Shown piece by piece: positions 1 through 64,000 of a stretch of DNA of 64,000 nucleotides (position 1 is the first letter of the stretch; each line of letters starts with the position of its first letter). The DNA comes from Dyella sp. BiH032. Its GTDB lineage: Bacteria; Pseudomonadota; Gammaproteobacteria; Xanthomonadales; Rhodanobacteraceae. Where the stretch lies: contig NZ_CP134867.1 in the NCBI RefSeq assembly GCF_031954525.1, positions 2,418,001 to 2,482,000 of the forward strand, written 5' to 3'. Made by a program: the position numbers and the translations under genes. Below the pieces are notes generated by a model. It was not told the origin of the DNA. It made no database searches and saw only the letters and a program-made list of their open reading frames with translations.

Positions 1-567
1 CTGCGCCTGCGAGGAAACAGCGGGCTCGTTGGCAACGGCGAACAGCAGCTTCGAGTTGTAGTTCTTGAAGTTGGTCGCGATCTGCGTCCAGTAGGAAACC
101 AGCTTGGCGTTGATGTTCGGGTCGTAGGTGTTGAAGTTCGAGTTTTCGAACCAGCCGCCGTCCCAGTGATCGTTGATGATGACGGTGAGATTGGCCGCCT
201 GCGCCCATTGCACGACTTGCGTGACCGTGGCCATGTACGACGCGTTGATCACGTGCGTGTTCGGGTCGGCGTTGTGGTCCCATGCGCAAGGGATGCGGAG
301 GGTGTTGAAGCCCGCGGCCGCGACGTTGTTGATCAGCGTCTGCGTCGGCATGATCGCGCCCGACCACGTGGCCTCCAGGGTGTTGCCGAGGTTCCAGCCA
401 TAGGTGGGGTTGGCGAGCTGCGTTCGTCCAGTTGTCGGCAGCAGCGACAAGCCGGCGGCCAGGAGCAGCGCGGGCATGATGCGGGGCTTGCGTTGGCCTG
501 TAGGCGACAGGCGGCGGACAACTGAAAGCGCCCGATCTCGGGCAACGATCCCATGGCGTGAATCCAT
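1..567 (-). CDS. Glycoside hydrolase family 5 endoglucanase (cellulase), 3' end cut by the window edge
   Basis: Predicted secreted cellulase of family GH5, which hydrolyses beta-1,4-glucan with two catalytic glutamates. The 189 readable residues show the family signatures GWNLGNTLEA (57-66), GFNTLRIPCAWD (86-97) and VANEP with Glu181, the expected acid/base. A hydrophobic run after Met31 (PALLLAAGLSLLP) looks like the core of a signal peptide, so translation may start at Met31 rather than at the first ATG. I kept the first ATG because GAGAGGG lies about 10 bases upstream. The nucleophile half of the barrel lies beyond the left edge, so activity and any carbohydrate-binding module cannot be judged. 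The family assignment is firm; the exact substrate is inferred. Confidence 0.85.
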   Translation of the reverse strand, partial: MDSRHGIVARDRALSVVRRLSPTGQRKPRIMPALLLAAGLSLLPTTGRTQLANPTYGWNLGNTLEATWSGAIMPTQTLINNVAAAGFNTLRIPCAWDHNADPNTHVINASYMATVTQVVQWAQAANLTVIINDHWDGGWFENSNFNTYDPNINAKLVSYWTQIATNFKNYNSKLLFAVANEPAVSSQAQ

Positions 568-915
568 ACGGGGAACCCTCTCGGTTGAGATGAACTGGAG
601 CGTTCACGCGGCACATAGCCATCGCCGTGCCGGCCAGTGACGGATACTGAGAAGGCCCCGAGGCGAGGCGCAATTGCGAAATCGGCGGGGACGCTTGATG
701 TTTATTCGTTTGCCATCGCCGCATGCGAAGCGTGTTTTCACGTGGCATTGACGCGCGGAGTTTGGATGTTCGCATGAACTTGCTCGCGGACTTGGTACGC
801 GATCTATCGACTCGAACGTCTCTGCGTGGTGGCACCGCGCTTTGGCTATGAATCGTTCGTCATGAGGCAGGCGGGTGCATGGCCACTATGCATGGCTACT
901 CCGTGGCCGTAGGCA
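568..915. other. Intergenic stretch, no gene seen
   Basis: This lies between the divergent starts and ends of the cellulase and the S51 peptidase. No reading frame with coding character or a good ribosome site is present, and I see no clear terminator hairpin. It probably carries the cellulase promoter, but no convincing -35/-10 pair could be chosen by eye. Confidence 0.4.
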
Positions 916-1584
916 TTAACGCTCGAAAAGCTTCCAATGCCCCTCGGAAATAATATCGACGGCGCCGTCCACCACTTTGATGGCCGTTTCATCGTCCATC
1001 GCGTAGCCCGACACAGATAAGCGCGCCGCCCACTGCTCGGCATCGGCCATGGTGTTTTCGGGACACATGGGGTTGTCCAGATGCGGGAACATCGAGAAGC
1101 CGACCATGCCCAGCGCGCGGTCGCCGCCAGCGGGCGGCTTCCAGCCGATGAACTCCTCACCGACATGCGGCGCCATCACCATGCTGCCGGCGCTCAGTCC
1201 CACGTAGACCGTTTCGCTGAGCGAGGGGAACAGATCCGCCAGGCCGGACTCGCGTATCCAATGGTGCAGATAGAGCGCGTCACCGCCGCATACCAGCAGG
1301 GCGTCGGTCTCGCGGACCAAAGGAACCCAATTCTCCCTGTCGATGCTCGGCAGCGCCGTCAGTTCGAGCATGCCGACGGACTTCCATCCCAGCTCGACCA
1401 TCGGCGTGGGCGTCTGCCCGGCGATCTGCCGCCACGTCATGACAGCGGTGCGGGGAAACATGCCGTACATCGCGGTGGGAATGCACAGCGCGGAGGACTC
1501 GGCGATGGGCTTGCCCAGCAGGTCGACGAGGGCGTTGCGGATGCTCTGATTGCTGACGCCGCCAGAGGTGAGGAGAAGCTTCAT
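916..1584 (-). CDS. Peptidase S51 family protein (dipeptidase E-like)
   Basis: A 222-residue protein of the S51 family (PepE/cyanophycinase-like, class I glutamine amidotransferase fold). Members are cytoplasmic serine peptidases, typically acting on Asp-X dipeptides. The nucleophile elbow GLSAGSMV supplies the catalytic serine, and LLTSGG at the N-terminus and LLVCGGDALYLHHW upstream of the elbow fit the fold. The start at 1584 is favoured by AAGGAAGA 7-8 bases upstream; a longer frame upstream has no family similarity. The gene follows the methyltransferase gene on the same strand after 128 bases, so co-transcription is possible. Substrate is not predictable from sequence. Confidence 0.8.
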   Translation of the reverse strand: MKLLLTSGGVSNQSIRNALVDLLGKPIAESSALCIPTAMYGMFPRTAVMTWRQIAGQTPTPMVELGWKSVGMLELTALPSIDRENWVPLVRETDALLVCGGDALYLHHWIRESGLADLFPSLSETVYVGLSAGSMVMAPHVGEEFIGWKPPAGGDRALGMVGFSMFPHLDNPMCPENTMADAEQWAARLSVSGYAMDDETAIKVVDGAVDIISEGHWKLFER

Positions 1585-1712
1585 GGCGTCTTCCTTGTCC
1601 GTCGGAAACCGTGGGTAGCCATGGCGAGGATGGGTGTCGAACGTTGCCGGATTCCTCGGCCGACGAGTCGAGCATGGCGCACGGATCTTGGATCGCCGCA
1701 GTGCCGTTTGTC

Positions 1713-2570
1713 CTACCTGGGCCGCTGCGGCACTCGCGCGCGAATCAGCCAACAGGCCGCGGTATAGCGGACGTCCGCTCCATCCACGAAGGCGTCATAA
1801 GCCGGCCGCACTTTTTCGATGATCTGGTTACGCAGGCGATCGTCCGCCTGCCGCAACGCAAGCCCGACGGGGCCGAGGCGCGTGAAGTAGCCGATCAGTT
1901 CGCTTTCGGGGAACGTGCAAACGAGATCGATCGGTTCGATCGCGATGTCGCTCCATCCGCCGCTTTTCAGCAAGGCGGTGACGCGGTCCCGGTTCGCGAA
2001 CGCGAACTGCCCCGGTGCATCGGGTTGGCGGGCGGGGAGGTTCGGCAGGAGTGTGCCGGCTGCGCGCTCGGCGGTCGTCATGAAGGGGTTTTCTTCCATG
2101 CCGCGCCAGGCGATGAAACACAGTGACGCGTCGTCGACGGCCGCGCGACGGAGGTTGGCAAAGGCTTGCTCCGGCTGCTCGAAGAACATCACGCCCAGGC
2201 GCGAGACGACCATGTCGAAGCTGGCGGGTTCGAAGGGGTAGGCGCCCGCGTCGGCGCAAACGAACTCGGCCGTCGAGCCGCGCTGCTGCGCTCTTGCCTT
2301 GGCCGCGGCGATCATCGCGGCTGAGATATCCACGCCCGTGCAGCGGCCCTGAGTGCCAAGGGCTTGCGATAGGGCGAGCGTGGTCGCGCCGGTGCCGCAA
2401 CCCACGTCGAGGACGCGGTTGGCCCGGCGTTCGCGCACGGCGTTCACGAGCAGGGTTTCCATCGGCTGGAACATCCGGTCGAGCACCGGTTGCTGCTGCA
2501 CCCAGACGTCGCCGGAGGGGCCGTTCCAGAGGGAGGCTTGCTCGATGAAGTTCGGTGAGGCGGAGGTCAT
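1713..2570 (-). CDS. Class I SAM-dependent methyltransferase
   Basis: A 285-residue soluble methyltransferase. Motif I (VLDVGCGTGATT, about residues 52-63), an acidic residue after the second strand (GVDIS) and CADAGAYPF mark the SAM-binding Rossmann fold of the UbiE/COQ5-like class. The substrate, probably a small molecule, is unknown. The gene is transcribed divergently from a MerR regulator, and the 75-bp gap holds a dyad in the elongated 19-bp spacer typical of MerR-controlled promoters. It is therefore the likely target of that regulator. Confidence 0.8.
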   Translation of the reverse strand: MTSASPNFIEQASLWNGPSGDVWVQQQPVLDRMFQPMETLLVNAVRERRANRVLDVGCGTGATTLALSQALGTQGRCTGVDISAAMIAAAKARAQQRGSTAEFVCADAGAYPFEPASFDMVVSRLGVMFFEQPEQAFANLRRAAVDDASLCFIAWRGMEENPFMTTAERAAGTLLPNLPARQPDAPGQFAFANRDRVTALLKSGGWSDIAIEPIDLVCTFPESELIGYFTRLGPVGLALRQADDRLRNQIIEKVRPAYDAFVDGADVRYTAACWLIRARVPQRPR

Positions 2571-2614
2571 GGACGTCTCCCTTGCGTGCGCTTGAAGAGC
2601 GGGGAGCTAGACTT

Positions 2615-2642
2615 TGCCACTTCAAGTTGACTTGAGGTCAAG
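2615..2642 (-). promoter_or_regulatory. MerR-type operator/promoter of the methyltransferase gene
   Basis: On the minus strand TTGACC is followed by a 19-bp spacer and CAAAGT. The spacer is filled by the imperfect dyad ACTTCAAGTT/GACTTGAGGT (2619-2638; 8 of 10 pairs match). MerR regulators characteristically bind dyads in over-long 19-20 bp spacers and untwist them. The dyad core closely resembles the known SoxR box (CCTCAAGTTAACTTGAGG). The -10 match is weak (3 of 6), as expected for an activator-dependent promoter. Confidence 0.6.
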
Positions 2643-2645
2643 AGG

Positions 2646-3053
2646 GTGAAGCTTCTGGATATCGCCGAGGTGGCGAAACAAGCTGGCGTTCCCGCGTCGA
2701 CGCTACGCTACTACGAAGAAAAAGGCTTGATCGCCTCGGTCGGGCGGCGGGGCCTCCGCCGCCTGTTCGACTCCGGCGTACTGGAGCGCCTGGCCTTGAT
2801 CGCTCTCGGCCGGGCGTCTGGCTTTTCGCTCGACGAGATCGCGCGGATGTTCACCCGCGAGGGCGCGGTTTGCATCGATCGGCAGGCGTTGAAGGCCAAG
2901 GCGGACGAGCTCGATCGGACGATCAGAAAGTTGAGCGCGATGCGCGATGGTTTGCGGCATGCGGCGGCCTGTCCTGCGCCGAGCCATATGGAATGCCCGA
3001 CGTTCCGGCGGTTGCTCAGCGCCGCGGCTGCCGGCGCCATCGGGCCGGACTGA
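2646..3053 (+). CDS. MerR family transcriptional regulator
   Basis: A 135-residue regulator with an N-terminal winged helix-turn-helix (DIAEVAKQAGVPASTLRYYEEKGL, residues 4-27) and the usual dimerising coiled coil (residues about 80-105). Cysteines occur at GAVC (about 79) and in the C-terminal ACPAPSHMECPTF segment, so thiol or metal sensing is conceivable, but the SoxR iron-sulfur cluster spacing is absent. The only usable start is GTG at 2646, because an in-frame stop lies 16-18 bases upstream. The start codon sits 7 bases from the operator dyad and has no properly spaced ribosome site, which suggests a leaderless or very short-leader message and likely autoregulation. Confidence 0.85.
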   Translation: MKLLDIAEVAKQAGVPASTLRYYEEKGLIASVGRRGLRRLFDSGVLERLALIALGRASGFSLDEIARMFTREGAVCIDRQALKAKADELDRTIRKLSAMRDGLRHAAACPAPSHMECPTFRRLLSAAAAGAIGPD

Positions 3054-3102
3054 GCCGCGGTTTCATCGCCGCGCCGCGGCAGCGTGGCTCGTGGCCGCCG
3101 GC

Positions 3103-3753
3103 CTAGATGATCTTCAAGGTGATGGCCTTCAGCACGGCTCGGGTGCGGTCCCGCGTCCCGAGCTTGTCGAAGATGTCCATCAGGTAGTTCTTCACCGTGC
3201 CTTCGGCCACGTGGATGGCCTGGCCGATTTCGCGATTGGTGTAGCCGCCGGCCAGCAGGCGGAGGATAGCGGTCTCGCGTTTGCTGAAGCCGCCTTTGGG
3301 CGTGCTCTGGTCGTCGTATGCGTAGCGTGCGCGCACCGCGTCGGTGGCGATAGGCGTGATTACCGAGCGCCCGGCGGCGACTTGCTCGATCGTGTCGACC
3401 AGTTCGAGCGGCGAGGCGTCTTTCAGCAGGAAGCCGCGGGCGCCGGCATCGCTGGCTTTCAGTGCATAGTCCGCGTCGTCGAACGTAGTGAGCAGGATCA
3501 CTGGCGGGGCGTCGGCGAGATGGCGCAGGCGCCGGCAGACGTCGAAGCCGTCCAGGCTGGGCATGCGCACGTCGCAGAGCACGACGTCGACCGCTACGCG
3601 TTGCAGTGCGTCCGATAGCTCGTGTCCGTCCGAGGCTTCCGCCACCACCTCCAGATTGGGGAAGCCGCCGAGCAAGGCTTTCAGGCCGCCGCGCACCAGG
3701 GCCTGGTCGTCGGCGAGGGCGATGCGGATGCGGCGTGGTTCGATCAGGGGCAT
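3103..3753 (-). CDS. NarL/LuxR-type response regulator
   Basis: A 216-residue cytoplasmic regulator. The receiver domain runs through residues 9-125 with the acidic pair in ALADDQALVRGG, the phosphoacceptor Asp in VLCDVRMPSLDGFD and the conserved Lys in FLLKDASP. A LuxR-type helix-turn-helix (FSKRETAILRLLAGGYTNREIGQ...) fills the C-terminus. The start at 3753 overlaps the end of the upstream kinase gene by 10 bases, so the pair is translationally coupled. Upstream in-frame extension has no receiver homology and was dropped. Likely targets include the divergent serine hydrolase gene. Confidence 0.88.
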   Translation of the reverse strand: MPLIEPRRIRIALADDQALVRGGLKALLGGFPNLEVVAEASDGHELSDALQRVAVDVVLCDVRMPSLDGFDVCRRLRHLADAPPVILLTTFDDADYALKASDAGARGFLLKDASPLELVDTIEQVAAGRSVITPIATDAVRARYAYDDQSTPKGGFSKRETAILRLLAGGYTNREIGQAIHVAEGTVKNYLMDIFDKLGTRDRTRAVLKAITLKII

Positions 3754-4880
3754 ACGGGGAGCCACGCGCGCAGATGGAAGCCATGGCCGTTCACGTGGCC
3801 GAATTCGAGACCGCCACCTAGTGCCTGCAAGCGCTCGTGCATGCCGGTGAGGCCATGGCCGGCCTGCGGTGCGCCGCTGCCTTGGCCGTCGTCGCGCATG
3901 TCCAGCACGATCTCGTCGCCGTCGCGGTGCAGGCGTACCCATAGCTGAGCGGCATCGCCATGGCGGGCGGCGTTGGTCAGACCTTCCTGGAAAGCGCGCA
4001 GGAGTGCATCGGCTTGTTCCACCGTCTGCACGCGCGCGTGGCCGGCGATGTCCAGCTGCACGCGTGGACGTGGAAAGGGGGCGGCCATGCTTTGTAGGGC
4101 GGCACTTAAATCCAAGCCATCGTGGAGGCGCAACTGATGCACCACGGCGCGCAGGTCATCCAGCAGCTCTTCGGTGAGGCTGGTGCACAGGGCGATGGTC
4201 TGGGCCTGGTCGAGCTGGGGATTGTGTTTGAGCGCACTGAGATTGAGGCGCAGCGCGGTGAGCTTGTGGCCGGCCACGTCGTGCAGCTCGCGCGATAGCC
4301 GTAGCCGCTCCTGGCCGCGTGCGATCTCCGCCAGTACGCCGCGTGTCGCCAGCAGTTCCGCATGCGCCTGCGCGAGCTGTGCGCGGGCGTGTTCCGTGCG
4401 CAACATCGAGGTGACCAGCAGAATGGCCAGCAACTGCAGGCTGGCGTGCAGGCCGACGTAGGTATAAGGCGTATCCATCTGGCGAAACGCCAGGACGATG
4501 GCCAGCAGCAGAAGGTTGGCGATGGCATAGACCGCGACCAGCCCGCGCGTCGGCAGCAGGGTGGCAAAGGTCAGCATCGGGATGATCAGCAGCGCCGCCG
4601 CCGAGTTGTAGCGATAGAGCGCGACCAGCAGCAACGCCATGCCCACCAGCGCGGCGGCCAGCAGCAGGTGCACGGCGCGGCGCGGGCGCCAGGCGAGCGA
4701 TGCCAGGAACACTGCGGCAAACAGTGCATGCAGACCCGGTACCCACTGGCGCACGGGCAGTGCGCTTGCCTGCGCTGTCGGCACGATAGGGCCGAACCAT
4801 AGCTCCAGCCCGACGGCCAGCCAGGCGACCCCTCCGGCCATGGCCATCGCGGCGTACAGGAAGGAGGGTGGCCGGTTCAT
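3744..4880 (-). CDS. Membrane sensor histidine kinase (HisKA_3/NarX-DesK type)
   Basis: A 378-residue inner-membrane kinase. About five to six hydrophobic segments occupy residues 10-160. A short coiled linker follows (ARAQLAQAHAELLA), then the HisKA_3 dimerisation box with phosphoacceptor His in RLSRELHDVAGHK. The HATPase_c domain has EGLTNAARHG (N box) and DDGQGSG...GHGLTGM (G boxes). No periplasmic sensor domain is visible, so it probably senses a membrane or small-ligand signal, as DesK-like kinases do. The Met at 4880 was chosen because membrane segments begin immediately after it; an upstream Met at 4973 is possible. It phosphorylates the regulator it overlaps. Confidence 0.85.
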   Translation of the reverse strand: MNRPPSFLYAAMAMAGGVAWLAVGLELWFGPIVPTAQASALPVRQWVPGLHALFAAVFLASLAWRPRRAVHLLLAAALVGMALLLVALYRYNSAAALLIIPMLTFATLLPTRGLVAVYAIANLLLLAIVLAFRQMDTPYTYVGLHASLQLLAILLVTSMLRTEHARAQLAQAHAELLATRGVLAEIARGQERLRLSRELHDVAGHKLTALRLNLSALKHNPQLDQAQTIALCTSLTEELLDDLRAVVHQLRLHDGLDLSAALQSMAAPFPRPRVQLDIAGHARVQTVEQADALLRAFQEGLTNAARHGDAAQLWVRLHRDGDEIVLDMRDDGQGSGAPQAGHGLTGMHERLQALGGGLEFGHVNGHGFHLRAWLPVCP

Positions 4881-4930
4881 AGGCGGAGCTTCGCTTAGGG
4901 CCCGGGCCGAGGCAAGGCAGTTGGCAAAGT

Positions 4931-4960
4931 GGTGACTTTCGTCACCCGCATGGGTGACTT
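4931..4960. promoter_or_regulatory. TGAC-N4-GTCA operator between the two-component genes and the serine hydrolase
   Basis: The perfect dyad GGTGAC-TTTC-GTCACC (4931-4946) is followed by a further half-site GGTGACTT (4953-4960), 22 bp after the first. NarL-family regulators paired with DesK-like kinases often bind TGACnnnnGTCA-like dyads. A candidate -10 (GATACT, 4992-4997) lies on the plus strand at a distance suited to activation of the hydrolase gene. Confidence 0.5.
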
Positions 4961-5023
4961 CCGGTGTCTGCATGGCATGCGGGGTGGTCCGGATACTGCC
5001 GGCGGCCTTCCTGGAGTCATGTC

Positions 5024-6106
5024 ATGAACCGCACTGCTGGACGACTGTTGAAAAGAGGCGCGATCGTTGTGGCATTCCTGCTGATCATCGCGCTGGGCAT
5101 CACGGCCATACCCGCCATTACCGTCGGCGGCCGCAATGACTTCGCCACCAGCTTGCCGAAAGCCGGCGTGGTCCATCCCGAGGCCATTCGGCAGGCGTAC
5201 GGCTTCCTGGCCAAGGACACGCGCTTCGACGCCTTCGTCGCCTTGCAGGACGGCCAGGAGCTGGCCCGCTGGGGCGAGGCGGATCTGCCGATCAACACGC
5301 ACTCGGTGCGCAAAAGCCTGTTGAGCGGGCTGTACGGCATCGCGGTGGAAAAGGGTTACGTGCGGCTGGACCAGACGCTGGCCGAGCTGGGTATCGACGA
5401 CAACGTCGTGCCGCTGACGGCGATGGAGAAGAGCGCGACGGTGCGCGACCTGCTGATGTCGCGTTCGGGCGTCTATATCGAGGCGGCTGGTGAGGTGCAG
5501 GGCATGAAAGACCGGCGGCCGCGCCGCGGCTCGCATCGGCCCGGTGAGTTCTTCTACTACAACAACTGGGACTTCAACGTGCTGGGCGTGATCTTCGAAC
5601 AGCGCACCGGCATGAGCATCGGCCAGGCCTTCAACGAATGGATCGCCAAGCCCACCGGCATGACGCGCTTCAAGCCGGAGCACGTGATCTACGAGCAGCC
5701 GCGCTATACGCAGCATCGCCAGTTCGTGATCTTTCTGTCGGCCGCCGATCTCGCCCGGTTCGGCATGCTGTACGCCAACGGCGGGCGATGGGGAACGGCT
5801 CAGGTAATTCCCGAGCATTGGGTGGCGGAGAGTACGCGTGCCTACTCGGCCGTGAACGATATGGACCCGTTCACCGGCTATGGCTACCTGTGGTGGATCG
5901 ATAGCGACGGCTACGTGTGGGCCGATGGATGGGGCGGCCAGTTCATGCTCGTCGATGCCCGCCGCCACCAGGTGCTGGTGGCGCGCAACGATACCGGCCG
6001 CAGCTTGTTGCAGATGGGGTGGTTCGTGCTGTTCGACGGGGATGGATGGCGCAGCCATCAGCAGCGGTTGCATGCGCTGATGGTGGAGGCGGTGGATAAG
6101 ACCTGA
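5024..6106 (+). CDS. Serine hydrolase, beta-lactamase/class C-like
   Basis: A 360-residue protein with an N-terminal membrane anchor or uncleaved signal (residues 12-28), so the catalytic domain faces the periplasm. The class C-type motifs are present: SVRK (SxxK nucleophile), YNN (YxN) and a C-terminal DGWGGQ in place of the usual HxG/KTG motif. Such proteins act as esterases, D-amino acid peptidases or unknown hydrolases, and beta-lactamase activity is not implied. The start at 5024 has GGAG upstream and begins just before the anchor. It is divergent from the two-component operon and probably controlled by it. Confidence 0.82.
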   Translation: MNRTAGRLLKRGAIVVAFLLIIALGITAIPAITVGGRNDFATSLPKAGVVHPEAIRQAYGFLAKDTRFDAFVALQDGQELARWGEADLPINTHSVRKSLLSGLYGIAVEKGYVRLDQTLAELGIDDNVVPLTAMEKSATVRDLLMSRSGVYIEAAGEVQGMKDRRPRRGSHRPGEFFYYNNWDFNVLGVIFEQRTGMSIGQAFNEWIAKPTGMTRFKPEHVIYEQPRYTQHRQFVIFLSAADLARFGMLYANGGRWGTAQVIPEHWVAESTRAYSAVNDMDPFTGYGYLWWIDSDGYVWADGWGGQFMLVDARRHQVLVARNDTGRSLLQMGWFVLFDGDGWRSHQQRLHALMVEAVDKT

Positions 6107-6201
6107 TCCGTCATCGAGATGAACTCTGCGACAGTCCTGGCATTACGCCGCCTCCTTGGCTCTATGAAATACTGTCCGTCCAACACACAGGAGGGGGTGG
6201 C

Positions 6202-6489
6202 ATGGAACAGGAATGGGAAGGGCGACCGTTGGGCGAGTCGCATGTAGAGCGGATCATTGAAAGAGAGAGTTGGAACGGCTTCACCATCGAGGTCGAGTAC
6301 GACTACCGATACATCTATGGGCCGCAGTACAAGGCCACTTGGATCTGGATCGATCAGCCGGGCAAGAGCTACCTGGAAAAGAAGACGACCATCGAACCCC
6401 TTTTGGAGAAAGGGTTCGACATCAGATCTGCGCTGCAGTACGTCCTGCAGAATGTGAAAGCCACGCTCGAGGTGCTTACCAGCGGGTAG
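6202..6489 (+). CDS. Small hypothetical protein
   Basis: A 95-residue acidic protein with an excellent ribosome site (GGAGGGGG ending a few bases before the ATG) and normal codon use. It is rich in aromatic residues in the middle (YDYRYIYGPQY, WIWID) and has a helical C-terminus. There is no signal peptide or membrane segment, and I do not recognise the family. It stands alone between the serine hydrolase and the island boundary. Confidence 0.65.
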   Translation: MEQEWEGRPLGESHVERIIERESWNGFTIEVEYDYRYIYGPQYKATWIWIDQPGKSYLEKKTTIEPLLEKGFDIRSALQYVLQNVKATLEVLTSG

Positions 6490-6890
6490 TGGCAGGGTTG
6501 CTTGAGCCCTGGCGCAGGGAGGTCATATGGCCTCCCCTGCGTTGTCAGGCTCAGCCCGCGCGCTTCGCGGTCCTTGCGGTCGCGCTGATTGGCGTGGCCA
6601 CTTGCCTGCTAAAAAAGGGGGGCACGCATGGCTGGTGCGCTCTCGGTGCTGAAACTACCGCGTCTTTCGTGGTCGTGGGGCCATGGGCGGATAACGCCCA
6701 CGGGCGCCGTGGTCCACCATGTGTTTCACCGACGCCCAGAGCTACTTCGCGGTGACATCAGCGATGGGGCGCTGGCATGTCGTTCTACCCATGATTTGGA
6801 TTGCCTTGCATGGGATAACGCGAGGGAGCGGCCCGTTACCCAAACCGCCCCCCGGATTTCAATGCGCTTAGCTGGATGGCACTGAACAAG

Positions 6891-6934
6891 AAAAAGGCCG
6901 GAAACCCTCGCTATGGGTTTACCGGCCTTTTTTT
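6891..6934. terminator. Bidirectional terminator, original ssrA terminator
   Basis: Stem AAGGCCGG/CCGGCCTT with an inner AACCC/GGGTT extension, an A-run on the left and a T-run of seven on the right. On the minus strand it lies just past the left attachment repeat, where the 3' side of ssrA would have been before integration. I infer that it was the ssrA terminator, now displaced 16.6 kb from its gene. Confidence 0.75.
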
Positions 6935-6953
6935 GACATCGTTGGATGTCGTG

Positions 6954-6971
6954 TTGGTGGAGGTGGCGGGA
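6954..6971. repeat. Left attachment site (attL/R core)
   Basis: The 18-bp sequence TTGGTGGAGGTGGCGGGA is identical to 23532-23549, which is the 3' end of ssrA including its CCA. It is in direct orientation and marks the far end of the integrated element. Confidence 0.85.
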
Positions 6972-7035
6972 ACGTTACGACGGCCTGCCACAACCCACTG
7001 AACCTGAAGGCTTTCGGCCTCTGACGAGGCGCGAA

Positions 7036-7057
7036 AAACGATACCCAAAACGGGACC
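7036..7057. repeat. Left integrase arm-type repeats
   Basis: AAACGATACC at 7036-7045 and the degenerate AAACGGGACC at 7048-7057, with a 12-bp period. The same arrangement occurs at 23429-23450 beside the integrase gene. They probably bind the integrase N-terminal domain. Confidence 0.55.
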
Positions 7058-7148
7058 TGGTGAGATTAGCATCCCTGTTCTTTTGCCGGCCAGGGGCGGC
7101 CAAGCCGAGGGCTAATCTGTCGTGATGGTTTGATGTGGTGGCAGACCC

Positions 7149-7172
7149 GTGGCGGGAGTTGAACCGGCGTCC
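7149..7172. repeat. Degenerate copy of the ssrA T-arm (relic attachment site)
   Basis: 24 bases match 23541-23564 of ssrA at 22 positions, including the T-loop. The flanking acceptor part is disrupted. It is in the same orientation as the intact gene and 195 bp inside the left repeat. Likely a leftover of an earlier or second integration. Confidence 0.5.
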
Positions 7173-7237
7173 CGTTTTTCTCGGTCGGTTGGGTGTGCCG
7201 GCAAGATGGATGACCAAACCCGATCGAGGCCCTCACC

Positions 7238-7498
7238 ATGGCAACCATCACTTATCGTCCGAAAAACCACATCGAGGGCGCCGAAGAGGCACCGGAGGTC
7301 TGGGGCTGCCATGTGGCGATGCGAGAAGACGGATCTTTCGAGATCAATGTAAAGGGGGAAACTGGACTTCACATGCTGTCTGCTGCGATGGACGCGCTTC
7401 GGCGCATTGAAAGGCTGCGAGCTGAACCCAGGTTTGAATTCAGGCATGAGGGAATGGCCGACATGCTATCGTCGTTAAAGACGCAGATAAGCCTTTAA
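7238..7498 (+). CDS. Small hypothetical protein of the island
   Basis: An 86-residue soluble protein whose ATG is preceded by GAGG about 10 bases upstream. The N-terminal half is mixed beta (WGCHVAMREDGSFEINVKGE) and the C-terminal half is helical with many Arg and Glu residues. No motif is recognised. It is the first cargo gene and lies 30 bp before the broken nuclease gene on the same strand, so the two may once have formed an operon. Confidence 0.55.
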   Translation: MATITYRPKNHIEGAEEAPEVWGCHVAMREDGSFEINVKGETGLHMLSAAMDALRRIERLRAEPRFEFRHEGMADMLSSLKTQISL

Positions 7499-7528
7499 CG
7501 CTGCACTGGCTGGCACAGGGGGAGTGCA

Positions 7529-8966
7529 ATGAGCGAGCCTGTAACGCTCTCGATGGCTTGGGGAATAGACGCGGAAACTCTCGATAAGGCGGGCGTCATC
7601 GACGTCACCCTTAACTGCGACACGAACCTTTTCATTGATCCACTGCTGCTTGATGAGGCATCAGATCCTGATTTTCGGGACTGTGCCACGAAGGCCTATG
7701 AGCAGCGTTTTAATCAGCTGATTGATCTTTTGGTGGCATCCAAGAAAGAGGGGGATGTTGCATGGCGTGCGGCAGAACGTCACCTGTCCTTCCATGAGGT
7801 CCCCTTCACCCATCTTGGCTACTCGTCCGGAACGGGGGGCTCTGGTTTTGGTTCTAAGCTCAGTGGCCATCTGCTCGTGGTCGCCAAGGAGGTCGTTGAC
7901 CTCGGCGTGGTTAACCCTGATCTGTTCATGGCGCTGGCACTGTTTGAGGGTGGGATCGGGGCCGATCGGATCAGCGACATGACCACGAACATTGTGGTCG
8001 ACTGTCTCGCCAGATATACCCACGCGGTGGCGACGAACCTTGGTCGCGCCGTTGCCCCATTTCACGCTCGCAGGCACCACTTACCAATTGCCGCCCAATC
8101 CCTTGAACACAAGGGAGCCGTTACTGCTGGTGCCCAAAGACATCGTTAGGGATCTTCCAATCGCTGCCGATTGGGACGCGATCGCCACCGCAGCCCAAGA
8201 GACGTAGGATCTCAAAGATCGAGTTAATCAACACGTTGGGGAGTTGTGGCGTGCCAGGACGGTTCGGGAAAAGAACGAAGTCTTGAAGTCAGCGATGGCA
8301 AGCAAGCAGTCGTTTGAGTTTTTGTTGGACTTGGTTCGGAGCGCGGTAGATGAACCGTATGATGTGAGGGGTGACCACCGTGGGGAAATCTACCCTGCCG
8401 AAATCCGCAAACAGATCGCCCAGAAAGAACCTTTGGATCTTACCCGGTATGGTGGCAGGACGCTGACGCTCGATGAGGTAGACGCCGTTGTCGTTGCCAT
8501 CATTGATCAGTTCAAGCATTTGATCGAAGACAAGGGGCTGTGGCGCGAATGCTGGAACCCGCGCCATACTGTTCCGAGGCTTGAAAAGGCGATGCAGCGG
8601 TTGTTCTATGCGGTTGCGGCCGCCTACTGCGACGCCAATGGGCTCGACATTTCCCCTGAGTCCGATGGTGGGTCGGGCCCAGTGGATTTCAAAATCTCCG
8701 CTGGCTCGAACTCCAAGGTCCTAGTTGAGCTTAAACGATCAAAAAACTCGAAGCTGGTGGGGGCCTACACCGAGCAGTTGGACGCCTATCTGCGGGCAGA
8801 AGGGGCACAGAGAGCCCATTACCTGATCGTGGATGTGGGGAACTTAACGCCAGCGAAGATTGCTGGGTTGTCCACGGCGAGGAATGCGATCTTGGAGACT
8901 GGAAAGCCGGCACCGTCCTGGATTGTTGTGGATGCTATGCCCCAGGCTTCGGCGAGTAAACGTTAG
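7529..8966 (+). pseudogene. Broken gene for a ~478-aa protein with a C-terminal PD-(D/E)XK-like nuclease domain
   Basis: Three consecutive coding segments make one protein interrupted twice. The first segment (7529 to about 8060) reads in one frame up to residues ATNLGRAVAP. The continuation (FTLAGTTYQLPPNPL...) is in another frame, and an in-frame TAG at 8205-8207 separates AAQET from DLKDRVNQHVGELW, after which the frame runs to 8966. The C-terminal segment has the nuclease pattern PVDFKI followed by VLVELKRSK, i.e. Asp...Glu-X-Lys with suitable spacing. Long parts of the N-terminal segment show no known domain. As it stands the product is truncated, unless the frameshift and amber codon are sequencing errors. 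A restriction or anti-phage role is plausible but inferred. Confidence 0.7.
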
Positions 8967-9178
8967 CGAGCACCTGATGGGGGTATGGGACGCCAGGGAT
9001 GGTTCAATACTTGCCTAACATAAAGGGCGGGGCGTAACCTACTGACATGAAAGATGGTTTGTGTATCCGTTGGGCCGGTGCCGGCGAAGTGGATGCGGTT
9101 CGCTGCCCTGCAACGGCTAATCCATAGCTTTGGAGTGTGACGGGTATGTCCGGAGCGCTCGATTGACAGGGGGCTCCC

Positions 9179-10153
9179 GTGAACAAGCCTTTGAAAGCAC
9201 GTATTGCCGAACTCCGGCATTTGTATCAGAACCCATATGCGTTCATCGAATACTTGGACGAACTTGATGAGCCAACATCGGTGCCGATGGAGTTGGCTGA
9301 CGCCGATGGCGCAAAGCTAAGTGCGAGCCGCAAGGTATTGGAAGATCCCTACGCCTACTTGGATGGGGATGGTGGTTTCAGTGCAGGCATCGTCGAGGCA
9401 ACGATCACCACGCGTTCGAACGATGCGGGATCGAAGGGCGCACATGCGGCTTCTTCCAACAATCGGAAGCGCCGTTATAACGATGCAGAGATCGAGGCCA
9501 AGGCCATCGCATTGCAACGCCGGCTTTGGCGCGAGCGAGATCAATTGTGGGAAGGTGCGCCGCCCACGAACCCGATCGAGGTGTTGGACATCCGCAAAGC
9601 GCTGGGTCTCGTCGGCTATGACCTCGTTTTTGAAAGTGGGCTGGGTAACGACCCGAGAACCCATATTGAAGTGGCTGGCCTGATTGACCGCGATGCAAAG
9701 GTGGTCAAGGCGTCACTTCAGTTTGTGGAGCCGGCCTATCAGCGGTTCACCCTGGCCCATGAGCTGGGGCACGCGGTTCTTCATCCCGATGGCGGCGGCA
9801 TCCATCGGGATCGGCCGCTTGATGGTATGACGCGCTCCCGGGAACCAGGCGAGCGCGAGGCTGACCGCTTCGCCACCTTCTTCCTGATGCCAGAAAAGCT
9901 GCTAAGAGAATGCTTCGTGCAACGGTTTGGCACCGAGTGCTTTGTATTGACGGACGACACCGCGTTTGCTCTATCCAGAACGACGAGCGATGCGGTGCAG
10001 GAAAAGAACCCCACGCTGCGCCATCTCGCGCGGACGCTTGCCGCGGCGGAAACCTACAACTCACGTGCCTCCAAATCGCTGGCTGCCCAGTTCGGGGTTT
10101 CGGTTGGAGCGATGGCTATTCGCCTTGAGGAGTTGGGCTTGTTGAAGGCGTGA
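9179..10153 (+). CDS. ImmA/IrrE family metallopeptidase
   Basis: A 324-residue protein with the zincin motif HELGH (in LAHELGHAVLH, about residues 195-205) and the downstream glutamate helix EREADRFATFFLMP, which together define ImmA/IrrE (M78-like) peptidases. The C-terminus carries a helix-turn-helix-like segment (SLAAQFGVSVGAMAIRLEELGL), common in this family. The 90-residue N-terminal region is unrelated to known domains. Characterised relatives cleave phage or mobile-element repressors or DdrO in response to damage. Translation starts at GTG 9179 with GGGGG 6-10 bases upstream. No XRE repressor is encoded immediately next to it; the nearest is at 14598. Confidence 0.85.
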   Translation: MNKPLKARIAELRHLYQNPYAFIEYLDELDEPTSVPMELADADGAKLSASRKVLEDPYAYLDGDGGFSAGIVEATITTRSNDAGSKGAHAASSNNRKRRYNDAEIEAKAIALQRRLWRERDQLWEGAPPTNPIEVLDIRKALGLVGYDLVFESGLGNDPRTHIEVAGLIDRDAKVVKASLQFVEPAYQRFTLAHELGHAVLHPDGGGIHRDRPLDGMTRSREPGEREADRFATFFLMPEKLLRECFVQRFGTECFVLTDDTAFALSRTTSDAVQEKNPTLRHLARTLAAAETYNSRASKSLAAQFGVSVGAMAIRLEELGLLKA

Positions 10154-10395
10154 GTGTTCCGGTCGGCAACTCAGAAATGGTGGGCCTTCACGGCCGCTGT
10201 CCGACGATTTCACGATCAGGACGACCGATGGCCACTCGTTCTTGGGTGGCCTTCCGACACGGCCGTAGTGCGCCTGCTGGAACCATGAGGGTGCCAAGCC
10301 TGCCCTTCGATGTGAAGTTGAGCGGCCGCATGGCTGTCTCATGCCACGAGACCCCTTCCATTAAACTGGCACCAGGCTCCCGAAACTGACTTTGC

Positions 10396-10983
10396 ATGGA
10401 TTACCGATCTTTTGAAGGTGTCGATGACGCCACTGAGCACAATTTGCGGGTGCTTGAACATCGATCGCAACAGGAGCCCTATGGCGAAGCCGAAGACATG
10501 CAGCAGATGCTCATGCATGTCATCGGCACTCATGGGCTGTTGCCGAAACCTCTGCGTGCACTGATTCCCATCAGCCGCTGCTACACCGGTGATGGTCACT
10601 ACCGAATGTCGTCAGAACGCCGGCAGCAGCTGTGGCGAGACATCAACAGCGACCTGCGTGAAGGTTTGGACCGGGTGATCGCCGAGCAAGCCTGCCTGGC
10701 CGTCGATCCATCCGGGCTGGCAGATTGGCCTGAAACTCAGGGTGAGCGGATCCTCGCCCTGTGTGAAAAATTGAAGTTTGCTGGTTGGGATATTGAGCTT
10801 GCTCAACAGCTGCAAAGAGTGGGGGCAGGAACCGAGGTGGCTGGTAAGGCCAGGCAACTCGAAGCACTGTTCCGTCGGAGGAACTTCCCTGACGTCGACG
10901 CCCACGAGCGGGAAATCAGTGATTTGACTGCGCGCATCAAAATGACCGCTCAGCGGCTGCACCACCGGCGCGGCCTCGTTTAA
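10396..10983 (+). CDS. Hypothetical protein of the island
   Basis: A 195-residue, mostly helical, charged cytoplasmic protein with no recognised domain. The C-terminal third (residues about 145-190) is predicted to be coiled coil (ARQLEALFRRRN...REISDLTARIKM). There is no strong ribosome site, so the start at 10396 is uncertain. It precedes the exonuclease VII-like gene by 109 bp on the same strand and may belong to the same unit. Confidence 0.55.
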   Translation: MDYRSFEGVDDATEHNLRVLEHRSQQEPYGEAEDMQQMLMHVIGTHGLLPKPLRALIPISRCYTGDGHYRMSSERRQQLWRDINSDLREGLDRVIAEQACLAVDPSGLADWPETQGERILALCEKLKFAGWDIELAQQLQRVGAGTEVAGKARQLEALFRRRNFPDVDAHEREISDLTARIKMTAQRLHHRRGLV

Positions 10984-11092
10984 GGCGCGGCCGATTCAAG
11001 ACATCGCACTCGACGCCGATGAAGACACGAGGGTCTCTGTGCCTCGATTGTCCCAACATCGATGTTTCGAAATCTGCTTAAAGGCCGTTGCC

Positions 11093-12127
11093 ATGGATAA
11101 CGCACCCCCTAAGAGTTCGCCGCCCCTAGAAAAGAGTAAGCAGGTGCTGCCAACCGCTTTTCCCCAGGCGGTCCTCACGGTGGATCACCTGTTGCCGCTC
11201 ATTCAATTCAAGAAGGTGAGTCAGCCACTGCGGGTGCGCGGACGAGTTGAGGACGTCGGCACCTGGCAAGGAAACGGCTTTGGCTACTGCTATGGGGGTC
11301 TGGTTGGTGCCAACTGGACGCTTCCGTTTCGTGTTCCATTGGCGGCCGCTCCCTACGATGGCGAAGACATCATCATTGCCGGCGTGCTGACGGTCACGAA
11401 GGACTTCAAGGTTCAGCTGCAAGGGGACATCGAGGGCCGGTGGCAGTCCCTGCACAGGGAGCCCCAAGAGGCCATCCCAAAGCGTACGCGATCGGTGCAA
11501 ACGTTGGCCAAGTTCATGGAGCACCATCCCGTGAAATCCATCGGCTTTCTGGTTTCAGGAACTGGTTGGGGTGACCTTTGCAGTGCGGCCAATCTGCCTC
11601 ACCTCGCCGCTTGCCATCGTGAGTCCGCACACTTTGGCGATGAGGTTCAGTTCGTCCAGGCGCTTGACCGGCTGCTTAAAAAGAACGTCGCGGCGGTGGT
11701 TGTGGCGCGCGGTGGCGGTGAAAAGCTCATAACGATTGGCAACTCGTCCAGGGTGGCAAAGGCCCTGATTGAGACGGGTCTTCCGTATTACACGGCGCTG
11801 GGGCACTTCGACAATTTGCATTTGCTCGATCGCCATTCCGACGAGAGCTTCATTGCTCCAACGGACGTCGGGCATCGAATTCGCAACACAGAAGAGGAGC
11901 TCGGAGCACGTAAGGCCGCGCAAGCCGAGAGCGCACGCCTTCGCGGTCAGCTCTCTGAGGTAAAAACGGAACTGACCAAGAAAGAGGCCGAGAACCAACG
12001 CGCATCGGACCAGAACGTGGCCTTGGAGAAGAAGCTGGGCAAGCGCGAAACGCTGGTGTGGGCCCTCGTTGGAACTTCGATCGCGTTGCTTGTGGCGGTG
12101 TTGCTGCTTTGGTTTCAGGCGAACTGA
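11093..12127 (+). CDS. Exonuclease VII large subunit (XseA)-like protein with coiled coil and C-terminal membrane anchor
   Basis: A 344-residue protein. Residues about 25-115 look like an OB fold. Residues 140-262 follow the XseA catalytic domain: GFLVSGTGWGD, then VVVARGGG (202-209), YYTALGHFDN (232-241) and DRHSDESFIAPTDVG (246-260). These correspond to the RGGGS, SAIGHExD and DxxADxRAPTP blocks of ExoVII. The long XseA C-terminal coil is replaced by a 50-residue coiled coil (265-316) and a single membrane helix (321-341), giving a tail-anchored protein. No small subunit (XseB) is adjacent. An upstream in-frame GTG at 11039 is an alternative start. I infer a membrane-tethered DNA-acting or DNA-binding protein; function unknown. 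Confidence 0.7.
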   Translation: MDNAPPKSSPPLEKSKQVLPTAFPQAVLTVDHLLPLIQFKKVSQPLRVRGRVEDVGTWQGNGFGYCYGGLVGANWTLPFRVPLAAAPYDGEDIIIAGVLTVTKDFKVQLQGDIEGRWQSLHREPQEAIPKRTRSVQTLAKFMEHHPVKSIGFLVSGTGWGDLCSAANLPHLAACHRESAHFGDEVQFVQALDRLLKKNVAAVVVARGGGEKLITIGNSSRVAKALIETGLPYYTALGHFDNLHLLDRHSDESFIAPTDVGHRIRNTEEELGARKAAQAESARLRGQLSEVKTELTKKEAENQRASDQNVALEKKLGKRETLVWALVGTSIALLVAVLLLWFQAN

Positions 12128-12179
12128 CGTCCTGCCGCGGCTTGTGAAGGCCATTTCGAACTGACCCAAGGAGAGAAGA

Positions 12180-12611
12180 ATGGGTGAACAGAACGTGGTT
12201 GTCCCGAAGCAGTATTTCTACTCTGGTAAAACAGGGCCGGATCCCGACGGCCTGAAACGAGCGCTCATGAAATCCGGAGAACTAGCAGTGGCCAGGGGAT
12301 GTTCGGCCATCAATCTTGCGGTGCCGAAGAAAGGAAACCTCGACGGGATCATGGAAGAGGTTCTTGGCGAACAAGCCTGTGATCTTCTGCAAAAGAACAA
12401 CGAGCTTCCGCTTGATTCGATCACCATCTACTTGGTGACGAAGCGCGTGCCAATTAGCTTCGAGGGCCCGGTGGTGGCTGCCTGGGCTGACATGGAGCAA
12501 ATCAAAGAACTAAACGCACACTACCGGACGAAAGACCTGATCTATCTGGCGTGGCTCGATGAAGAGCTGGCTGAGTTCAAGCGCGCCTTTCCTGTCTCGG
12601 AAGAGATCTGA
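12180..12611 (+). CDS. Hypothetical protein, likely partner of the XseA-like protein
   Basis: A 143-residue soluble, acidic protein with a near-ideal ribosome site (AAGGAGAG 5 bases before the ATG). It lies 52 bp behind the XseA-like gene and ahead of a terminator, so the two almost certainly share a transcript. The sequence alternates strands and helices (SAINLAVPKKGNL, SITIYLVTKRVP, LIYLAWLDEEL) and has no signal peptide or recognised motif. Confidence 0.65.
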   Translation: MGEQNVVVPKQYFYSGKTGPDPDGLKRALMKSGELAVARGCSAINLAVPKKGNLDGIMEEVLGEQACDLLQKNNELPLDSITIYLVTKRVPISFEGPVVAAWADMEQIKELNAHYRTKDLIYLAWLDEELAEFKRAFPVSEEI

Positions 12612-12671
12612 TACAGCGAGTAAGCGGTCGCCGATGGATGAGAGGCTGCGGATGTGAGGTGCCTTCACCAG

Positions 12672-12698
12672 AAAAGAGCCGCCCGAGGGCGGCTCTTT
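12672..12698. terminator. Bidirectional terminator between convergent genes
   Basis: Perfect 11-bp stem AAAGAGCCGCC/GGCGGCTCTTT with a 4-base loop. It serves the plus-strand XseA-like unit and the minus-strand secreted-protein gene that ends at 12721. Confidence 0.8.
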
Positions 12699-12720
12699 GC
12701 GTATCACAAGGGGCAAGTCA

Positions 12721-13617
12721 TCACGGCGTGGCCCCTTGCGGTGCAGAGCGGCTGGGTGGGGTCAGCACAATTTTGTTCTGGTTGTCCGTCAAGATGATCT
12801 TGTCGATCTCGACCTCCACGTCATACATGGTATGGCTGCCCTGCCAAGTCGACGTGCGCGGGTGCTTCGGTTCGCTGACAGTAAAGAACACATAGGCGTT
12901 GTCGGCCATCTGCTGCCAGCGTGAGCCCAGCGACGGGTCTGCGTTGAAGAGCAAGGCAAACTGATTTCCGATGTAGCCTGGACGCAAGCCTGGTTGGAGC
13001 CAGTTCGGACCGCCCAGACGGAAGTCAACATCATTGGGCGAGGCAATGATCGGAAGTCCTCCACCCAGAATGACCACGCCTTTGCCAGGTGGAAGCGTTT
13101 GCCCTGCAGGATCCACACGCGTGTCCACTCGGATGGAGCCGCGGATGTAAAACTTCCTAGTGCCGGCCATCGTCGACATGCGTTGTTGCAACGTTGCCAT
13201 GGTGGCACTTGGGTCATTCGCCTGTTCGAGCGACAAGCAGCGCTGAGCATCTTGTGGCGAGAGTTCGGATCTGTGGAGCAGGGCATAGCCCACAAACTCT
13301 CGATCACAGACTTGCCGGCCGCCCACGGTATTGCCAAAAGGATCCAACGCCGCAGAACCGAAGCGGAGGTGCGTGTAGCCATCGATGGTGTCGGGCGCAT
13401 ACGTCGGGTAAGCCCATTGGTTATTGCCTTGGCTCTTGGCGTGTAGGCCATCCGACCCGGCATGGGCCGTTGTGCTGGTCGTGGTGCCGTGGGTCAGTTG
13501 GTTGGCGACGGCTTGTCCCGTGTTGCTCAGCAGGCGTGACATGAAAGATTGTTGGGCAAGCGCGGCGCCAGGCAGCAACACCCCAAGCACCAAGGGGAGG
13601 AGGGCAGGGCGGATCAT
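12721..13617 (-). CDS. Secreted protein of unknown function
   Basis: A 298-residue protein with a classic signal peptide (hydrophobic PALLPLVLGVLLPGAALA, cleavage before QQS). The mature part contains two Cys residues, Gly-rich turns (VVILGGGLPI) and beta-rich C-terminal sequence (YVFFTVSEPKHPRTS, MYDVEVEIDKIIL). Its ATG overlaps the stop of the upstream lipoprotein gene (ATGA), so the two were translated together. I do not recognise the family. Export to the periplasm or outer membrane is well supported. Confidence 0.7.
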   Translation of the reverse strand: MIRPALLPLVLGVLLPGAALAQQSFMSRLLSNTGQAVANQLTHGTTTSTTAHAGSDGLHAKSQGNNQWAYPTYAPDTIDGYTHLRFGSAALDPFGNTVGGRQVCDREFVGYALLHRSELSPQDAQRCLSLEQANDPSATMATLQQRMSTMAGTRKFYIRGSIRVDTRVDPAGQTLPPGKGVVILGGGLPIIASPNDVDFRLGGPNWLQPGLRPGYIGNQFALLFNADPSLGSRWQQMADNAYVFFTVSEPKHPRTSTWQGSHTMYDVEVEIDKIILTDNQNKIVLTPPSRSAPQGATP

Positions 13618-14338
13618 TGTGCACCCCCGGCCTTTTGCTCGAAGAGCACCTGGTCGCTGGCACCGAGCACCTGGACCTTTGTGATCGCCACCTGTGGGTG
13701 TGCCGCTGTCATCGGTGCCTTGGGCGAAGGCATAGATCTTCAAACGCAGCCCATGGCCCTTGTCCACGAGGGCCTCCATGGTCCGCGCCGTGGTGTCATC
13801 GGTGACGTGCAACGCGCGGAAGTCCGCGCCGTTGCTCACCGTGATCTGCCCATACGGTTGATGGTCTTCGTAGAACTGGGTGGAACCGCCGAACTGGAAT
13901 AATCCCGTCTCAACGGGGAAAGCGTGCGCATTGAAGTCGAAGTGCCGGATCTGCGGATAGTCGTTGATCCAGGTGATGTAGCGATGATCCTTGGCCTCGG
14001 CGATCGCCGCCTCGAACTTTGGCTGCATTCCTTGGAGGATGTCGTGCTTCTTGAAGGAGTCCGTGCATCCCGGTAGTCGCTGGACGTTGCCCCCGCCATG
14101 AGTTCGAGCTTCGGCTTGGCGGACAGGGCGCTGTTCAAGGCCAGCACTTGCACCGCGCTTTCGATTGGCACGTAGGCCTGGTCGGGTGTGCTGGCGTCCG
14201 GCTTGGGCGCAGAAGCCGGCAGGTTGGCCATGAGAGCACGGGCTTCGACGGGGGCTTTTTCCGTCCCGGATTGGAATGGGAGCAAGCCCCCAACAAGAAC
14301 GCGGCTCCGATGGCCGCAAGGGTGGGTGCGTTTCGCAT
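13614..14338 (-). pseudogene. Lipoprotein gene with three frameshifts
   Basis: The gene opens with a lipoprotein signal (MRNAPTLAAIGAAFLLGAC, lipobox LLGAC) and would end with TKVQVLGASDQVLF...GGAQ, its TGA overlapping the next start. The reading frame must change near 14277 (after HSNPG, at a C/G homopolymer), near 14070 (between SSDYRDAR and DSFKKHDILQ) and near 13705 (after FAQGTDDS). Conserved-looking central sequence (YITWINDYPQIRHFDFNAHAFP) is intact between lesions. Either the gene is decayed or this stretch has several indel errors. Function unknown; an envelope protein paired with the downstream secreted protein. Confidence 0.65.
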
Positions 14339-14444
14339 GATGAACCCCTGAGCGCGCTGCTCCGTTTCTAACCCAGCCGGCAGCGCGCGGCGGGGCGGCC
14401 CAAACCATGGCCTTGGGGCGAAGTTTTGATCATCGACCCTGAAC

Positions 14445-14463
14445 TGAACCGAAAAACGGTTCA
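14445..14463. promoter_or_regulatory. Inverted repeat, candidate operator of the XRE regulator
   Basis: Perfect dyad TGAACCG-AAAAA-CGGTTCA in the 259-bp spacer between the divergent lipoprotein gene and the helix-turn-helix gene. It is well suited to a dimeric XRE-family repressor controlling both directions. No T-run follows, so it is not a terminator. Confidence 0.45.
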
Positions 14464-14597
14464 AATGAGATAATGGCCAGAGGCGATGTAGACCAAAAAT
14501 CTCCATAAATCACGCGATTTATCCGTGAATGGCCTAAGCTTTTCGATGGGTATGAACTGAAAAATAGGTCACGAGAGTCGCCCGCTACGGTAGGGGC

Positions 14598-14918
14598 ATG
14601 GCAACGCGAACACTGAAAACGAAGAGCGTCGACCGCGGCGAATACGCCGTGGCCTGGGCATTGCTCAAATCCGCGCGTCTGGCCGCAAAACTCTCGCAGC
14701 GTGAACTAGCCGCCAAGCTGGGCCGAACCCAAACCTTCGTGGCTGATGTCGAGTTGGGGCGTCGAAGGGCTGACATCCTTCAGCTCTACGAATGGACACA
14801 CGCCTGCGGCATCACGTTGGCGGCTTACGCGCATCAGGTCGAGGCCACTCTGGACTCATTGCCCAAGCATCTGCCCAGTGCCGTTCGGGTTCCGAAACCG
14901 CGCGCGCCAAAGAAGTAG
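14598..14918 (+). CDS. XRE-family helix-turn-helix regulator
   Basis: A 106-residue DNA-binding protein with a Cro/CI-type helix-turn-helix at about residues 24-78 (LLKSARLAAKLSQRELAAKLGRTQTFVADVELGRRR). A basic, proline-rich tail follows. Short XRE proteins of this form are often stand-alone repressors or antitoxins, but no toxin gene is next to it. GGGG lies 4-5 bases before the ATG. It is divergent from the lipoprotein/secreted gene pair and has a candidate operator 135 bp upstream. Confidence 0.78.
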   Translation: MATRTLKTKSVDRGEYAVAWALLKSARLAAKLSQRELAAKLGRTQTFVADVELGRRRADILQLYEWTHACGITLAAYAHQVEATLDSLPKHLPSAVRVPKPRAPKK

Positions 14919-15170
14919 GCGCTACCTCGGGAAGTGGCGTTGCGCCGGAGATTGAGGTGACGCCGACCGTGAACGACCTTCGGCAACATCATGACCCAGT
15001 GCTCGCGCGGGCTTTGGCTGTCCTTCGTGCACCGACGACGCCATGATGGTTCCGCTGTGGCGAATCCGCTTTCGGCCGAGAGCTGCATCCACGGGCTGCC
15101 CAACGGGTCCCTTGCAAACATATCTCCCTTGGCGGCCTAGTTCAGCCGTTCAACACCGTAGGACACCAAC

Positions 15171-16064
15171 ATGTCGCAAACGCTCGAAGGGTGGATATTG
15201 CTTAGGGTAGAGGATCAGCTTCGTTGCCTCGCCAAATGGTCCTTGGAGGGTGATGGGTCCTTGTATCTCCTCTTCGTGCGCACGGGAACTGTTGAGCGAT
15301 CTTTCAGATCTGACGCTTCCGACCCATCACCTGTTCCCATGGACGACAGAGTAGGAAAGCCAAGGACCAGAAAGCTCTCCTATCACACCACGGGCCGAGT
15401 GCACTTGGAGCATCGTCGGGAAGACATTGCTTACATGGAGCCGCTGACGCGCCTGACGGCTACCAACCCTTTTGCTCAATACCTGATCCCTTCCGTTGGC
15501 GGTCTCGATCCACATGAAGGGCAGCTCGGGGAAAGGGATCTCGTCATCGATGCAGACCCCAATCAGTCCGCGGGCTACGAGTTCCGAGTTGCCCCCCACG
15601 ACACCGCTTTCGAGTCGCCGGCTATCGGGCTGATCTTCAACAACTACTTCGCCTTGCAAGTGGTGCCAGCGCAACACCCAAACAGCCTTTCGGGCGCGCT
15701 GCTGCCATGCTTCACAATCATCACCCCCAAACCGGGCGTCTTCGCAAACCAAGCGATCCGTGAAGACCAAGCGTTCATTGAGCACAAGCAACGAGTTTCC
15801 GGATCAAGAGGGATGATCTTGTTTCCCCCAACATCCAAAAATGATCGGGGCACCTATCGAGTTGTGCCCAGTGTGCCCATGCGAGTGCAACCAAAAATTG
15901 ACGTCGATTTCTTCGATCCGTCTTTGAGCGCAGTGCAGCAAGTCGAAGGTATGAGCGTCAGACGGGCGAACGTTGACATTCGATTTCGCGTCAAGGGAGC
16001 AGGTGGATTTCTCAATGACCCCGTAGCCATCAAATCGATCACCCTCGATGCTGAAATCTATTAG
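15171..16064 (+). CDS. Hypothetical protein of the island
   Basis: A 297-residue protein with no signal peptide or membrane helix, apparently beta-rich throughout (alternating hydrophobic strands such as GLIFNNYFALQVV and ALLPCFTIITPKPGVF). AGGA precedes the ATG at a suitable distance. No domain is recognised. It precedes the tandem zinc/HNH gene by 83 bp on the same strand, and the next hypothetical gene follows that, so the three may be one unit. Confidence 0.6.
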   Translation: MSQTLEGWILLRVEDQLRCLAKWSLEGDGSLYLLFVRTGTVERSFRSDASDPSPVPMDDRVGKPRTRKLSYHTTGRVHLEHRREDIAYMEPLTRLTATNPFAQYLIPSVGGLDPHEGQLGERDLVIDADPNQSAGYEFRVAPHDTAFESPAIGLIFNNYFALQVVPAQHPNSLSGALLPCFTIITPKPGVFANQAIREDQAFIEHKQRVSGSRGMILFPPTSKNDRGTYRVVPSVPMRVQPKIDVDFFDPSLSAVQQVEGMSVRRANVDIRFRVKGAGGFLNDPVAIKSITLDAEIY

Positions 16065-16147
16065 GGCCGATGCCAATGCTGGCTGCGACGGTTCTCAGTT
16101 CATGAGACCTATCAGACACATGCTGATAACCCTGCCAAGGAGAGCCC

Positions 16148-17461
16148 ATGAAGACCGACCTGACATCCGATAGTAGTTTCGCGCAGTGGCGCCTGAGGCA
16201 ACCTTGGCCCGCCAATGGGGACGAACAGCAGGCGCTTAAAAAGAACGCGCTGGAACAACTATTGGTCAGCTTTCGTCGAGGCGAAATCATCAGCTTGGAC
16301 GGGGTGGAGTCGGCCACCGCCAGGGCGATTTACGAGATCCACGGGCAGCGTCCGTTCGAAATGAACAGCCACTGGATCCTGTCTGCACAGGACTGGACCT
16401 GTCCTTGTTGTGGGCGAAGCAAGGTGGCGATCAGTCGGTTGGGTGGTAAGGGGCAGATCCTGGGCAAGCTCACGATCCACCATGACCACATGGGGGACGC
16501 GATCGAGGAGGAGTTCTGCCGTGTGTTTGTCGCCAAGGGAACCGAAAACCCGCAAGTTGAGGGGAAGCGTCTGGTGGGGCGCATCGGTAAAGCCTTCGCA
16601 GCACATGAAGAAGTGCTGATCTGCGAGGACTGCAACAATGCCGATACGAGAGCGAGCAGGGATCTTGGGTTGCCCAAACACTTCTCTTTTCCGGTGGGAA
16701 AGATCAGGCGCTTCATTCTGCCGGTTCCTCATGCACCGCATCGCATTGATATCGATGCTGCCCAAAGAGCGTGGGAGGAAGCGAAGCCAGCCTACGATTT
16801 ACGAATGCGCTTGATTGGGGAGGTTGCTGTCGCAGCGGCGACGAATACCCATTGGTATGAGCCACACCAACGACAGGCGATTCCTATTCCGGTCTATGGA
16901 TATGCAAATGCCATGCTTGGATTTGCGAATATCACGGATTGGCTCAATTTGGAGGACCTGGAAAAGGCACTCGGTCCCAAGGAGAAGATCCATCAGCCAA
17001 ACCGTGCGCGTTGGCGCACGGAGTCAGCCAAGCCAGGAAGACCTTTGCCAGGCAACTATCTGGCATTGCTTCGTTCGGCTCCCTACATGGCCGAGTGGTG
17101 GGATGCATTACCAGAGGATTGGTGTTGTCCCGTTTGCGATCGAAGTAAATATGAGCAGCTCTATTTTGGTGACAAAGGGGAGATTCAGTTCCGCACGCCA
17201 GGTGCTTCCAATGCTCCGCGTTGGCGGCGACAGCGGATCTGCAATCATTGTCACTCCGTGGTCATGAGCCTCAAAGAGGAAATCACCCAGCGGATGGGCG
17301 CCAGGCCAGACGACAGTTTTGGACACTTCTCGCCCGACGAATTGAAGGGGATCATTCGGGCTCGCCCTCATTCATCGCACCTGATCAAACCCAAGGAGGC
17401 GGCCGCACTGGTGGATCTGGTGGTGAAGCGCCTTGCCGAGGAGGGCGAAGATGTGTTCTGA
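16148..17461 (+). CDS. Tandem zinc-finger/HNH-like protein
   Basis: A 437-residue protein built from two related zinc modules. The first has CPCC (85-88), HHDH (111-114) and CEDCN (159-163), the order expected of an HNH/treble-clef endonuclease, with the His pair as metal and general-base residues. The second has CPVC (327-330) and CNHC (365-368) with similar spacing and the echoing CDRSK/CGRSK, but lacks the HHDH equivalent, so it is probably structural or DNA-binding. A good ribosome site (CCAAGGAGA) precedes the ATG. It probably cuts or binds nucleic acid; the defence link is inferred from island context. Confidence 0.7.
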   Translation: MKTDLTSDSSFAQWRLRQPWPANGDEQQALKKNALEQLLVSFRRGEIISLDGVESATARAIYEIHGQRPFEMNSHWILSAQDWTCPCCGRSKVAISRLGGKGQILGKLTIHHDHMGDAIEEEFCRVFVAKGTENPQVEGKRLVGRIGKAFAAHEEVLICEDCNNADTRASRDLGLPKHFSFPVGKIRRFILPVPHAPHRIDIDAAQRAWEEAKPAYDLRMRLIGEVAVAAATNTHWYEPHQRQAIPIPVYGYANAMLGFANITDWLNLEDLEKALGPKEKIHQPNRARWRTESAKPGRPLPGNYLALLRSAPYMAEWWDALPEDWCCPVCDRSKYEQLYFGDKGEIQFRTPGASNAPRWRRQRICNHCHSVVMSLKEEITQRMGARPDDSFGHFSPDELKGIIRARPHSSHLIKPKEAAALVDLVVKRLAEEGEDVF

Positions 17462-17591
17462 GGGGGCGGTGGGTCGAACAATTGCGGAGGTCAGGCCGGT
17501 GAGGTCAGGGCAGCCCTGGTATCCAGGCGAAAGAATGAGGCTGCGGTAGCGCTTTTTGAGTCCAACCATCTCTTGCATGTGGGCCTTCAGC

Positions 17592-18263
17592 ATGAGCAAG
17601 CCAGACGACAATAAGTCCGTGACAGTCAGGATCACCGATTCTTTCAAACTATCGTCGCAGGGGCGGGGAACAACTCGCAGAGACGATGCGGTGATCGGTT
17701 ATACCGAGTCACGGCTCAATGGGCGTGCTGCGCACGCTTCGCTCGGACCTGATGGCATCAGCCATGGGCTTTCCGGTTCACCACCGACCAATGAAACGGG
17801 GACCATGGAGACCTGCACCTATTTGATTGCTGCGATGAACAGAACTGGAGCCGGCTCGACGTGGGGGCAGCCCGTCTTGGTTGACGAGCATGACGACGCA
17901 GACGCGATTTGTGGCAAGTTAAACGGTGGATCAGAGGTCCTGCGCATTCAAGTGGTCCGTGCTCAATCAAACGCCGCCTTCTGGAAAGAGGTTCACGTCA
18001 ACCATGGCGCTACGATGAGCGGGACAGCGGTCGAATTGGCGACGGAGCTCAAAGCACCCATTGCGCACAAAGCTGGCCTCCTGCCCCCGGCTCAACGTGG
18101 TCAGCTCGTGCTGGCCCTGAGTGCCCTGCATACACCGGGCTATGTTCTTGGGGACGTCGCTGAGAAGTTCCGGGAGCACCATGGGGCATGGGCCGGATCT
18201 ATGGGGTTCAGAGAGATCTGGTTGGTCGGCCCTGGCGTTGAGCTCACACACCGTTTGGCGTGA
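17592..18263 (+). CDS. Hypothetical protein of the island
   Basis: A 223-residue cytoplasmic protein without recognised motifs. It starts with a polar, low-complexity region (residues 1-75) and continues with an alpha/beta part (VLRIQVVRAQSN, PAQRGQLVLALSAL, FREIWLVGPG). It lies 130 bp after the zinc/HNH gene on the same strand and converges with the HEPN-like gene 21 bp away. The start at 17592 is one of several possible ones; an ATG 15 bases earlier is in frame. Confidence 0.5.
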   Translation: MSKPDDNKSVTVRITDSFKLSSQGRGTTRRDDAVIGYTESRLNGRAAHASLGPDGISHGLSGSPPTNETGTMETCTYLIAAMNRTGAGSTWGQPVLVDEHDDADAICGKLNGGSEVLRIQVVRAQSNAAFWKEVHVNHGATMSGTAVELATELKAPIAHKAGLLPPAQRGQLVLALSALHTPGYVLGDVAEKFREHHGAWAGSMGFREIWLVGPGVELTHRLA

Positions 18264-18284
18264 CGTGGTCCGGAATGATCTCGG

Positions 18285-19109
18285 TTACGGCTCGGCTTTA
18301 GGGGCTCCCTCTCTGACAAGCACCGTGGCCAACTGTTCATCGCTCGGTGGTGGCACATAGCGCTTGTCAGCGTCGGCCAGGAGATCCGCCAAAGCCTTTC
18401 CCGAGCTGGCGCGGAGAAAGAGTGCATGGTTGGGGCAGAGGGGGTGCCCCAGTTCCACAATAAGGGAATACGTGTGGATCAGCTCTTCGGCGGCTAGAAG
18501 GGTGAGATAGATCATGGCTCCCAGTGCCGGTTTCAGCGGCACTAGGCTGTTCGGCTCAAACTCATCGGAACGCCATGTTGTCATCGCACTGAATGGCCAC
18601 AGGGTGGATTCGATATAGGCCCCTTTTTGGGTCGTGAAGATGACCGGGGTTGGGCTGCCCTTGTGAACGATGGCGTCGCGCATCGTTCTTAGGTTTGCAA
18701 AGAAAGGGGCGTGCCGCGCATACACGAAGGCCAGCGCCTGCGGGATCATGAATCGCTCCTCGATCTCCGCCGCCGTCCGAGGTTTGTTATCTCCCCCGAT
18801 CACCATGTCCCCAAAACTGTTGGGCAGCGTTTTTTTCGGAGATGAGCCATCCTCTTTGTAGCGGACCTTTGACCAAATGGCTTTGATGATCCTCTGGAGG
18901 TAGTCAAAGATGCTGCGGCACTGAACGGCTAGGTATTCGACTTCGGTTATGACCATCCGGCCGGCCTGACCCTCGACCTCGCTTTGGTGGGCCATCAAGA
19001 GGTCGAGCTTGGCCACAGAGGCGGCGACGTTGTAGAGGTCATCCCAGATGCCCATAAAAGGTTTGGCCGTTTCCTCAAAGCACACGTGCTGAGCAATTAG
19101 GTTGAGCAC
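18285..19109 (-). CDS. HEPN-like helical protein
   Basis: A 274-residue all-helical protein. It contains R144-DAIV-H149 within NLRTMRDAIVHKG, matching the R-X4-6-H signature of HEPN-type RNases, with preceding helices typical of such folds (AVQCRSIFDYLQRIIKAIW). Many island HEPN proteins act as toxins or abortive-infection effectors, but the motif alone is weak proof. The start overlaps the upstream 107-aa gene by 35 bp, implying translational coupling, perhaps with a modulator or antitoxin-like partner. Confidence 0.6.
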   Translation of the reverse strand: MLNLIAQHVCFEETAKPFMGIWDDLYNVAASVAKLDLLMAHQSEVEGQAGRMVITEVEYLAVQCRSIFDYLQRIIKAIWSKVRYKEDGSSPKKTLPNSFGDMVIGGDNKPRTAAEIEERFMIPQALAFVYARHAPFFANLRTMRDAIVHKGSPTPVIFTTQKGAYIESTLWPFSAMTTWRSDEFEPNSLVPLKPALGAMIYLTLLAAEELIHTYSLIVELGHPLCPNHALFLRASSGKALADLLADADKRYVPPPSDEQLATVLVREGAPKAEP

Positions 19110-19398
19110 GTGAAGAGCTTAGGTCGTGCGGCGCAGCGGCACAGTCTCCAAAGTAGGTTCCCTCGGAGAGATCCACGATTTGGATGGGGAGCAGGCGCCC
19201 ATTGTTGGCGAACCACAACTGCCACTGACCATCTGTGCGAAACGTTCCGGTGCAAACAATCTGCCCGCGAAGAACGGCACGCGGATCCACGTATTGAATG
19301 ACGCCGATTTCTTCGATGGGGACTTGCGTGGACATTGTTGGATGGCCTGTGGGATGGATGTCGCTGTCAGGCTTCATCGCCATGCTATTTGCTGGCAT
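19075..19398 (-). CDS. Small hypothetical protein overlapping the HEPN-like gene
   Basis: A 107-residue protein with a compact beta-rich core (VLRGQIVCTGTFRTDGQWQLWFANNGRLLPIQIV). It shares 35 bp with the start of the HEPN-like gene. Initiation is uncertain: ATG codons at 19398, 19383 and 19335 are all in frame. No motif is recognised. The overlap suggests that the two proteins work together. Confidence 0.5.
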   Translation of the reverse strand: MPANSMAMKPDSDIHPTGHPTMSTQVPIEEIGVIQYVDPRAVLRGQIVCTGTFRTDGQWQLWFANNGRLLPIQIVDLSEGTYFGDCAAAPHDLSSSRAQPNCSARVL

Positions 19399-19441
19399 AT
19401 GGCCGATGTTGCCTCTTCTGGTGTGGTTTCTTAGAAGGACA

Positions 19442-20383
19442 TCAGTGGTGAGGCGACTCGGGCGGGCGAAGGCGTGTGATCATGAGCAGACTGCCACATT
19501 GGGGGCACTCATCCATGCCACCGGTCTGATCACCCCAGCGGAAGTCGCATCTGACGCAGACGTATCGGAGTGGATCACCGGGAATGGCTTGCCGGGCAGG
19601 GTGGGAGGGAGTTGGCGGTGGGATCGGCGGCATGGCCTGAGATCGACTCGTTTGAGGTAAGGGCAGGGAGCGTCCTGTCGAGTGCTGCCCCTGTCGTGCT
19701 CGAAGCGCTTCCAGCTCCGCCTGTCTTCGGCTTGCCTGCTGAGGGTGGAAAACCCAGCTTTTTGCCCCTGTGTTGGAGATCAAGAAGTCTTGTAGGGCTT
19801 GCCGATAGCTATGGCGCTTGGTCCGCGGGTCCTCTTCAAAGGCCAATTCCATCAAGTTGATGGCGACCACGCCGGCGCAAGGAGCAGGTGGTGCGCGCAA
19901 GGCATCAGGGACAAGCCTCTCAGGATGAGTGATGTAGATGGCGAAGGTGCCACCAGCCACGGTTGCCAGGATGTCCACCAACGTCTGCCCAAGCCGAACA
20001 TCGACATCGCACGCTGGCAAGGGGAAGGACTGAGGAGAGACCACCTCATACGTGTGGAGTGCTGTGGGACCGCGGGAGAACGGTATTTCAACGGTGTCAC
20101 GAAGTTCGGGCAGGTCGATGGTCAGCCCATCCCGGAGCAGTTGCCGCATCATGAGCCGCACCGAAACAGCCCAAGAAAAGTCGCAGTCGGAATGAGTGTC
20201 CCCTTCGTCTGCCCGGCTTACATGGGCGAAGTGCCAAGCTTTCACTTCCCCCTTTCTGGCAATCAGTGGGGACTGACAAGAAGGACAGATACAGCCGCAG
20301 GCCAAGCCTTGTTGAACCTCGTCCACATCAACGATCCGACCGTTTATCTTGCGCAATGCGAAAGGGATCAGGGCGTGGTCCAT
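19442..20383 (-). CDS. CoiA-like protein with N- and C-terminal zinc motifs
   Basis: A 313-residue protein. The N-terminus resembles competence protein CoiA: a zinc pair CPSC (33-36) followed by KAWHFAH (48-54). A middle region similar in layout to the CoiA nuclease domain (VDVRLGQTLVDILATVAGGTFAIYITH) lacks the usual catalytic Glu-X-Gln/Lys after the strand. After a Pro/Ser-rich linker, the C-terminus has a zinc ribbon (CVRC...CPQC). It may therefore bind DNA without cutting it. It is separated by 43 bp from the 107-aa gene downstream, so all three minus-strand genes probably form one operon. Confidence 0.65.
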   Translation of the reverse strand: MDHALIPFALRKINGRIVDVDEVQQGLACGCICPSCQSPLIARKGEVKAWHFAHVSRADEGDTHSDCDFSWAVSVRLMMRQLLRDGLTIDLPELRDTVEIPFSRGPTALHTYEVVSPQSFPLPACDVDVRLGQTLVDILATVAGGTFAIYITHPERLVPDALRAPPAPCAGVVAINLMELAFEEDPRTKRHSYRQALQDFLISNTGAKSWVFHPQQASRRQAELEALRARQGQHSTGRSLPLPQTSRSQAMPPIPPPTPSHPARQAIPGDPLRYVCVRCDFRWGDQTGGMDECPQCGSLLMITRLRPPESPHH

Positions 20384-20655
20384 GGCGGTTGCCTTGTGGG
20401 TGAGCTGTGATTATCTATTTATTTTGTTTTTGTTAAACACTCAGATGAAACTTCTCCTGCCGCTGCCGCAACTTGGTCAACGAGGAGTTCCACATTTCCT
20501 GTTTTTGACCCATTGTTTCAGCACGATATTGTTCTGTAAGCTACTGAAACAAAAATGAAAAATTTAATTTTCAGGAAGTCTTTCGGTGCAGCTTGCACTA
20601 TATTGTTTGAAGGAAGCAAAAGAAACTGTGGCCATCTCATCAGGAGGCCACGCAG

Positions 20656-20772
20656 GTGGACGTTATTTCGCTGGTTCGCAGTGCAATGCATGTCGGTCCT
20701 TATTTTGTGATCGCAGTTTTGAGCCTGCTGGTCGCCTACGAGGCGGTCCGTAAGAAGGGGGACAAGAAGTGA
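20656..20772 (+). CDS. 38-aa single-pass membrane peptide
   Basis: A short frame starting at GTG 20656 with a perfect AGGAGG 9 bases upstream. The product has a short amphipathic N-terminus, one hydrophobic helix (YFVIAVLSLLVAYEAV, residues 16-31) and a positively charged end (RKKGDKK), so an inner-membrane peptide with the C-terminus inside. Its TGA overlaps the GTG of the next gene (GTGA), so the two are translationally coupled. Peptides like this can be toxins or membrane anchors for a partner. The preceding 270 bp are strikingly A/T-rich. Confidence 0.6.
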   Translation: MDVISLVRSAMHVGPYFVIAVLSLLVAYEAVRKKGDKK

Positions 20773-21458
20773 GCTACGGCCGGATGCCCTTTGTGTGGAT
20801 TACGCACGGCATGCTGCATCAGTTCAGCGCAGCAGAGGCCACGATGGGGCGAGAGATCGCCGCATTGAAATCGTATTTGGCGATCGCCGGTTTCCTTGAC
20901 TGGAAGCACCGGGAGACCGTGCTTTCCATCTTTGACCTCCAAGGCATTACTGGGGTGTCCAAGCCCATGGTTCTTCGGGGGCTTCAACTGCTGGAAGATC
21001 GAGGGTTGGTCGTGATCCAAAGCCGAGCCGACCGCAACACCAACGTTTACGAGCTCGGAGCGATGGAAAGCCACTATCGGAAGGTCCCACAGGACGTGAT
21101 CGGCTCGAACTTGAAGTTGATTGGTAACCGGGGAGCTGTATCTCTGGCCGCGCTCAAACTTTATGTCGCCATGCTGTATCACCGAAACGAAAAAACCGGT
21201 GATGCGGCTGTTTCTCATCGAACGCTGGTGGATGAAACCGGTGTGCGGCCCGAGTTGGTGAAAGACGGTTACAAAGTGCTGCACACGTGTGGGTTCGTTA
21301 CCGTGTCTCGTAGCAGCGCGCTACGTGAGCTGTCGGCGTCGGGCTTCGCCACCAATGCCTACAAAATGCATGGTGATTTCGTTGGCCTGGAAGCGGCGGT
21401 CCGCCGGCCTGGTGCCATTCGCAGTCGCCAGCGCAAAGGGATTGCGCCTTGGGCCTGA
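20769..21458 (+). CDS. Winged-helix DNA-binding protein
   Basis: A 229-residue protein with two winged-helix-like units: residues about 40-95 (SIFDLQGITGVSKPMVLRGLQLLEDRGLVVIQSRADRN, a MarR/Rep-type wHTH with wing) and about 125-185 (AVSHRTLVDETGVRPELVKDGYKVLHTCGFVTV). This pairing is seen in replication initiators and in some element-encoded regulators. It starts at GTG overlapping the stop of the 38-aa peptide gene. It is the last cargo gene before the recombinase remnant and may control excision or replication of the element. Confidence 0.6.
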   Translation: MSYGRMPFVWITHGMLHQFSAAEATMGREIAALKSYLAIAGFLDWKHRETVLSIFDLQGITGVSKPMVLRGLQLLEDRGLVVIQSRADRNTNVYELGAMESHYRKVPQDVIGSNLKLIGNRGAVSLAALKLYVAMLYHRNEKTGDAAVSHRTLVDETGVRPELVKDGYKVLHTCGFVTVSRSSALRELSASGFATNAYKMHGDFVGLEAAVRRPGAIRSRQRKGIAPWA

Positions 21459-21485
21459 TAACAGGGAGAGGAGGCCTGGGTTTGC

Positions 21486-21845
21486 TTATGAGCCGTTGGC
21501 TGTCATCGGTAATCCATCCAGCCCGGCGTCTCTTAGCACCTTCTGCGCGGTTTCAACGGCCCACCCCTGTTGCGGGGGCAGCTCGGCCAGGGATCCCATC
21601 GGTGTGGGGCCATGCAGCGGTGGCAGGCCGCCCAGCTTCCGGATTCGGTCTTCATGCTGTTCATAGCGGGGACGCAGCAACCGCACCTTGTTCTGAACGT
21701 AGTCACGAGTTTGGGCGTAGTCGCCATGGGCCGCATGGTTCAGGGCCACCGCTGCGGTCTGCATCACCACCACACCTAGGGCCAAGTCGGTGGCCACCGT
21801 GCGGCGCAGGTCGCGTGGCCGCCACCATCTTAGATTAGGTTGCAC
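21486..21845 (-). pseudogene. C-terminal fragment of a second tyrosine recombinase
   Basis: The readable segment contains WRPRDLRRTVATDLA followed by LNHA and a terminal helix (RDYVQNKVRLLRPRYEQHEDRI). This is the layout of the box II region of phage-type integrases. The catalytic core before it is missing, and the fragment begins inside the 3' end of the intact integrase gene on the same strand. It is a relic of another integration module. Confidence 0.6.
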
Positions 21846-23427
21846 GTCGAGGACTTTTTACTTGGCGCGCCTCACTCGCCTCCACAGCCGTACGCCGTTG
21901 TTGCACGCGATCCAGCTTCGGAAAGAAGACGCCAACGGAGCGAGGGACATACGGCGTGGGTGGCGGCAGCTCGTGTTTGACGGCGTTGACTGTTTCAAAG
22001 CGCTCAAAGAGGGTCGGTGGGTCGATGTAAAACTCCGACAGGATCGAGCCCTTGGTGCTGTGTCCCGTGATCCGCGCAATGCGGCCTTCCAACATTCCTG
22101 CTCGCTCAGCGAAGGTTGCAAAGGTGTGCCGGAAACAATGAAACACGAGCTTGTCGTCGTTGACGCCACACAGCGGCATATAAGTGCGGTTCCACCAGTC
22201 GCCCACTTTGTCGCCGCCTAATTTGCCAAGACCAGGAAAAAGCGGCCCAGTGGCTTGGTTCTGAGCCTGGGTGACGTCGGCGACATAGGCGAGAAATCCC
22301 GCATCGAGTAGCACGGGGTGGAGTGGAACAAAGCGTTTTGTCTTTGGGTTCTTCAAATGTTGCCCAGCAAATCGGGTGGCAACATGAAAGCCCCAGACAT
22401 GCTGCACTTGTTCAATATCGGCTGTGTTGAGCTGGGCCAGTTCATTGACGCGCGCGCCGCTATACAACGCGAGCAGTGGGATCCACCAGCGCGAAGGTGT
22501 GCGGCAATGTTGGTCACGACGTTCCGGATCGAACAAGGCTTGTAGTTCGCTGGGGAGGAAGGCACGCCGGCTGCGTTCGTCTTCTTGGGCACGCGTCATC
22601 ACATGCACGTCAGACGCAGGGTTGTCGGGCAAATGCCGGCGCTTGACGCACCAGTTGAGAAACACCCTCAATCGGTCCAAATGCTTTTCTTGCGTGCGCT
22701 CGGCGATCGTCGGTGGGCGAAGTCGACGTGACAGGGCAAGCACCCCCGGGACATCCAGATCTTTGTATTCGGTTTTCTTGTTGGCATTCACCGGCCAATC
22801 GGCGATCGCCGCCAGGAACGTGTCGATGTCATCGGTGCCAACGGTGGCGATCGGTTTGTCGCCGATGGCGCCCAGAAACAGTCGCAACGTGTGGCTGGTG
22901 TCCAACACGTTGGCCGCGGCTCGCAGCTTTTGTTTGAACTGCGCGAGGAACACCGAGATGCGTTCGGACAAAAGAGGTGAGGGCTCGGTCGACGCCGTGG
23001 CTGGTGGCGCGGCTGGTATGGCTGGTAACGTTGTGGGGTGATGGTGTGCGTCCATCGCCCGAAGCATTTCCAGCGCCATGGCGTGATCGGCGGGCCCCAA
23101 GGCCTGGATGCGACGTGTGCCATCCGGTGTGATTTCGATGGAGTAGTTCACCGCCTCAGGAATGACAAATCCCCATGGATCAAACCGCATTTCCTGGGTC
23201 TTCAAGACGAATGGTTTTGGCGGCGTGGGTATGGGGCCTTTGAGGGCAGCGCACTGATGAGACAGAGCGTAACCGAGATGCGCGGCGGCCAATCGGGCAT
23301 GGTCTCCACTCACATTGCCCAGGGCCCGAACAATGAAGCGCGACCCCAGTGCGGTGCGTGCATGCACGGGCACCAAGAAGCGGACATACCAGCCTGAGGG
23401 TCGGCGGAAGAGGAGCGGCTTTGGCAT
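21835..23427 (-). CDS. Tyrosine-type site-specific integrase of the ssrA island
   Basis: A 530-residue recombinase with an N-terminal arm-binding region (1-140), a SAM-like core-binding domain (about 150-270) and a catalytic domain. The active-site set is complete: Arg326 (YSGARVNEL), Lys near 362-364 (KNPKTKR), His430 and Arg433 (HCFRHTF), His456 (TGHSTKG) and Tyr467 (EFYIDP). It catalyses insertion and excision at the 3' end of ssrA, which lies 105 bp upstream of its start. The Met at 23427 was chosen over one 66 bp earlier because the interval contains the arm-type repeats. Those repeats overlap its probable promoter, so integrase may repress its own gene. Confidence 0.9.
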   Translation of the reverse strand: MPKPLLFRRPSGWYVRFLVPVHARTALGSRFIVRALGNVSGDHARLAAAHLGYALSHQCAALKGPIPTPPKPFVLKTQEMRFDPWGFVIPEAVNYSIEITPDGTRRIQALGPADHAMALEMLRAMDAHHHPTTLPAIPAAPPATASTEPSPLLSERISVFLAQFKQKLRAAANVLDTSHTLRLFLGAIGDKPIATVGTDDIDTFLAAIADWPVNANKKTEYKDLDVPGVLALSRRLRPPTIAERTQEKHLDRLRVFLNWCVKRRHLPDNPASDVHVMTRAQEDERSRRAFLPSELQALFDPERRDQHCRTPSRWWIPLLALYSGARVNELAQLNTADIEQVQHVWGFHVATRFAGQHLKNPKTKRFVPLHPVLLDAGFLAYVADVTQAQNQATGPLFPGLGKLGGDKVGDWWNRTYMPLCGVNDDKLVFHCFRHTFATFAERAGMLEGRIARITGHSTKGSILSEFYIDPPTLFERFETVNAVKHELPPPTPYVPRSVGVFFPKLDRVQQRRTAVEASEARQVKSPRRAT

Positions 23428-23428
23428 G

Positions 23429-23450
23429 AAACGATACCCAAAACGATACC
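23429..23450. repeat. Right integrase arm-type repeats
   Basis: Two perfect copies of AAACGATACC (23429-23438 and 23441-23450), 12 bp apart and immediately upstream of the integrase start, repeated in the same orientation near the left end of the island. Confidence 0.6.
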
Positions 23451-23531
23451 TGTGGGAAGGCGTTTCGGGGATCGTTGAGTGCCTAGAAAGCATCGGCCGA
23501 TCAGCGGTTTAGACTGATCGGCCGACAGGTT

Positions 23532-23884
<353 letters not shown>

Positions 23885-24039
23885 GGGGAAAAAAGATTGC
23901 TGGAACGCGACAGTATATGGAGCCGTCGTGGGCTTCTTCAAGCTTGCGGGCCAACCCGGCTGTACAGCTATCGTTGGCGCACGGACGCGGGTTCGACGCC
24001 CGCCGCCCCACGAAACGCGACAAGCACAGGGGAAAGCGC

Positions 24040-24492
24040 ATGACCAGGGTCAGGCTGGCGGGACAGGGCGATGCGGGCACGCTGACGGAGTTGCGCTGCG
24101 CGTTTCTGGAGGAAATGGGGCAGACGCTGCCGGACGGGTTCTCCGACCATCTGCGCGACTGGATCGAGACGGCGCTGGGCGCCGGGCGCCTGCATGCCTG
24201 GCTCGCCGAGCGGGAAGGGCGGGTGATCGGCAGTGCGGCGGTGAACCCGTATCCGCACATGCCTTCCGCCAACTATCCCACGGGGCTGGGCTGGTATCTG
24301 CTGAACGTCTATGTGAAGCCCACGCACCGGCACGACGGCGTGGGCGCTGCGTTGCTGGCGGCGGTGGGCTCGGCGGCGCGGGAGCAGGGCGTGGATGCGA
24401 TGACGCTGCATGCCACGGCGCAGGCGCGAAGCCTGTACGAGCGCCTGGGTTTCAAGCCTTCGCCGGACGCCATGCGCCTGGCGCTGGCCTGA
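24040..24492 (+). CDS. GNAT family N-acetyltransferase
   Basis: A 150-residue acetyl-CoA-dependent acetyltransferase. The fold is recognisable from HAWLAEREGRVIGSAAV, the NVYVKPTHRHDGVGAALL segment (acetyl-CoA pyrophosphate loop, variant of RxxGxG/A) and the final ARSLYERLGFKPS helix-strand. AGGGGAAAG lies just before the ATG. The substrate is unknown. It is divergent from ssrA and convergent with smpB. Confidence 0.85.
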   Translation: MTRVRLAGQGDAGTLTELRCAFLEEMGQTLPDGFSDHLRDWIETALGAGRLHAWLAEREGRVIGSAAVNPYPHMPSANYPTGLGWYLLNVYVKPTHRHDGVGAALLAAVGSAAREQGVDAMTLHATAQARSLYERLGFKPSPDAMRLALA

Positions 24493-24500
24493 GGAGTGCC

Positions 24501-24989
24501 TCAGGCGCGATTGTGGGCGCGCATGATGCGCTGCTTCTCGCGCTGCCAGTCGCGTTCTTTCTCGGCTTCGCGCTTGTCGTGCGCCTGCTTGCCGCGCGCC
24601 AGGCCGATCTCCACCTTCACCTTGTTGCCCTTCCAGTACAGCGCGATGGGCACCATGGTGTAGCCCTTGCGCTCCACCGCACCGACCAGCTGGTCGATCT
24701 CTTCCTTGTGCAGCAGCAGCTTGCGCGTGCGCCGGTCCTCGGCGATCACGTGGGTGGAGGCGCTGATCAGGGGCGGGATGGAGGTGCCGACGAGGAAGAT
24801 CTCGCCCTTCAGCACCACGGCGTAGCTGTCGCCGAAATTGATGCGGCCGGCGCGCAGCGCCTTCAGCTCCCAGCCCTGCAGGGCGATGCCCGCCTCGTAG
24901 CGCTGGTCGATGTGGTACTCGTGGCGGGCGCGCTTGTTGAGCGCGATGGTGCCGGTACCTTTGTTGTCTTTGTCCTTAGCCTTGGCCAT
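24501..24989 (-). CDS. smpB: SsrA-binding protein SmpB
   Basis: A 162-residue tmRNA partner that delivers alanyl-tmRNA to stalled ribosomes. Hallmarks are [20 protein letters not shown], the [18 protein letters not shown] region and the basic C-terminal tail ([22 protein letters not shown]), which occupies the empty mRNA channel. The ATG at 24989 is used; upstream codons lack homology. It is divergent from ratA across 80 bp and close to ssrA, a common functional neighbourhood. Confidence 0.95.
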
Positions 24990-25069
24990 GTCCGCTAAAC
25001 TTCGGGGCCGACGACCCCGCTGGCGATGCGACCGGAGCGGTCGCACCGTGATTCTCTGAAGAGGCTGAT

Positions 25070-25501
25070 GTGATCGAAATCCGCCGCAGCGCGCTGGTGA
25101 AGTACTCCCCGGCGCAGATGTTCGACCTGGTCAATGAGGTCGAAGCATACCCAAAGCGCTTCCCCTGGTGTGCTGGCGCCGACGTGCTGGAGCGCGGGGA
25201 GAACATGCTGGTGGCGCGGCTGGATCTCAAGTTCGCCGGTTTCCGGCAGAGTTTCACCACCCGCAATACGGTCGATCCGCCGCATCGCTTGCAGATGAGC
25301 TTGGTGGACGGTCCGTTCCGCAGCCTGGAGGGGGTGTGGGACTTCATCGCCCTGGGCGATGCCGGCTGCAAGATCAACTTCGCCCTCGATTTCGACTATG
25401 CCGGCCGCCTGGGCGGTACGGCGCTGAAGCTGGGTTTCCAGGGGCTCGCCAGCCGCATGGTCGAGGATTTCTGCCGCGAGGCCGAACGCACCTATGGTTG
25501 A
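25070..25501 (+). CDS. ratA: RatA-family START/polyketide cyclase-like protein
   Basis: A 143-residue protein of the RatA/Coq10 family (SRPBCC fold). It opens with a strand followed by [22 protein letters not shown], and ends with [26 protein letters not shown]. Homologues bind ubiquinone-type lipids; E. coli RatA has also been described as a 50S-associated toxin, a role that is disputed. GTG start at 25070 with AAGAGG upstream. It overlaps rnfH by 8 bp, forming the usual ratA-rnfH pair divergent from smpB. Confidence 0.9.
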
Positions 25502-25775
25502 GCGGATCGCGGTGGAAGTGGTCTACGCCGAGGCGGGGCGCCAGTGGGTGCTGCCGGTGGAGTTGCCGGCCGGGGCCACGGTGATGCAGGCGATCGAGGC
25601 GTCCGGTCTGCTGGCGGAAGTGCCCGGCTTGGAGGTCGACCCGGCGCGGCTGGGGGTGTTTTCCCGGAAAGCGGCACCGGACCGCGTGCTGGAAGCGGGC
25701 GACCGGGTGGAGATCTACCGGCCGCTCACGCTCGATCCGAAGGAGGCGCGCCGGCGGCGCGCCCAGGGCGGCTGA
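25494..25775 (+). CDS. rnfH: RnfH-family ubiquitin-like protein
   Basis: A 93-residue protein with the beta-grasp fold of the RnfH (UPF0125, RatB) family. Seen are AVEVVYAEAGRQWVLPVEL, ATVMQAIEASGLL and the closing DRVEIYRPLTLDPKEARRRRA typical of the family. Its exact function is not established. Translation is coupled to ratA by an 8-bp overlap. Confidence 0.9.
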   Translation: MVERIAVEVVYAEAGRQWVLPVELPAGATVMQAIEASGLLAEVPGLEVDPARLGVFSRKAAPDRVLEAGDRVEIYRPLTLDPKEARRRRAQGG

Positions 25776-25779
25776 GGGC

Positions 25780-26208
25780 TTACTTGCCGTCCTTCTGCTC
25801 GTCCGGCGTCTTCGTCTTGTCGCCGGCGGTTTCGTCCACCGGGTAGCCGGCACGGAACTTCTTCTGCTCCTCGACCAATTTCTTGGCGTCCTCGGCGAAG
25901 AAATCGCCTTCGGTGCGCACCAGGGCGTCGTTATTGAACGTAAGGCTGAGCGTGCGGACCTTGATCGGGCCGCCGCGGTGCTGCTGCGTGGAGACGTAAT
26001 CCCAGCGGTTCTGGTCGAAGGGCGTGGCCACGGAGGGAGAGCCCATCAGCACCAGGACCTGGCGCTTGGTCATGCCCGGCTTGAGCTGATCGACGTTCTT
26101 CTTGTCGAGCAGGTTGCCCTGCTGCACGTCGGGGGTATAGATGAGTCGGCAGCTGGCCAGGGAGAGGCCCAGCAAGGCGAAACCCAGCGTGCGGATCAGC
26201 TTGTGCAT
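25780..26208 (-). CDS. bamE: Outer-membrane assembly lipoprotein BamE (OmlA)
   Basis: A 142-residue lipoprotein of the BAM complex, which folds outer-membrane proteins. The signal peptide ends with a lipobox-like SLASC. The SmpA/OmlA domain shows IYTPDVQQGNLL, VDQLKPGMTKRQVLVLMGSP and FDQNRWDYVS. The C-terminal tail is charged and disordered (DKTKTPDEQKDGK). The gene is divergent from fur with an 80-bp shared promoter region, the arrangement described for omlA/fur in Xanthomonas. Confidence 0.95.
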   Translation of the reverse strand: MHKLIRTLGFALLGLSLASCRLIYTPDVQQGNLLDKKNVDQLKPGMTKRQVLVLMGSPSVATPFDQNRWDYVSTQQHRGGPIKVRTLSLTFNNDALVRTEGDFFAEDAKKLVEEQKKFRAGYPVDETAGDKTKTPDEQKDGK

Positions 26209-26288
26209 GCGTCTTGCGTCCGGATCGTGAAGGTGGCGGATGATACACTAACGAATTGGCGGCACCGTGTGCCTGTTGGAGTGAAGCG

Positions 26289-26705
26289 ATGGAACAGGAA
26301 ACCAAGGAACTGCGCAAAGCCGGGCTGAAAGTGACCCACCCCCGCATGCGCATCCTTCAGATCCTCGAAGAGGAGGAGGTCCATCACCTCACCGCCGAGG
26401 ACATCTACAAGAAGCTGCTCGCCCACCAGGAAGACATCGGGCTAGCCACCGTCTATCGGGTACTGACCCAGTTCGAGGCGGCCGGCATCGTGGTCAAGCA
26501 CAACTTCGAGGGCGGCCAGGCCGTCTACGAGCTGGACCGGGGCAAGCACCACGACCACATGATCGACGTGGACAGCGGAAAGGTGATCGAGTTCGTCAGC
26601 GAGGAGATCGAGCGCCTCCAGCATGAAATCGCGGCCAAGCACGGCTACGTGATCGAGGACCACAGCCTGGTGCTGTACGTGCGGCCGAAGTCGCGCGGAC
26701 GCTGA
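26289..26705 (+). CDS. fur: Ferric uptake regulator Fur
   Basis: A 138-residue iron-responsive repressor. The N-terminal winged helix contains KAGLKVTHPRMRIL and YKKLLAHQEDIGLATVYRVLTQFEAAG. Metal-site residues are in GKHHDHMIDVDSGKVIEF. It lacks the C-terminal Cys pairs of the E. coli protein, as many Xanthomonadales Fur proteins do. The start at 26289 follows GGAGTGAAGCG. It is divergent from bamE and ends at a strong terminator. Confidence 0.95.
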   Translation: MEQETKELRKAGLKVTHPRMRILQILEEEEVHHLTAEDIYKKLLAHQEDIGLATVYRVLTQFEAAGIVVKHNFEGGQAVYELDRGKHHDHMIDVDSGKVIEFVSEEIERLQHEIAAKHGYVIEDHSLVLYVRPKSRGR

Positions 26706-26726
26706 GGTTCCAGCGGGGTTGCAGAG

Positions 26727-26756
26727 AAGGCCGGTGGCGTTGCCACCGGCCTTTTT
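26727..26756 (+). terminator. fur terminator
   Basis: Perfect 12-bp stem AAGGCCGGTGGC/GCCACCGGCCTT with a 3-base loop, followed by five T residues, 22 bp past the fur stop. Confidence 0.9.
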
Positions 26757-26805
26757 CGTGACCGGACATCGCCTTTGATCTCACTCCCTCCGGGGACGCC
26801 GCTCT

Positions 26806-26978
26806 TGCGCCCTCTCCCCGGAGGGGAGAGGGCTGGGGCGAGGGGCCGGGCGGAGCGAGTGGCTGGGGATCGCGAAAAGCTCGAAAGCTCCAACTTTCGC
26901 TGCGTAGCGCCGTTCGGGCGAGCACTCACCCCTCATCTGCCTACCGGCATCTTCTCCCCGGAGAGGAGAAGACTTGCT
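26806..26978. repeat. Dispersed intergenic palindromic repeats
   Basis: Two elements: CCCTCTCCCCGGAGGGGAGAGGG with a GGGGCGAGGGG tail (about 26810-26845), and an inverted partner ACCCCTCATCTGCCTACCGG...TTCTCCCCGGAGAGGAGAAG (about 26927-26970). The same modules appear at 60300-60350 and 60414-60470. They resemble the short palindromic repeats scattered through many proteobacterial genomes. Confidence 0.6.
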
Positions 26979-27013
26979 CGTGGATACGCGAGACAAGGGA
27001 CGGGAAACGCCCA

Positions 27014-27052
27014 TAAAAAAAGCCGCGGATGGACTCCTGTCCATCCCGCGGC
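27014..27052 (-). terminator. Rho-independent terminator (minus strand)
   Basis: Stem AGCCGCGG(G)ATGGAC/GTCCATCCGCGGCT with loop AGGA, followed on the minus strand by seven T residues. It ends the candidate small RNA and any read-through from the kinase gene. Confidence 0.85.
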
Positions 27053-27230
27053 TGATCCGTTATCGATCGGCTTCCTGACGGGGCGAATTGCTCGCCAGTG
27101 TGTCAGGCGTTGCCGCCGGTAACGGCGGAACGGCATCCTGCCGTTCTTCATGCCCACCGTCCCCACGGTTGGCATGGCTCACCATCTTGCGATGGTGGCT
27201 CCCCCACATCGATGGAGAGATGCTAACGAC
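27014..27230 (-). ncRNA. Candidate CsrA/RsmA-binding small RNA (Rsm-like)
   Basis: Read on the minus strand, five hairpins follow each other: 27180-27197 (loop GCAA), 27151-27174 (loop GGGG then A), 27129-27145 (perfect 7-bp stem, loop GGA), 27113-27128 (6-bp stem) and 27074-27107 (a two-part stem). A Rho-independent terminator closes the chain (27021-27052, stem-loop with AGGA in the loop, then seven U). Several GGA motifs also lie between stems. GGA in hairpin loops is the recognition signature of CsrA/RsmA. The 5' end and promoter could not be fixed, and the alternative is that this is only the 3' UTR and terminator of the upstream kinase gene. Confidence 0.45.
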
Positions 27231-27286
27231 CTGTTCACGAGCCCGGTATTGGAAAATTTCCTAGGATCGGGAACTTTTTGTCAGGT

Positions 27287-28882
27287 CTATAGGCGAGGTG
27301 TGAAGCCGTTCGCATTGCTGCTGCGCAGCAGAATGCGCAGGTGCACGCCCTGGGATTCCGGGCGCAGCCGGAAGAGTCCGCCCAGCGAGGTGACGCGGTC
27401 GCGCATGCCCTGCAAGCCGCGGCCGCCGCGCGGCATGCGGGTGGGCAGGCCGACGCCGTCGTCGCGGATGTCCAGCAGCGCCAAGGCGCCGCCCTGGCGC
27501 TCGCCGATGCGCAGGCGCAGCTGGAACGTGCTGGCCTGCGCGTGCTTCACCGCATTGGTGGCGCTTTCCTGGACCAGGCGATAGATCGCGGTGCGGGTGT
27601 CCTCGTCCAGCAGGCGCGGATCGCCGTGCAGTTCGGTGCGATAGATGACACCGGCGGTGGCCAGCAGATCGCGGATCGGGCCTTCGTCCAGCGCGCGCAA
27701 CAGGCCGAACTCGTCGAGCACGGCGGGGCGCAGATCGTCCAGCAGACGATGCAGCGCGCGGCGCATGTGACCGAGGATGGTGTTGATCGACGCGCTGATG
27801 TCGTCCATGCCCGCTTGCGCGAGGCGTGCCTGCGCGAGCTTGAGATGCGTCTGGATGGCGGTGAGGTTCTGGCCCAGTTCGTCGTGCAGTTCGGCGGCCA
27901 TGTGGCGACGCTGGTTTTCCTCGGCTTGCAGGTTGCCGCGCGCGGCATCGCGCAGCTGGCGCGCGAGTTGATCGAGCCGGCGATTCACCGCGGCGAGATA
28001 GACGTTCTGCTCGGCGACGCGCTCGCTGCTGCGGCGGAGCGCGTCGGTCGCGGCGCCCAGCATCAGCGCGCCGGTGCCGGCGACGGAAAGGAACAGCTGC
28101 GCCGGGGCTTCCGGCGCCGGGCGGCCGGCGAAATGGTCCACCAGGGTCATGCCCAGGCTGGAGATCAGCATGGCCAGGCTGGCGCCGCGCCAGCCGTGGC
28201 GGAAGGCGAAGAACAGCACTGGCGCCAGCGACAGGATGCGCGCGAACTGCGGCTGCGGCGCGGGGTGCGAGGAAAGCAGCAGCAGGATCGCCAAGGCCGG
28301 CAGCATCACCAGCAGGCCGTCCATGGTGAGGTTGGTCAGCGCGCGGTGCTCCAGGTGCGCGCGGAACAGCATGATCAGCAGCGGCACCACCAGCAGGGTG
28401 CCGACATAGTTGCCGAGCAGGTCCTGGCCGAGCGCGCGCATCAGCATCTCGGCCGACAGCGGGTTGTGCACGGTCGCCAGGATCGCCGCGTCCACCACGG
28501 TGGTGGCGGCCACGGTGAAGGCGGCGGAGAGCAGGAGGCGCGAGACGTCCTCCGGATCGCGCATGCTTACGTGCAGTTGGGCGCGCCGCATCAGCCAGAG
28601 ACAGAGGGTGACCACCACCGGCTCCGGCAGCTCGCCCAGGATCAGTCCCGACCAGCCCAGCGGCATGCCCTGGCTGACGTTCAGCAGCCCCGTCGCGCCG
28701 AATTCGGCCAGCAGCAGCCATGGCCACCAGCGCATCGGCGACAGCAGCAGCGCGCCGAAGCGCAAACCGTAGGGCAGCATCCAATAAGGCTGCTCCGTGG
28801 GCCACAGCAGCAGCCACAGCAGGAAATAGCCGATGCAGGCGAAGATGCCGGCCCAGGGCAGGAACAGGGGTCTCTCGAGCAT
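27287..28882 (-). CDS. MASE1-type membrane histidine kinase (UhpB/NarX-like)
   Basis: A 531-residue kinase. Eight or so membrane helices in the first 290 residues form a MASE1-like integral sensor (IFACIGYFLLWLLLWPTEQPYW, GNYVGTLLVVPLLIMLF). A coiled coil follows, then the HisKA_3 box with phosphoacceptor His in HMAAELHDELGQNLTAIQ, and HATPase_c motifs (ESATNAVKHA, DDGVGLP, GGRGLQGM). Its ligand is unknown. It is divergent from the LuxR-type regulator gene across a 100-bp spacer and is its probable partner. The candidate Rsm-like RNA lies immediately downstream. Confidence 0.85.
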   Translation of the reverse strand: MLERPLFLPWAGIFACIGYFLLWLLLWPTEQPYWMLPYGLRFGALLLSPMRWWPWLLLAEFGATGLLNVSQGMPLGWSGLILGELPEPVVVTLCLWLMRRAQLHVSMRDPEDVSRLLLSAAFTVAATTVVDAAILATVHNPLSAEMLMRALGQDLLGNYVGTLLVVPLLIMLFRAHLEHRALTNLTMDGLLVMLPALAILLLLSSHPAPQPQFARILSLAPVLFFAFRHGWRGASLAMLISSLGMTLVDHFAGRPAPEAPAQLFLSVAGTGALMLGAATDALRRSSERVAEQNVYLAAVNRRLDQLARQLRDAARGNLQAEENQRRHMAAELHDELGQNLTAIQTHLKLAQARLAQAGMDDISASINTILGHMRRALHRLLDDLRPAVLDEFGLLRALDEGPIRDLLATAGVIYRTELHGDPRLLDEDTRTAIYRLVQESATNAVKHAQASTFQLRLRIGERQGGALALLDIRDDGVGLPTRMPRGGRGLQGMRDRVTSLGGLFRLRPESQGVHLRILLRSSNANGFTPRL

Positions 28883-28967
28883 GCCGGCGATGGTACATGC
28901 GGCCGCCGGGGTTTCCGCACGGTGCGCCACCCTTGCCGAGCCACCCTTGGGCAGCGCCCGGGCCTGC

Positions 28968-28973
28968 TATACA
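28968..28973 (+). promoter_or_regulatory. -10 element placing transcription start at the regulator's start codon
   Basis: TATACA lies 9 bases before the ATG at 28983, so transcription would start within about 1-3 bases of the start codon and yield a leaderless mRNA. A weak -35 (TTGGGC) lies 15 bp upstream. No Shine-Dalgarno sequence is present in the gap. Confidence 0.4.
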
Positions 28974-28982
28974 GTGCGTTCC

Positions 28983-29627
28983 ATGTACAGCATCGTCCTG
29001 GTCGATGACCACGCCATAGTCCGCGAAGGCTTCAAGCGGCTGATCGAAATGGAGCCGGACCTCGAGGTCGTGGCGGAGTGCCGCAGCGCCGACGACGCGG
29101 TCGAGGCGGTGAGCCAGCGCCGGCCCGATCTGGTCGCGCTGGACCTGTCCCTGCCCGACGGCAGCGGCCTGCCGCTGATCGAGCATCTGCGTAGCGTGGC
29201 GGACCAGACCCGCATCGTGGTGCTGAGCATGCACGACGGCGAACCCTACGTTTCGGAAGCCCTGCGCCGCGGTGCCAGCGGCTACGTCACCAAGGGCGTG
29301 GCGCCGGAGGAACTGGTTGCCGGCTTGCGCGCGGTGATGCAGGGCGAGTGCTTCCTCAGTTCCGACCTGCGGCAACGCCGCGCCGAACGGCCCAGCGAGG
29401 CGCTCGATCCCATCAACCGGCTGACCAGCCGCGAGCGCGAGGTGTTCCTGCTGCTGGCGGAAGGCCGCGCGCCGAAGCAAGTGGCGGCGGAACTGGGGAT
29501 CGGCCAGAAGACCGTGTACATCCACCGCGCCAGTCTGATGGGCAAGTTGGGCGCGGGGTCGGAACTGGACCTTTATCGCATGGCCAGCGAACGCGGCTTG
29601 CTGCCGAGGCGCGAGGGCAAGGGCTGA
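28983..29627 (+). CDS. LuxR/NarL-type response regulator
   Basis: A 214-residue regulator. The receiver has IVLVDDHAIVREG, phosphoacceptor Asp in VALDLSLPDGSG and Lys in YVTKGVAPEE. The LuxR-type helix-turn-helix is at the C-terminus (LTSREREVFLLLAEGRAPKQVAAELGI). The sequence is close to UhpA/GacA-type regulators. It faces the MASE1 kinase gene and probably receives its phosphate. The start follows from receiver homology; the -10 element sits directly in front of it. Confidence 0.9.
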   Translation: MYSIVLVDDHAIVREGFKRLIEMEPDLEVVAECRSADDAVEAVSQRRPDLVALDLSLPDGSGLPLIEHLRSVADQTRIVVLSMHDGEPYVSEALRRGASGYVTKGVAPEELVAGLRAVMQGECFLSSDLRQRRAERPSEALDPINRLTSREREVFLLLAEGRAPKQVAAELGIGQKTVYIHRASLMGKLGAGSELDLYRMASERGLLPRREGKG

Positions 29628-29848
29628 GGCCTTCTGTGTAGATGGGGCGGGGCGGAGGGCGTTCGCCGCTGCGTTTGATTGGCAGCACATCGATCAGTGG
29701 CGCTTCGTCAGCGGCACTTGGTCAACGTGGAGTCTTCGGCTACTACGTCCCTCTGACCGCACGCCTTTCGCCCGTCATTCCGGCGAAGATGCGGCCCCCA
29801 AGAAAGGGCGCCGCATAGATCAAAGGCGCCGTCGAAATTCGACGCCGG

Positions 29849-31525
29849 TCAAGCCGTCTGCGCGCGATCCAGCATCTGTTTCGCATGCGCCCGCGTCTCG
29901 CGGGTGATCTCCACGCCGCCCAGCATGCGCGCCAATTCATCGCGGCGGCCGTTGGCATCCAGCTTCTCGATGCGCGTCTGCGTGCTCTCGCCATCGCTGT
30001 GCTTGCTGACGCGCAGATGGGCGTGGCCTTGCGCGGCCACCTGGGGCAGGTGGGTGACGCACAGCACCTGGCGCTGGCCGCCCAGTGCGCGCAACTTCTG
30101 CCCTACCACTTCCGCGACCGCACCGCCGATACCGGTGTCCACTTCGTCGAACACCATGGTGCCTACGGTGTCTTTGCCCAGCGTGGCCACTTCGATGGCG
30201 AGGCTGATGCGCGCCAGTTCGCCACCCGAGGCCACCTTGCGCAGCGGGCGCGGCGGCTGGCCGGGGTTGGCGCTGACCAGCAGTTCGCAGCGCTCGCGGC
30301 CCTGCGGGTCGGGTTCGTCGCTGCCGGCGGCTTCCAGTTCGATGACCAGCTGGCCGCCGGCCATGCCCAGTTCGGCCATCAGGGCGCCGACTTCCTTGCC
30401 GAGCTTCGCGGCTGCCGTGGTGCGCGCCTTGCTCAGCTTGGCGGCGGCGGAGTCGAAGTCGCGGCGCAACTGGTCGCGCTGGGCGGCGAGCTTTTCCAGC
30501 GCGTCGCCGGCGCCTTCGAGTTCGGCCAGCTCGGTACGCAGCGCGGCGGCCCGATCATGCAGATCGGACACCGGCGTGCGGTGCTTGCGCGAGAGTTCGT
30601 GCAGGCGGGTGAGGTGGGTGTCGACTTCCGTGTAGCGCTCCGGGTCCAGGTCCACGTCCTGGGCGTAGCGGTTCAGGCCATCGGCGGCTTCGCCGAGCTG
30701 GATGGCGGCGTTGTCCAGCAGTTCGAGCAGCGGGGCGAGGCGGTCGTCCAGTGCACCCAGCTTGTCCAGCTCGGCATGCGCGCGGGCCAGGGCGCGGTTG
30801 AGCGCCAGCTCGCTGTCGCCGTCGATCAGTTCCGCGACGCCGGCAGCGCCTTCGGCCAGGCGGCCGGCATTGGCCAGGCGCTTGTGGCTGGCTTCCAGCT
30901 CGGTCAGTTCCGCCGGGGGCAGGGCCCACTGTTCCAGTTCCGCGCTCTCGTGGCGCAGCAGCTCCAGCCGCTGTTCGCGGTCCTCGCCGCCGCTGAGCTT
31001 GCGGATGCGGGCGCCCACGTCGCGCCATTGCACGGCACTGTCACGCACCTGGTCCAACAGGGCGTCGTGGCCGGCGTAGGCATCGAGCAGGGCCATCTGG
31101 TGGGCGCGGGAGAGCAGCGCCTGGTGTTCGTGCTGGCCGTGGATCTCCACCAGCAGGGTAGCCAGCTCGCCCAGCTGGCTGGCGCTGGCCGGGCGGCCGT
31201 TGATCCAGGCGCGCGAACTGCCCTCGGCGCGGATCACGCGGCGCAGGCGGCAGCTGCCGTCTTCCTCGTCCAGTTCCTCCCGGCGCAGCCAGTCGCGGGC
31301 CTCGGGCAGGGCGGCCAGGTCGAACTCGGCGGCCAGTTCGGCGCGGTCGCTGCCGGCACGGACCATGCCGCTGTCGGCGCGGCCGCCGGCCAGCAGCATC
31401 AGGGCATCGACCAGCAGGGATTTGCCGGCGCCGGTCTCGCCGCTGACGACGGTGAGGCCCGGGCCGAAGGCGATCTCGGCTTCTTCTACAACTGCGAAAT
31501 GGCGGACGTAGAGCGAGGTGAGCAT
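29849..31525 (-). CDS. recN: DNA repair ATPase RecN
   Basis: A 558-residue SMC-like protein for double-strand-break repair. It has the Walker A motif SGETGAGKSLLVDAL at the N-terminus, a long central coiled coil (about residues 160-370), and at the C-terminus SGGELARISLAIEV (ABC signature) and TMVFDEVDTGIGG (Walker B). Length matches the family. The start at 31525 gives the canonical MLTSLYVRHFAVVEE opening. It is divergent from hrcA, as in Xanthomonas, with 169 bp between them. Confidence 0.96.
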   Translation of the reverse strand: MLTSLYVRHFAVVEEAEIAFGPGLTVVSGETGAGKSLLVDALMLLAGGRADSGMVRAGSDRAELAAEFDLAALPEARDWLRREELDEEDGSCRLRRVIRAEGSSRAWINGRPASASQLGELATLLVEIHGQHEHQALLSRAHQMALLDAYAGHDALLDQVRDSAVQWRDVGARIRKLSGGEDREQRLELLRHESAELEQWALPPAELTELEASHKRLANAGRLAEGAAGVAELIDGDSELALNRALARAHAELDKLGALDDRLAPLLELLDNAAIQLGEAADGLNRYAQDVDLDPERYTEVDTHLTRLHELSRKHRTPVSDLHDRAAALRTELAELEGAGDALEKLAAQRDQLRRDFDSAAAKLSKARTTAAAKLGKEVGALMAELGMAGGQLVIELEAAGSDEPDPQGRERCELLVSANPGQPPRPLRKVASGGELARISLAIEVATLGKDTVGTMVFDEVDTGIGGAVAEVVGQKLRALGGQRQVLCVTHLPQVAAQGHAHLRVSKHSDGESTQTRIEKLDANGRRDELARMLGGVEITRETRAHAKQMLDRAQTA

Positions 31526-31636
31526 GGGGTGGCGCGCTGAAAAGTCGGTGGATTGTAAAGGCAGAACCCGGCGGGCAGGAGCCATGCCGGGCGGGGCTGT
31601 GTCCGCCCTGGAAACGGCACCCGCCGGGGCGGATTT

Positions 31637-31665
31637 CTTGCAAACTGCCGGACCAAACCTTATTT
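31637..31665 (+). promoter_or_regulatory. Possible sigma-32 promoter of hrcA
   Basis: CTTGCAA, a 14-bp spacer and CCTTATTT approximate the heat-shock consensus CTTGAAA-N13-15-CCCCATnT (6 of 7 and 6 of 8 matches), 30 bp before the hrcA start. No CIRCE inverted repeat is seen here or before grpE and dnaK. Confidence 0.4.
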
Positions 31666-31694
31666 CTTACGCGTCTCACGGATTGCCACAGCGC

Positions 31695-32756
31695 ATGCCT
31701 CGACCCCTCGGCCACGACCTGGATGCCCGCGCGCGACGCCTGTTGCGCACGCTGATCGCGCAGTACCTGGCGGATGGCGAGCCGGTGGGCTCGCGCACGC
31801 TGTCGCGCTCGTCCGGCCTGGACGTCAGCCCCGCCACCATCCGCAACATCATGGCGGACCTGGAAGACGCGGGCCTGGTGGCTTCCCCGCATACTTCCGC
31901 CGGGCGCGTGCCCACGCCGCGCGGCCTGCGCCTGTTCGTGGACAGCCTGATCGAACTGCAGCCGCTGCCCCGCGAGGACATGGCGCGCCTGCAGCGCGAG
32001 CTGCCCGCCGGCCCGACGACCACCCGCGACCTGCTGGGCAACGTGTCCAGCCTGCTGTCGGCCATGACCCACTTCGCCGGCGTGGTCACCGTCCCGCGCC
32101 AGGCGGATTTCCCCTTGCGGCACATCGACTTCGTAGCGCTGCCCGGGTCCCGGGTGCTGGTGATCCTGGTGTTCTCGGACAACCAGGTCCAGAACCGCGT
32201 GATCCAGCTGGCCAGGTCGCTAGAGGCCGGGGAGCTGGAGCAGGCGGCCAATTACCTCAATACGCACTTCGCCGGCCTGCGGCTGGACGACATCCGCGCG
32301 CACCTGCTACGCGAGTTGCGCGAGGCCAGCAGCGAGCTGAACCGGATGCTCTCCAGCGCCGTGGAGCTGGCGGCGGCCTCGTTCGCGCCGCAGGCCGAGG
32401 GCGACGACGTGCTGGTCAGCGGCCAGACCAACCTGATGGGTTATGCGGAACTGGCCGACCTGGACCGCCTGCGCGAGCTGTTCGAGGCGTTCCAGAAGAA
32501 GAACGAGCTGCTGCAACTGATGGAGGTCTGCGCCAAGGCGCCGGGCGTGCGGCTGTTCATCGGCGAGGAATCGGGTTTTGCCGCCCTGGACGGCTGCAGC
32601 GTGGTCACGGCCACCTACGGCACCCGGGGGCGTGTTCTGGGGGCGGTCGGGGTGATCGGCCCCACCCGCATGGCCTACGAACGGGTGATCCCGGTGGTGC
32701 AGGCGACGGCCGGTGTGTTGAGCGACGCCTTGAATCGCGCCGCCACGGCCTTATAA
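31695..32756 (+). CDS. hrcA: Heat-inducible transcription repressor HrcA
   Basis: A 353-residue repressor that binds CIRCE elements of chaperone operons and is kept active by GroEL. The N-terminal winged helix includes GSRTLSRSSGLDVSPATIRNIMADLEDAGLV, followed by the conserved SPHTSAGRVPT. The remainder is the GAF-like dimerisation domain ending VIGPTRMAYERVIPVV. The start at 31695 follows from the conserved N-terminus. It heads the hrcA-grpE-dnaK-dnaJ cluster. Confidence 0.95.
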   Translation: MPRPLGHDLDARARRLLRTLIAQYLADGEPVGSRTLSRSSGLDVSPATIRNIMADLEDAGLVASPHTSAGRVPTPRGLRLFVDSLIELQPLPREDMARLQRELPAGPTTTRDLLGNVSSLLSAMTHFAGVVTVPRQADFPLRHIDFVALPGSRVLVILVFSDNQVQNRVIQLARSLEAGELEQAANYLNTHFAGLRLDDIRAHLLRELREASSELNRMLSSAVELAAASFAPQAEGDDVLVSGQTNLMGYAELADLDRLRELFEAFQKKNELLQLMEVCAKAPGVRLFIGEESGFAALDGCSVVTATYGTRGRVLGAVGVIGPTRMAYERVIPVVQATAGVLSDALNRAATAL

Positions 32757-32837
32757 CCCGCCCGGGAGGCGGGGTTTCCCGCATATTGTTGGGGGTCGGC
32801 ACGGCGTGCCGGCCATGTTTTGGTTTTGGAGCATTTC

Positions 32838-33365
32838 ATGCAGAACAACGACCCGCAGGTGCCCAATGGGGCGCCCGAAGCCGCCGCGCCGGACGCGCAA
32901 GCCGAACTGGAGGCCTTGAAGGCCCGGGTGGCCGAGCTGGAAGCCGCCAACGTGGAGTTGCGCGACACCGTGCTCCGCGAGAAGGCGGAGATCGAGAACC
33001 AGCGCCGCCGCCTGCACCGCGACCTGGAACAGGCGCGCCGCTTCGCCAACGAGAAGTTGCTCAACGAGCTGCTGCCGGTCTACGACGGCCTGGAAATGGG
33101 CCTGTCAGTGGAGGGCGGCGACGTGGCCAGCGTGCGCGAGGGCATCGCGCTCACGCTCAAGTCGCTGCTGAAGATCGCCGAGAACAATGGCCTGGTGCAG
33201 GTCGATCCGCTGGGCCAGCCGCTCGATCCCGAGCGCCATCACGCGGTGAGCATGGTGGAGGCCCCGGGGCAGGCGCCGAACACGGTGGTCAGTGTGCTGC
33301 AGAAGGGCTACGTGTTGAACGATCGTCTGCTGCGGCCGGCGCTGGTCGCGGTCGCCAAGGATTGA
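32838..33365 (+). CDS. grpE: Nucleotide exchange factor GrpE
   Basis: A 175-residue co-chaperone releasing ADP from DnaK. A flexible acidic N-terminus leads into a long paired helix (ELEALKARVAELEAANVELR...IENQRRRL) and a C-terminal beta domain with VSVLQKGYVLNDRLLRPALV, the family signature. GGAG precedes the ATG at 32838. It lies 81 bp after hrcA and 155 bp before dnaK. Confidence 0.95.
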   Translation: MQNNDPQVPNGAPEAAAPDAQAELEALKARVAELEAANVELRDTVLREKAEIENQRRRLHRDLEQARRFANEKLLNELLPVYDGLEMGLSVEGGDVASVREGIALTLKSLLKIAENNGLVQVDPLGQPLDPERHHAVSMVEAPGQAPNTVVSVLQKGYVLNDRLLRPALVAVAKD

Positions 33366-33520
33366 CAGCGCCATCCATCGGCCGGCGGCTGAACGCGCCC
33401 GTGCCGATGGCTGCAGAACCGACTACGAGGGCTCGCCGGCACGTTGAATCGCAAGGGCCGGGCCCCATTTGACAAGACAGCGCGGCCGCGGGGCCGCAAC
33501 GCATTTTTCGGAGCACAGAC

Positions 33521-35440
33521 ATGGGCAAGATCATCGGCATCGACCTGGGTACGACCAACTCCTGCGTCGCCATCATGGATGGCGGCAGTACCAAGGTGAT
33601 CGAGAACGCGGAAGGCGATCGCACCACCCCGTCGATCGTTGCGTTCACCAAGGACGGCGAAGTGCTGGTGGGCGCGCCGGCCAAGCGCCAGAGCGTGACC
33701 AATCCCAAGAACACCTTCTACGCGGTGAAGCGCCTGATCGGCCGCAAGTTCACCGACGCCGAGGTCCAGAAGGACCTGCACATCGTGCCGTATGGCATCG
33801 TCGCGCACGACAACGGCGACGCGTGGGTCGCCACCGCCGACGGCAAGAAGATGGCGCCGCAGGAGATCTCCGCGAAGGTGCTGATGAAGATGAAGAAGAC
33901 CGCCGAGGATTATCTCGGCGAGCCGGTGACCGAAGCCGTGATCACCGTGCCGGCCTACTTCAACGACAGCCAGCGCCAGGCCACCAAGGACGCCGGCAAG
34001 ATCGCGGGCCTGGAAGTCAAGCGCATCATCAACGAGCCGACCGCGGCCGCGCTGGCTTACGGTCTCGACAAGAAGGGCGGCGACCGCAAGATCGCGGTGT
34101 ACGACCTGGGCGGCGGCACCTTCGACGTGTCGATCATCGAGATCGCCGACGTCGACGGCGAGAAGCAGTTCGAGGTGCTGGCCACCAACGGCGACACCTT
34201 CCTGGGCGGCGAAGACTTCGACCTGCGCGTCATCGACTACCTCGTCGAGGAGTTCAAGAAGGACCAGGGCATGGATCTGCGCAAGGATCCGCTGGCCCTG
34301 CAGCGCCTGAAGGACGCGGCCGAGCGCGCCAAGATCGAGCTGTCCTCCAGCCACCAGACCGAAGTGAACCTGCCGTACATCACGGCCGATGCTTCCGGTC
34401 CGAAGCACCTGAACATCAAGCTGACCCGCGCCAAGCTCGAGGCGCTGGTGGAAGACCTGGTCAAGCGCACGATCGACCCGTGCCGCACCGCGCTCAACGA
34501 CGCCGGCCTGCGCGTGTCCGACATCGATGAGGTGATCCTGGTCGGCGGTCAGACCCGTATGCCGAAGGTGCAGGAGTCGGTGAAGGACTTCTTCGGCAAG
34601 GAGCCGCGCAAGGACGTTAACCCGGATGAGGCCGTGGCCGTAGGCGCGGCGATCCAGGGCGGCGTGCTGGGCGGTTCGGTGAAGGATGTGCTGCTGCTGG
34701 ACGTGACCCCGCTGTCGCTGGGCATCGAGACCATGGGCGGCGTGATGACCAAGCTGATCGAGAAGAACACCACGGTGCCGACCAAGGCCTCGCAGGTGTT
34801 CTCCACCGCCGACGACAACCAGACCGCGGTGACCGTGCATGTGCTGCAGGGTGAGCGCGAGCGCGCCAGCGCCAACAAGTCGCTGGGCAAGTTCGACCTC
34901 ACCGGCATCGATGCGGCGCCGCGCGGCATGCCGCAGATCGAAGTGACCTTCGACATCGACGCCAACGGCATCCTGCACGTGTCGGCCAAGGACAAGAAGA
35001 CCGGCAAGGAACAGAAGATCGAGATCAAGGCCGGTTCGGGCCTGTCCGAGGAAGAGATCGCCCGCATGGTCGCGGACGCCGAGGCCAACAAGGAAGAGGA
35101 CAAGAAGTTCCAGGAACTGGTCAGCACCCGCAACAAGGCCGACCAGCTGGTGCATGCCACCCGCAGCGCGCTGAAGGAGCACGGCGGCAAGGTGCCGGGC
35201 GAGCAGCTCAGCACGATCGAGGGCGCGCTGGCCGAACTGGAGAAAGCGAAGGACGGCGACGACAAGGCCGCGATCGAAGCCAAGATCGAGAAGCTGGAGC
35301 AGGCTGCCCAGTCGCTGTACGCGGTCGCCCAGGGCGGCGGCGCGGCCGGTGGTCCCCAGGCTGGCCCGCAGGGTTCGGCCCAGGCCGACGACGTGGTCGA
35401 TGCCGAGTTCACCGAAGTGAAGGGCGACGACAAGAAGTGA
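33521..35440 (+). CDS. dnaK: Chaperone DnaK (Hsp70)
   Basis: A 639-residue Hsp70. The nucleotide-binding domain starts [18 protein letters not shown] and contains [15 protein letters not shown] and the phosphate loop [13 protein letters not shown]. The substrate-binding domain contains [15 protein letters not shown] glycine/glutamine-rich tail ends [13 protein letters not shown], the EEVD-like bacterial end. GGAG lies 8-10 bases before the ATG. It works with DnaJ and GrpE encoded on either side. Confidence 0.98.
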
Positions 35441-35469
35441 CGGACGGATCGGCCCTGCCGATCTGACCC

Positions 35470-35510
35470 AGCCCGCGCCCGGGGTTCGATCCAGGCGCGG
35501 GCTGTTTCTT
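35470..35510 (+). terminator. dnaK-dnaJ intergenic terminator/attenuator
   Basis: 10-bp stem AGCCCGCGCC/GGCGCGGGCT with a 14-base loop, followed by GTTTCTT. Such a weak terminator after dnaK would lower dnaJ expression relative to dnaK. Confidence 0.7.
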
Positions 35511-35577
35511 GAAGGAGTTCTCGAGGGGACATGGATCGCTGCGATTCATGGCACAGCGATTCGAGTCGGAAACCAGC

Positions 35578-36705
35578 ATGAGCAAGCGCGACTACTACGA
35601 AATCCTCGGCGTCGAGCGCACGGTCACCGAGGCCGAACTGAAGAAGGCCTTCCGTCGCCTGGCGATGAAGTACCACCCGGACCGTTGTCCGGACGATCCG
35701 CATGCGCAGGAGAAGTTCAAGGAGGCGAAGGAAGCCTACGAAGTGCTCTCCGATCCGCAGAAGCGTTCCCTGTACGACCAGCACGGCCACGCCGCCTTCG
35801 AGGCAGGCATGGGCGGCCGCGGCGCGGGCGGTTTCGGCGACATGGGCGACATCTTCGGCGATATCTTCGGGGACATCTTCGGCATGGGCGGCGGCGGGCG
35901 CTCGCGATCGCGCCGCGGCGCGGATCTGCGCTACCTGATGGAGCTGGATCTCGAAGAAGCCGTGTTCGGCATCGAGAAGAGCATCCAGGTGCCGACCCAG
36001 GTGAACTGCCACCACTGCAACGGCTCTGGTTCCGAGGACGGCAAGACGGTGCAGTGCCGTACCTGCAACGGCCACGGCCGCGTGCGCATGCAGAACGGCA
36101 TCTTCTCGATTCAGCAGACCTGCCCGCATTGCGGCGGCGCCGGTCAGGCGATCGAAAAGCCCTGCAAACAGTGCCACGGCGAGGGGCGGCTGGAAGAGAC
36201 CCGCACGCTTTCTGTGCGCATTCCGGCGGGCGTCGACACAGGCGACCGCATCCGGCTGACGGGCCAGGGCGAAGCAGGCGGCCCCGGCGGTGAATCCGGC
36301 GACCTATACGTGGAAGTGCACGTGCGCGAGCACCCGATTTTCCAGCGGCAGGGCAACGACCTGTATTGCGAGCTGCCGATCCGTTTCGGGCAGGCGGCGC
36401 TCGGCGACGAACTGATGGTGCCGACGCTGGAAGGCGAGGTGCCGATCCAGATCCCGCCGGAGACGCAGACCGGGCAGCAGTTCCGCCTGCGCGGACGCGG
36501 CGTCAAGTCGGTGCGCAGCGGCCGCACGGGCGACTTGATCTGCCACGTGGTGGTGGAAACGCCGGTGCGCCTGACCAAGCAGCAGCGCGAGCTGATGGAG
36601 CAACTGGAAGCCACCTTTGCCGGCGGCGAAGCCGACAAGCACACGCCGCGCGCCAAGACCTGGGTCGACGGGGTGAAGCAGTTCTGGTCGCGTGTCACCT
36701 CCTGA
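35578..36705 (+). CDS. dnaJ: Chaperone DnaJ (Hsp40)
   Basis: A 375-residue type I J protein. The J domain (1-70) has the HPD motif in [12 protein letters not shown] Gly/Phe region (75-120) follows, then four zinc CxxCxGxG-type repeats ([32 protein letters not shown]) and the C-terminal substrate-binding domains. It stimulates DnaK ATPase. The start at 35578 gives the conserved [14 protein letters not shown]; upstream codons are not conserved. Confidence 0.97.
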
Positions 36706-36775
36706 CGGGGTTCGCGCCGGCGCTCGCCGGCGCTAGCATCGTCGCCCCGTCGCCGTCGTCTTCAGGAGTGCCCGC

Positions 36776-37570
36776 ATGAGCCGTCCGCTTCGCCTCGCCA
36801 TCGTCGGCGCCACGGGCCGCATGGGACGGGCGCTGCTCGATCTGCTGCGGGACGACGACCGGTTCGAACTGGCCGCGGCGCTGGCCTCCTCGTCGCGGCT
36901 GGGCGAGCCGGTCTATCCCGGCGACGGCGGCATGCGTTTCACCGGCGAATGGCCGGAAACCGCGCCGGACGTGGCGATCGACTTCAGCGGGCCGACCGGC
37001 CTTGCGGCGGCGCTGGCGCATTGCCGGGCGCACAAGATCGCCCTGGTCACGGGCACCACGGGGCTCGATAAGACCCTGCAAGACCAGTTGGCGGAGGCGG
37101 CGTCGGACATCCCGGTGCTGCGCGCGGCCAACTTCAGCCTAGGCGTCGCGGTATTGCGCCGCCTGGTGCGCGAGGCGGCCGCGGCGCTGCCGGATTGGGA
37201 CCTGGACATCCTCGAGGCGCACCACAACCGCAAGGTGGATGCCCCTTCGGGCACGGCCCTGGCGCTGGGCGAAGCCGCCGCGGCCGGGCGTGGCGTCGCC
37301 CTGGCGGAGAGCGCCGTCTATGCGCGCGAAGGCGTGACGGGCGCGCGCCGCGAAGGCAGCATCGGTTTCGCCGTGGTGCGCGGCGGCGACATCGTGGGCG
37401 AGCACGAGGTGTGGGTGATAGGGCAGGGCGAGCGGGTGGAGCTCAACCACCGGGCGACCGACCGCTCGATCTTCGCCCGTGGCGCCATCGAAGCCGCGCA
37501 CTGGCTGGCCGGCCGCGAGCCCGGCGTCTATGACCTCGACGCCATGCTGGCCGATCGCGTGCGCCGCTGA
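36776..37570 (+). CDS. dapB: 4-hydroxy-tetrahydrodipicolinate reductase
   Basis: A 264-residue enzyme of the lysine/diaminopimelate pathway. It has the nucleotide-binding GATGRMGRALL at the N-terminus, VTGTTGLD, the active-site EAHHNRKVDAPSGTAL (His pair and Lys) and HRATDRSIFARGAI at the C-terminus. Its position between dnaJ and carA fits related genomes, although here 5.7 kb of other genes intervene before carA. Confidence 0.96.
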   Translation: MSRPLRLAIVGATGRMGRALLDLLRDDDRFELAAALASSSRLGEPVYPGDGGMRFTGEWPETAPDVAIDFSGPTGLAAALAHCRAHKIALVTGTTGLDKTLQDQLAEAASDIPVLRAANFSLGVAVLRRLVREAAAALPDWDLDILEAHHNRKVDAPSGTALALGEAAAAGRGVALAESAVYAREGVTGARREGSIGFAVVRGGDIVGEHEVWVIGQGERVELNHRATDRSIFARGAIEAAHWLAGREPGVYDLDAMLADRVRR

Positions 37571-37612
37571 TTGGCTTGTCCCGGCCGGGCGGGGCCGCTA
37601 ACATCCCGCCCG

Positions 37613-37785
37613 TTGTCATTGGGGAGTAGCCATCCTCACCCCCTGAAAGCTTTCGGGCTTTCGCTCCAGAGGAATTCGTGTCAACAGACTTGAGGCTTGC
37701 CTCATGGCGCGAATGGCGACCGCCACCGGGTCCCGGTGGCTGGCGGCCCGGCGAGACCTTTGGCCACGACGCGCTCACCCAGGCC
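37613..37785 (+). promoter_or_regulatory. yybP-ykoY (manganese-sensing) riboswitch
   Basis: The aptamer landmarks appear in order: GGGGAGTAGC (37621-37630), a hairpin AAAGCTTTCGGGCTTT, CGTCAACAGACTTGAGG with a short stem, a long GC-rich stem (CCACCGGGtCCCGGTGG) and the closing GACCTTTGGCC (37754-37764). These match the two facing internal loops of the yybP-ykoY class, which binds Mn2+ and turns expression on. Downstream, ACGACGCGC (37765-37773) can pair with GCGCGTCGT about 18 bases later, probably the expression platform. It precedes a CaX-type antiporter gene. Confidence 0.85.
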
Positions 37786-37844
37786 GGGCGAGGCGCGTCG
37801 TTGCGCCATGGGTTATCCGCTCGCCCGGCCTTGGAAACCGTTCC

Positions 37845-38846
37845 ATGCTCACCGCGTTGCTGTTCCTGCTTTCCGCCGGCGCGATCTACGTCGCCTGCGA
37901 ATACTTCGTCAATGGCGTCGAATGGTTCGGCCGCAAGCTCGACCTGGGCGCCACCGCGACCGGCACGGTGCTTGCCGCCTTCGGCACCGCGTTGCCGGAG
38001 AGCGCCGTGACGTTCGTGGCCGTGGTGCTCGGCCGCACACCCGAGCAGAAGGACATCGGCGTAGGCGCCGCGCTAGGCGGGCCGCTGGTGCTGGCCACCA
38101 TCGCCTATGCGGTGGTCGGCGCGGCCTTGTGGGCCAACCGCCGGCGGCTGCAACGTGCCGACGCGATGGTGCGGGTGGAGCATCGCCGCCTGGCGCGGGA
38201 CCAGTCCTGGTTCCTGGCCATCTTCGTGGTGAAGTGCGGGCTGGGTCTGATCGCTTTCGCCTGGAAGCCCTGGCTCGGTGTGTTGTTCCTGGTCGCCTAT
38301 GCGCTTTACGTGTGGCGCGAGCTGAAGGACGACGACACCGCGCCGGAGGAGGAAGAACTGGAGCCGCTGAAGTTCCAGCCCAAGGCGCTCGACCCTGCAC
38401 TGTCGCGCGTGCTGCTGCAGACCACGCTGGCCCTGCTAGTGATCGCCTTCGCCTCGCACACCTTCGTCAAGCAGATCGAAGCGATCGGCATCGCGCTGCA
38501 GCTGTCGCCGCATCTGGTAGCCCTGGTGCTTAGCCCGGTGGCGACGGAGCTGCCGGAAACGGTGAATGCATTGATCTGGGTGCGCCAGGGCAAGGAGCGT
38601 CTGGCGCTGGCCAACATCTCGGGCGCGATGATGATCCAGGCCACCATTCCCAGCGCGCTGGCGATCTTCGCCACGCCGTGGCTGTTCGATGCGCCGCTGA
38701 TGGTGGCCGGCGTGTTGACCGGCGTCGCGGTGATCTTCCTGTGGTGGCTGTTCCGCCGCGGTCGCGTGGATGCCCGTTGGATCGTGCCGGTGGGCGCGCT
38801 GTACGGCGTGTTCGCGGCGTACGTCGCCTGGCATTTCGCGGCATGA
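37845..38846 (+). CDS. CaX-family cation antiporter, probable Mn2+ exporter
   Basis: A 333-residue inner-membrane protein with about ten helices in two inverted halves. Each half carries the Na+/Ca2+ exchanger alpha-repeat signature: AFGTALPESAVTFVAV and VATELPETVNALIWV. A charged cytoplasmic loop (RELKDDDTAPEEEELEPL) separates the halves. Family members exchange Ca2+ or Mn2+ for Na+ or H+. Control by a Mn2+ riboswitch argues that it exports manganese, as the CaX-like exporter MneA of Vibrio does; that is an inference. The Met at 37845 begins the first helix; upstream frame is riboswitch RNA. Confidence 0.85.
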   Translation: MLTALLFLLSAGAIYVACEYFVNGVEWFGRKLDLGATATGTVLAAFGTALPESAVTFVAVVLGRTPEQKDIGVGAALGGPLVLATIAYAVVGAALWANRRRLQRADAMVRVEHRRLARDQSWFLAIFVVKCGLGLIAFAWKPWLGVLFLVAYALYVWRELKDDDTAPEEEELEPLKFQPKALDPALSRVLLQTTLALLVIAFASHTFVKQIEAIGIALQLSPHLVALVLSPVATELPETVNALIWVRQGKERLALANISGAMMIQATIPSALAIFATPWLFDAPLMVAGVLTGVAVIFLWWLFRRGRVDARWIVPVGALYGVFAAYVAWHFAA

Positions 38847-38885
38847 GCCAGAGCTGCGCCGATGATTTCGCCGGCGCCGCCTGCA

Positions 38886-39233
38886 CTAGCCGCCGATGCC
38901 GCCGCCGCTCATCAGCAACCCGAAGCATGCGGCCACGAGCAGCAGGACGACGGCCACGATCGAAGCCAGGCCCAGCAGCATGCCCCGGCCGGTACGTGTC
39001 CTGCCGTTGGTAAGGAACAGGACGGCGACGATCAGGATCGCTACCGGTGGCGCCAGCCAGAATGCGATATTGATCGGCCCGACGATCAGGCTGCCGCCGA
39101 TCATGATCGCCCAGGCCAGGCCGATGCCGCCGAGCAGCGAGCCCTGGCTGTCGCGAGGATTCGGTGGTGCCGCGGAGCCGGGAGGGTCGGGCGGCAGCGG
39201 CGCCGGGCCGGAGGGTGGCAACTGCTCGCTCAT
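38886..39233 (-). CDS. Small membrane protein of the radical SAM operon
   Basis: A 115-residue protein. The first 40 residues are Pro/Ser-rich and probably cytoplasmic, followed by three or four membrane helices (LLGGIGLAWAIMIGGSLIVG, FWLAPPVAILIVAVLFLT, MLLGLASIVAVVLLLVAACFGLLM). Its start overlaps the stop of the radical SAM gene (ATGA), so the two are co-translated. No family is recognised beyond a general resemblance to small Pro-rich multi-helix proteins. Confidence 0.7.
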   Translation of the reverse strand: MSEQLPPSGPAPLPPDPPGSAAPPNPRDSQGSLLGGIGLAWAIMIGGSLIVGPINIAFWLAPPVAILIVAVLFLTNGRTRTGRGMLLGLASIVAVVLLLVAACFGLLMSGGGIGG

Positions 39234-40666
39234 GCGGACGTCCTCTCGATGTGGCGGGCCTGCTCGATTTCGCGCCGCAGTGCTTCCAGCTTGGCGGCCT
39301 TGTCGTCGCGGTAGAACAAGTTGAACGTATCGAACGGAATGATGCGCCCGTCCGGCTGGGCGATGTGCACGCAGGACTTTTTCACTGCGCGCAGATCGAA
39401 GCCGTGCGCATCGATGAACTGCATGATCAGTACACGGAACACGTTGCGATAGCCCAGGTCCGCCGGCGCCTGCACTTGGGGCAGGCAGCACAGCAGGTCG
39501 GACAGCGAGCAGGCCTGCGATTCCGGGGAGTGGTTGGTGGCGAACAGCTCGAACACGTGCGCGCGCAGTTCCTCGTCGCGCTCCACCACGATGGTGTTGC
39601 GGCCCTTGCCGACAAGCGTCTCCGGCGAGACGAAGCGGGTGAGCGGTACGACCTGCTCGCCCAGCTTGAGTGCATAGGCCATGGCCAGGCAGTCCGGGTT
39701 GCAGGGCACGGGGATCAGGTCGTCGGGACGGAACACGCCGCTTTGCTCGAGGATGCGGCGGCGCACTTCGCTGAGCGTCAGCCGATCGCGCTCCGGGTCG
39801 TAGCCTTCCAGGCGGCCGGCGGCCTGGATCGGCTGGAAGGTCACGCCGCGCACGCAGGGCTGGGTGAGTGCGAAGTCGATGATCTCGCCCAGTTCGCCGT
39901 CGTTGAGCCCCTTCTTCACCGTCACCACCAGCGTGGTGGAGATGTCGTGGCGGTTGAGGTGTTCGAGCGCCTTCAGGCGCACATCGCGCAGCTTTGCGCC
40001 GCGCAGGTCCTTGTGGACCTCGTCACGCAGCGAGTCGAATTGCAGATAGAGCTCGAAGCCTGGCTGGTAGGTGGCGAGGCGCGCGGCGAAGTCGGGCTCC
40101 TTCGCAATGCGCAGGCCATTGGTATTCACCATCAGGTGGCGGATCGGCCGACGCTTCGCCGCGTCCAGGATGGCGAAGAAATCGGGGTGCAGCGTGGGTT
40201 CGCCGCCCGAGAGCTGTACCACGTCCGGTTCGCCCTCGTTGGCCACGACCGCATCCAGCATGCGTTCCACCGTGGCCAGGTCGCGGAAGCCGGGGCGATG
40301 CGGGCCGCTTTCCGCATAGCAGATGGGGCAGCGCAGGTTGCAGTGGTCGGTGATCTCCACCAGCGTCAGGCAGGAGTGCTGCATGTGCTCAGGGCACAGA
40401 CCGCAGTCGTATGGGCAGCCGAAATGCTGCGGAGTGTTGAAACGCTGGGGCAGTTCCGGCGGTTTGATGTAGATCTCGCGGCACTGCCGGTAGTACGCCG
40501 CGTCGTCGGCCAGCAGCACGCGTTCGCGGCCGTGATGCGGGCACCATTTCTCGAGGTAGACGCGCTCGTCCTTGATGAGCACTTTCGCTTCCACCCGGCG
40601 CAGGCAGGTTGTGCAGACCGATACCGCGCTGTCGTAGAAGAGATATGGCCTTACCTTGGCTCCCAC
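39230..40666 (-). CDS. Radical SAM enzyme of the Tes/MJ0619-like family
   Basis: A 478-residue iron-sulfur enzyme. N-terminal cysteines CTTC (18-21) and WCPHHG (41-46) precede GCPYDCGLCPEH (83-94) and C99. The radical SAM cluster motif is CNLRCPIC (109-116), followed by QLSGGEPTLHP. More cysteines lie in the C-terminal third (PVPCNPDCLA, CSLSDLLCC). This layout matches the archaeal tetraether lipid synthase Tes/MJ0619 family and the bacterial radical SAM enzymes proposed to make membrane-spanning lipids. The GTG at 40666 has a perfect AGGAGG 8 bases upstream. It overlaps the Lgt-like gene by 16 bp. A lipid C-C coupling or alkyl-modifying role is inferred. Confidence 0.78.
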   Translation of the reverse strand: MGAKVRPYLFYDSAVSVCTTCLRRVEAKVLIKDERVYLEKWCPHHGRERVLLADDAAYYRQCREIYIKPPELPQRFNTPQHFGCPYDCGLCPEHMQHSCLTLVEITDHCNLRCPICYAESGPHRPGFRDLATVERMLDAVVANEGEPDVVQLSGGEPTLHPDFFAILDAAKRRPIRHLMVNTNGLRIAKEPDFAARLATYQPGFELYLQFDSLRDEVHKDLRGAKLRDVRLKALEHLNRHDISTTLVVTVKKGLNDGELGEIIDFALTQPCVRGVTFQPIQAAGRLEGYDPERDRLTLSEVRRRILEQSGVFRPDDLIPVPCNPDCLAMAYALKLGEQVVPLTRFVSPETLVGKGRNTIVVERDEELRAHVFELFATNHSPESQACSLSDLLCCLPQVQAPADLGYRNVFRVLIMQFIDAHGFDLRAVKKSCVHIAQPDGRIIPFDTFNLFYRDDKAAKLEALRREIEQARHIERTSA

Positions 40667-41403
40667 GCGTCGTGCCTCCTGGCGAACAGCGCCCGCAGGA
40701 TGCGGGGCAGGTCGCGATGGTAATAGAGCAATCCCGCGATACACAGCAACTGCAGGCCGGAGAGCGCATGCAGATAGGCGTAGGGCAGGGGCTTGATCCA
40801 TTCCACCAGCAGGCGGAACGAGAGGTAGCCGATCATGAAGGCACGGAAGCGGTCGCCGGGGCGGGCGAGGGCGTGGCGGCGCGCATGGATCAGCGCGTAC
40901 TGGGCCAGCAGGAAGGCGATCTCGTACAGCTGGGTGGGATGCCGCGGCTGGCCGTCGCCGAAGTCGACGCCCCAGGGCAGTGAGGTAGGGTTGCCGTAGG
41001 TGTGGTCGGACAAGCCGGCCAGGAAGCAGCCCACGCGGCCGATGCACATGCCCACGGTCAGCGGCAGCACGAAGGCATCGCCGGTGGATGGGCGCACGCC
41101 GGCTATTTTCTTCGCCAGTTCTACGCCAAGCAGGCCGCCGAGCAGTGCACCGACGATCGACTTGCCTTCGATCAGCCGCGCCAGGTCGGGAAAGTTCGCG
41201 AAGGCCGCCAGCGGGTCGTCGATCCAGAACGCCAGCTTCGCTCCCAGAGCCGCGCCCACGATGGCGCCGACGCCGACCCAGGCCACGTGGTCGTCATGGG
41301 CGAAGGCATGGGGCGCGACTTTCTTGCGCGTCCACAGGAAGGTGCGGAAGCCGACCGCGTAGGCCAGCGCCTCGAAAAGCGTGTGCAGCGCGACGGGGCT
41401 CAT
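40651..41403 (-). CDS. Lgt-like membrane protein (prolipoprotein diacylglyceryl transferase family)
   Basis: A 250-residue protein with seven or so membrane helices and two Lgt landmarks: GRVGCFLAGLSDHTYG (the signature Gly-Arg segment) and RHPTQLYE. The functional HGG motif of true Lgt is replaced (SIVGALLGGLLG), and the conserved Asn of the signature is Cys. It is therefore probably a paralogue that handles a phospholipid or diacylglyceryl group in another reaction rather than the essential lipoprotein enzyme. It is embedded in the radical SAM operon with overlaps, suggesting a joint lipid pathway. Confidence 0.75.
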   Translation of the reverse strand: MSPVALHTLFEALAYAVGFRTFLWTRKKVAPHAFAHDDHVAWVGVGAIVGAALGAKLAFWIDDPLAAFANFPDLARLIEGKSIVGALLGGLLGVELAKKIAGVRPSTGDAFVLPLTVGMCIGRVGCFLAGLSDHTYGNPTSLPWGVDFGDGQPRHPTQLYEIAFLLAQYALIHARRHALARPGDRFRAFMIGYLSFRLLVEWIKPLPYAYLHALSGLQLLCIAGLLYYHRDLPRILRALFARRHDAWEPR

Positions 41404-41422
41404 GAATGGCCCGGCATTGCGC

Positions 41423-42175
41423 TCAGGACTCGCCCAGCCGTGTCAGTTCCAGCTTGGCGGCCTTGAGCCAGGCCTGTTCCTTGCGGCGGTAATAGCCGGG
41501 CATCAGCTTGGCGCGGCGCAGTTGCGCTTCAAATACGTCGCGCGCCTCGGCGAGGCGCTGGTGACGGCCGAGCAGGCGACCATAACGGAAGCGGCCTTCC
41601 TCGCCGGGGTAGCTGTCGGCCAGCACGCGGTATTCCTCCAGCGCGGCATCGGTCTCGCCCAGTTCCTCCAGGCAGCGGGCATAGAGCAGATGCCCTTCGC
41701 TGGAACGGTAGGAAGGATTGGCCGCGATCAGGGCCTCGAGGGTCTGCCGGGCCTCGGTGTACGCACCGCTGCCGGCCTGCGCCTGGGCCAGGCCCAGCAT
41801 GAAGTCCGGTTCGGTGGCGTACATGCCGACGAGCAGGCTGCGGAACAGCTCCTGGGCATTGGCGTAATCGCCGAGGTCGAGGCACTCCTGGGCCAGCCGG
41901 CGGCGGTTGTCGACGGTGTCGCTCAGCTCCAGCCGGCGCTGCAGCTCGCGGCGGCGGCGCTGCGGGTCGATCACCTGCATGGCCTTGCTGGCGGCCTGGC
42001 GGCCGCGCGGATCGTGCCGCAGGTCCGGAAGTACGGCGACCAGCACGTAGACGGCGACGGCGAGATACGAGCCGATCAGGATCAGCCAGATCCAGTAGAG
42101 CGGGCGTCCGCTGCGCACCACATGCACGGCGCAGCCCACCTGCAGGGCCAGGGACAGCAGAACGACGACGGGCAT
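41423..42175 (-). CDS. Membrane-anchored TPR protein
   Basis: A 250-residue protein with two N-terminal membrane helices (VVVLLSLALQVGCAVHVV, YWIWLILIGSYLAVAVYVLVAV), a basic linker (QRRRRELQRRLELSD) and four to five tetratricopeptide repeats facing the cytoplasm (e.g. NAQELFRSLL, ARQTLEALIAANPSY, ALEEYRVLADSYPG). TPRs usually assemble partner proteins. The ATG at 42175 is preceded by AAGGAGAG. It lies 19 bp before the Lgt-like gene as first gene of the tight operon. Confidence 0.78.
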   Translation of the reverse strand: MPVVVLLSLALQVGCAVHVVRSGRPLYWIWLILIGSYLAVAVYVLVAVLPDLRHDPRGRQAASKAMQVIDPQRRRRELQRRLELSDTVDNRRRLAQECLDLGDYANAQELFRSLLVGMYATEPDFMLGLAQAQAGSGAYTEARQTLEALIAANPSYRSSEGHLLYARCLEELGETDAALEEYRVLADSYPGEEGRFRYGRLLGRHQRLAEARDVFEAQLRRAKLMPGYYRRKEQAWLKAAKLELTRLGES

Positions 42176-42335
42176 GCCCTCTCCTTGGAGCCTGTTCATG
42201 GCCTTCCCGTGCCCCGCGCCGGGATCGGTTTGCGCGCAGGGCAAGGAAGAGCGAAGGGGGTGTACGTCGGTACACGACCGAAGCGCCGGATGCTACGACA
42301 GCCGGGCGCGCCGGGGAATCCGCCGGGAGGCCGGT

Positions 42336-43031
42336 TCAGTCGCGATGGGCGGCGCTGCGGTCGCGGTCCGCGCCGAGTTTGCGATCCAGCGAGCCGAACA
42401 GCTTCTTGAAGGCCCGGGCGAACTTGCCGCGCTTGGTCTTGCGCAGCTTTTCCTCCTCGCTGGTGAGCCAGGCCACCTGGATCACCCGGCGCTCGCCCTC
42501 GTAGGGCAGGTGGCCGTGGAAGGAATTCTCGCAACGCTTGAACACCGCGAACTCGCCGTACAGCGGCTTCAGCTCCGGCGCCACGATGTCGTCGATGTTG
42601 TCGATGCTGCCCAGGAAGCGCAGGCAGCCGTCGCTGGTGTCCGGCCACTGCGTGTTGAGGTAGAGCAGGGCGGTGGCCACTTTCGACTTGCTGTCGGTGT
42701 GGATGGTGCCGTGGCGCTTGTTGAGCGAGCGGCACAGGGTCACCAGGGTCGGGTACTGGCCGAGGTTGTCGATGCCCAGCTTCTTGCCGATCGCGCCGGC
42801 GAATTCCGGCGTGGTCAGGCGTTCGACCAGCGCATTGACCGTAGGGCCGCAATCGCTGGGGTCGTAGGGGAAGAAGCCGGCGCTCGTGTACCGCGGGAAA
42901 TCGCGTTCCAGGTCGGAGCGCAATTCGTCGGGCAGCTGTCCATGGGCGATCATGAACGGGAACGGCTCGAGCCTGATTTCCGTGTCCGGCCGGTCGAGAC
43001 GGGCAGGATCGAGCAGGACGGCAGCGCTCAT
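42336..43031 (-). CDS. 2-oxoglutarate/Fe(II)-dependent oxygenase
   Basis: A 231-residue protein with the jelly-roll dioxygenase triad: His and Asp in TIHTDSKSK, a distal His in NSFHGHLPYEGERRVIQVAW, and the following Arg for 2-oxoglutarate binding. Such enzymes hydroxylate peptides or small molecules. The charged C-terminus (KLRKTKRGKFARAFKKLF) could bind acidic lipid or nucleic acid. AAGGAG upstream fits the ATG at 43031; a second ATG at 43043 is too close to it. It lies 160 bp upstream of the TPR gene on the same strand and may belong to that operon. Confidence 0.75.
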   Translation of the reverse strand: MSAAVLLDPARLDRPDTEIRLEPFPFMIAHGQLPDELRSDLERDFPRYTSAGFFPYDPSDCGPTVNALVERLTTPEFAGAIGKKLGIDNLGQYPTLVTLCRSLNKRHGTIHTDSKSKVATALLYLNTQWPDTSDGCLRFLGSIDNIDDIVAPELKPLYGEFAVFKRCENSFHGHLPYEGERRVIQVAWLTSEEEKLRKTKRGKFARAFKKLFGSLDRKLGADRDRSAAHRD

Positions 43032-43245
43032 GGACGTGTGCATCTCCTTTTGAACGGGCGCTAGTGTAACGCTTGTGCGGTCATCGGGCGGACACAAACA
43101 CGCATCTTTCACGCTCCGCGCGGTGGACAGAAAGGTCGCTCACGCCTATCATTGCGACCCGCCCTGAGACTTTCCTCGACCAAGGTCCACAAGCTGCTTC
43201 GCAGCGGCTTGCGGACTTTGCTGCACCTAAAAGGCGGCCCCTTCC

Positions 43246-44382
43246 ATGCCTATTTCCGCTCTGCTTGCCCTCGAAGACGGCAGCGTGTTCCACGGCCAGG
43301 CCGTGGGCGCGACTGGTGAAACCGTCGGCGAGGTGGTGTTCAACACCGCCATGACCGGCTACCAGGAGATCCTCACGGATCCCTCGTACTCGCGTCAGAT
43401 CGTCACCCTCACGTACCCCCACATCGGCAACACCGGCGTCAACGCCGAGGACGCCGAGTCGCTGGCCGTGCACGCCGCCGGCCTGATCGTGCGCGACGTG
43501 CCGCGTCGCGCCAGCAACTGGCGCAGCACGGAAAGCCTGCCCGATTACCTCAAGCGCCTGGGCATCGTCGCCATTGCCGGTATCGACACCCGCCGACTCA
43601 CCCGCATCCTGCGCGACAAGGGCGCGCTGGCCGGCTGCATCGTGGCCGGCGAGAACGTCGACGCCGAGGCCGCGCTGGCCAAGGCGCGCGCCTTCCCTGG
43701 CCTCAACGGCATGGACCTGGCCAAGGTGGTGAGCGCGACCAAGCCCTACACCTGGAAGGAGGGCACCTACGACCTGGATCGCACGGCCTTCGAGCAGCCG
43801 GCCATGCGCTTCAAGGTGGTGGCCTACGACTACGGCGTGAAGTTCAACATCCTGCGCCTGCTCGCCGCGCAGGGCTGCGACATCACCGTGGTGCCGGCGC
43901 AGACGCCTGCGTCCGAGGTGCTGGCGATGAAGCCCGACGGCGTGTTCCTCTCCAACGGCCCCGGCGACCCGGCGGCTTGCGATTACGCGATCGCCGCCAC
44001 GCGCGAGTTCCTGGACGCGAAGATCCCGCTGTTCGGCATCTGCCTGGGCCACCAGATCATGGGCCTGGCGCTGGGCGCCAAGACGCTGAAGATGAAGTTC
44101 GGCCACCACGGTGCGAACCATCCGGTGAAGGACCTCGACGACGGCCGCGTGCTGATCACCTCGCAGAACCACGGTTTCGCGGTGGACCCGGTCACGCTGC
44201 CGGCGAATGTGCGAGTGACCCACACCTCGCTGTTCGACGGTTCGCTGCAAGGCTTCGCGCTTACCGACCGCCCGGCGTTCTGCTTCCAGGGCCACCCGGA
44301 AGCGAGCCCAGGACCCCACGATATTGGTTACCTATTCGATCGTTTCGCCACCCTGATGGAGGAGGCCCGCAAGCATGGCTAA
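43246..44382 (+). CDS. carA: Carbamoyl phosphate synthase small subunit
   Basis: A 378-residue glutaminase subunit that supplies ammonia to CarB for arginine and pyrimidine synthesis. The N-terminal domain contains [12 protein letters not shown]. The class I amidotransferase domain has the nucleophile Cys in [11 protein letters not shown], with QNHGFAVD and GHPEASPGP supplying the catalytic His/Glu. It overlaps carB by 8 bp. Confidence 0.98.
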
Positions 44383-47300
44383 GCGCACCGACATCAAGAG
44401 CATCCTCATCATCGGCGCCGGCCCGATCGTGATCGGCCAGGCCTGCGAGTTCGACTATTCGGGCGCGCAGGCGTGCAAGGCGCTGAAGGAAGAGGGCTAC
44501 CGGGTCATCCTGGTCAACTCCAACCCCGCCACGATCATGACCGACCCGGAGACCGCCGATGCGGTCTACATCGAGCCGATCAACTGGCAGACGGTGGAGC
44601 GCATCATCGCCAAGGAGCGCCCGGACGCGGTGCTGCCCACCATGGGCGGCCAGACGGGCCTCAACTGCGCGCTGGATCTGGCGGACAACGGCGTTCTCGA
44701 AAAGTACGGCGTCGAGCTGATCGGCGCGTCGCGCGAGGCCATCCGCATGGCCGAAGACCGCGAGCTGTTCCGCGTGGCCATGGCCGACATCGGGCTGGAG
44801 TGCCCGAAGGCTGAGGTGGTTCGCACCTTCGAGCAGGCGCTGCAGGCGCAGGCGAAGGTGGGCTTCCCCACGATCATCCGTCCGAGCTTCACGCTCGGTG
44901 GTTCGGGTGGCGGCATCGCCTACAACAAGGAAGAGTTTGAAGAGATCGTCAAGCGCGGTCTGGAACTCTCGCCGGTGGGTGAAGTGCTGGTCGAGGAATC
45001 CGTGCTCGGCTGGAAGGAGTTCGAGATGGAAGTGGTCCGCGACAAGGCGGACAACTGCATCATCGTCTGCTCGATCGAGAACCTCGATCCGATGGGCGTG
45101 CATACCGGCGACTCGATCACCGTCGCGCCGGCGCAGACGCTCACCGACAAGGAATACCAGCGCCTGCGCGATGCCTCCATCGCGGTGCTGCGCAAGATCG
45201 GCGTGGACACCGGCGGCTCCAACGTGCAGTTCGGCATCAATGCCGAGAACGGCCGCGTGGTGGTGATCGAGATGAATCCGCGCGTCTCGCGCTCTTCGGC
45301 GCTCGCATCGAAGGCCACCGGCTTCCCGATCGCCAAGATCGCCGCGAAGCTGGCCGTGGGCTACACGCTGGACGAGCTGAAGAACGACATCACCGGCGGC
45401 CTGACTCCGGCCTCGTTCGAGCCGACCATCGACTACGTGGTCACCAAGATTCCGCGCTTCGCCTTCGAGAAGTTCCCGTCGGCCGACGCGCGCCTGACCA
45501 CGCAGATGAAGTCGGTGGGCGAGGTGATGGCGATGGGCCGCACCTTCCACGAGTCGCTGCAGAAGGCGCTGCGCGGCCTGGAGATCGGCAAGACCGGCCT
45601 CAACCCGACCGGCGTGGACTTCACCACGGACGAAGGCCTGGCCGCACTCAAGCGCGAGCTGCGCGAGCCGCGCCCCGATCGCGTGTTCCACCTGGCCGAT
45701 GCGTTCCGCGCGGGGCTGTCGCTGGAGGAGGTCTATGGCCTCAGCCGCGTCGACCCATGGTTCCTCGCCGCGTTCGAGGACATCGTGCTGACCGAGAAGG
45801 ACGTGCAGGCGCAGGGCATCACCGCGCTCGACGCCCCGCGTATGCGCGAACTCAAGCGCATGGGCTTCTCCGATGCGCGCATCGCCGAGCTGACCAGCTC
45901 CGACGAGGGTGCCATCCGCCACCTGCGCCGCACGCTGGGGGTGCGCCCGGTGTACAAGCGCGTGGACTCCTGCGCCGCCGAGTTCGCCACCACCACGGCC
46001 TACATGTACTCGACCTACGAGGAAGAGTGCGAGGCCAACCCGACGAACCGCGACAAGATCATGGTGCTGGGCGGCGGTCCGAACCGCATCGGCCAGGGCA
46101 TCGAATTCGACTACTGCTGCGTGCACGCGGCGCTCGCGCTGCGCGAGGACGGGTTCGAGACCATCATGGTCAATTGCAACCCGGAAACCGTCTCGACCGA
46201 CTACGACACCTCCGACCGCCTGTACTTCGAGCCGCTGACGCTCGAGGACGTGCTGGAGATCGTGGACCTGGAGAAGCCCAAGGGTGTGATCGTGCAATAC
46301 GGCGGCCAGACGCCGCTGAAGCTGGCGCGCGCGCTCGAAGCGGCCGGTGCGCCGATCATCGGCACCACGCCGGACTCGATCGACCTGGCGGAAGACCGCG
46401 AGCGCTTCCAGCAGATGATCGAGAAAATCGGCCTGAAGCAGCCGCCGAACCGTACCGCGCGCAACGCCGACGAGGCGCTGGCGCTGGCGCGCGAGATCGG
46501 CTACCCGCTGGTGGTGCGCCCGAGCTACGTGCTGGGCGGCCGCGCGATGGAAATCGTCTACGGCGATGCCGATCTTTCGCGCTACATCCGCGAGGCCGTG
46601 CAGGTCTCGAATGATTCGCCGGTGCTGCTGGATCGCTTCCTCGACCACGCCGTCGAAGTGGACGTGGACGTCATCGCCGACGCCGAGGGCAACGTGCTGG
46701 TAGGCGGCATCATGGAGCACATCGAGGAAGCGGGCGTGCATTCCGGCGACTCGTCCTGCTCGCTGCCGCCGTACTCGCTGACCAAGGAAGTGCAGGACGA
46801 ACTGCGCCGCCAGGTCGCCTTGATGGCGAAGGAGCTGAAGGTCGTCGGCCTGATGAACACCCAGTTCGCCATCCAGGGCGACACGGTGTACATCCTGGAG
46901 GTCAACCCGCGCGCCTCGCGCACCGTGCCGTTCGTGTCCAAGGCCACCGGCGTGCCGTTGGCGAAGATCGCCGCGCGCGCCATGGCGGGCCGCACGCTGC
47001 CGGCGCAGAACGCGACGCGCGAAGTGATTCCGTCGTACTACTCGGTGAAGGAAGCGATCTTCCCGTTCCTGAAGTTCCAGAACGTGGATCCGATCCTCGG
47101 CCCCGAGATGCGCTCCACCGGCGAGGTGATGGGCGTGGGCCGCAGCTTCGGCGCTGCCTTCGCGCGCGGCCACGACGCGGCCGGCATCAAGACGCCGCCG
47201 AAGGGCAAGGTATTCGTGTCGGTACGTGATGCCGACAAGGATCGCCTGGTGCCGGTGGCGAAGGATGCGCTGTCGCGCGGCTTCACCCTGGTCGCCACCG

Positions 47301-47602
47301 AGGGCACGGCCAAGTACCTGGCCGAGCACGGCGTGGCCTGCGAGCGGATCAACAAGGTGGCCGAGGGTCGTCCGCATATCGTCGACCTGATCAAGAACGG
47401 CGAGATCGTCTATATCGTCAACACCACCGAGGGCAAGCAGGCCATCGCCGACTCGTTCTCGATCCGCCGCGAAGCGCTGCAGCATCGCGTCACCTACTCA
47501 ACCACCGTCGCGGGAGCCCGTGCGCTGGTGCATTCGCTGGACTTCCATGGCGCCGGCGACGTGCACAGCCTGCAGGAGCTGCACAAGGAGCTGAAAGCAT
47601 GA
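44375..47602 (+). CDS. carB: Carbamoyl phosphate synthase large subunit
   Basis: A 1,075-residue synthetase with two homologous ATP-grasp halves: [20 protein letters not shown] at the start of the first and [20 protein letters not shown] at the start of the second. Both are followed by GGQTGLN/GGQTPLK and ATP-binding motifs. The C-terminal allosteric domain (about 935-1075, MGS-like) has [14 protein letters not shown] and VNTTEGKQ. It makes carbamoyl phosphate from bicarbonate, ammonia and two ATP. It overlaps carA by 8 bp and greA by 4 bp, so the three are translationally coupled. Confidence 0.98.
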
Positions 47603-48075
47603 GTCGTGCACCCATCACCAAGGCCGGTTCCGAACGCCTGCGCGCCGAGCTGGATCGTCTGAAGTCCGTAGACCGGCCGCGCATCATCGCGGCCATTGCC
47701 GAAGCGCGCGCGCACGGCGACCTGAAGGAGAACGCCGAGTACCATGCGGCGCGCGAGCAGCAGAGCTTCATCGAGGGGCGCATCGCCGAGCTCGAGGCCG
47801 CGCTGTCGACCGCCGAGGTGATCGACGTGACCCGCCTCAATCCCGGTTCCCGCGTGGTGTTCGGTGCCATCGTGGACCTGGAGGACGAGGACAGCGGCGA
47901 GGCGGTGACCTACCAGATCGTGGGCGACCTGGAGGCGGACATCAAACAGCGCCTGATCGCGGTGTCCTCGCCGATCGCCCGCGCGCTGATCGGCAAGAGC
48001 GCCGACGACAGCTTCGAATTTCAGGCGCCGAATGGCATGAAGCGCTATGTGATCACCGGCGTGCGCTACAACTGA
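47599..48075 (+). CDS. greA: Transcription elongation factor GreA
   Basis: A 158-residue factor that rescues backtracked RNA polymerase. The N-terminal coiled coil carries the acidic tip ([22 protein letters not shown]), and the C-terminal FKBP-like domain contains [10 protein letters not shown] and [14 protein letters not shown]. It overlaps carB by 4 bp (ATGA). A GC-rich hairpin and then a bidirectional terminator follow. Confidence 0.97.
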
Positions 48076-48144
48076 GCCATGCCCCCGCGCCCGGCTTGCC
48101 GGGCGCGGGGATCGTCTGGCAGGTTCCACGGAAAGACAGGCAAT

Positions 48145-48173
48145 AAAAAAGGGCCGCGAATGCGGCCCTTTTT
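48145..48173. terminator. Bidirectional terminator between greA and rpmJ
   Basis: Perfect 7-bp stem GGGCCGC/GCGGCCC with GAAT loop, flanked by six A and five T residues. A longer GC-rich hairpin without a T-run lies at 48082-48110. Confidence 0.88.
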
Positions 48174-48194
48174 CTGACTCGTCGCGGCTGAAAC

Positions 48195-48320
48195 TCAGCG
48201 CTGACGGGCCTTGAAACGCGGGTTGCTCTTGCAGATCACGAACACCTTGCCGCGACGGCGCACAACCTTGCAGTCACGGTGCCGCTGCTTGGCGGACTTC
48301 AAAGAGGAAAGCACCTTCAC
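48195..48320 (-). CDS. rpmJ: 50S ribosomal protein L36 (41-aa type)
   Basis: A 41-residue ribosomal protein starting at GTG with AGGAG 9 bases upstream. The sequence [20 protein letters not shown] followed by [20 protein letters not shown] is typical of the alternative L36 paralogue (YkgO-like, lacking the full zinc set: only two Cys are present). This zinc-free form is often used under zinc limitation, but here no Zur box was identified. Confidence 0.93.
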
Positions 48321-48396
48321 GGCCAGCTCCTGACACTAACGGAAAAAGACAAGCACGAAAGTGTAGCTGCTTGATTGCCTTGGAACAAGTCCGGAT

Positions 48397-49311
48397 TCAC
48401 AACAATGTCGGGACGGACCGGGCTTCGGCCACTACCGATAGGAATTGGGCCAGCACCGGGGACGTATCGTCCCGCCGGCTCGCGACGGCCAGGAGCATAT
48501 AGGCGTCGGGGTCCTCCAGCTGAACGTAGCTCACGCCCGGAAGGCTGACCGTGCACATCGAGGCCGGGATCAGAGCCAGGCCCATGCCCGCTGCCACCAG
48601 CATCAGCAGTCCATTGATCTGCTGCGCGTGCTGGCGGATGAGGGGGTGGAAGTCGGCCTTGGCGGCGATGAGGGTCAGCCGGTCGTACAGCGTGGCAGCC
48701 AGTTCGCGCGGCTGCACCACGAAGGGAGCGTCGGCCACTTCCCGCAGCCAGATCTTCCGGCGCGAGGCCAGCGGGTGTTCCGATGGCAGGGCCAGCAGCA
48801 GGGGTTCCCGGTCGATCTCGTCGATGCGCAGCGCGTGCAGGTCCGCCTCGTGCTTGGGCATGTCGCGGACAAAACCCACGTCCAGCTCACCCGCCAGCAA
48901 GGCCGCGAACTGGGGCTCGGTATACATCTCGCTGAGGATGACCCGGACATGCGGCGCGTGGCGCCCGTAATGCAGCAGGGTCTGGGGCAGGGAAGGGTGG
49001 AACGTGACCGACACGGTGTAGGCCAGTCGGAGCTGCCCGCTGAACCCCGCCGCGGCCTGGGAGACCTGGCCGCGGGCTTCCTCGACCTTGGCGAGGATCT
49101 GTCGGGCCTGTTCCAGGAAGACGCGGCCGGGTTCGGTCAGGGCGACGTTGCGTTTGTCGCGATCCAGCAGTCGTACGCCAAGGTCGGCCTCAAGTGCCTG
49201 GATCTGCTGGGAAAGCGGCGGCTGGGAAATATGCAGGCGCTGGGCCGCCCGGGTGAAGCTGAGCTCCTCGGCCACGGCAACGAAGTAACGCAGCTGGCGG
49301 AAATCGAACAT
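48397..49311 (-). CDS. LysR-family transcriptional regulator
   Basis: A 304-residue regulator. The N-terminal helix-turn-helix is typical (FRQLRYFVAVAEELSFTRAAQRLHISQPPLSQQI). The rest is a periplasmic-binding-like effector domain (LRLAYTVSVTFHPSLPQTL, ELDVGFVRDMP, GMGLALIPASM). The sequence resembles the BenM/CatR-like group, which senses aromatic or acyl compounds. The preceding 70 bp are unusually AT-rich with several ATATA segments. The dienoyl-CoA reductase gene lies upstream on the same strand, so the two genes are not divergent. Confidence 0.88.
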   Translation of the reverse strand: MFDFRQLRYFVAVAEELSFTRAAQRLHISQPPLSQQIQALEADLGVRLLDRDKRNVALTEPGRVFLEQARQILAKVEEARGQVSQAAAGFSGQLRLAYTVSVTFHPSLPQTLLHYGRHAPHVRVILSEMYTEPQFAALLAGELDVGFVRDMPKHEADLHALRIDEIDREPLLLALPSEHPLASRRKIWLREVADAPFVVQPRELAATLYDRLTLIAAKADFHPLIRQHAQQINGLLMLVAAGMGLALIPASMCTVSLPGVSYVQLEDPDAYMLLAVASRRDDTSPVLAQFLSVVAEARSVPTLL

Positions 49312-49541
49312 ATAGGATTTACATATAAGTTTCGCGGGAAATATATATTGGTTTATGTGATCTGTCGAACATATCCTTTCGCTCGTCCCGCCACCGTCCC
49401 CTCCCCCCAGGTGGCGGCGACCCTCGCCCCGCAGCGACGCTACCCCCGCGATACCCGGCCCCTCCCCCTGGCCCGCTATCGACGCGTCGTCTGGCGGGGC
49501 GCTTTCATTTCCGGGCTCCCGTGTCGACGACCGACCAGCGC

Positions 49542-51938
<2,397 letters not shown>

Positions 51939-51981
51939 TCAACGCGTTAAGATAGTTGCTTTGCCCGCCGCCGGAGCCGCT

Positions 51982-52674
51982 ATGAGTCCCTCGCCACCCG
52001 TTCCCGTGCTCACCATCGACGGGCCTTCGGGATCCGGCAAGGGCACCATCAGCCGCCTGGTGGCCGAGCATCTGGGGTGGCGCCTGCTGGATTCCGGCGC
52101 GCTTTACCGGGCGGTCGGGTACGCGGCGGGCATGGAAGGGCTCGATCTTTCCGATGCGGAGGCCGTCACCCGCTGCGCCCAGCACGTGAAGATCCGCTTC
52201 CAGGCGGCCCCGGACGGCGGCGACACCCATGTGCTGGTCAACGGCCACGACGCCACGGACGAGCTGCGCACGGAGACCGCCGGCGCGGCCGCTTCGGCGA
52301 TCGCCTCGATCCCCTCGGTCCGGGCGGCCCTGGTGGACCTGCAGCTGGGCTTCCGCAAGGCCCCCGGACTGGTGGCCGACGGCCGGGACATGGGCACCGT
52401 GATCTTTCCGGATGCGCCCTTCAAGGTGTTCCTGACGGCGAGCGCCGCTGAGAGGGCGAAAAGGCGCTATAAACAGTTGAAAGAAAAGGGGCTCAGCGTT
52501 ACACTTGCCAGCCTTCAGCGCGAGATCGAGGCGCGTGATGCCAGGGATGCGTCCCGGGCAGTCGCGCCGCTCAAGCCGGCCGAGGATGCGGTCCTGGTGG
52601 ATACCACCGGCATGAGCATCGACGATGTCGTCGCGAAAGTACTTGCCGTCCTGCAGCCTCACCCGGCTGCCTGA
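51982..52674 (+). CDS. cmk: Cytidylate kinase
   Basis: A 230-residue (d)CMP kinase. P-loop [26 protein letters not shown] (CMP site), [12 protein letters not shown] and the lid [23 protein letters not shown] are all present. I use the ATG at 51982; an in-frame TTG at 51961 is possible. cmk before rpsA is the standard gammaproteobacterial order. Confidence 0.96.
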
Positions 52675-52686
52675 AGGCATAAGGTG

Positions 52687-52708
52687 CCCGCGCCTGGCGC
52701 GGGATTTT
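52687..52708 (+). terminator. Hairpin after cmk
   Basis: Perfect stem CCCGCGC/GCGCGGG with a 3-base loop followed by ATTTT. A weak terminator or attenuator before the rpsA leader. Confidence 0.6.
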
Positions 52709-52828
52709 GGTCAACGGTGCCGAAGGGGATCTTCCTCGTAGACACCCACAACCGGTGGGCCGATCCGCATTGCGCAAACTTTCCCAGGCGCACGGTGGAG
52801 CAGGCCTTTTCTCATTTCTGGAATCAAC

Positions 52829-54502
52829 ATGACTGAAAGTTTTGCCGAGCTGTTTGAACAGAGCCAACAGGCCATCTCCAAGCTGAAGCCGGGCGCCATC
52901 GTCAGCGGCATCGTTGTGGAAATCCGCAACGACGTCGTCGTCATCAACGCCGGCCTCAAGAGCGAAGGCATCGTCCCGATCGAGCAGTTCAAGGACGAGA
53001 GCGGCACGCTCGAGGTGCAGGTGGGCGACGAAGTGAAGGTCGCTCTCGACGCACTGGAAGACGGCTTCGGCGAGACCAAGCTCTCCCGCGAGAAGGCCAA
53101 GCGTTCCATGGTGTGGGACGACCTCGAAGCGGCCTTCGAGAAGGAAGAGACCATCACCGGCAAGATCTCCGGCAAGGTCAAGGGCGGTTTCACCGTCGAC
53201 ATCAAAGACGTCCGCGCGTTCCTGCCGGGCTCGCTGGTCGACGTGCGCCCGGTCCGCGACCCGGTGTACCTCGAGGGCAAGGACCTCGAGTTCAAGATCA
53301 TCAAGCTGGACCGCAAGCGCAACAACGTGGTCGTCAGCCGCCGCGCCGTCGTCGAGACCGAGTTCTCCGAGGAGCGCGAGAAGCTGCTTGAGCGCCTGAC
53401 CGAAGGCGCGGTGGTCAAGGGCACCGTCAAGAACCTCACCGACTACGGCGCGTTCGTGGACCTGGGCGGCATCGACGGCCTGCTGCACATCACGGACATG
53501 GCGTGGAAGCGCGTGCGTCATCCGTCCGAAGTCGTCAACGTCGGCGACGAGCTGGACGTGCGCGTGCTGAAGTACGACCGCGAGCGCAACCGCGTGTCGC
53601 TGGGCCTGAAGCAGCTGGGCGACGACCCGTGGGTCGCCATCGCTCGCCGCTACCCGGTCGGCAGCCGCCTGTTCGGCAAGGTCTCCAACGTCACCGATTA
53701 CGGCTGCTTCGTCGAGATCGAGCCGGGCGTGGAAGGCCTGGTCCACGTGTCCGAGATGGACTGGACCAACAAGAACGTCAACCCGGCCAAGGTCGTGCAG
53801 GTCGGCGACGAGACCGAAGTGATGGTGCTGGACGTGGACGAAGAGCGTCGCCGCATCTCGCTGGGCATCAAGCAGACCCGCTCCAACCCGTGGGAAGCCT
53901 TCGCCGCCATGCACAAGAAGGGCGACAAGGTGTCCGGCCAGATCAAGTCGATCACCGACTTCGGCATCTTCATCGGCCTGGACGGCGGCATCGACGGCCT
54001 GGTCCACCTGTCCGACATCTCGTGGCAGGGTACGGGCGAAGACCTCGTGCGCAACTTCAAGAAGGGCGACGAGATCGAGGCCGTGGTGCTGGCGGTGGAT
54101 CCGGAGCGCGAGCGCATCTCCCTCGGCATCAAGCAGATGGAGCAGGATCCGTTCGGTCAGTTCATGGCCACTAACCCGCGCGGCACGGTCGTCACCGGCA
54201 CGGTGAAGGAAGTGGACGCGAAGGGCGCGGTGGTCGACCTGGGCGAGGGCGTGGAGGGTTACATCCGCGCGAACGACATCGCCAAGGAGCGCATCGACGA
54301 CGCCACCCAGCACCTGAAGGTGGGCGACAAGGTCGAGGCCAAGTTCACCGGCATGGACCGCAAGGGTCGCCAGCTGCAGCTCTCCATCCGCGCCAAGGAT
54401 GAAGAGGAACTGCAGGACGCGATGCAGGAGTACTCGTCGGCTTCCGGCGGTACGACCAAGCTCGGCGCCCTGCTGAAAGAGCAGCTGAACAAGGCCGACT
54501 AA
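52829..54502 (+). CDS. rpsA: 30S ribosomal protein S1
   Basis: A 557-residue mRNA-binding ribosomal protein with six S1 OB domains in tandem, at about residues 20-90, 105-172, 190-260, 277-347, 364-434 and 451-520. Each repeat of the middle set begins with G-V-TDYGAFV-like sequence (e.g. [45 protein letters not shown]). It recruits structured mRNAs to the 30S subunit. Length and domain count match E. coli S1. Confidence 0.98.
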
Positions 54503-54517
54503 GCAACACTCGCTGGA

Positions 54518-54549
54518 CACGGGGCGGCGCTCGCCGCCCCGTGGTTTCA
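54518..54549 (+). terminator. Terminator after rpsA
   Basis: Perfect 12-bp stem CACGGGGCGGCG/CGCCGCCCCGTG followed by GTTTCATC. It partly separates rpsA from ihfB. Confidence 0.7.
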
Positions 54550-54571
54550 TCGTCACGGACATTGGGGACCC

Positions 54572-54874
54572 ATGACCAAATCCGAATTGATCGAAGCGCT
54601 GGCTCGGCGCCAGACCCATCTGGCCTTTAGCGATGTCGAGCTGGCCGTCAAGAGCGTCATCGAGCAGATGAGCAACGCGCTTTCGCAAGGCGAGCGCATC
54701 GAGGTGCGCGGGTTCGGCAGCTTCGCGCTGCATTACCGTCCGCCGCGCATGGGCCGCAATCCCAAGACCGGCGAGGCGGTGGCCCTGCCGGGCAAGCATG
54801 TCCCCCATTTCAAGCCGGGCAAGGAACTGCGGGAACGCGTCAATCAGTCGTTGGCTGAGGCAGCTTCCGCATAA
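54572..54874 (+). CDS. ihfB: Integration host factor beta subunit
   Basis: A 100-residue DNA-bending protein of the HU/IHF family. It starts [17 protein letters not shown] and carries the arm motif [23 protein letters not shown] with the DNA-intercalating Pro, plus [16 protein letters not shown]. It works as a heterodimer with IhfA, encoded elsewhere. rpsA-ihfB is a conserved order. IHF would also assist integrase-mediated recombination at the ssrA island, which is an inference. Confidence 0.97.
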
Positions 54875-54897
54875 GCATCCCGGTAAACGGGCTGGAT

Positions 54898-54938
54898 GAA
54901 GGCAGGCGGCTTCGTGCCGGTCCTGCCTTCTTTTTTTT
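54898..54938 (+). terminator. ihfB terminator
   Basis: 9-bp stem GAAGGCAGG/CCTGCCTTC with a 15-base loop, followed by eight T residues. Confidence 0.88.
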
Positions 54939-55051
54939 ATGGGCTCCGCTTTTTGTTTGCGCACGTCCTGTCATCGGAAGGGCGCGGCATGCATGAACGG
55001 GGTAGGCCATACGCCTGTGCCGGTTGACATCAATCGGTTAAAGTCGCCGCC

Positions 55052-55312
55052 ATGCGATTGATCGTCACGCTCATCCTTCTGCTCTTCGTCGCCGCCGGCG
55101 TGGTGGTGGGCGCGCTCAACGCCGACCTGGTCGACTATGACCTGGCATTCGCACGTTTCCAGATGCCGAAGGGCGCGGCCGTGCTCGCCGCCATGGTGCT
55201 TGGGTGGCTGCTTGGTGGCCTGACCGCGTGGCTTGGGGTCAGCATGCGCCACCGTCGTCATCGCAGGCAATCCGCCCGCGCCACGGATTCCAGGTCGCCC
55301 GCAGACGCATGA
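55052..55312 (+). CDS. lapA: LapA-domain inner-membrane protein
   Basis: An 86-residue protein with two membrane helices (LIVTLILLLFVAAGVVVGAL and AVLAAMVLGWLLGGLTAWLGV) flanking a short periplasmic loop with NADLVDYDLAF, the LapA (DUF1049) signature. The C-terminal tail is basic. LapA partners LapB in controlling LPS synthesis through LpxC turnover. Its stop overlaps the lapB start (ATGA). Confidence 0.9.
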   Translation: MRLIVTLILLLFVAAGVVVGALNADLVDYDLAFARFQMPKGAAVLAAMVLGWLLGGLTAWLGVSMRHRRHRRQSARATDSRSPADA

Positions 55313-56481
55313 TCGCCCTCTATGTGCTGGCCCTGCTGATCCCGGTCGCCTTCGTCAGTGGCTGGTGGACCGCCCGGAGCGCTGGAGCAAAACGCTCGGG
55401 CGCCCAGGTAAGCGAGCTGTCTTCCGACTATTTCCGCGGTCTGAACTACCTGCTCAACGAGGAGCAGGACAAGGCTATCGAGGTATTCCTGCGCCTCGCG
55501 GAATACAACCGCGACACCGTGGAAACCCATCTCGCGCTCGGCAACCTGTTCCGTCGACGCGGCGAGGTGGACCGCGCCATCCGCCTGCACCAGCACCTGG
55601 TCTCCAGGCCTGGCCTTTCCGATGCGATGAAAACCGTCGCGCTCCTGGAACTGGGCGAGGACTACATGCGTGCCGGACTGCTCGATCGCGCCGAAACGCT
55701 GTTCTCCGATCTCGTCGCGATGGATGCCCATGCGCCGTCGGCGCTGCGCCATTTGATCGCGATCTATCAACACGAGCGCGACTGGCACAAAGCCATCGAA
55801 CATGCGCGCCGTCTGGAAGCGATGACCGGCGAAGACGAGGCCGGCATGATCGCCCAGTTCTATTGCGAGCTCGCCGAGCAGGCCCGCCAGCATGGCGCGC
55901 GCCAGGATGCGCGGGAATACCTGCGCCAAGCCTTCGCCTGTCAGGCTGATTGCGTCCGCGCCTTCATGCTCACCGGACGCCTCCATGCCGAAGAAGGCGA
56001 GCACGATCAAGCGGTCGATGTCTATGAAGCGGCCGTCGAGGCGGATATCGCCTTCGTGCCGGAAATTCTTCCGCCGCTGCTCAACAGCTATGCGCGCTCC
56101 CAGCAGATGGAGCGCGCCGAGCGTTTCCTGCGCGATATCCTGGAGCGCTATCACGGCATTTCGCCGGTGCTGGCGTTGACCCGCCTGTACCAGCAGCGCG
56201 ACGGTGAGCGCACGGCGATCGATTTCCTCACCTCACAGTTGCGTCAGCGTCCCTCGGTGCGAGGCCTGATGGCGCTGATCGACGCGACCATGGACAAGGT
56301 CGAAGGCGAGGCGCGCGAGAACTTCCTGATCCTGCGCGACCTCACCAGGAAGCTGCTGGAAGGGCAGGCGATGTATCGCTGCAGCCGCTGCGGCTTCGGC
56401 GCCAAGGCGCACCATTGGCAGTGCCCGAGCTGCAAGAGCTGGAGCACGATCCGCCCGATCCACGGCGTCGCGAACGAGTGA
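55309..56481 (+). CDS. lapB: Lipopolysaccharide assembly protein LapB (YciM)
   Basis: A 390-residue membrane-anchored TPR protein. One N-terminal helix (YVLALLIPVAFVSGWWTARS) is followed by about eight TPRs (e.g. YFRGLNYLLNEEQDKAIEVFLRL begins the first) and a C-terminal rubredoxin-like zinc domain YRCSRCGFGAKAHHWQCPSCKSW. It brings LpxC to FtsH and so sets LPS levels. Translation is coupled to lapA by a 4-bp overlap. Confidence 0.95.
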   Translation: MIALYVLALLIPVAFVSGWWTARSAGAKRSGAQVSELSSDYFRGLNYLLNEEQDKAIEVFLRLAEYNRDTVETHLALGNLFRRRGEVDRAIRLHQHLVSRPGLSDAMKTVALLELGEDYMRAGLLDRAETLFSDLVAMDAHAPSALRHLIAIYQHERDWHKAIEHARRLEAMTGEDEAGMIAQFYCELAEQARQHGARQDAREYLRQAFACQADCVRAFMLTGRLHAEEGEHDQAVDVYEAAVEADIAFVPEILPPLLNSYARSQQMERAERFLRDILERYHGISPVLALTRLYQQRDGERTAIDFLTSQLRQRPSVRGLMALIDATMDKVEGEARENFLILRDLTRKLLEGQAMYRCSRCGFGAKAHHWQCPSCKSWSTIRPIHGVANE

Positions 56482-56488
56482 CGCCGCC

Positions 56489-57520
56489 ATGACGCCTTTC
56501 ATGCTGGCCTCAGGGATGGTGCTGGCAGCACTGCTGATCGCCTTGATCGTGGTGCGCATCGCGATCGCATACGCCCATCGCCGGGGCATGTTCGACCAGC
56601 CCGGCCAGCGGCGTTCGCATTCCATTCCCACCCCCCGTGGCGGCGGCATCGGCATGGTCGCTGCCGTGCTCGCGACGTCGCCCTGGGCGCTGCTTGTGCT
56701 GGCACCGGCCTGGTCCTGGCCCGTGCCGCTGGCGTTGGCCCTGGGAACGGTCCTCGTCGCCGCGATCGGCTGGTGGGACGACCATCACTCCTTGCCGGTG
56801 CTGCCGCGGCTCGGCGTGCAGCTGGCGTCGTGCGCCCTGTTCGGGATAGCCATGAGCGCGGGCGCCATCTCCTGGCTATGGCTGCCGGTCTTGGTGCTTG
56901 GTGGGGCCTGGAGCATCAATCTGCACAACTTCATGGATGGAATCGATGGCCTGCTCGCCCAGCAATGCCTGTTCGTAGCCATCGGCCTGGGCATGCTGGC
57001 CGCCGGAGCGGGACAGACCTCCCTGGCGGTCGCGGTTGCCTGCCTGGCGGCGGCCGCGCTGGGTTTCTGGTGTTACAACCGGCCCCGGGCGGCGATCTTC
57101 ATGGGCGATGTAGGCAGCGGGACGCTTGGTTTCCTTCTCTTCGCCTTCACGGCCCTGCTGTGGCGGACCGAGACAGCCCTGCTCTGGCCGGCCTTGACCC
57201 TGAGTTCATCCTTCATAACGGACGCTAGCCTTACTCTTCTGAGCCGTTTTCTGAAGGGACGGCGCTGGTACACTCCGCACCGCGAACACCTGTATCAATG
57301 GCTGGTTCGCAGTGGCATGTCGCATGCGGCGGGGGGGGCGTGCTATCTGGCCTGGAACCTTCTGGTCGCCGCGCCGCTGGCGTGGCTGTCATGGTTCTGT
57401 CGGGGCTGGGGGTGGACGATCTGCGTCGTTACGTATTTGATCGCAGGCGCAGCTTGGATGCTCGCCAAGCGCTACTGTCTGTGGCGTACCCAGCACAAGG
57501 CCAGTCATGTCGCTACGTAA
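56489..57520 (+). CDS. Glycosyltransferase family 4, WbpL/WecA-like
   Basis: A 343-residue polytopic enzyme (about ten helices) of the MraY/WecA family that transfers a sugar-1-phosphate to undecaprenyl phosphate to start O-antigen or common polysaccharide synthesis. Motifs are IGWWDDHHSLP (Mg2+ site), NLHNFMDGIDGL, AIFMGDVGSGTLGF and the cytoplasmic RRWYTPHREHLYQ, whose HREH pattern is typical of the WbpL group. It starts 8 bp after lapB and overlaps the next gene by 14 bp. Confidence 0.9.
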   Translation: MTPFMLASGMVLAALLIALIVVRIAIAYAHRRGMFDQPGQRRSHSIPTPRGGGIGMVAAVLATSPWALLVLAPAWSWPVPLALALGTVLVAAIGWWDDHHSLPVLPRLGVQLASCALFGIAMSAGAISWLWLPVLVLGGAWSINLHNFMDGIDGLLAQQCLFVAIGLGMLAAGAGQTSLAVAVACLAAAALGFWCYNRPRAAIFMGDVGSGTLGFLLFAFTALLWRTETALLWPALTLSSSFITDASLTLLSRFLKGRRWYTPHREHLYQWLVRSGMSHAAGGACYLAWNLLVAAPLAWLSWFCRGWGWTICVVTYLIAGAAWMLAKRYCLWRTQHKASHVAT

Positions 57521-59402
57521 ACTGATCGCTGTCATCCATCCGCGTGCGGCAGTCGCGTTACACGACCTGCTCATGGCGGCGATCGCCTGGTGGGTGGCCA
57601 AGTCGCTGCGTTACGCGCTGGTCGACGACGTCGCGGTCCATTTCCACCTGTTGGAATTCCCGCTGGTGCTGGCAGTGCAGGGCATCGTCCTGAACTGGAC
57701 CGGCCTCTATCGCGGCCTCTGGCGCTTCGCCAGCCTTCCCGACCTGTGGAACATCCTGCGCGCCACCATCATCGGCGCCCTGTCCATCGGCTTGATCCTG
57801 TTCCTGTACAACCGCCTGGAAGACGTACCGCGCTCCGTGCTGCTGGTCTATCCGGTGGTGCTGTCCATGCTGCTCGGCGGCCCGCGCCTGGCCTACCGCT
57901 TCTGGAAGGACAGCCGCATCGACATGTTTCAGTCGCAGCCGGTGCAGCGGGTCCTGATCGTCGGCGCGGACCGTGCCGGCGAAGCGCTCGCCCGCGATCT
58001 GCATCGCGACAGCCGCTATGCGGTGGTCGGTTTCGTGGACGACCATGACAGCCTGCGCGGCGCCAGCATCAACGGCCGTCCGGTGCTGGGCCGCATCGAC
58101 CTGCTGCCGGAACTGGCGCGCGAAGTGGCCGCGCAGATGCTCCTCATCGCCATGCCGGCGGCCTCGACGGAGGAAATGCGTCGGATCGTGGAACTTTGCG
58201 ATCAGACCGGCCTGCCATACCGCACGGTACCCAAGCTGGAAGATGTCGTCGCCGGCCGCGCGCATTTCAACGAGATCAAGGAAGTCGCGATCGAGGACCT
58301 GCTCGGCCGCGATGCCGTGGAACTGGACTGGACCGCCATCCGCGAGACGCTGACCGGCAAACGCGTGCTCGTCACCGGCGGCGGCGGTTCGATCGGCTCG
58401 GAATTGTGCCGACAGGTGGCTCGCCTCGGTGCGCAGTCGCTCTGCGTGGTGGACAACGCGGAGTTCAACCTCTACCAGATCGCCCAGGAGCTGCGGCAGG
58501 AATTCCCCGAGCTGCTGTTCGAGCCCATCCTGGCCGACTGCGGGGACCCGGCCGCGATGACGCGGCTTTTCGTGGAGTTCAAGCCGCAGGTCGTGTTCCA
58601 CGCCGCGGCTTACAAGCATGTGCCGCTGCTGCAGGGCCAGCTCCGTTCGGCCTTCCGCAACAACGTGCTGGCTTCGCGCAACATGGCCGACATGGCGGAC
58701 CGCCACCAGGCCGAGTGCTTCGTGCTCATCTCGACCGACAAAGCGGTCAATCCCACCAGCGTGATGGGCGCCTGCAAGCGCATCGCCGAAATCTGGTGCC
58801 AGAACCTCGATGCGCGTTCGACCACGCGCTACATCACGGTACGGTTCGGCAACGTGCTCGATTCGGCCGGTTCGGTCGTGCCGCTGTTCCGCAAGCAGAT
58901 CCGTGCCGGCGGCCCGGTGACCATCACGCACCCGGAAATCTCCCGCTATTTCATGACCATCCCGGAGGCCTGCCAGCTCATCCTGCAGGCGGCCAGCCTG
59001 GGCAAGGGCGGGGAGATCTTCGCGCTGGACATGGGCGAGCCGGTGAAGATCCGCGACCTGGCCGAGCAGATGATCCGCCTCGCCGGCAAGAAGCCCGGCA
59101 CCGAGATTCCGATCGTGTTCACCGGTCTGCGTTCCGGCGAGAAGCTCTTCGAAGAGCTGTTCCATCCGCTGGAAAACTACACGGCGACCGCGCACGCCAA
59201 GATCTTCCTCGCGCAGTACCGCCAGGTCAGCTGGGAGTTGCTGCAGGCCCAACTGGTCAAGGCTGCCGAAGCCACGGTTGCCTACGATGAGGAATCCCTG
59301 CGGCGCTGCGTGTCCAGCCTGCTGCCATCGTTCCGCTGGAGCGACGTGGCGCAGCCGGACAACGTGGTGTCGATCCGTCGCAATGAATCAGGAGAGAAGT
59401 GA
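57507..59402 (+). CDS. WbpM/CapD-like nucleotide-sugar 4,6-dehydratase
   Basis: A 631-residue membrane enzyme. About four N-terminal helices are followed by a CoA-binding-like Rossmann domain (VLIVGADRAGEALARDL, about 148-165) and a catalytic SDR domain with VLVTGGGGSIGSELCRQ (about 288-304) and the STDKAVNPTSVMGACKR active site. The tyrosine of the usual YxxxK is replaced by Met (SVMGACK), as in WbpM/FlaA1. It makes 4-keto-6-deoxy sugars from UDP-GlcNAc for O-antigen. WbpL-like and WbpM-like genes in tandem are a standard pair. Confidence 0.92.
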   Translation: MSLRKLIAVIHPRAAVALHDLLMAAIAWWVAKSLRYALVDDVAVHFHLLEFPLVLAVQGIVLNWTGLYRGLWRFASLPDLWNILRATIIGALSIGLILFLYNRLEDVPRSVLLVYPVVLSMLLGGPRLAYRFWKDSRIDMFQSQPVQRVLIVGADRAGEALARDLHRDSRYAVVGFVDDHDSLRGASINGRPVLGRIDLLPELAREVAAQMLLIAMPAASTEEMRRIVELCDQTGLPYRTVPKLEDVVAGRAHFNEIKEVAIEDLLGRDAVELDWTAIRETLTGKRVLVTGGGGSIGSELCRQVARLGAQSLCVVDNAEFNLYQIAQELRQEFPELLFEPILADCGDPAAMTRLFVEFKPQVVFHAAAYKHVPLLQGQLRSAFRNNVLASRNMADMADRHQAECFVLISTDKAVNPTSVMGACKRIAEIWCQNLDARSTTRYITVRFGNVLDSAGSVVPLFRKQIRAGGPVTITHPEISRYFMTIPEACQLILQAASLGKGGEIFALDMGEPVKIRDLAEQMIRLAGKKPGTEIPIVFTGLRSGEKLFEELFHPLENYTATAHAKIFLAQYRQVSWELLQAQLVKAAEATVAYDEESLRRCVSSLLPSFRWSDVAQPDNVVSIRRNESGEK

Positions 59403-60278
59403 GTGAGCAAGCCTCTGCGCAAGGTGGTCTTTCCGGTGGCGGGCCTGGGCACGCGTTTCCTGCCGGCCACCAAGGTGGTCGCCAAGGAAATGCTGCCGGT
59501 GCTGGACAAGCCGCTGATCCAGTACGCCGTCGATGAAGCCGTCGATGCGGGCGCGGACACGCTGGTGTTCGTCACCAACCGCTACAAGCACGCCATCGCC
59601 GACTATTTCGACAAGGCCTACGAGCTGGAGGCCAAGCTGCAGGAAAAGGGCAAGGACGAACTGCTCGCCCTGGTGCAGGGCACGCTGCCGCGCAACGTGC
59701 GCGCCATTTTCGTCACCCAGCCCGAGGCGCTGGGCCTGGGCCATGCCGTGCTCTGCGCCAAGCCCGTAGTGGGCGACGAGCCATTCGGCGTGATCCTTCC
59801 CGACGACCTGATCTGGAACAAGGGCAAGGGCGCGCTGGGCCAGATGGCCGAGCTGGCCCAGGGGCAGGGCGCCGCCGGCGTCATCGCGGTGGAGGAAGTG
59901 CCGCAGAACGACACCGACAAGTACGGCATCGTCGATGCCACGCCCATCGACCCGCGCAGCGCGCAGATCCGCCACATGGTGGAGAAGCCCAAGCCCTCCG
60001 AGGCACCGTCGAATCTTGCGGTGGTGGGCCGCTACGTGCTGCCGGGCCGCATCTTCGAGCTGCTGGAGAAGACCACTCCCGGCGCCGGCGGCGAAATCCA
60101 GTTGACCGATGCGATCGATGCGCTGCTGAAGGAGCAGGGCAAGGTGCTGGCCTACCGTTTCGAGGGCACCCGTTTCGACTGCGGCAACAAGGCCGGCCTG
60201 GTGCGCGCCACCATGCACATGGCGCTGCAGGACCCGAAGCTGGCCCCGGTGGTGCGCGAGCTCCTGGCTGGGCTTTAA
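59403..60278 (+). CDS. galU: UTP-glucose-1-phosphate uridylyltransferase
   Basis: A 291-residue enzyme making UDP-glucose for LPS and exopolysaccharide. It has the nucleotide-binding VVFPVAGLGTRFLPATKVVAKEMLPV, LPDDLIWNKGKG, the active-site EKPKPSEAPSNLAVVGRYVL and FEGTRFDCGNKAGLV. GTG start directly after the dehydratase stop (0 bp gap), with GGAGAG in the preceding codons, so it is part of the same operon. Confidence 0.97.
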   Translation: MSKPLRKVVFPVAGLGTRFLPATKVVAKEMLPVLDKPLIQYAVDEAVDAGADTLVFVTNRYKHAIADYFDKAYELEAKLQEKGKDELLALVQGTLPRNVRAIFVTQPEALGLGHAVLCAKPVVGDEPFGVILPDDLIWNKGKGALGQMAELAQGQGAAGVIAVEEVPQNDTDKYGIVDATPIDPRSAQIRHMVEKPKPSEAPSNLAVVGRYVLPGRIFELLEKTTPGAGGEIQLTDAIDALLKEQGKVLAYRFEGTRFDCGNKAGLVRATMHMALQDPKLAPVVRELLAGL

Positions 60279-60687
60279 GGAGCCCGCTCTCGCGACAACG
60301 CACTCCCTTTCCCCTCCGGGGAGAGGGAGGAGAGGGCCGGGGTGAGGGGTCCTACGAAGCGATAAAGCAAACGCACGACACCGTGCTTCGCCTCGCCGTC
60401 CCGTTTTCTGTAAACCCCCTCATCCAGCCGATACCCGCCTTCTCCCTCCGTCGGAGGGAAGGGCTCCGGGTCTGTAGACATCGAAAGCTCATGGCCGCCC
60501 AAATCCAACCGGCGCCATGCCACAATCCCTGCTGCATTCCGCCAGGAATCGCGGGCAGGATGCGTCAAGGGGAAGACCTGATCACGACGCTGTTCCACTT
60601 GGTGGGGCGGCGTCGTCGCATGCGGGATTCGGCCCGAGGCCGGCGCTAGCCGTCTTTGTTTCATCGGATGAATTGTCAGGAAGCATT
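60279..60687. other. Intergenic region with dispersed repeats
   Basis: Contains two palindromic repeats: TTTCCCCTCCGGGGAGAGGG with the tail GGGTGAGGGG (about 60307-60350), and CCCCTCATCCAGCC...TTCTCCCTCCGTCGGAGGGAAGG (about 60417-60466). They are related to those at 26806-26978. The remainder (60470-60687) shows no gene; a short frame at 60383-60649 lies across the repeats and is not credible. Confidence 0.6.
60307..60466. repeat. Dispersed intergenic palindromic repeats (second locus)
   Basis: Same two modules as at 26806-26978, C-rich and G-rich arms around CCGG or CGTCGG centres, separated by about 65 bp. Their order and orientation relative to each other are preserved, which suggests a composite repeat unit. 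Confidence 0.6.
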
Positions 60688-63600
60688 ATGGATTTGCTGC
60701 GGTTTCTGCTCTCTTTGCCCGTCCGTCTGGTACGCGGCCTGCTCTATGTGATCGCGCTGCTGCTGCGGCCGCTGATCGGCAACGTGTCCTGGTCCGCACC
60801 GGGCTGGATGCCCGCCACGGGCGCGTACGTGAAGCGCAGGCCGCTGCACTCGGCGGGCATCCTGCTCGCCACCGTGGCGATCGCCGCGGGTGGCTGGTTC
60901 GGCTGGGAGTGGTACAAGAACCGGCCCAAGCCGGTGGAGCCGACCCGGATCACCTTCGAGGTGAGCAAGCCCGGGATCACCGACTACACCGCGCAGACCA
61001 TCACCTACCATCCTCTGGTCGTGCAGTTCTCGCGCTCCGCGGCACCGCTGGAGCTGGTGGGCAAGCCGGTCACCGCGGGCGTGGTGATGGACCCAGTGGT
61101 GAAAGGGCAGTGGACCTGGCAGGACGATCGCACGCTGCGCTTCGCTCCCTCCGAAGACTGGCCCGTCGGCAAGCATTTCGAAGTCCGCTTCGACGTGCCC
61201 AAGGCGTTCGCGCCGCACGTGCTGATGGCCGACGATCATTTCAGCTTCGACACCGAGCCGTTCACGGTGACCCTCGGCCGCGGCGAGTTCTACCAGGATC
61301 CGACGGACGCCACCGCCAAGAAGACCATCCAGCCGGTGGACTTCAATTATCCGGTGGACACCGCGCAGTTCGAGAAGCGCATCGCGCTGACCCTCACCCA
61401 GAAGGGCAGCCTGGACAGCGCGCTGAAGTACACGGTCACCTACGACCCATACAAGCTGCATGCCTGGATCCATTCGCAGCCGCTGGCCCTGCCGCGCGAC
61501 GACGGCGCGGTGAAGTACGCCATCGACAAAGGCGTGCACAGCCTGCGCGGCGGCGACGGTTCCAAGGAGAAGCTCGCCACCGACGTGAAGGTGCCCGGCC
61601 TCTACAGCCTCACCATCGACGACATCACGCCCACCCTGGTCGACAACGACAAGTACGAGCCCGAACAGGTCATGGTGATGACCGTCAGCGGCACGGTGCG
61701 CGACAGCGAAGTCGCCGGCCTCACCAAGGCGTGGATCCTGCCGCGGCGCAACCCCGAGGTGGAGCAGTCGGACGACGACGCGCCCTATCCCTGGGACGTC
61801 TCGCAGGTCAGCGAAGCCCTGTTGCGCAAGTCGCAGCCGCTCAAGCTGGAGCTGGTGCCCACCGAGGGCGACTACCAGGCCGCGCAGAGCTTCAAGTACC
61901 ACGCCGAACCCGGCCAGCGCGTCTATGTGCGCGTCGAGAAGGGGCTGAAGTCGTTCGGCGGCTACATCCTGGGCACGGCACGGACCGAGGCGTTCACCGT
62001 TCCCGACTATCCCAAGCTGCTGCGCTTCATGGCCGATGGCTCGCTGCTGTCGTTGAGCGGCAGCAAGCGCATCTCGGTCGTTTCGCGCAACCTGCCTGGC
62101 ATGCGGGTAGAGGTCGGCCGCGTGTTGCCGGACCAGCTCCAGCACCTGGTCAGCCTCAATGAAGGCACGTATGCGCGTCCGTCGCTGAATTACTCCTTCA
62201 GCGAAGACCACATCGTCGACCGTTTCGAACAGAAGCGCAGCTTCCCCAAGGGCGATCCGGGCAAGGCCCACTACGAGGGCGTCGACCTCGCGCAGTACCT
62301 GAAGGACGGCAAGCGCGGCGTGTTCCTGCTGCACCTGTCCAGCTACGACGCGGCCGCCGAGAAGAAGGCCGCCGCGGCCGCCGCGGCCGCCGCGGCGGAC
62401 CAGGGACCGCAAGCCGCCCCCCGCACAGGCGACGAATCGGAAGGGAGCGCGACGGAAGGCGAGTCGGAAAGCGAAGGCTACGAAGGCGATGGCAGTTCCT
62501 CCGACAACGGGCCCGACCCGACCGACACGCGCCTGGTGGTGGTCACCGACCTCGGCGTGCTGGTGAAGCGCGCCATCGATGGCAGCCAGGACGTTTTCGT
62601 GCAGTCCATCCACGACGGCCAGCCGATCGCCGGCGCCACCGTGTCGGTGCTCGCGGTCAACGGGCAGACGCTGTACAGCGAGGCCACGGGCGCCGAAGGC
62701 ATGGTGCATTTCCCGACGCTCAAGGGCCTGGAGCGCGAGAAGCGTCCGGTGATGTACCTGGTGAAGAAGGGCGAGGACCTGTCCTTCCTGCCCATCGGGG
62801 GCTACGACCGCCAGCTCGACTATTCGCGCTTCGACATCGGCGGCGAGCGCAACGCCACCAACCAGGGCCAGCTGTCGGCTTATCTGTTCTCCGACCGGGG
62901 CATCTATCGCCCGGGCGACACCTTCCATATCGGCCTGATCGTGCGCGCCGCCAGCTGGACCCGCAGCGTCGCCGGCGTGCCGCTGCAGGCGGAGATCGTC
63001 GACCCGCGCGGCGTCTCGGTGAAGCAGTTGCCGATGTCGATGGACGCCAGCGGCTTCGGTGAGCTGTCCTATGCTCCGGCCGAAACCGCGCCCACCGGCA
63101 CCTGGACCGTCAATCTGTACATCGTCAAGGACGGCCGGGCCAGCGCGCAGATCGGCAGCACCACCGTGCAGATCAAGGAGTTCCTCCCCGACCGCATGAA
63201 GGTCGAGGCCAAGCTGTCCCAGCAGGTGCCGGAAGGCTGGGTGAAGCCGGACCAGCTCAAGGGCGTGGTCGACGTGCAGAACCTGTTCGGCACGCCGGCC
63301 GAGAACCGTCGCGTGGAAGCGTCGCTCACCCTGCGCCCGGCGTGGCCGGAATTCCGCAGCTGGCAGGGTTATCACTTCTACGACGTCCGCCGCGCCAAGG
63401 AGGGTTACGAAGAAGCCCTGCAGGACGGTACGACCGACGACAAGGGCCATGCCGAATTCGACCTGGACCTGAAGAAATACGCCGACGCCACTTACCAGCT
63501 GTACTTCCTGACCAAGGCTTACGAGGCCGAAGGCGGGCGCAGCGTGGCCGCTGCGGCGCAGACGCTGGTGTCCAGCAATGACTGGCTGGTCGGATACAAG

Positions 63601-64000
63601 GCGGCGGACAGCCTGGACTACGTCAGCCGCGGCGCGCAGCGCAGCGTGCGCCTGGTGGCCATCGACAGCCACGCCAAGGCCACGGACCTCAAGGACCTGC
63701 GTGCGCAGCTGATCGAGCGCCGCTACATCTCGGTGCTCACCAAGCAGGATTCGGGCGTCTACAAGTACCAGTCCAAGCTGAAGGAAATCCCGGTCAACGA
63801 ACAGCCGCTGACCATTCCGGCCGCAGGCATGGACTATCCGTTGCCAACGGACAAGCCCGGCAACTACGCCCTGGTGATCCTGCGCGGCAGCGATCGCGTC
63901 GAGGTCAACCGCGTGGACTACTCCGTGGCCGGCGACGCCAACGTGTCGCGCTCGCTGGACCGCAACGCCGAGCTGCAGCTCAGCCTGAGCAAGCAGGACT
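60688..64000 (+). CDS. Bacterial alpha-2-macroglobulin family protein, 3' end beyond the window
   Basis: 1,104 readable residues without a stop. An N-terminal membrane anchor (AGILLATVAIAAGGWFGWEWY, about residues 52-72) places the protein in the inner membrane facing the periplasm. Macroglobulin MG domains follow, with the hallmark FSDRGIYRPGDTFHIG at about 734-749. A low-complexity linker (run of Ala, then Asp/Glu/Ser/Gly, about 555-615) interrupts the MG region. The thioester and bait regions would lie farther on, so it is not known whether this is the thioester (YfhM) or thioester-free type. Such proteins are thought to trap invading proteases, often with PbpC encoded next door. Confidence 0.9.
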   Translation, partial: MDLLRFLLSLPVRLVRGLLYVIALLLRPLIGNVSWSAPGWMPATGAYVKRRPLHSAGILLATVAIAAGGWFGWEWYKNRPKPVEPTRITFEVSKPGITDYTAQTITYHPLVVQFSRSAAPLELVGKPVTAGVVMDPVVKGQWTWQDDRTLRFAPSEDWPVGKHFEVRFDVPKAFAPHVLMADDHFSFDTEPFTVTLGRGEFYQDPTDATAKKTIQPVDFNYPVDTAQFEKRIALTLTQKGSLDSALKYTVTYDPYKLHAWIHSQPLALPRDDGAVKYAIDKGVHSLRGGDGSKEKLATDVKVPGLYSLTIDDITPTLVDNDKYEPEQVMVMTVSGTVRDSEVAGLTKAWILPRRNPEVEQSDDDAPYPWDVSQVSEALLRKSQPLKLELVPTEGDYQAAQSFKYHAEPGQRVYVRVEKGLKSFGGYILGTARTEAFTVPDYPKLLRFMADGSLLSLSGSKRISVVSRNLPGMRVEVGRVLPDQLQHLVSLNEGTYARPSLNYSFSEDHIVDRFEQKRSFPKGDPGKAHYEGVDLAQYLKDGKRGVFLLHLSSYDAAAEKKAAAAAAAAAADQGPQAAPRTGDESEGSATEGESESEGYEGDGSSSDNGPDPTDTRLVVVTDLGVLVKRAIDGSQDVFVQSIHDGQPIAGATVSVLAVNGQTLYSEATGAEGMVHFPTLKGLEREKRPVMYLVKKGEDLSFLPIGGYDRQLDYSRFDIGGERNATNQGQLSAYLFSDRGIYRPGDTFHIGLIVRAASWTRSVAGVPLQAEIVDPRGVSVKQLPMSMDASGFGELSYAPAETAPTGTWTVNLYIVKDGRASAQIGSTTVQIKEFLPDRMKVEAKLSQQVPEGWVKPDQLKGVVDVQNLFGTPAENRRVEASLTLRPAWPEFRSWQGYHFYDVRRAKEGYEEALQDGTTDDKGHAEFDLDLKKYADATYQLYFLTKAYEAEGGRSVAAAAQTLVSSNDWLVGYKAADSLDYVSRGAQRSVRLVAIDSHAKATDLKDLRAQLIERRYISVLTKQDSGVYKYQSKLKEIPVNEQPLTIPAAGMDYPLPTDKPGNYALVILRGSDRVEVNRVDYSVAGDANVSRSLDRNAELQLSLSKQD

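Follow-up and report, generated by a model that had tools for sequence, protein, structure and literature searches.

Genomic Context and Conserved Core

The window analyzed here, a stretch of 64,000 nucleotides from Dyella sp. BiH032, holds four minus-strand genes at positions 38886–42175 whose neighbors overlap or sit no more than 19 nt apart. The coordinates agree with the tight four-gene run that an earlier, sequence-only reading had described. The features are as follows.

41423..42175, minus strand: TPR protein of 250 aa whose N-terminal part carries membrane helices; first in the run and outside the conserved core
40651..41403, minus strand: Lgt paralog, 250 aa, PF01790; separated from the TPR gene by a 19-nt gap
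39230..40666, minus strand: radical SAM enzyme, 478 aa, Tes/TrsS superfamily; putative GTG start at 40666
38886..39233, minus strand: 115-aa small membrane protein without a match in Pfam or NCBIfam
38925..38927, minus strand: codon of C103, the transmembrane (TM) cysteine (context LLLVAACFG), invariant across the 41 downstream small proteins in the alignment

The radical SAM gene overlaps the stop of the Lgt-like gene by 16 nt and is overlapped in turn by 4 nt by the small-protein gene; a promoter and terminator scan returned none on the minus strand. The conserved core comprises three genes (hereafter the module), not four. Across 81 loci—80 picked by the radical SAM protein alone, together with that of the window, with neighbor clustering based on gene-caller genes—TPR homologs occur at 10 (the window's own, Dyella, Oleiagrimonas), which rules out the TPR protein as part of the core; a 2OG oxygenase, found at 14/81 loci, is ruled out likewise.

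Pairing of the Radical SAM Enzyme with an Lgt Paralog

The pairing of the radical SAM enzyme with the Lgt paralog is near-obligate and is found across many bacterial phyla. A survey of neighborhood conservation, as proposed with the sequence-only reading, places a same-strand Lgt-like gene within 4.5 kb at 75/81 loci. Among 358 genomes of three lineages, the enzyme occurs in 55, the paralog in 54 and both in 54: the same nine of 59 genomes carry each in the host's own family and the same 24 of 149 in the Paenibacillales, while the Terriglobales have the enzyme in 22/150, the paralog in 21/150 and both in 21. This recurrence across loci and three genome surveys rules out chance or an assembly artefact. 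When 69 loci were compared, an adjacent Lgt paralog was present at 17 of 18 module loci (one of them the window's own) and at 1 of 51 Tes, TrsS, long-form, cousin or L164 loci. A separate, better-scoring Lgt exists alongside the paralog in 12/12 genomes tested and in the window's genome. A literature search, in which few subscription journals were covered, returned no description of the Lgt paralog–radical SAM pair.

The Radical SAM Enzyme Lies Outside the Tes Clade

The radical SAM enzyme shares the fold and most of the metal sites of Tes (GDGT-MAS, MJ0619), the archaeal tetraether synthase. Its closest solved structure is 7TOL/7TOM, and it carries the Tes pattern CX2CX20CX2H, the N-terminal C, C, C, H set and the radical SAM CX3CX2C, i.e., a predicted zinc-ribbon/rubredoxin site (C18, C21, C42, H45), N-terminal cluster residues (C84, C88, C91, H94) and the motif cysteines C109, C113, and C116; Tes metal ligands at these sites are named in PMC9433317. 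In the alignment, C18/C21 are kept in 75/75 rows (6 gaps), C42/H45 in 80/80 (1 gap) and the others in 81/81. C99, C322, C393, C394, and C432 are also invariant within the module clade. Tes rows lack both C99 and the C393–C394 pair. Of these cysteines, the pair alone is confined to the clade in the set of rows compared; it falls within residues 354–401, where the AlphaFold model is unreliable.

Filing the enzyme as Tes or as TrsS (a radical SAM (seleno)protein) is ruled out by curated cut-offs together with the tree. Against NCBIfam NF045702 (Tes) it scores 270.4 bits, under the cut-off of 450, and its best NCBIfam match, NF045646 (TrsS), gives 328.6 bits over residues 14–455, under the 490-bit cut-off. 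In the tree, a branch with support 100/97 separates Tes and the long forms from the module clade, which comprises 43 rows and is itself supported at 100/99. TrsS falls on the same side as the module enzyme, but its three rows form a clade of their own, retain the PFC cysteine and lack a CC pair, and 6/6 TrsS loci have no Lgt paralog within at most ~1.5 kb on each side. At the PFC cysteine of Tes, 43/43 module rows have D or E; the Met439 position is M in 58/81 rows, V in 20/81 and I in 3/81; and the Tyr459 position holds I or F in those rows that were displayed. According to PMC9433317, Met439 and Tyr459 of Tes are fully conserved in 1000 archaeal homologs, and Tes variants M439A and Y459 are still active in vitro; because these variants stay active, changes at the two positions speak to membership rather than to activity.

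The proposed Tes/MJ0619-like identity therefore survives in the fold and most metal sites, but not in clade (the phylogeny with Tes suggested earlier leaves the enzyme outside), cut-off or Tes-invariant residues. The associated idea of a dedicated lipid-modification pathway fares better, in that a tie between a Tes-fold enzyme and an Lgt paralog that is conserved across phyla and nearly exclusive makes a dedicated lipid-linked pathway plausible, though not one built on a bacterial Tes.

These results bear on the main rival to the interpretation developed below, which is a broad form of the sequence-only reading: the enzyme would couple tails of free lipids as Tes or Mss do, the paralog, inactive in transfer, would present phosphatidylglycerol, and the small protein would be structural. 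Mss, which is bacterial, has been proposed to join fatty-acyl tails and is modelled with Tes architecture. We consider this reading doubtful, given an enzyme outside the Tes clade and under the Tes cut-off, with the PFC cysteine replaced throughout and the Met439 position variable. Its distribution argues the same way: 22/150 Terriglobales genomes have the module gene, while in ~126/150 (a count by score range) the best match is another relative of Tes. It also leaves the conserved TM cysteine of the small proteins (below) unexplained. An indirect sign of a difference from Mss is that Thermotoga maritima, in which diabolic-acid lipids are described, has no match to the Tes model at E 1e-35, whereas the window enzyme matches at 5e-67.

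The Terriglobales are subdivision 1 of the Acidobacteria. Iso-diabolic acid is reported to be abundant in cultured members of subdivisions 1 and 3. The module is unlikely to be the iso-diabolic acid enzyme of Acidobacteria, because so few Terriglobales genomes carry the gene.

Residues Kept and Lost in the Lgt Paralog

The Lgt paralog passes the PF01790 gathering score and has the Lgt fold; against TIGR00544 (Lgt) it scores 35.3 bits, under the curated cut-off of 118.9. Foldseek with the Lgt-like model gave no match at E 0.001 or better, and re-alignment of its candidates ranks 5azb first. Judged by alignment, the paralog retains the donor-lipid residues of Lgt but not the HGGL histidine. Equivalents of R143, R239, Y235, G142, and G154, described for E. 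coli Lgt as lying at the donor site or being essential, are each kept in 73/73 paralogs. By contrast, H103 of HGGL—the proposed acceptor site of E. coli Lgt, at which other Lgts are noted to carry Y, W, or F—is replaced by V in 55, I in 15 and L in 3 of 73 (V84 in the window). The earlier description, Lgt-like without HGG, holds for this histidine, though the glycine right after it is kept in 73/73; likewise, the altered active site then proposed applies on the acceptor side but not to the donor-site arginines, which are intact.

Lgt and the paralog differ further in that N146 is C in 73/73 (C126 in the window), Y26 is H in 67/73 (H7 in the window), E95, K98, and Q218 are newly invariant, and the paralog's gene has as neighbors a radical SAM gene and genes for small TM proteins. 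L. interrogans Lgt is reported also to have C at N146 and to function poorly in E. coli, and MSMEG_5408, the second Lgt of Mycobacterium smegmatis, combines Y26H with N146C as the paralog does and is presumed weakly active (PMC13251419).

Small Membrane Proteins with a Conserved Cysteine

The TM cysteine of the small proteins is a new point, absent from the sequence-only reading. The window's small protein has a proline-rich N-terminus followed by about three predicted TM helices, and C103 is its sole cysteine. Most loci carry one to three small membrane proteins with a cysteine at a predicted outer helix end, and this cysteine is invariant in 41/41 downstream small proteins (40 picked by position plus the window's). 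Under a TM-cysteine rule that was fixed only after the first loci had been inspected, 71/77 small proteins with at least two predicted helices have such a cysteine, covering 62/80 loci; at 8/80 loci the operon has no small TM-cysteine gene even after inspection. With a single gene caller for both sets, the cysteine is present in 49/54 small proteins in operons vs. 1/20 in control stretches; in a small control drawn from the loci's own flanks, it is present in 4/9 genes. Follow-up found a small TM-cysteine gene at 7/8 loci in Pseudomonadota, in 18/21 stretches in Terriglobales (none in 3/21) and in 5/8 in other Acidobacteriota (none in 3/8).

A charge-based rule predicts the cysteine's helix to run from inside to outside in 59/71 cases, with 7 ties and 5 opposite, and the cysteine sits a median of 20 residues past the preceding charged residue. 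It lies in the last helix of many small proteins, the window's included; one locus (L015) encodes a 63-residue, single-helix version that retains AACFG. The VAAC of the window presumably matches the lipobox pattern, though located in the last helix, and many other contexts (e.g., NAAC, GLCG) deviate from the usual lipobox. Ten of the small proteins, when scanned against Pfam, had no match above cut-off.

One alternative is that the small proteins are anchors or assembly partners, with the cysteine as a metal ligand, redox or packing residue and not an acceptor. Their small size, their tight coupling (at 28/62 loci, 4 nt are shared with the radical SAM gene at one of its ends) and sequences that vary beyond a few residues are in keeping with such a role. 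However, the one to three diverse copies per locus, lying on either side of the radical SAM gene, suit substrates at least equally well, and the cysteine is predicted on the working face of Lgt; we think an assembly role unlikely. Another alternative draws on RiPP clusters, which typically place radical SAM enzymes beside small cysteine-containing genes, as is the case here, with tandem small genes at some loci. The radical SAM enzyme would then modify the small protein directly, e.g., by a thioether at the cysteine, with the paralog acting before or after, a scheme to which we give little credence.

A Tentative Lipidation Model

Four computed observations—near-obligate pairing, a separate clade, retained and changed residues, and small proteins with a conserved cysteine—lead us to propose, by analogy, tentatively and at somewhat less than even confidence, a system dedicated to lipidation: the paralog would add diacylglyceryl to the cysteine, and the radical enzyme would modify acyl tails. 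Specifically, the Lgt paralog would hold a phospholipid, probably phosphatidylglycerol, at the outer face of the membrane and move its diacylglyceryl group onto the small-protein cysteine at the outer end of the TM helix. Loss of the HGGL histidine, on the proposed acceptor-peptide side, fits a non-standard acceptor of this kind. Either ahead of this transfer or following it, the radical SAM enzyme would alter the lipid's acyl tails, using radical chemistry akin to that of Tes, though its C-terminal cysteine set differs. A bolder version, an undescribed pathway in which the paralog lipidates the TM-protein cysteine and the radical SAM enzyme works on the acyl tails thus attached, remodelling or cross-linking them, strikes us as improbable.

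Radical SAM enzymes are cytosolic, and a cytosolic enzyme set against a cysteine predicted outside counts against the lipidation reading. The activity of the Y26H, N146C Lgt of M. smegmatis, presumed weak, also counts against it. Further points against it are the last-helix position of the cysteine in many small proteins, the contexts that deviate from the usual lipobox, the loci and stretches lacking a small TM-cysteine gene, the 4/9 result of the flank control, and a TM-cysteine rule fixed only after inspection of the first loci.

Significance

Branched tetraethers serve as climate proxies, and relatives of Tes in bacteria have been put forward as their makers. The group split off here has a clade and a cysteine set of its own, as well as a near-obligate Lgt partner, and should not be counted as Tes from sequence similarity alone. 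If the lipidation reading is true, radical chemistry would be linked to the lipidation of proteins, and membrane proteins would gain a further, new class of lipid acceptor; the bolder version would mean that bacteria of many phyla make lipidated membrane proteins of a membrane-spanning or tail-coupled kind. Even if the lipidation reading fails, the strict pairing and the conserved cysteine render the function of the module directly testable in ordinary laboratory bacteria.

Gene order in the window

The sequence-only reading had described a tight operon of four genes, and this is confirmed in the window, where all four lie on the minus strand: 19 nt separate the end of the TPR gene from the Lgt-like gene (Lgt, prolipoprotein diacylglyceryl transferase), the start of the radical SAM gene lies within the end of the Lgt-like gene, a 16-nt overlap (the start is a GTG at 40666, inferred from where relatives start), and the small gene shares 4 nt with the end of the radical SAM gene.

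38886-39233, minus strand, small protein, 115 aa, sole cysteine C103
39230-40666, minus strand, radical SAM enzyme, 478 aa
40651-41403, minus strand, Lgt paralog, 250 aa
41423-42175, minus strand, TPR gene
42336-43112, minus strand, 2OG-Fe(II) oxygenase-like gene (domain match), upstream of the run

The oxygenase-like gene, with relatives at 14 of 81 loci (the best 80 of 284 confirmed enzyme relatives plus the window), may belong to the local transcription unit; the genes farther upstream on the other strand, recognised by eye, we take to be carA and carB.

Pairing of the enzyme with an Lgt paralog

Genome contigs were scanned with the radical SAM protein as sole query, and the best 80 of 284 confirmed relatives were kept (by titles, from Pseudomonadota, Acidobacteriota, Bacillota, Myxococcota, Omnitrophota, Elusimicrobia, Methylacidiphilales and one cyanobacterial bin). 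The neighbourhood survey proposed earlier bore out the partnership: at 75 of 81 loci (these 80 and the window), a same-strand Lgt-like gene lies within 4.5 kb. Among the six exceptions, L042, L054 and L077 are on short contigs or close to where a contig ends, the gene is on the opposite strand only at L057 and L062, and L023 has none. Two loci (L020:4500-5986 and L021:3269-4806) carry a tandem pair of Lgt-family genes immediately before the radical SAM gene.

Co-occurrence extends to whole genomes. In the window's family the enzyme was found in 9/59 genomes (E 1e-60; split over two frames in G323) and the paralog in the same 9 (E 1e-15); in Paenibacillales, in 24/149 (E 1e-100) and the same 24 (E 1e-18); and in Terriglobales, in 22/150 (E 1e-120) and 21/150 (E 1e-18), both together in 21, the exception being G404, which matches enzyme residues 61-468 only. 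Pooled, the 358 genomes, which include three survey centres that are module carriers by choice, hold 55 enzymes, 54 paralogs and both in 54; at these thresholds no genome (0/358) had the paralog without the enzyme.

Searches of an open-access library directed at this pair turned up no description of it. The parts come from known superfamilies, and we are not aware of a system in which they are combined.

Relationship of the enzyme to Tes

The enzyme had been called Tes-like (Tes, archaeal tetraether synthase, MJ0619), which holds for most of its metal ligands but not for its placement, since a branch with 100/97 support in a 67-row tree divides the module clade from Tes and a long Terriglobales form. 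All 43 module proteins form one clade (support 100/99), and TrsS, a related radical SAM (seleno)protein family, and a cousin group form clades of their own, separate from the module; a long-branch warning applies to L164 and TrsS, which leaves the branching order among the non-Tes groups unsure.

When 299 Pseudomonadota genomes were searched with the Tes model, 9, the window's included, scored above 200 bits (next score, 89 bits), and in all 9 an Lgt paralog adjoins the gene; none adjoins the 21 weaker loci (L093-L113, generic radical SAM proteins), which were excluded from a 69-locus comparison. There, module loci (>500 bits to the window's enzyme; every other locus ≤335) have the paralog within ~1.5 kb each side in 17/18 cases, the miss being L175, versus 1 of 51 non-module loci (Tes, TrsS, long form, cousins, L164), a partial match of 66 bits at L164; the loci are not all independent (L179 repeats L025, L177 and L178 are near copies, and L159 and L160 repeat L128 and L129).

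The 81 module proteins retain the Tes ligands of the rubredoxin, N-terminal-cluster and radical SAM sites wherever a row has letters, and five cysteines do not vary among them: C99, C322, C393, C394 and C432. Of these, the C393-C394 pair is confined to module rows in the 67-row alignment, and C99, C322 and C432 occur in some other groups too; the PFC cysteine of Tes is D or E in 43/43 module rows. Relative to Tes, the module may have a rebuilt third-cluster site. Met439 and Tyr459 of Tes, described in the MJ0619 structure paper as completely conserved in archaea and not essential in vitro (PMC9433317), differ here: Met is present in 58/81 module proteins, and the Tyr position is I or F in the rows displayed. 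Some public annotations (P0014, P0070, P0082) call the enzyme a hydroxymethylpterin dimethyltransferase, from MJ0619's first assignment, which the same paper states to be incorrect (PMC9433317).

Other relatives were also seen. One survey counted 456 bacterial Tes homologs; such homologs have been put forward as makers of branched tetraethers, a role described as lacking experimental proof (PMC8941075, PMC11868695, PMC10087280). In cultures from Acidobacteria subdivisions 1 and 3 (17 in all), iso-diabolic acid is reported to make up 20-40% of fatty acids (PMC13274423). The long relative, with frames near 700 codons, is the best Tes-model match in ~126/150 Terriglobales genomes (score-range count; L131-L143); it is distinct from the window's enzyme, lacks the N-terminal cluster cysteines in the 5 rows aligned, and may be a better candidate for the iso-diabolic acid of cultured group members. 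The cousin clade (L168, L170, L181) has two cysteine-rich motifs, CCFPTC and KCC, and lacks an Lgt paralog within ~1.5 kb each side. Three Acidobacteriota TrsS matches (L155, L156, L157) have one in-frame TGA, as selenoproteins would show.

Small membrane proteins with a fixed cysteine

Of the small ORFs near the pair (same strand, 45-160 residues, SD-like site), 77 have ≥2 predicted helices, and in 71 of these an uncharged hydrophobic stretch is followed by a cysteine. Such TM-cysteine ORFs occur at 62/80 loci (63/80 if a single helix is allowed), and at 28 of the 62 there is a 4-nt overlap between the closest small gene and one end of the radical SAM gene. The version at L015 is reduced to one helix and retains AACFG. 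Inspection of the 17 loci without a call revealed a TM-cysteine gene at 8 and a lipoprotein-like pair at L031; the remaining 8/80 have no small TM-cysteine gene in the operon. The L031 paralogs (L031:4208-4762 and L031:5510-5995, from a bin) flank the Lgt paralog, and their N-terminal helix ends in cysteine (MAC, WAC) with a further domain after it. At L020, L021, L022 and L062, opposite-strand genes beside the module encode proteins of ~210 residues that have an N-terminal helix and carry an unusual LWACAP context.

When a single gene caller was applied to both sets, a TM cysteine was present in 49/54 operon genes (46/80 loci) versus 1/20 comparable genes in a 1.2-Mb control taken from three module genomes (Fisher p 3.6e-12). 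A smaller control, the loci's own flanks, gave 4/9 genes (p 0.0013). Follow-up stretches, scanned on both strands, had such a gene in 7/8 Pseudomonadota, 18/21 Terriglobales (L199 and L202 being genomes already covered) and 5/8 other Acidobacteriota (misses L165, L175 and L177; L171 is a 158-residue protein, and L179 and L182 repeat genomes already covered).

Chosen by position only (start -20 to +120 nt from the radical SAM stop, ≥2 helices), an ORF is present at 40 loci, and the C103 cysteine is invariant in 41/41 with the window's protein, only M1 and G84 being as fixed. On the upstream side of the radical SAM gene, 27/29 ORFs have a cysteine, and 23 share one alignment column. Across the 71 TM-cysteine proteins, a charge rule predicts inside-to-outside orientation for 59, with 7 ties and 5 opposite.

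A proposed role for the module

The altered active site attributed to the Lgt-like protein proved to be partial. Positions G104, G142, R143, G154, Y235 and R239 are unchanged in 73/73 paralogs, whereas N146 is C in 73/73, H103 is V, I or L in all 73, and Y26 is H in 67/73. In the E. coli Lgt structure paper, R143, Y235 and R239 lie at the donor phosphatidylglycerol, and the acceptor site is proposed to be HGGL. A 2026 paper reports Y, W or F for H103 in some Lgts, N146C with poor complementation in L. interrogans Lgt, and Y26H with N146C in a second, presumably weakly active, Lgt of M. smegmatis (PMC13251419). The paralog thus seems to have preserved its donor site and to differ from Lgt on the acceptor side.

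Three readings compete with the one proposed here: a free-lipid synthase, an assembly complex and a peptide-modifying system. The Lgt relative looks competent for its donor but altered on the acceptor side, and it lies next to small proteins whose fixed cysteine is predicted on Lgt's face of the membrane; together these suggest that this cysteine is the acceptor, and the Tes fold of the enzyme suggests that it would carry out acyl-tail chemistry.
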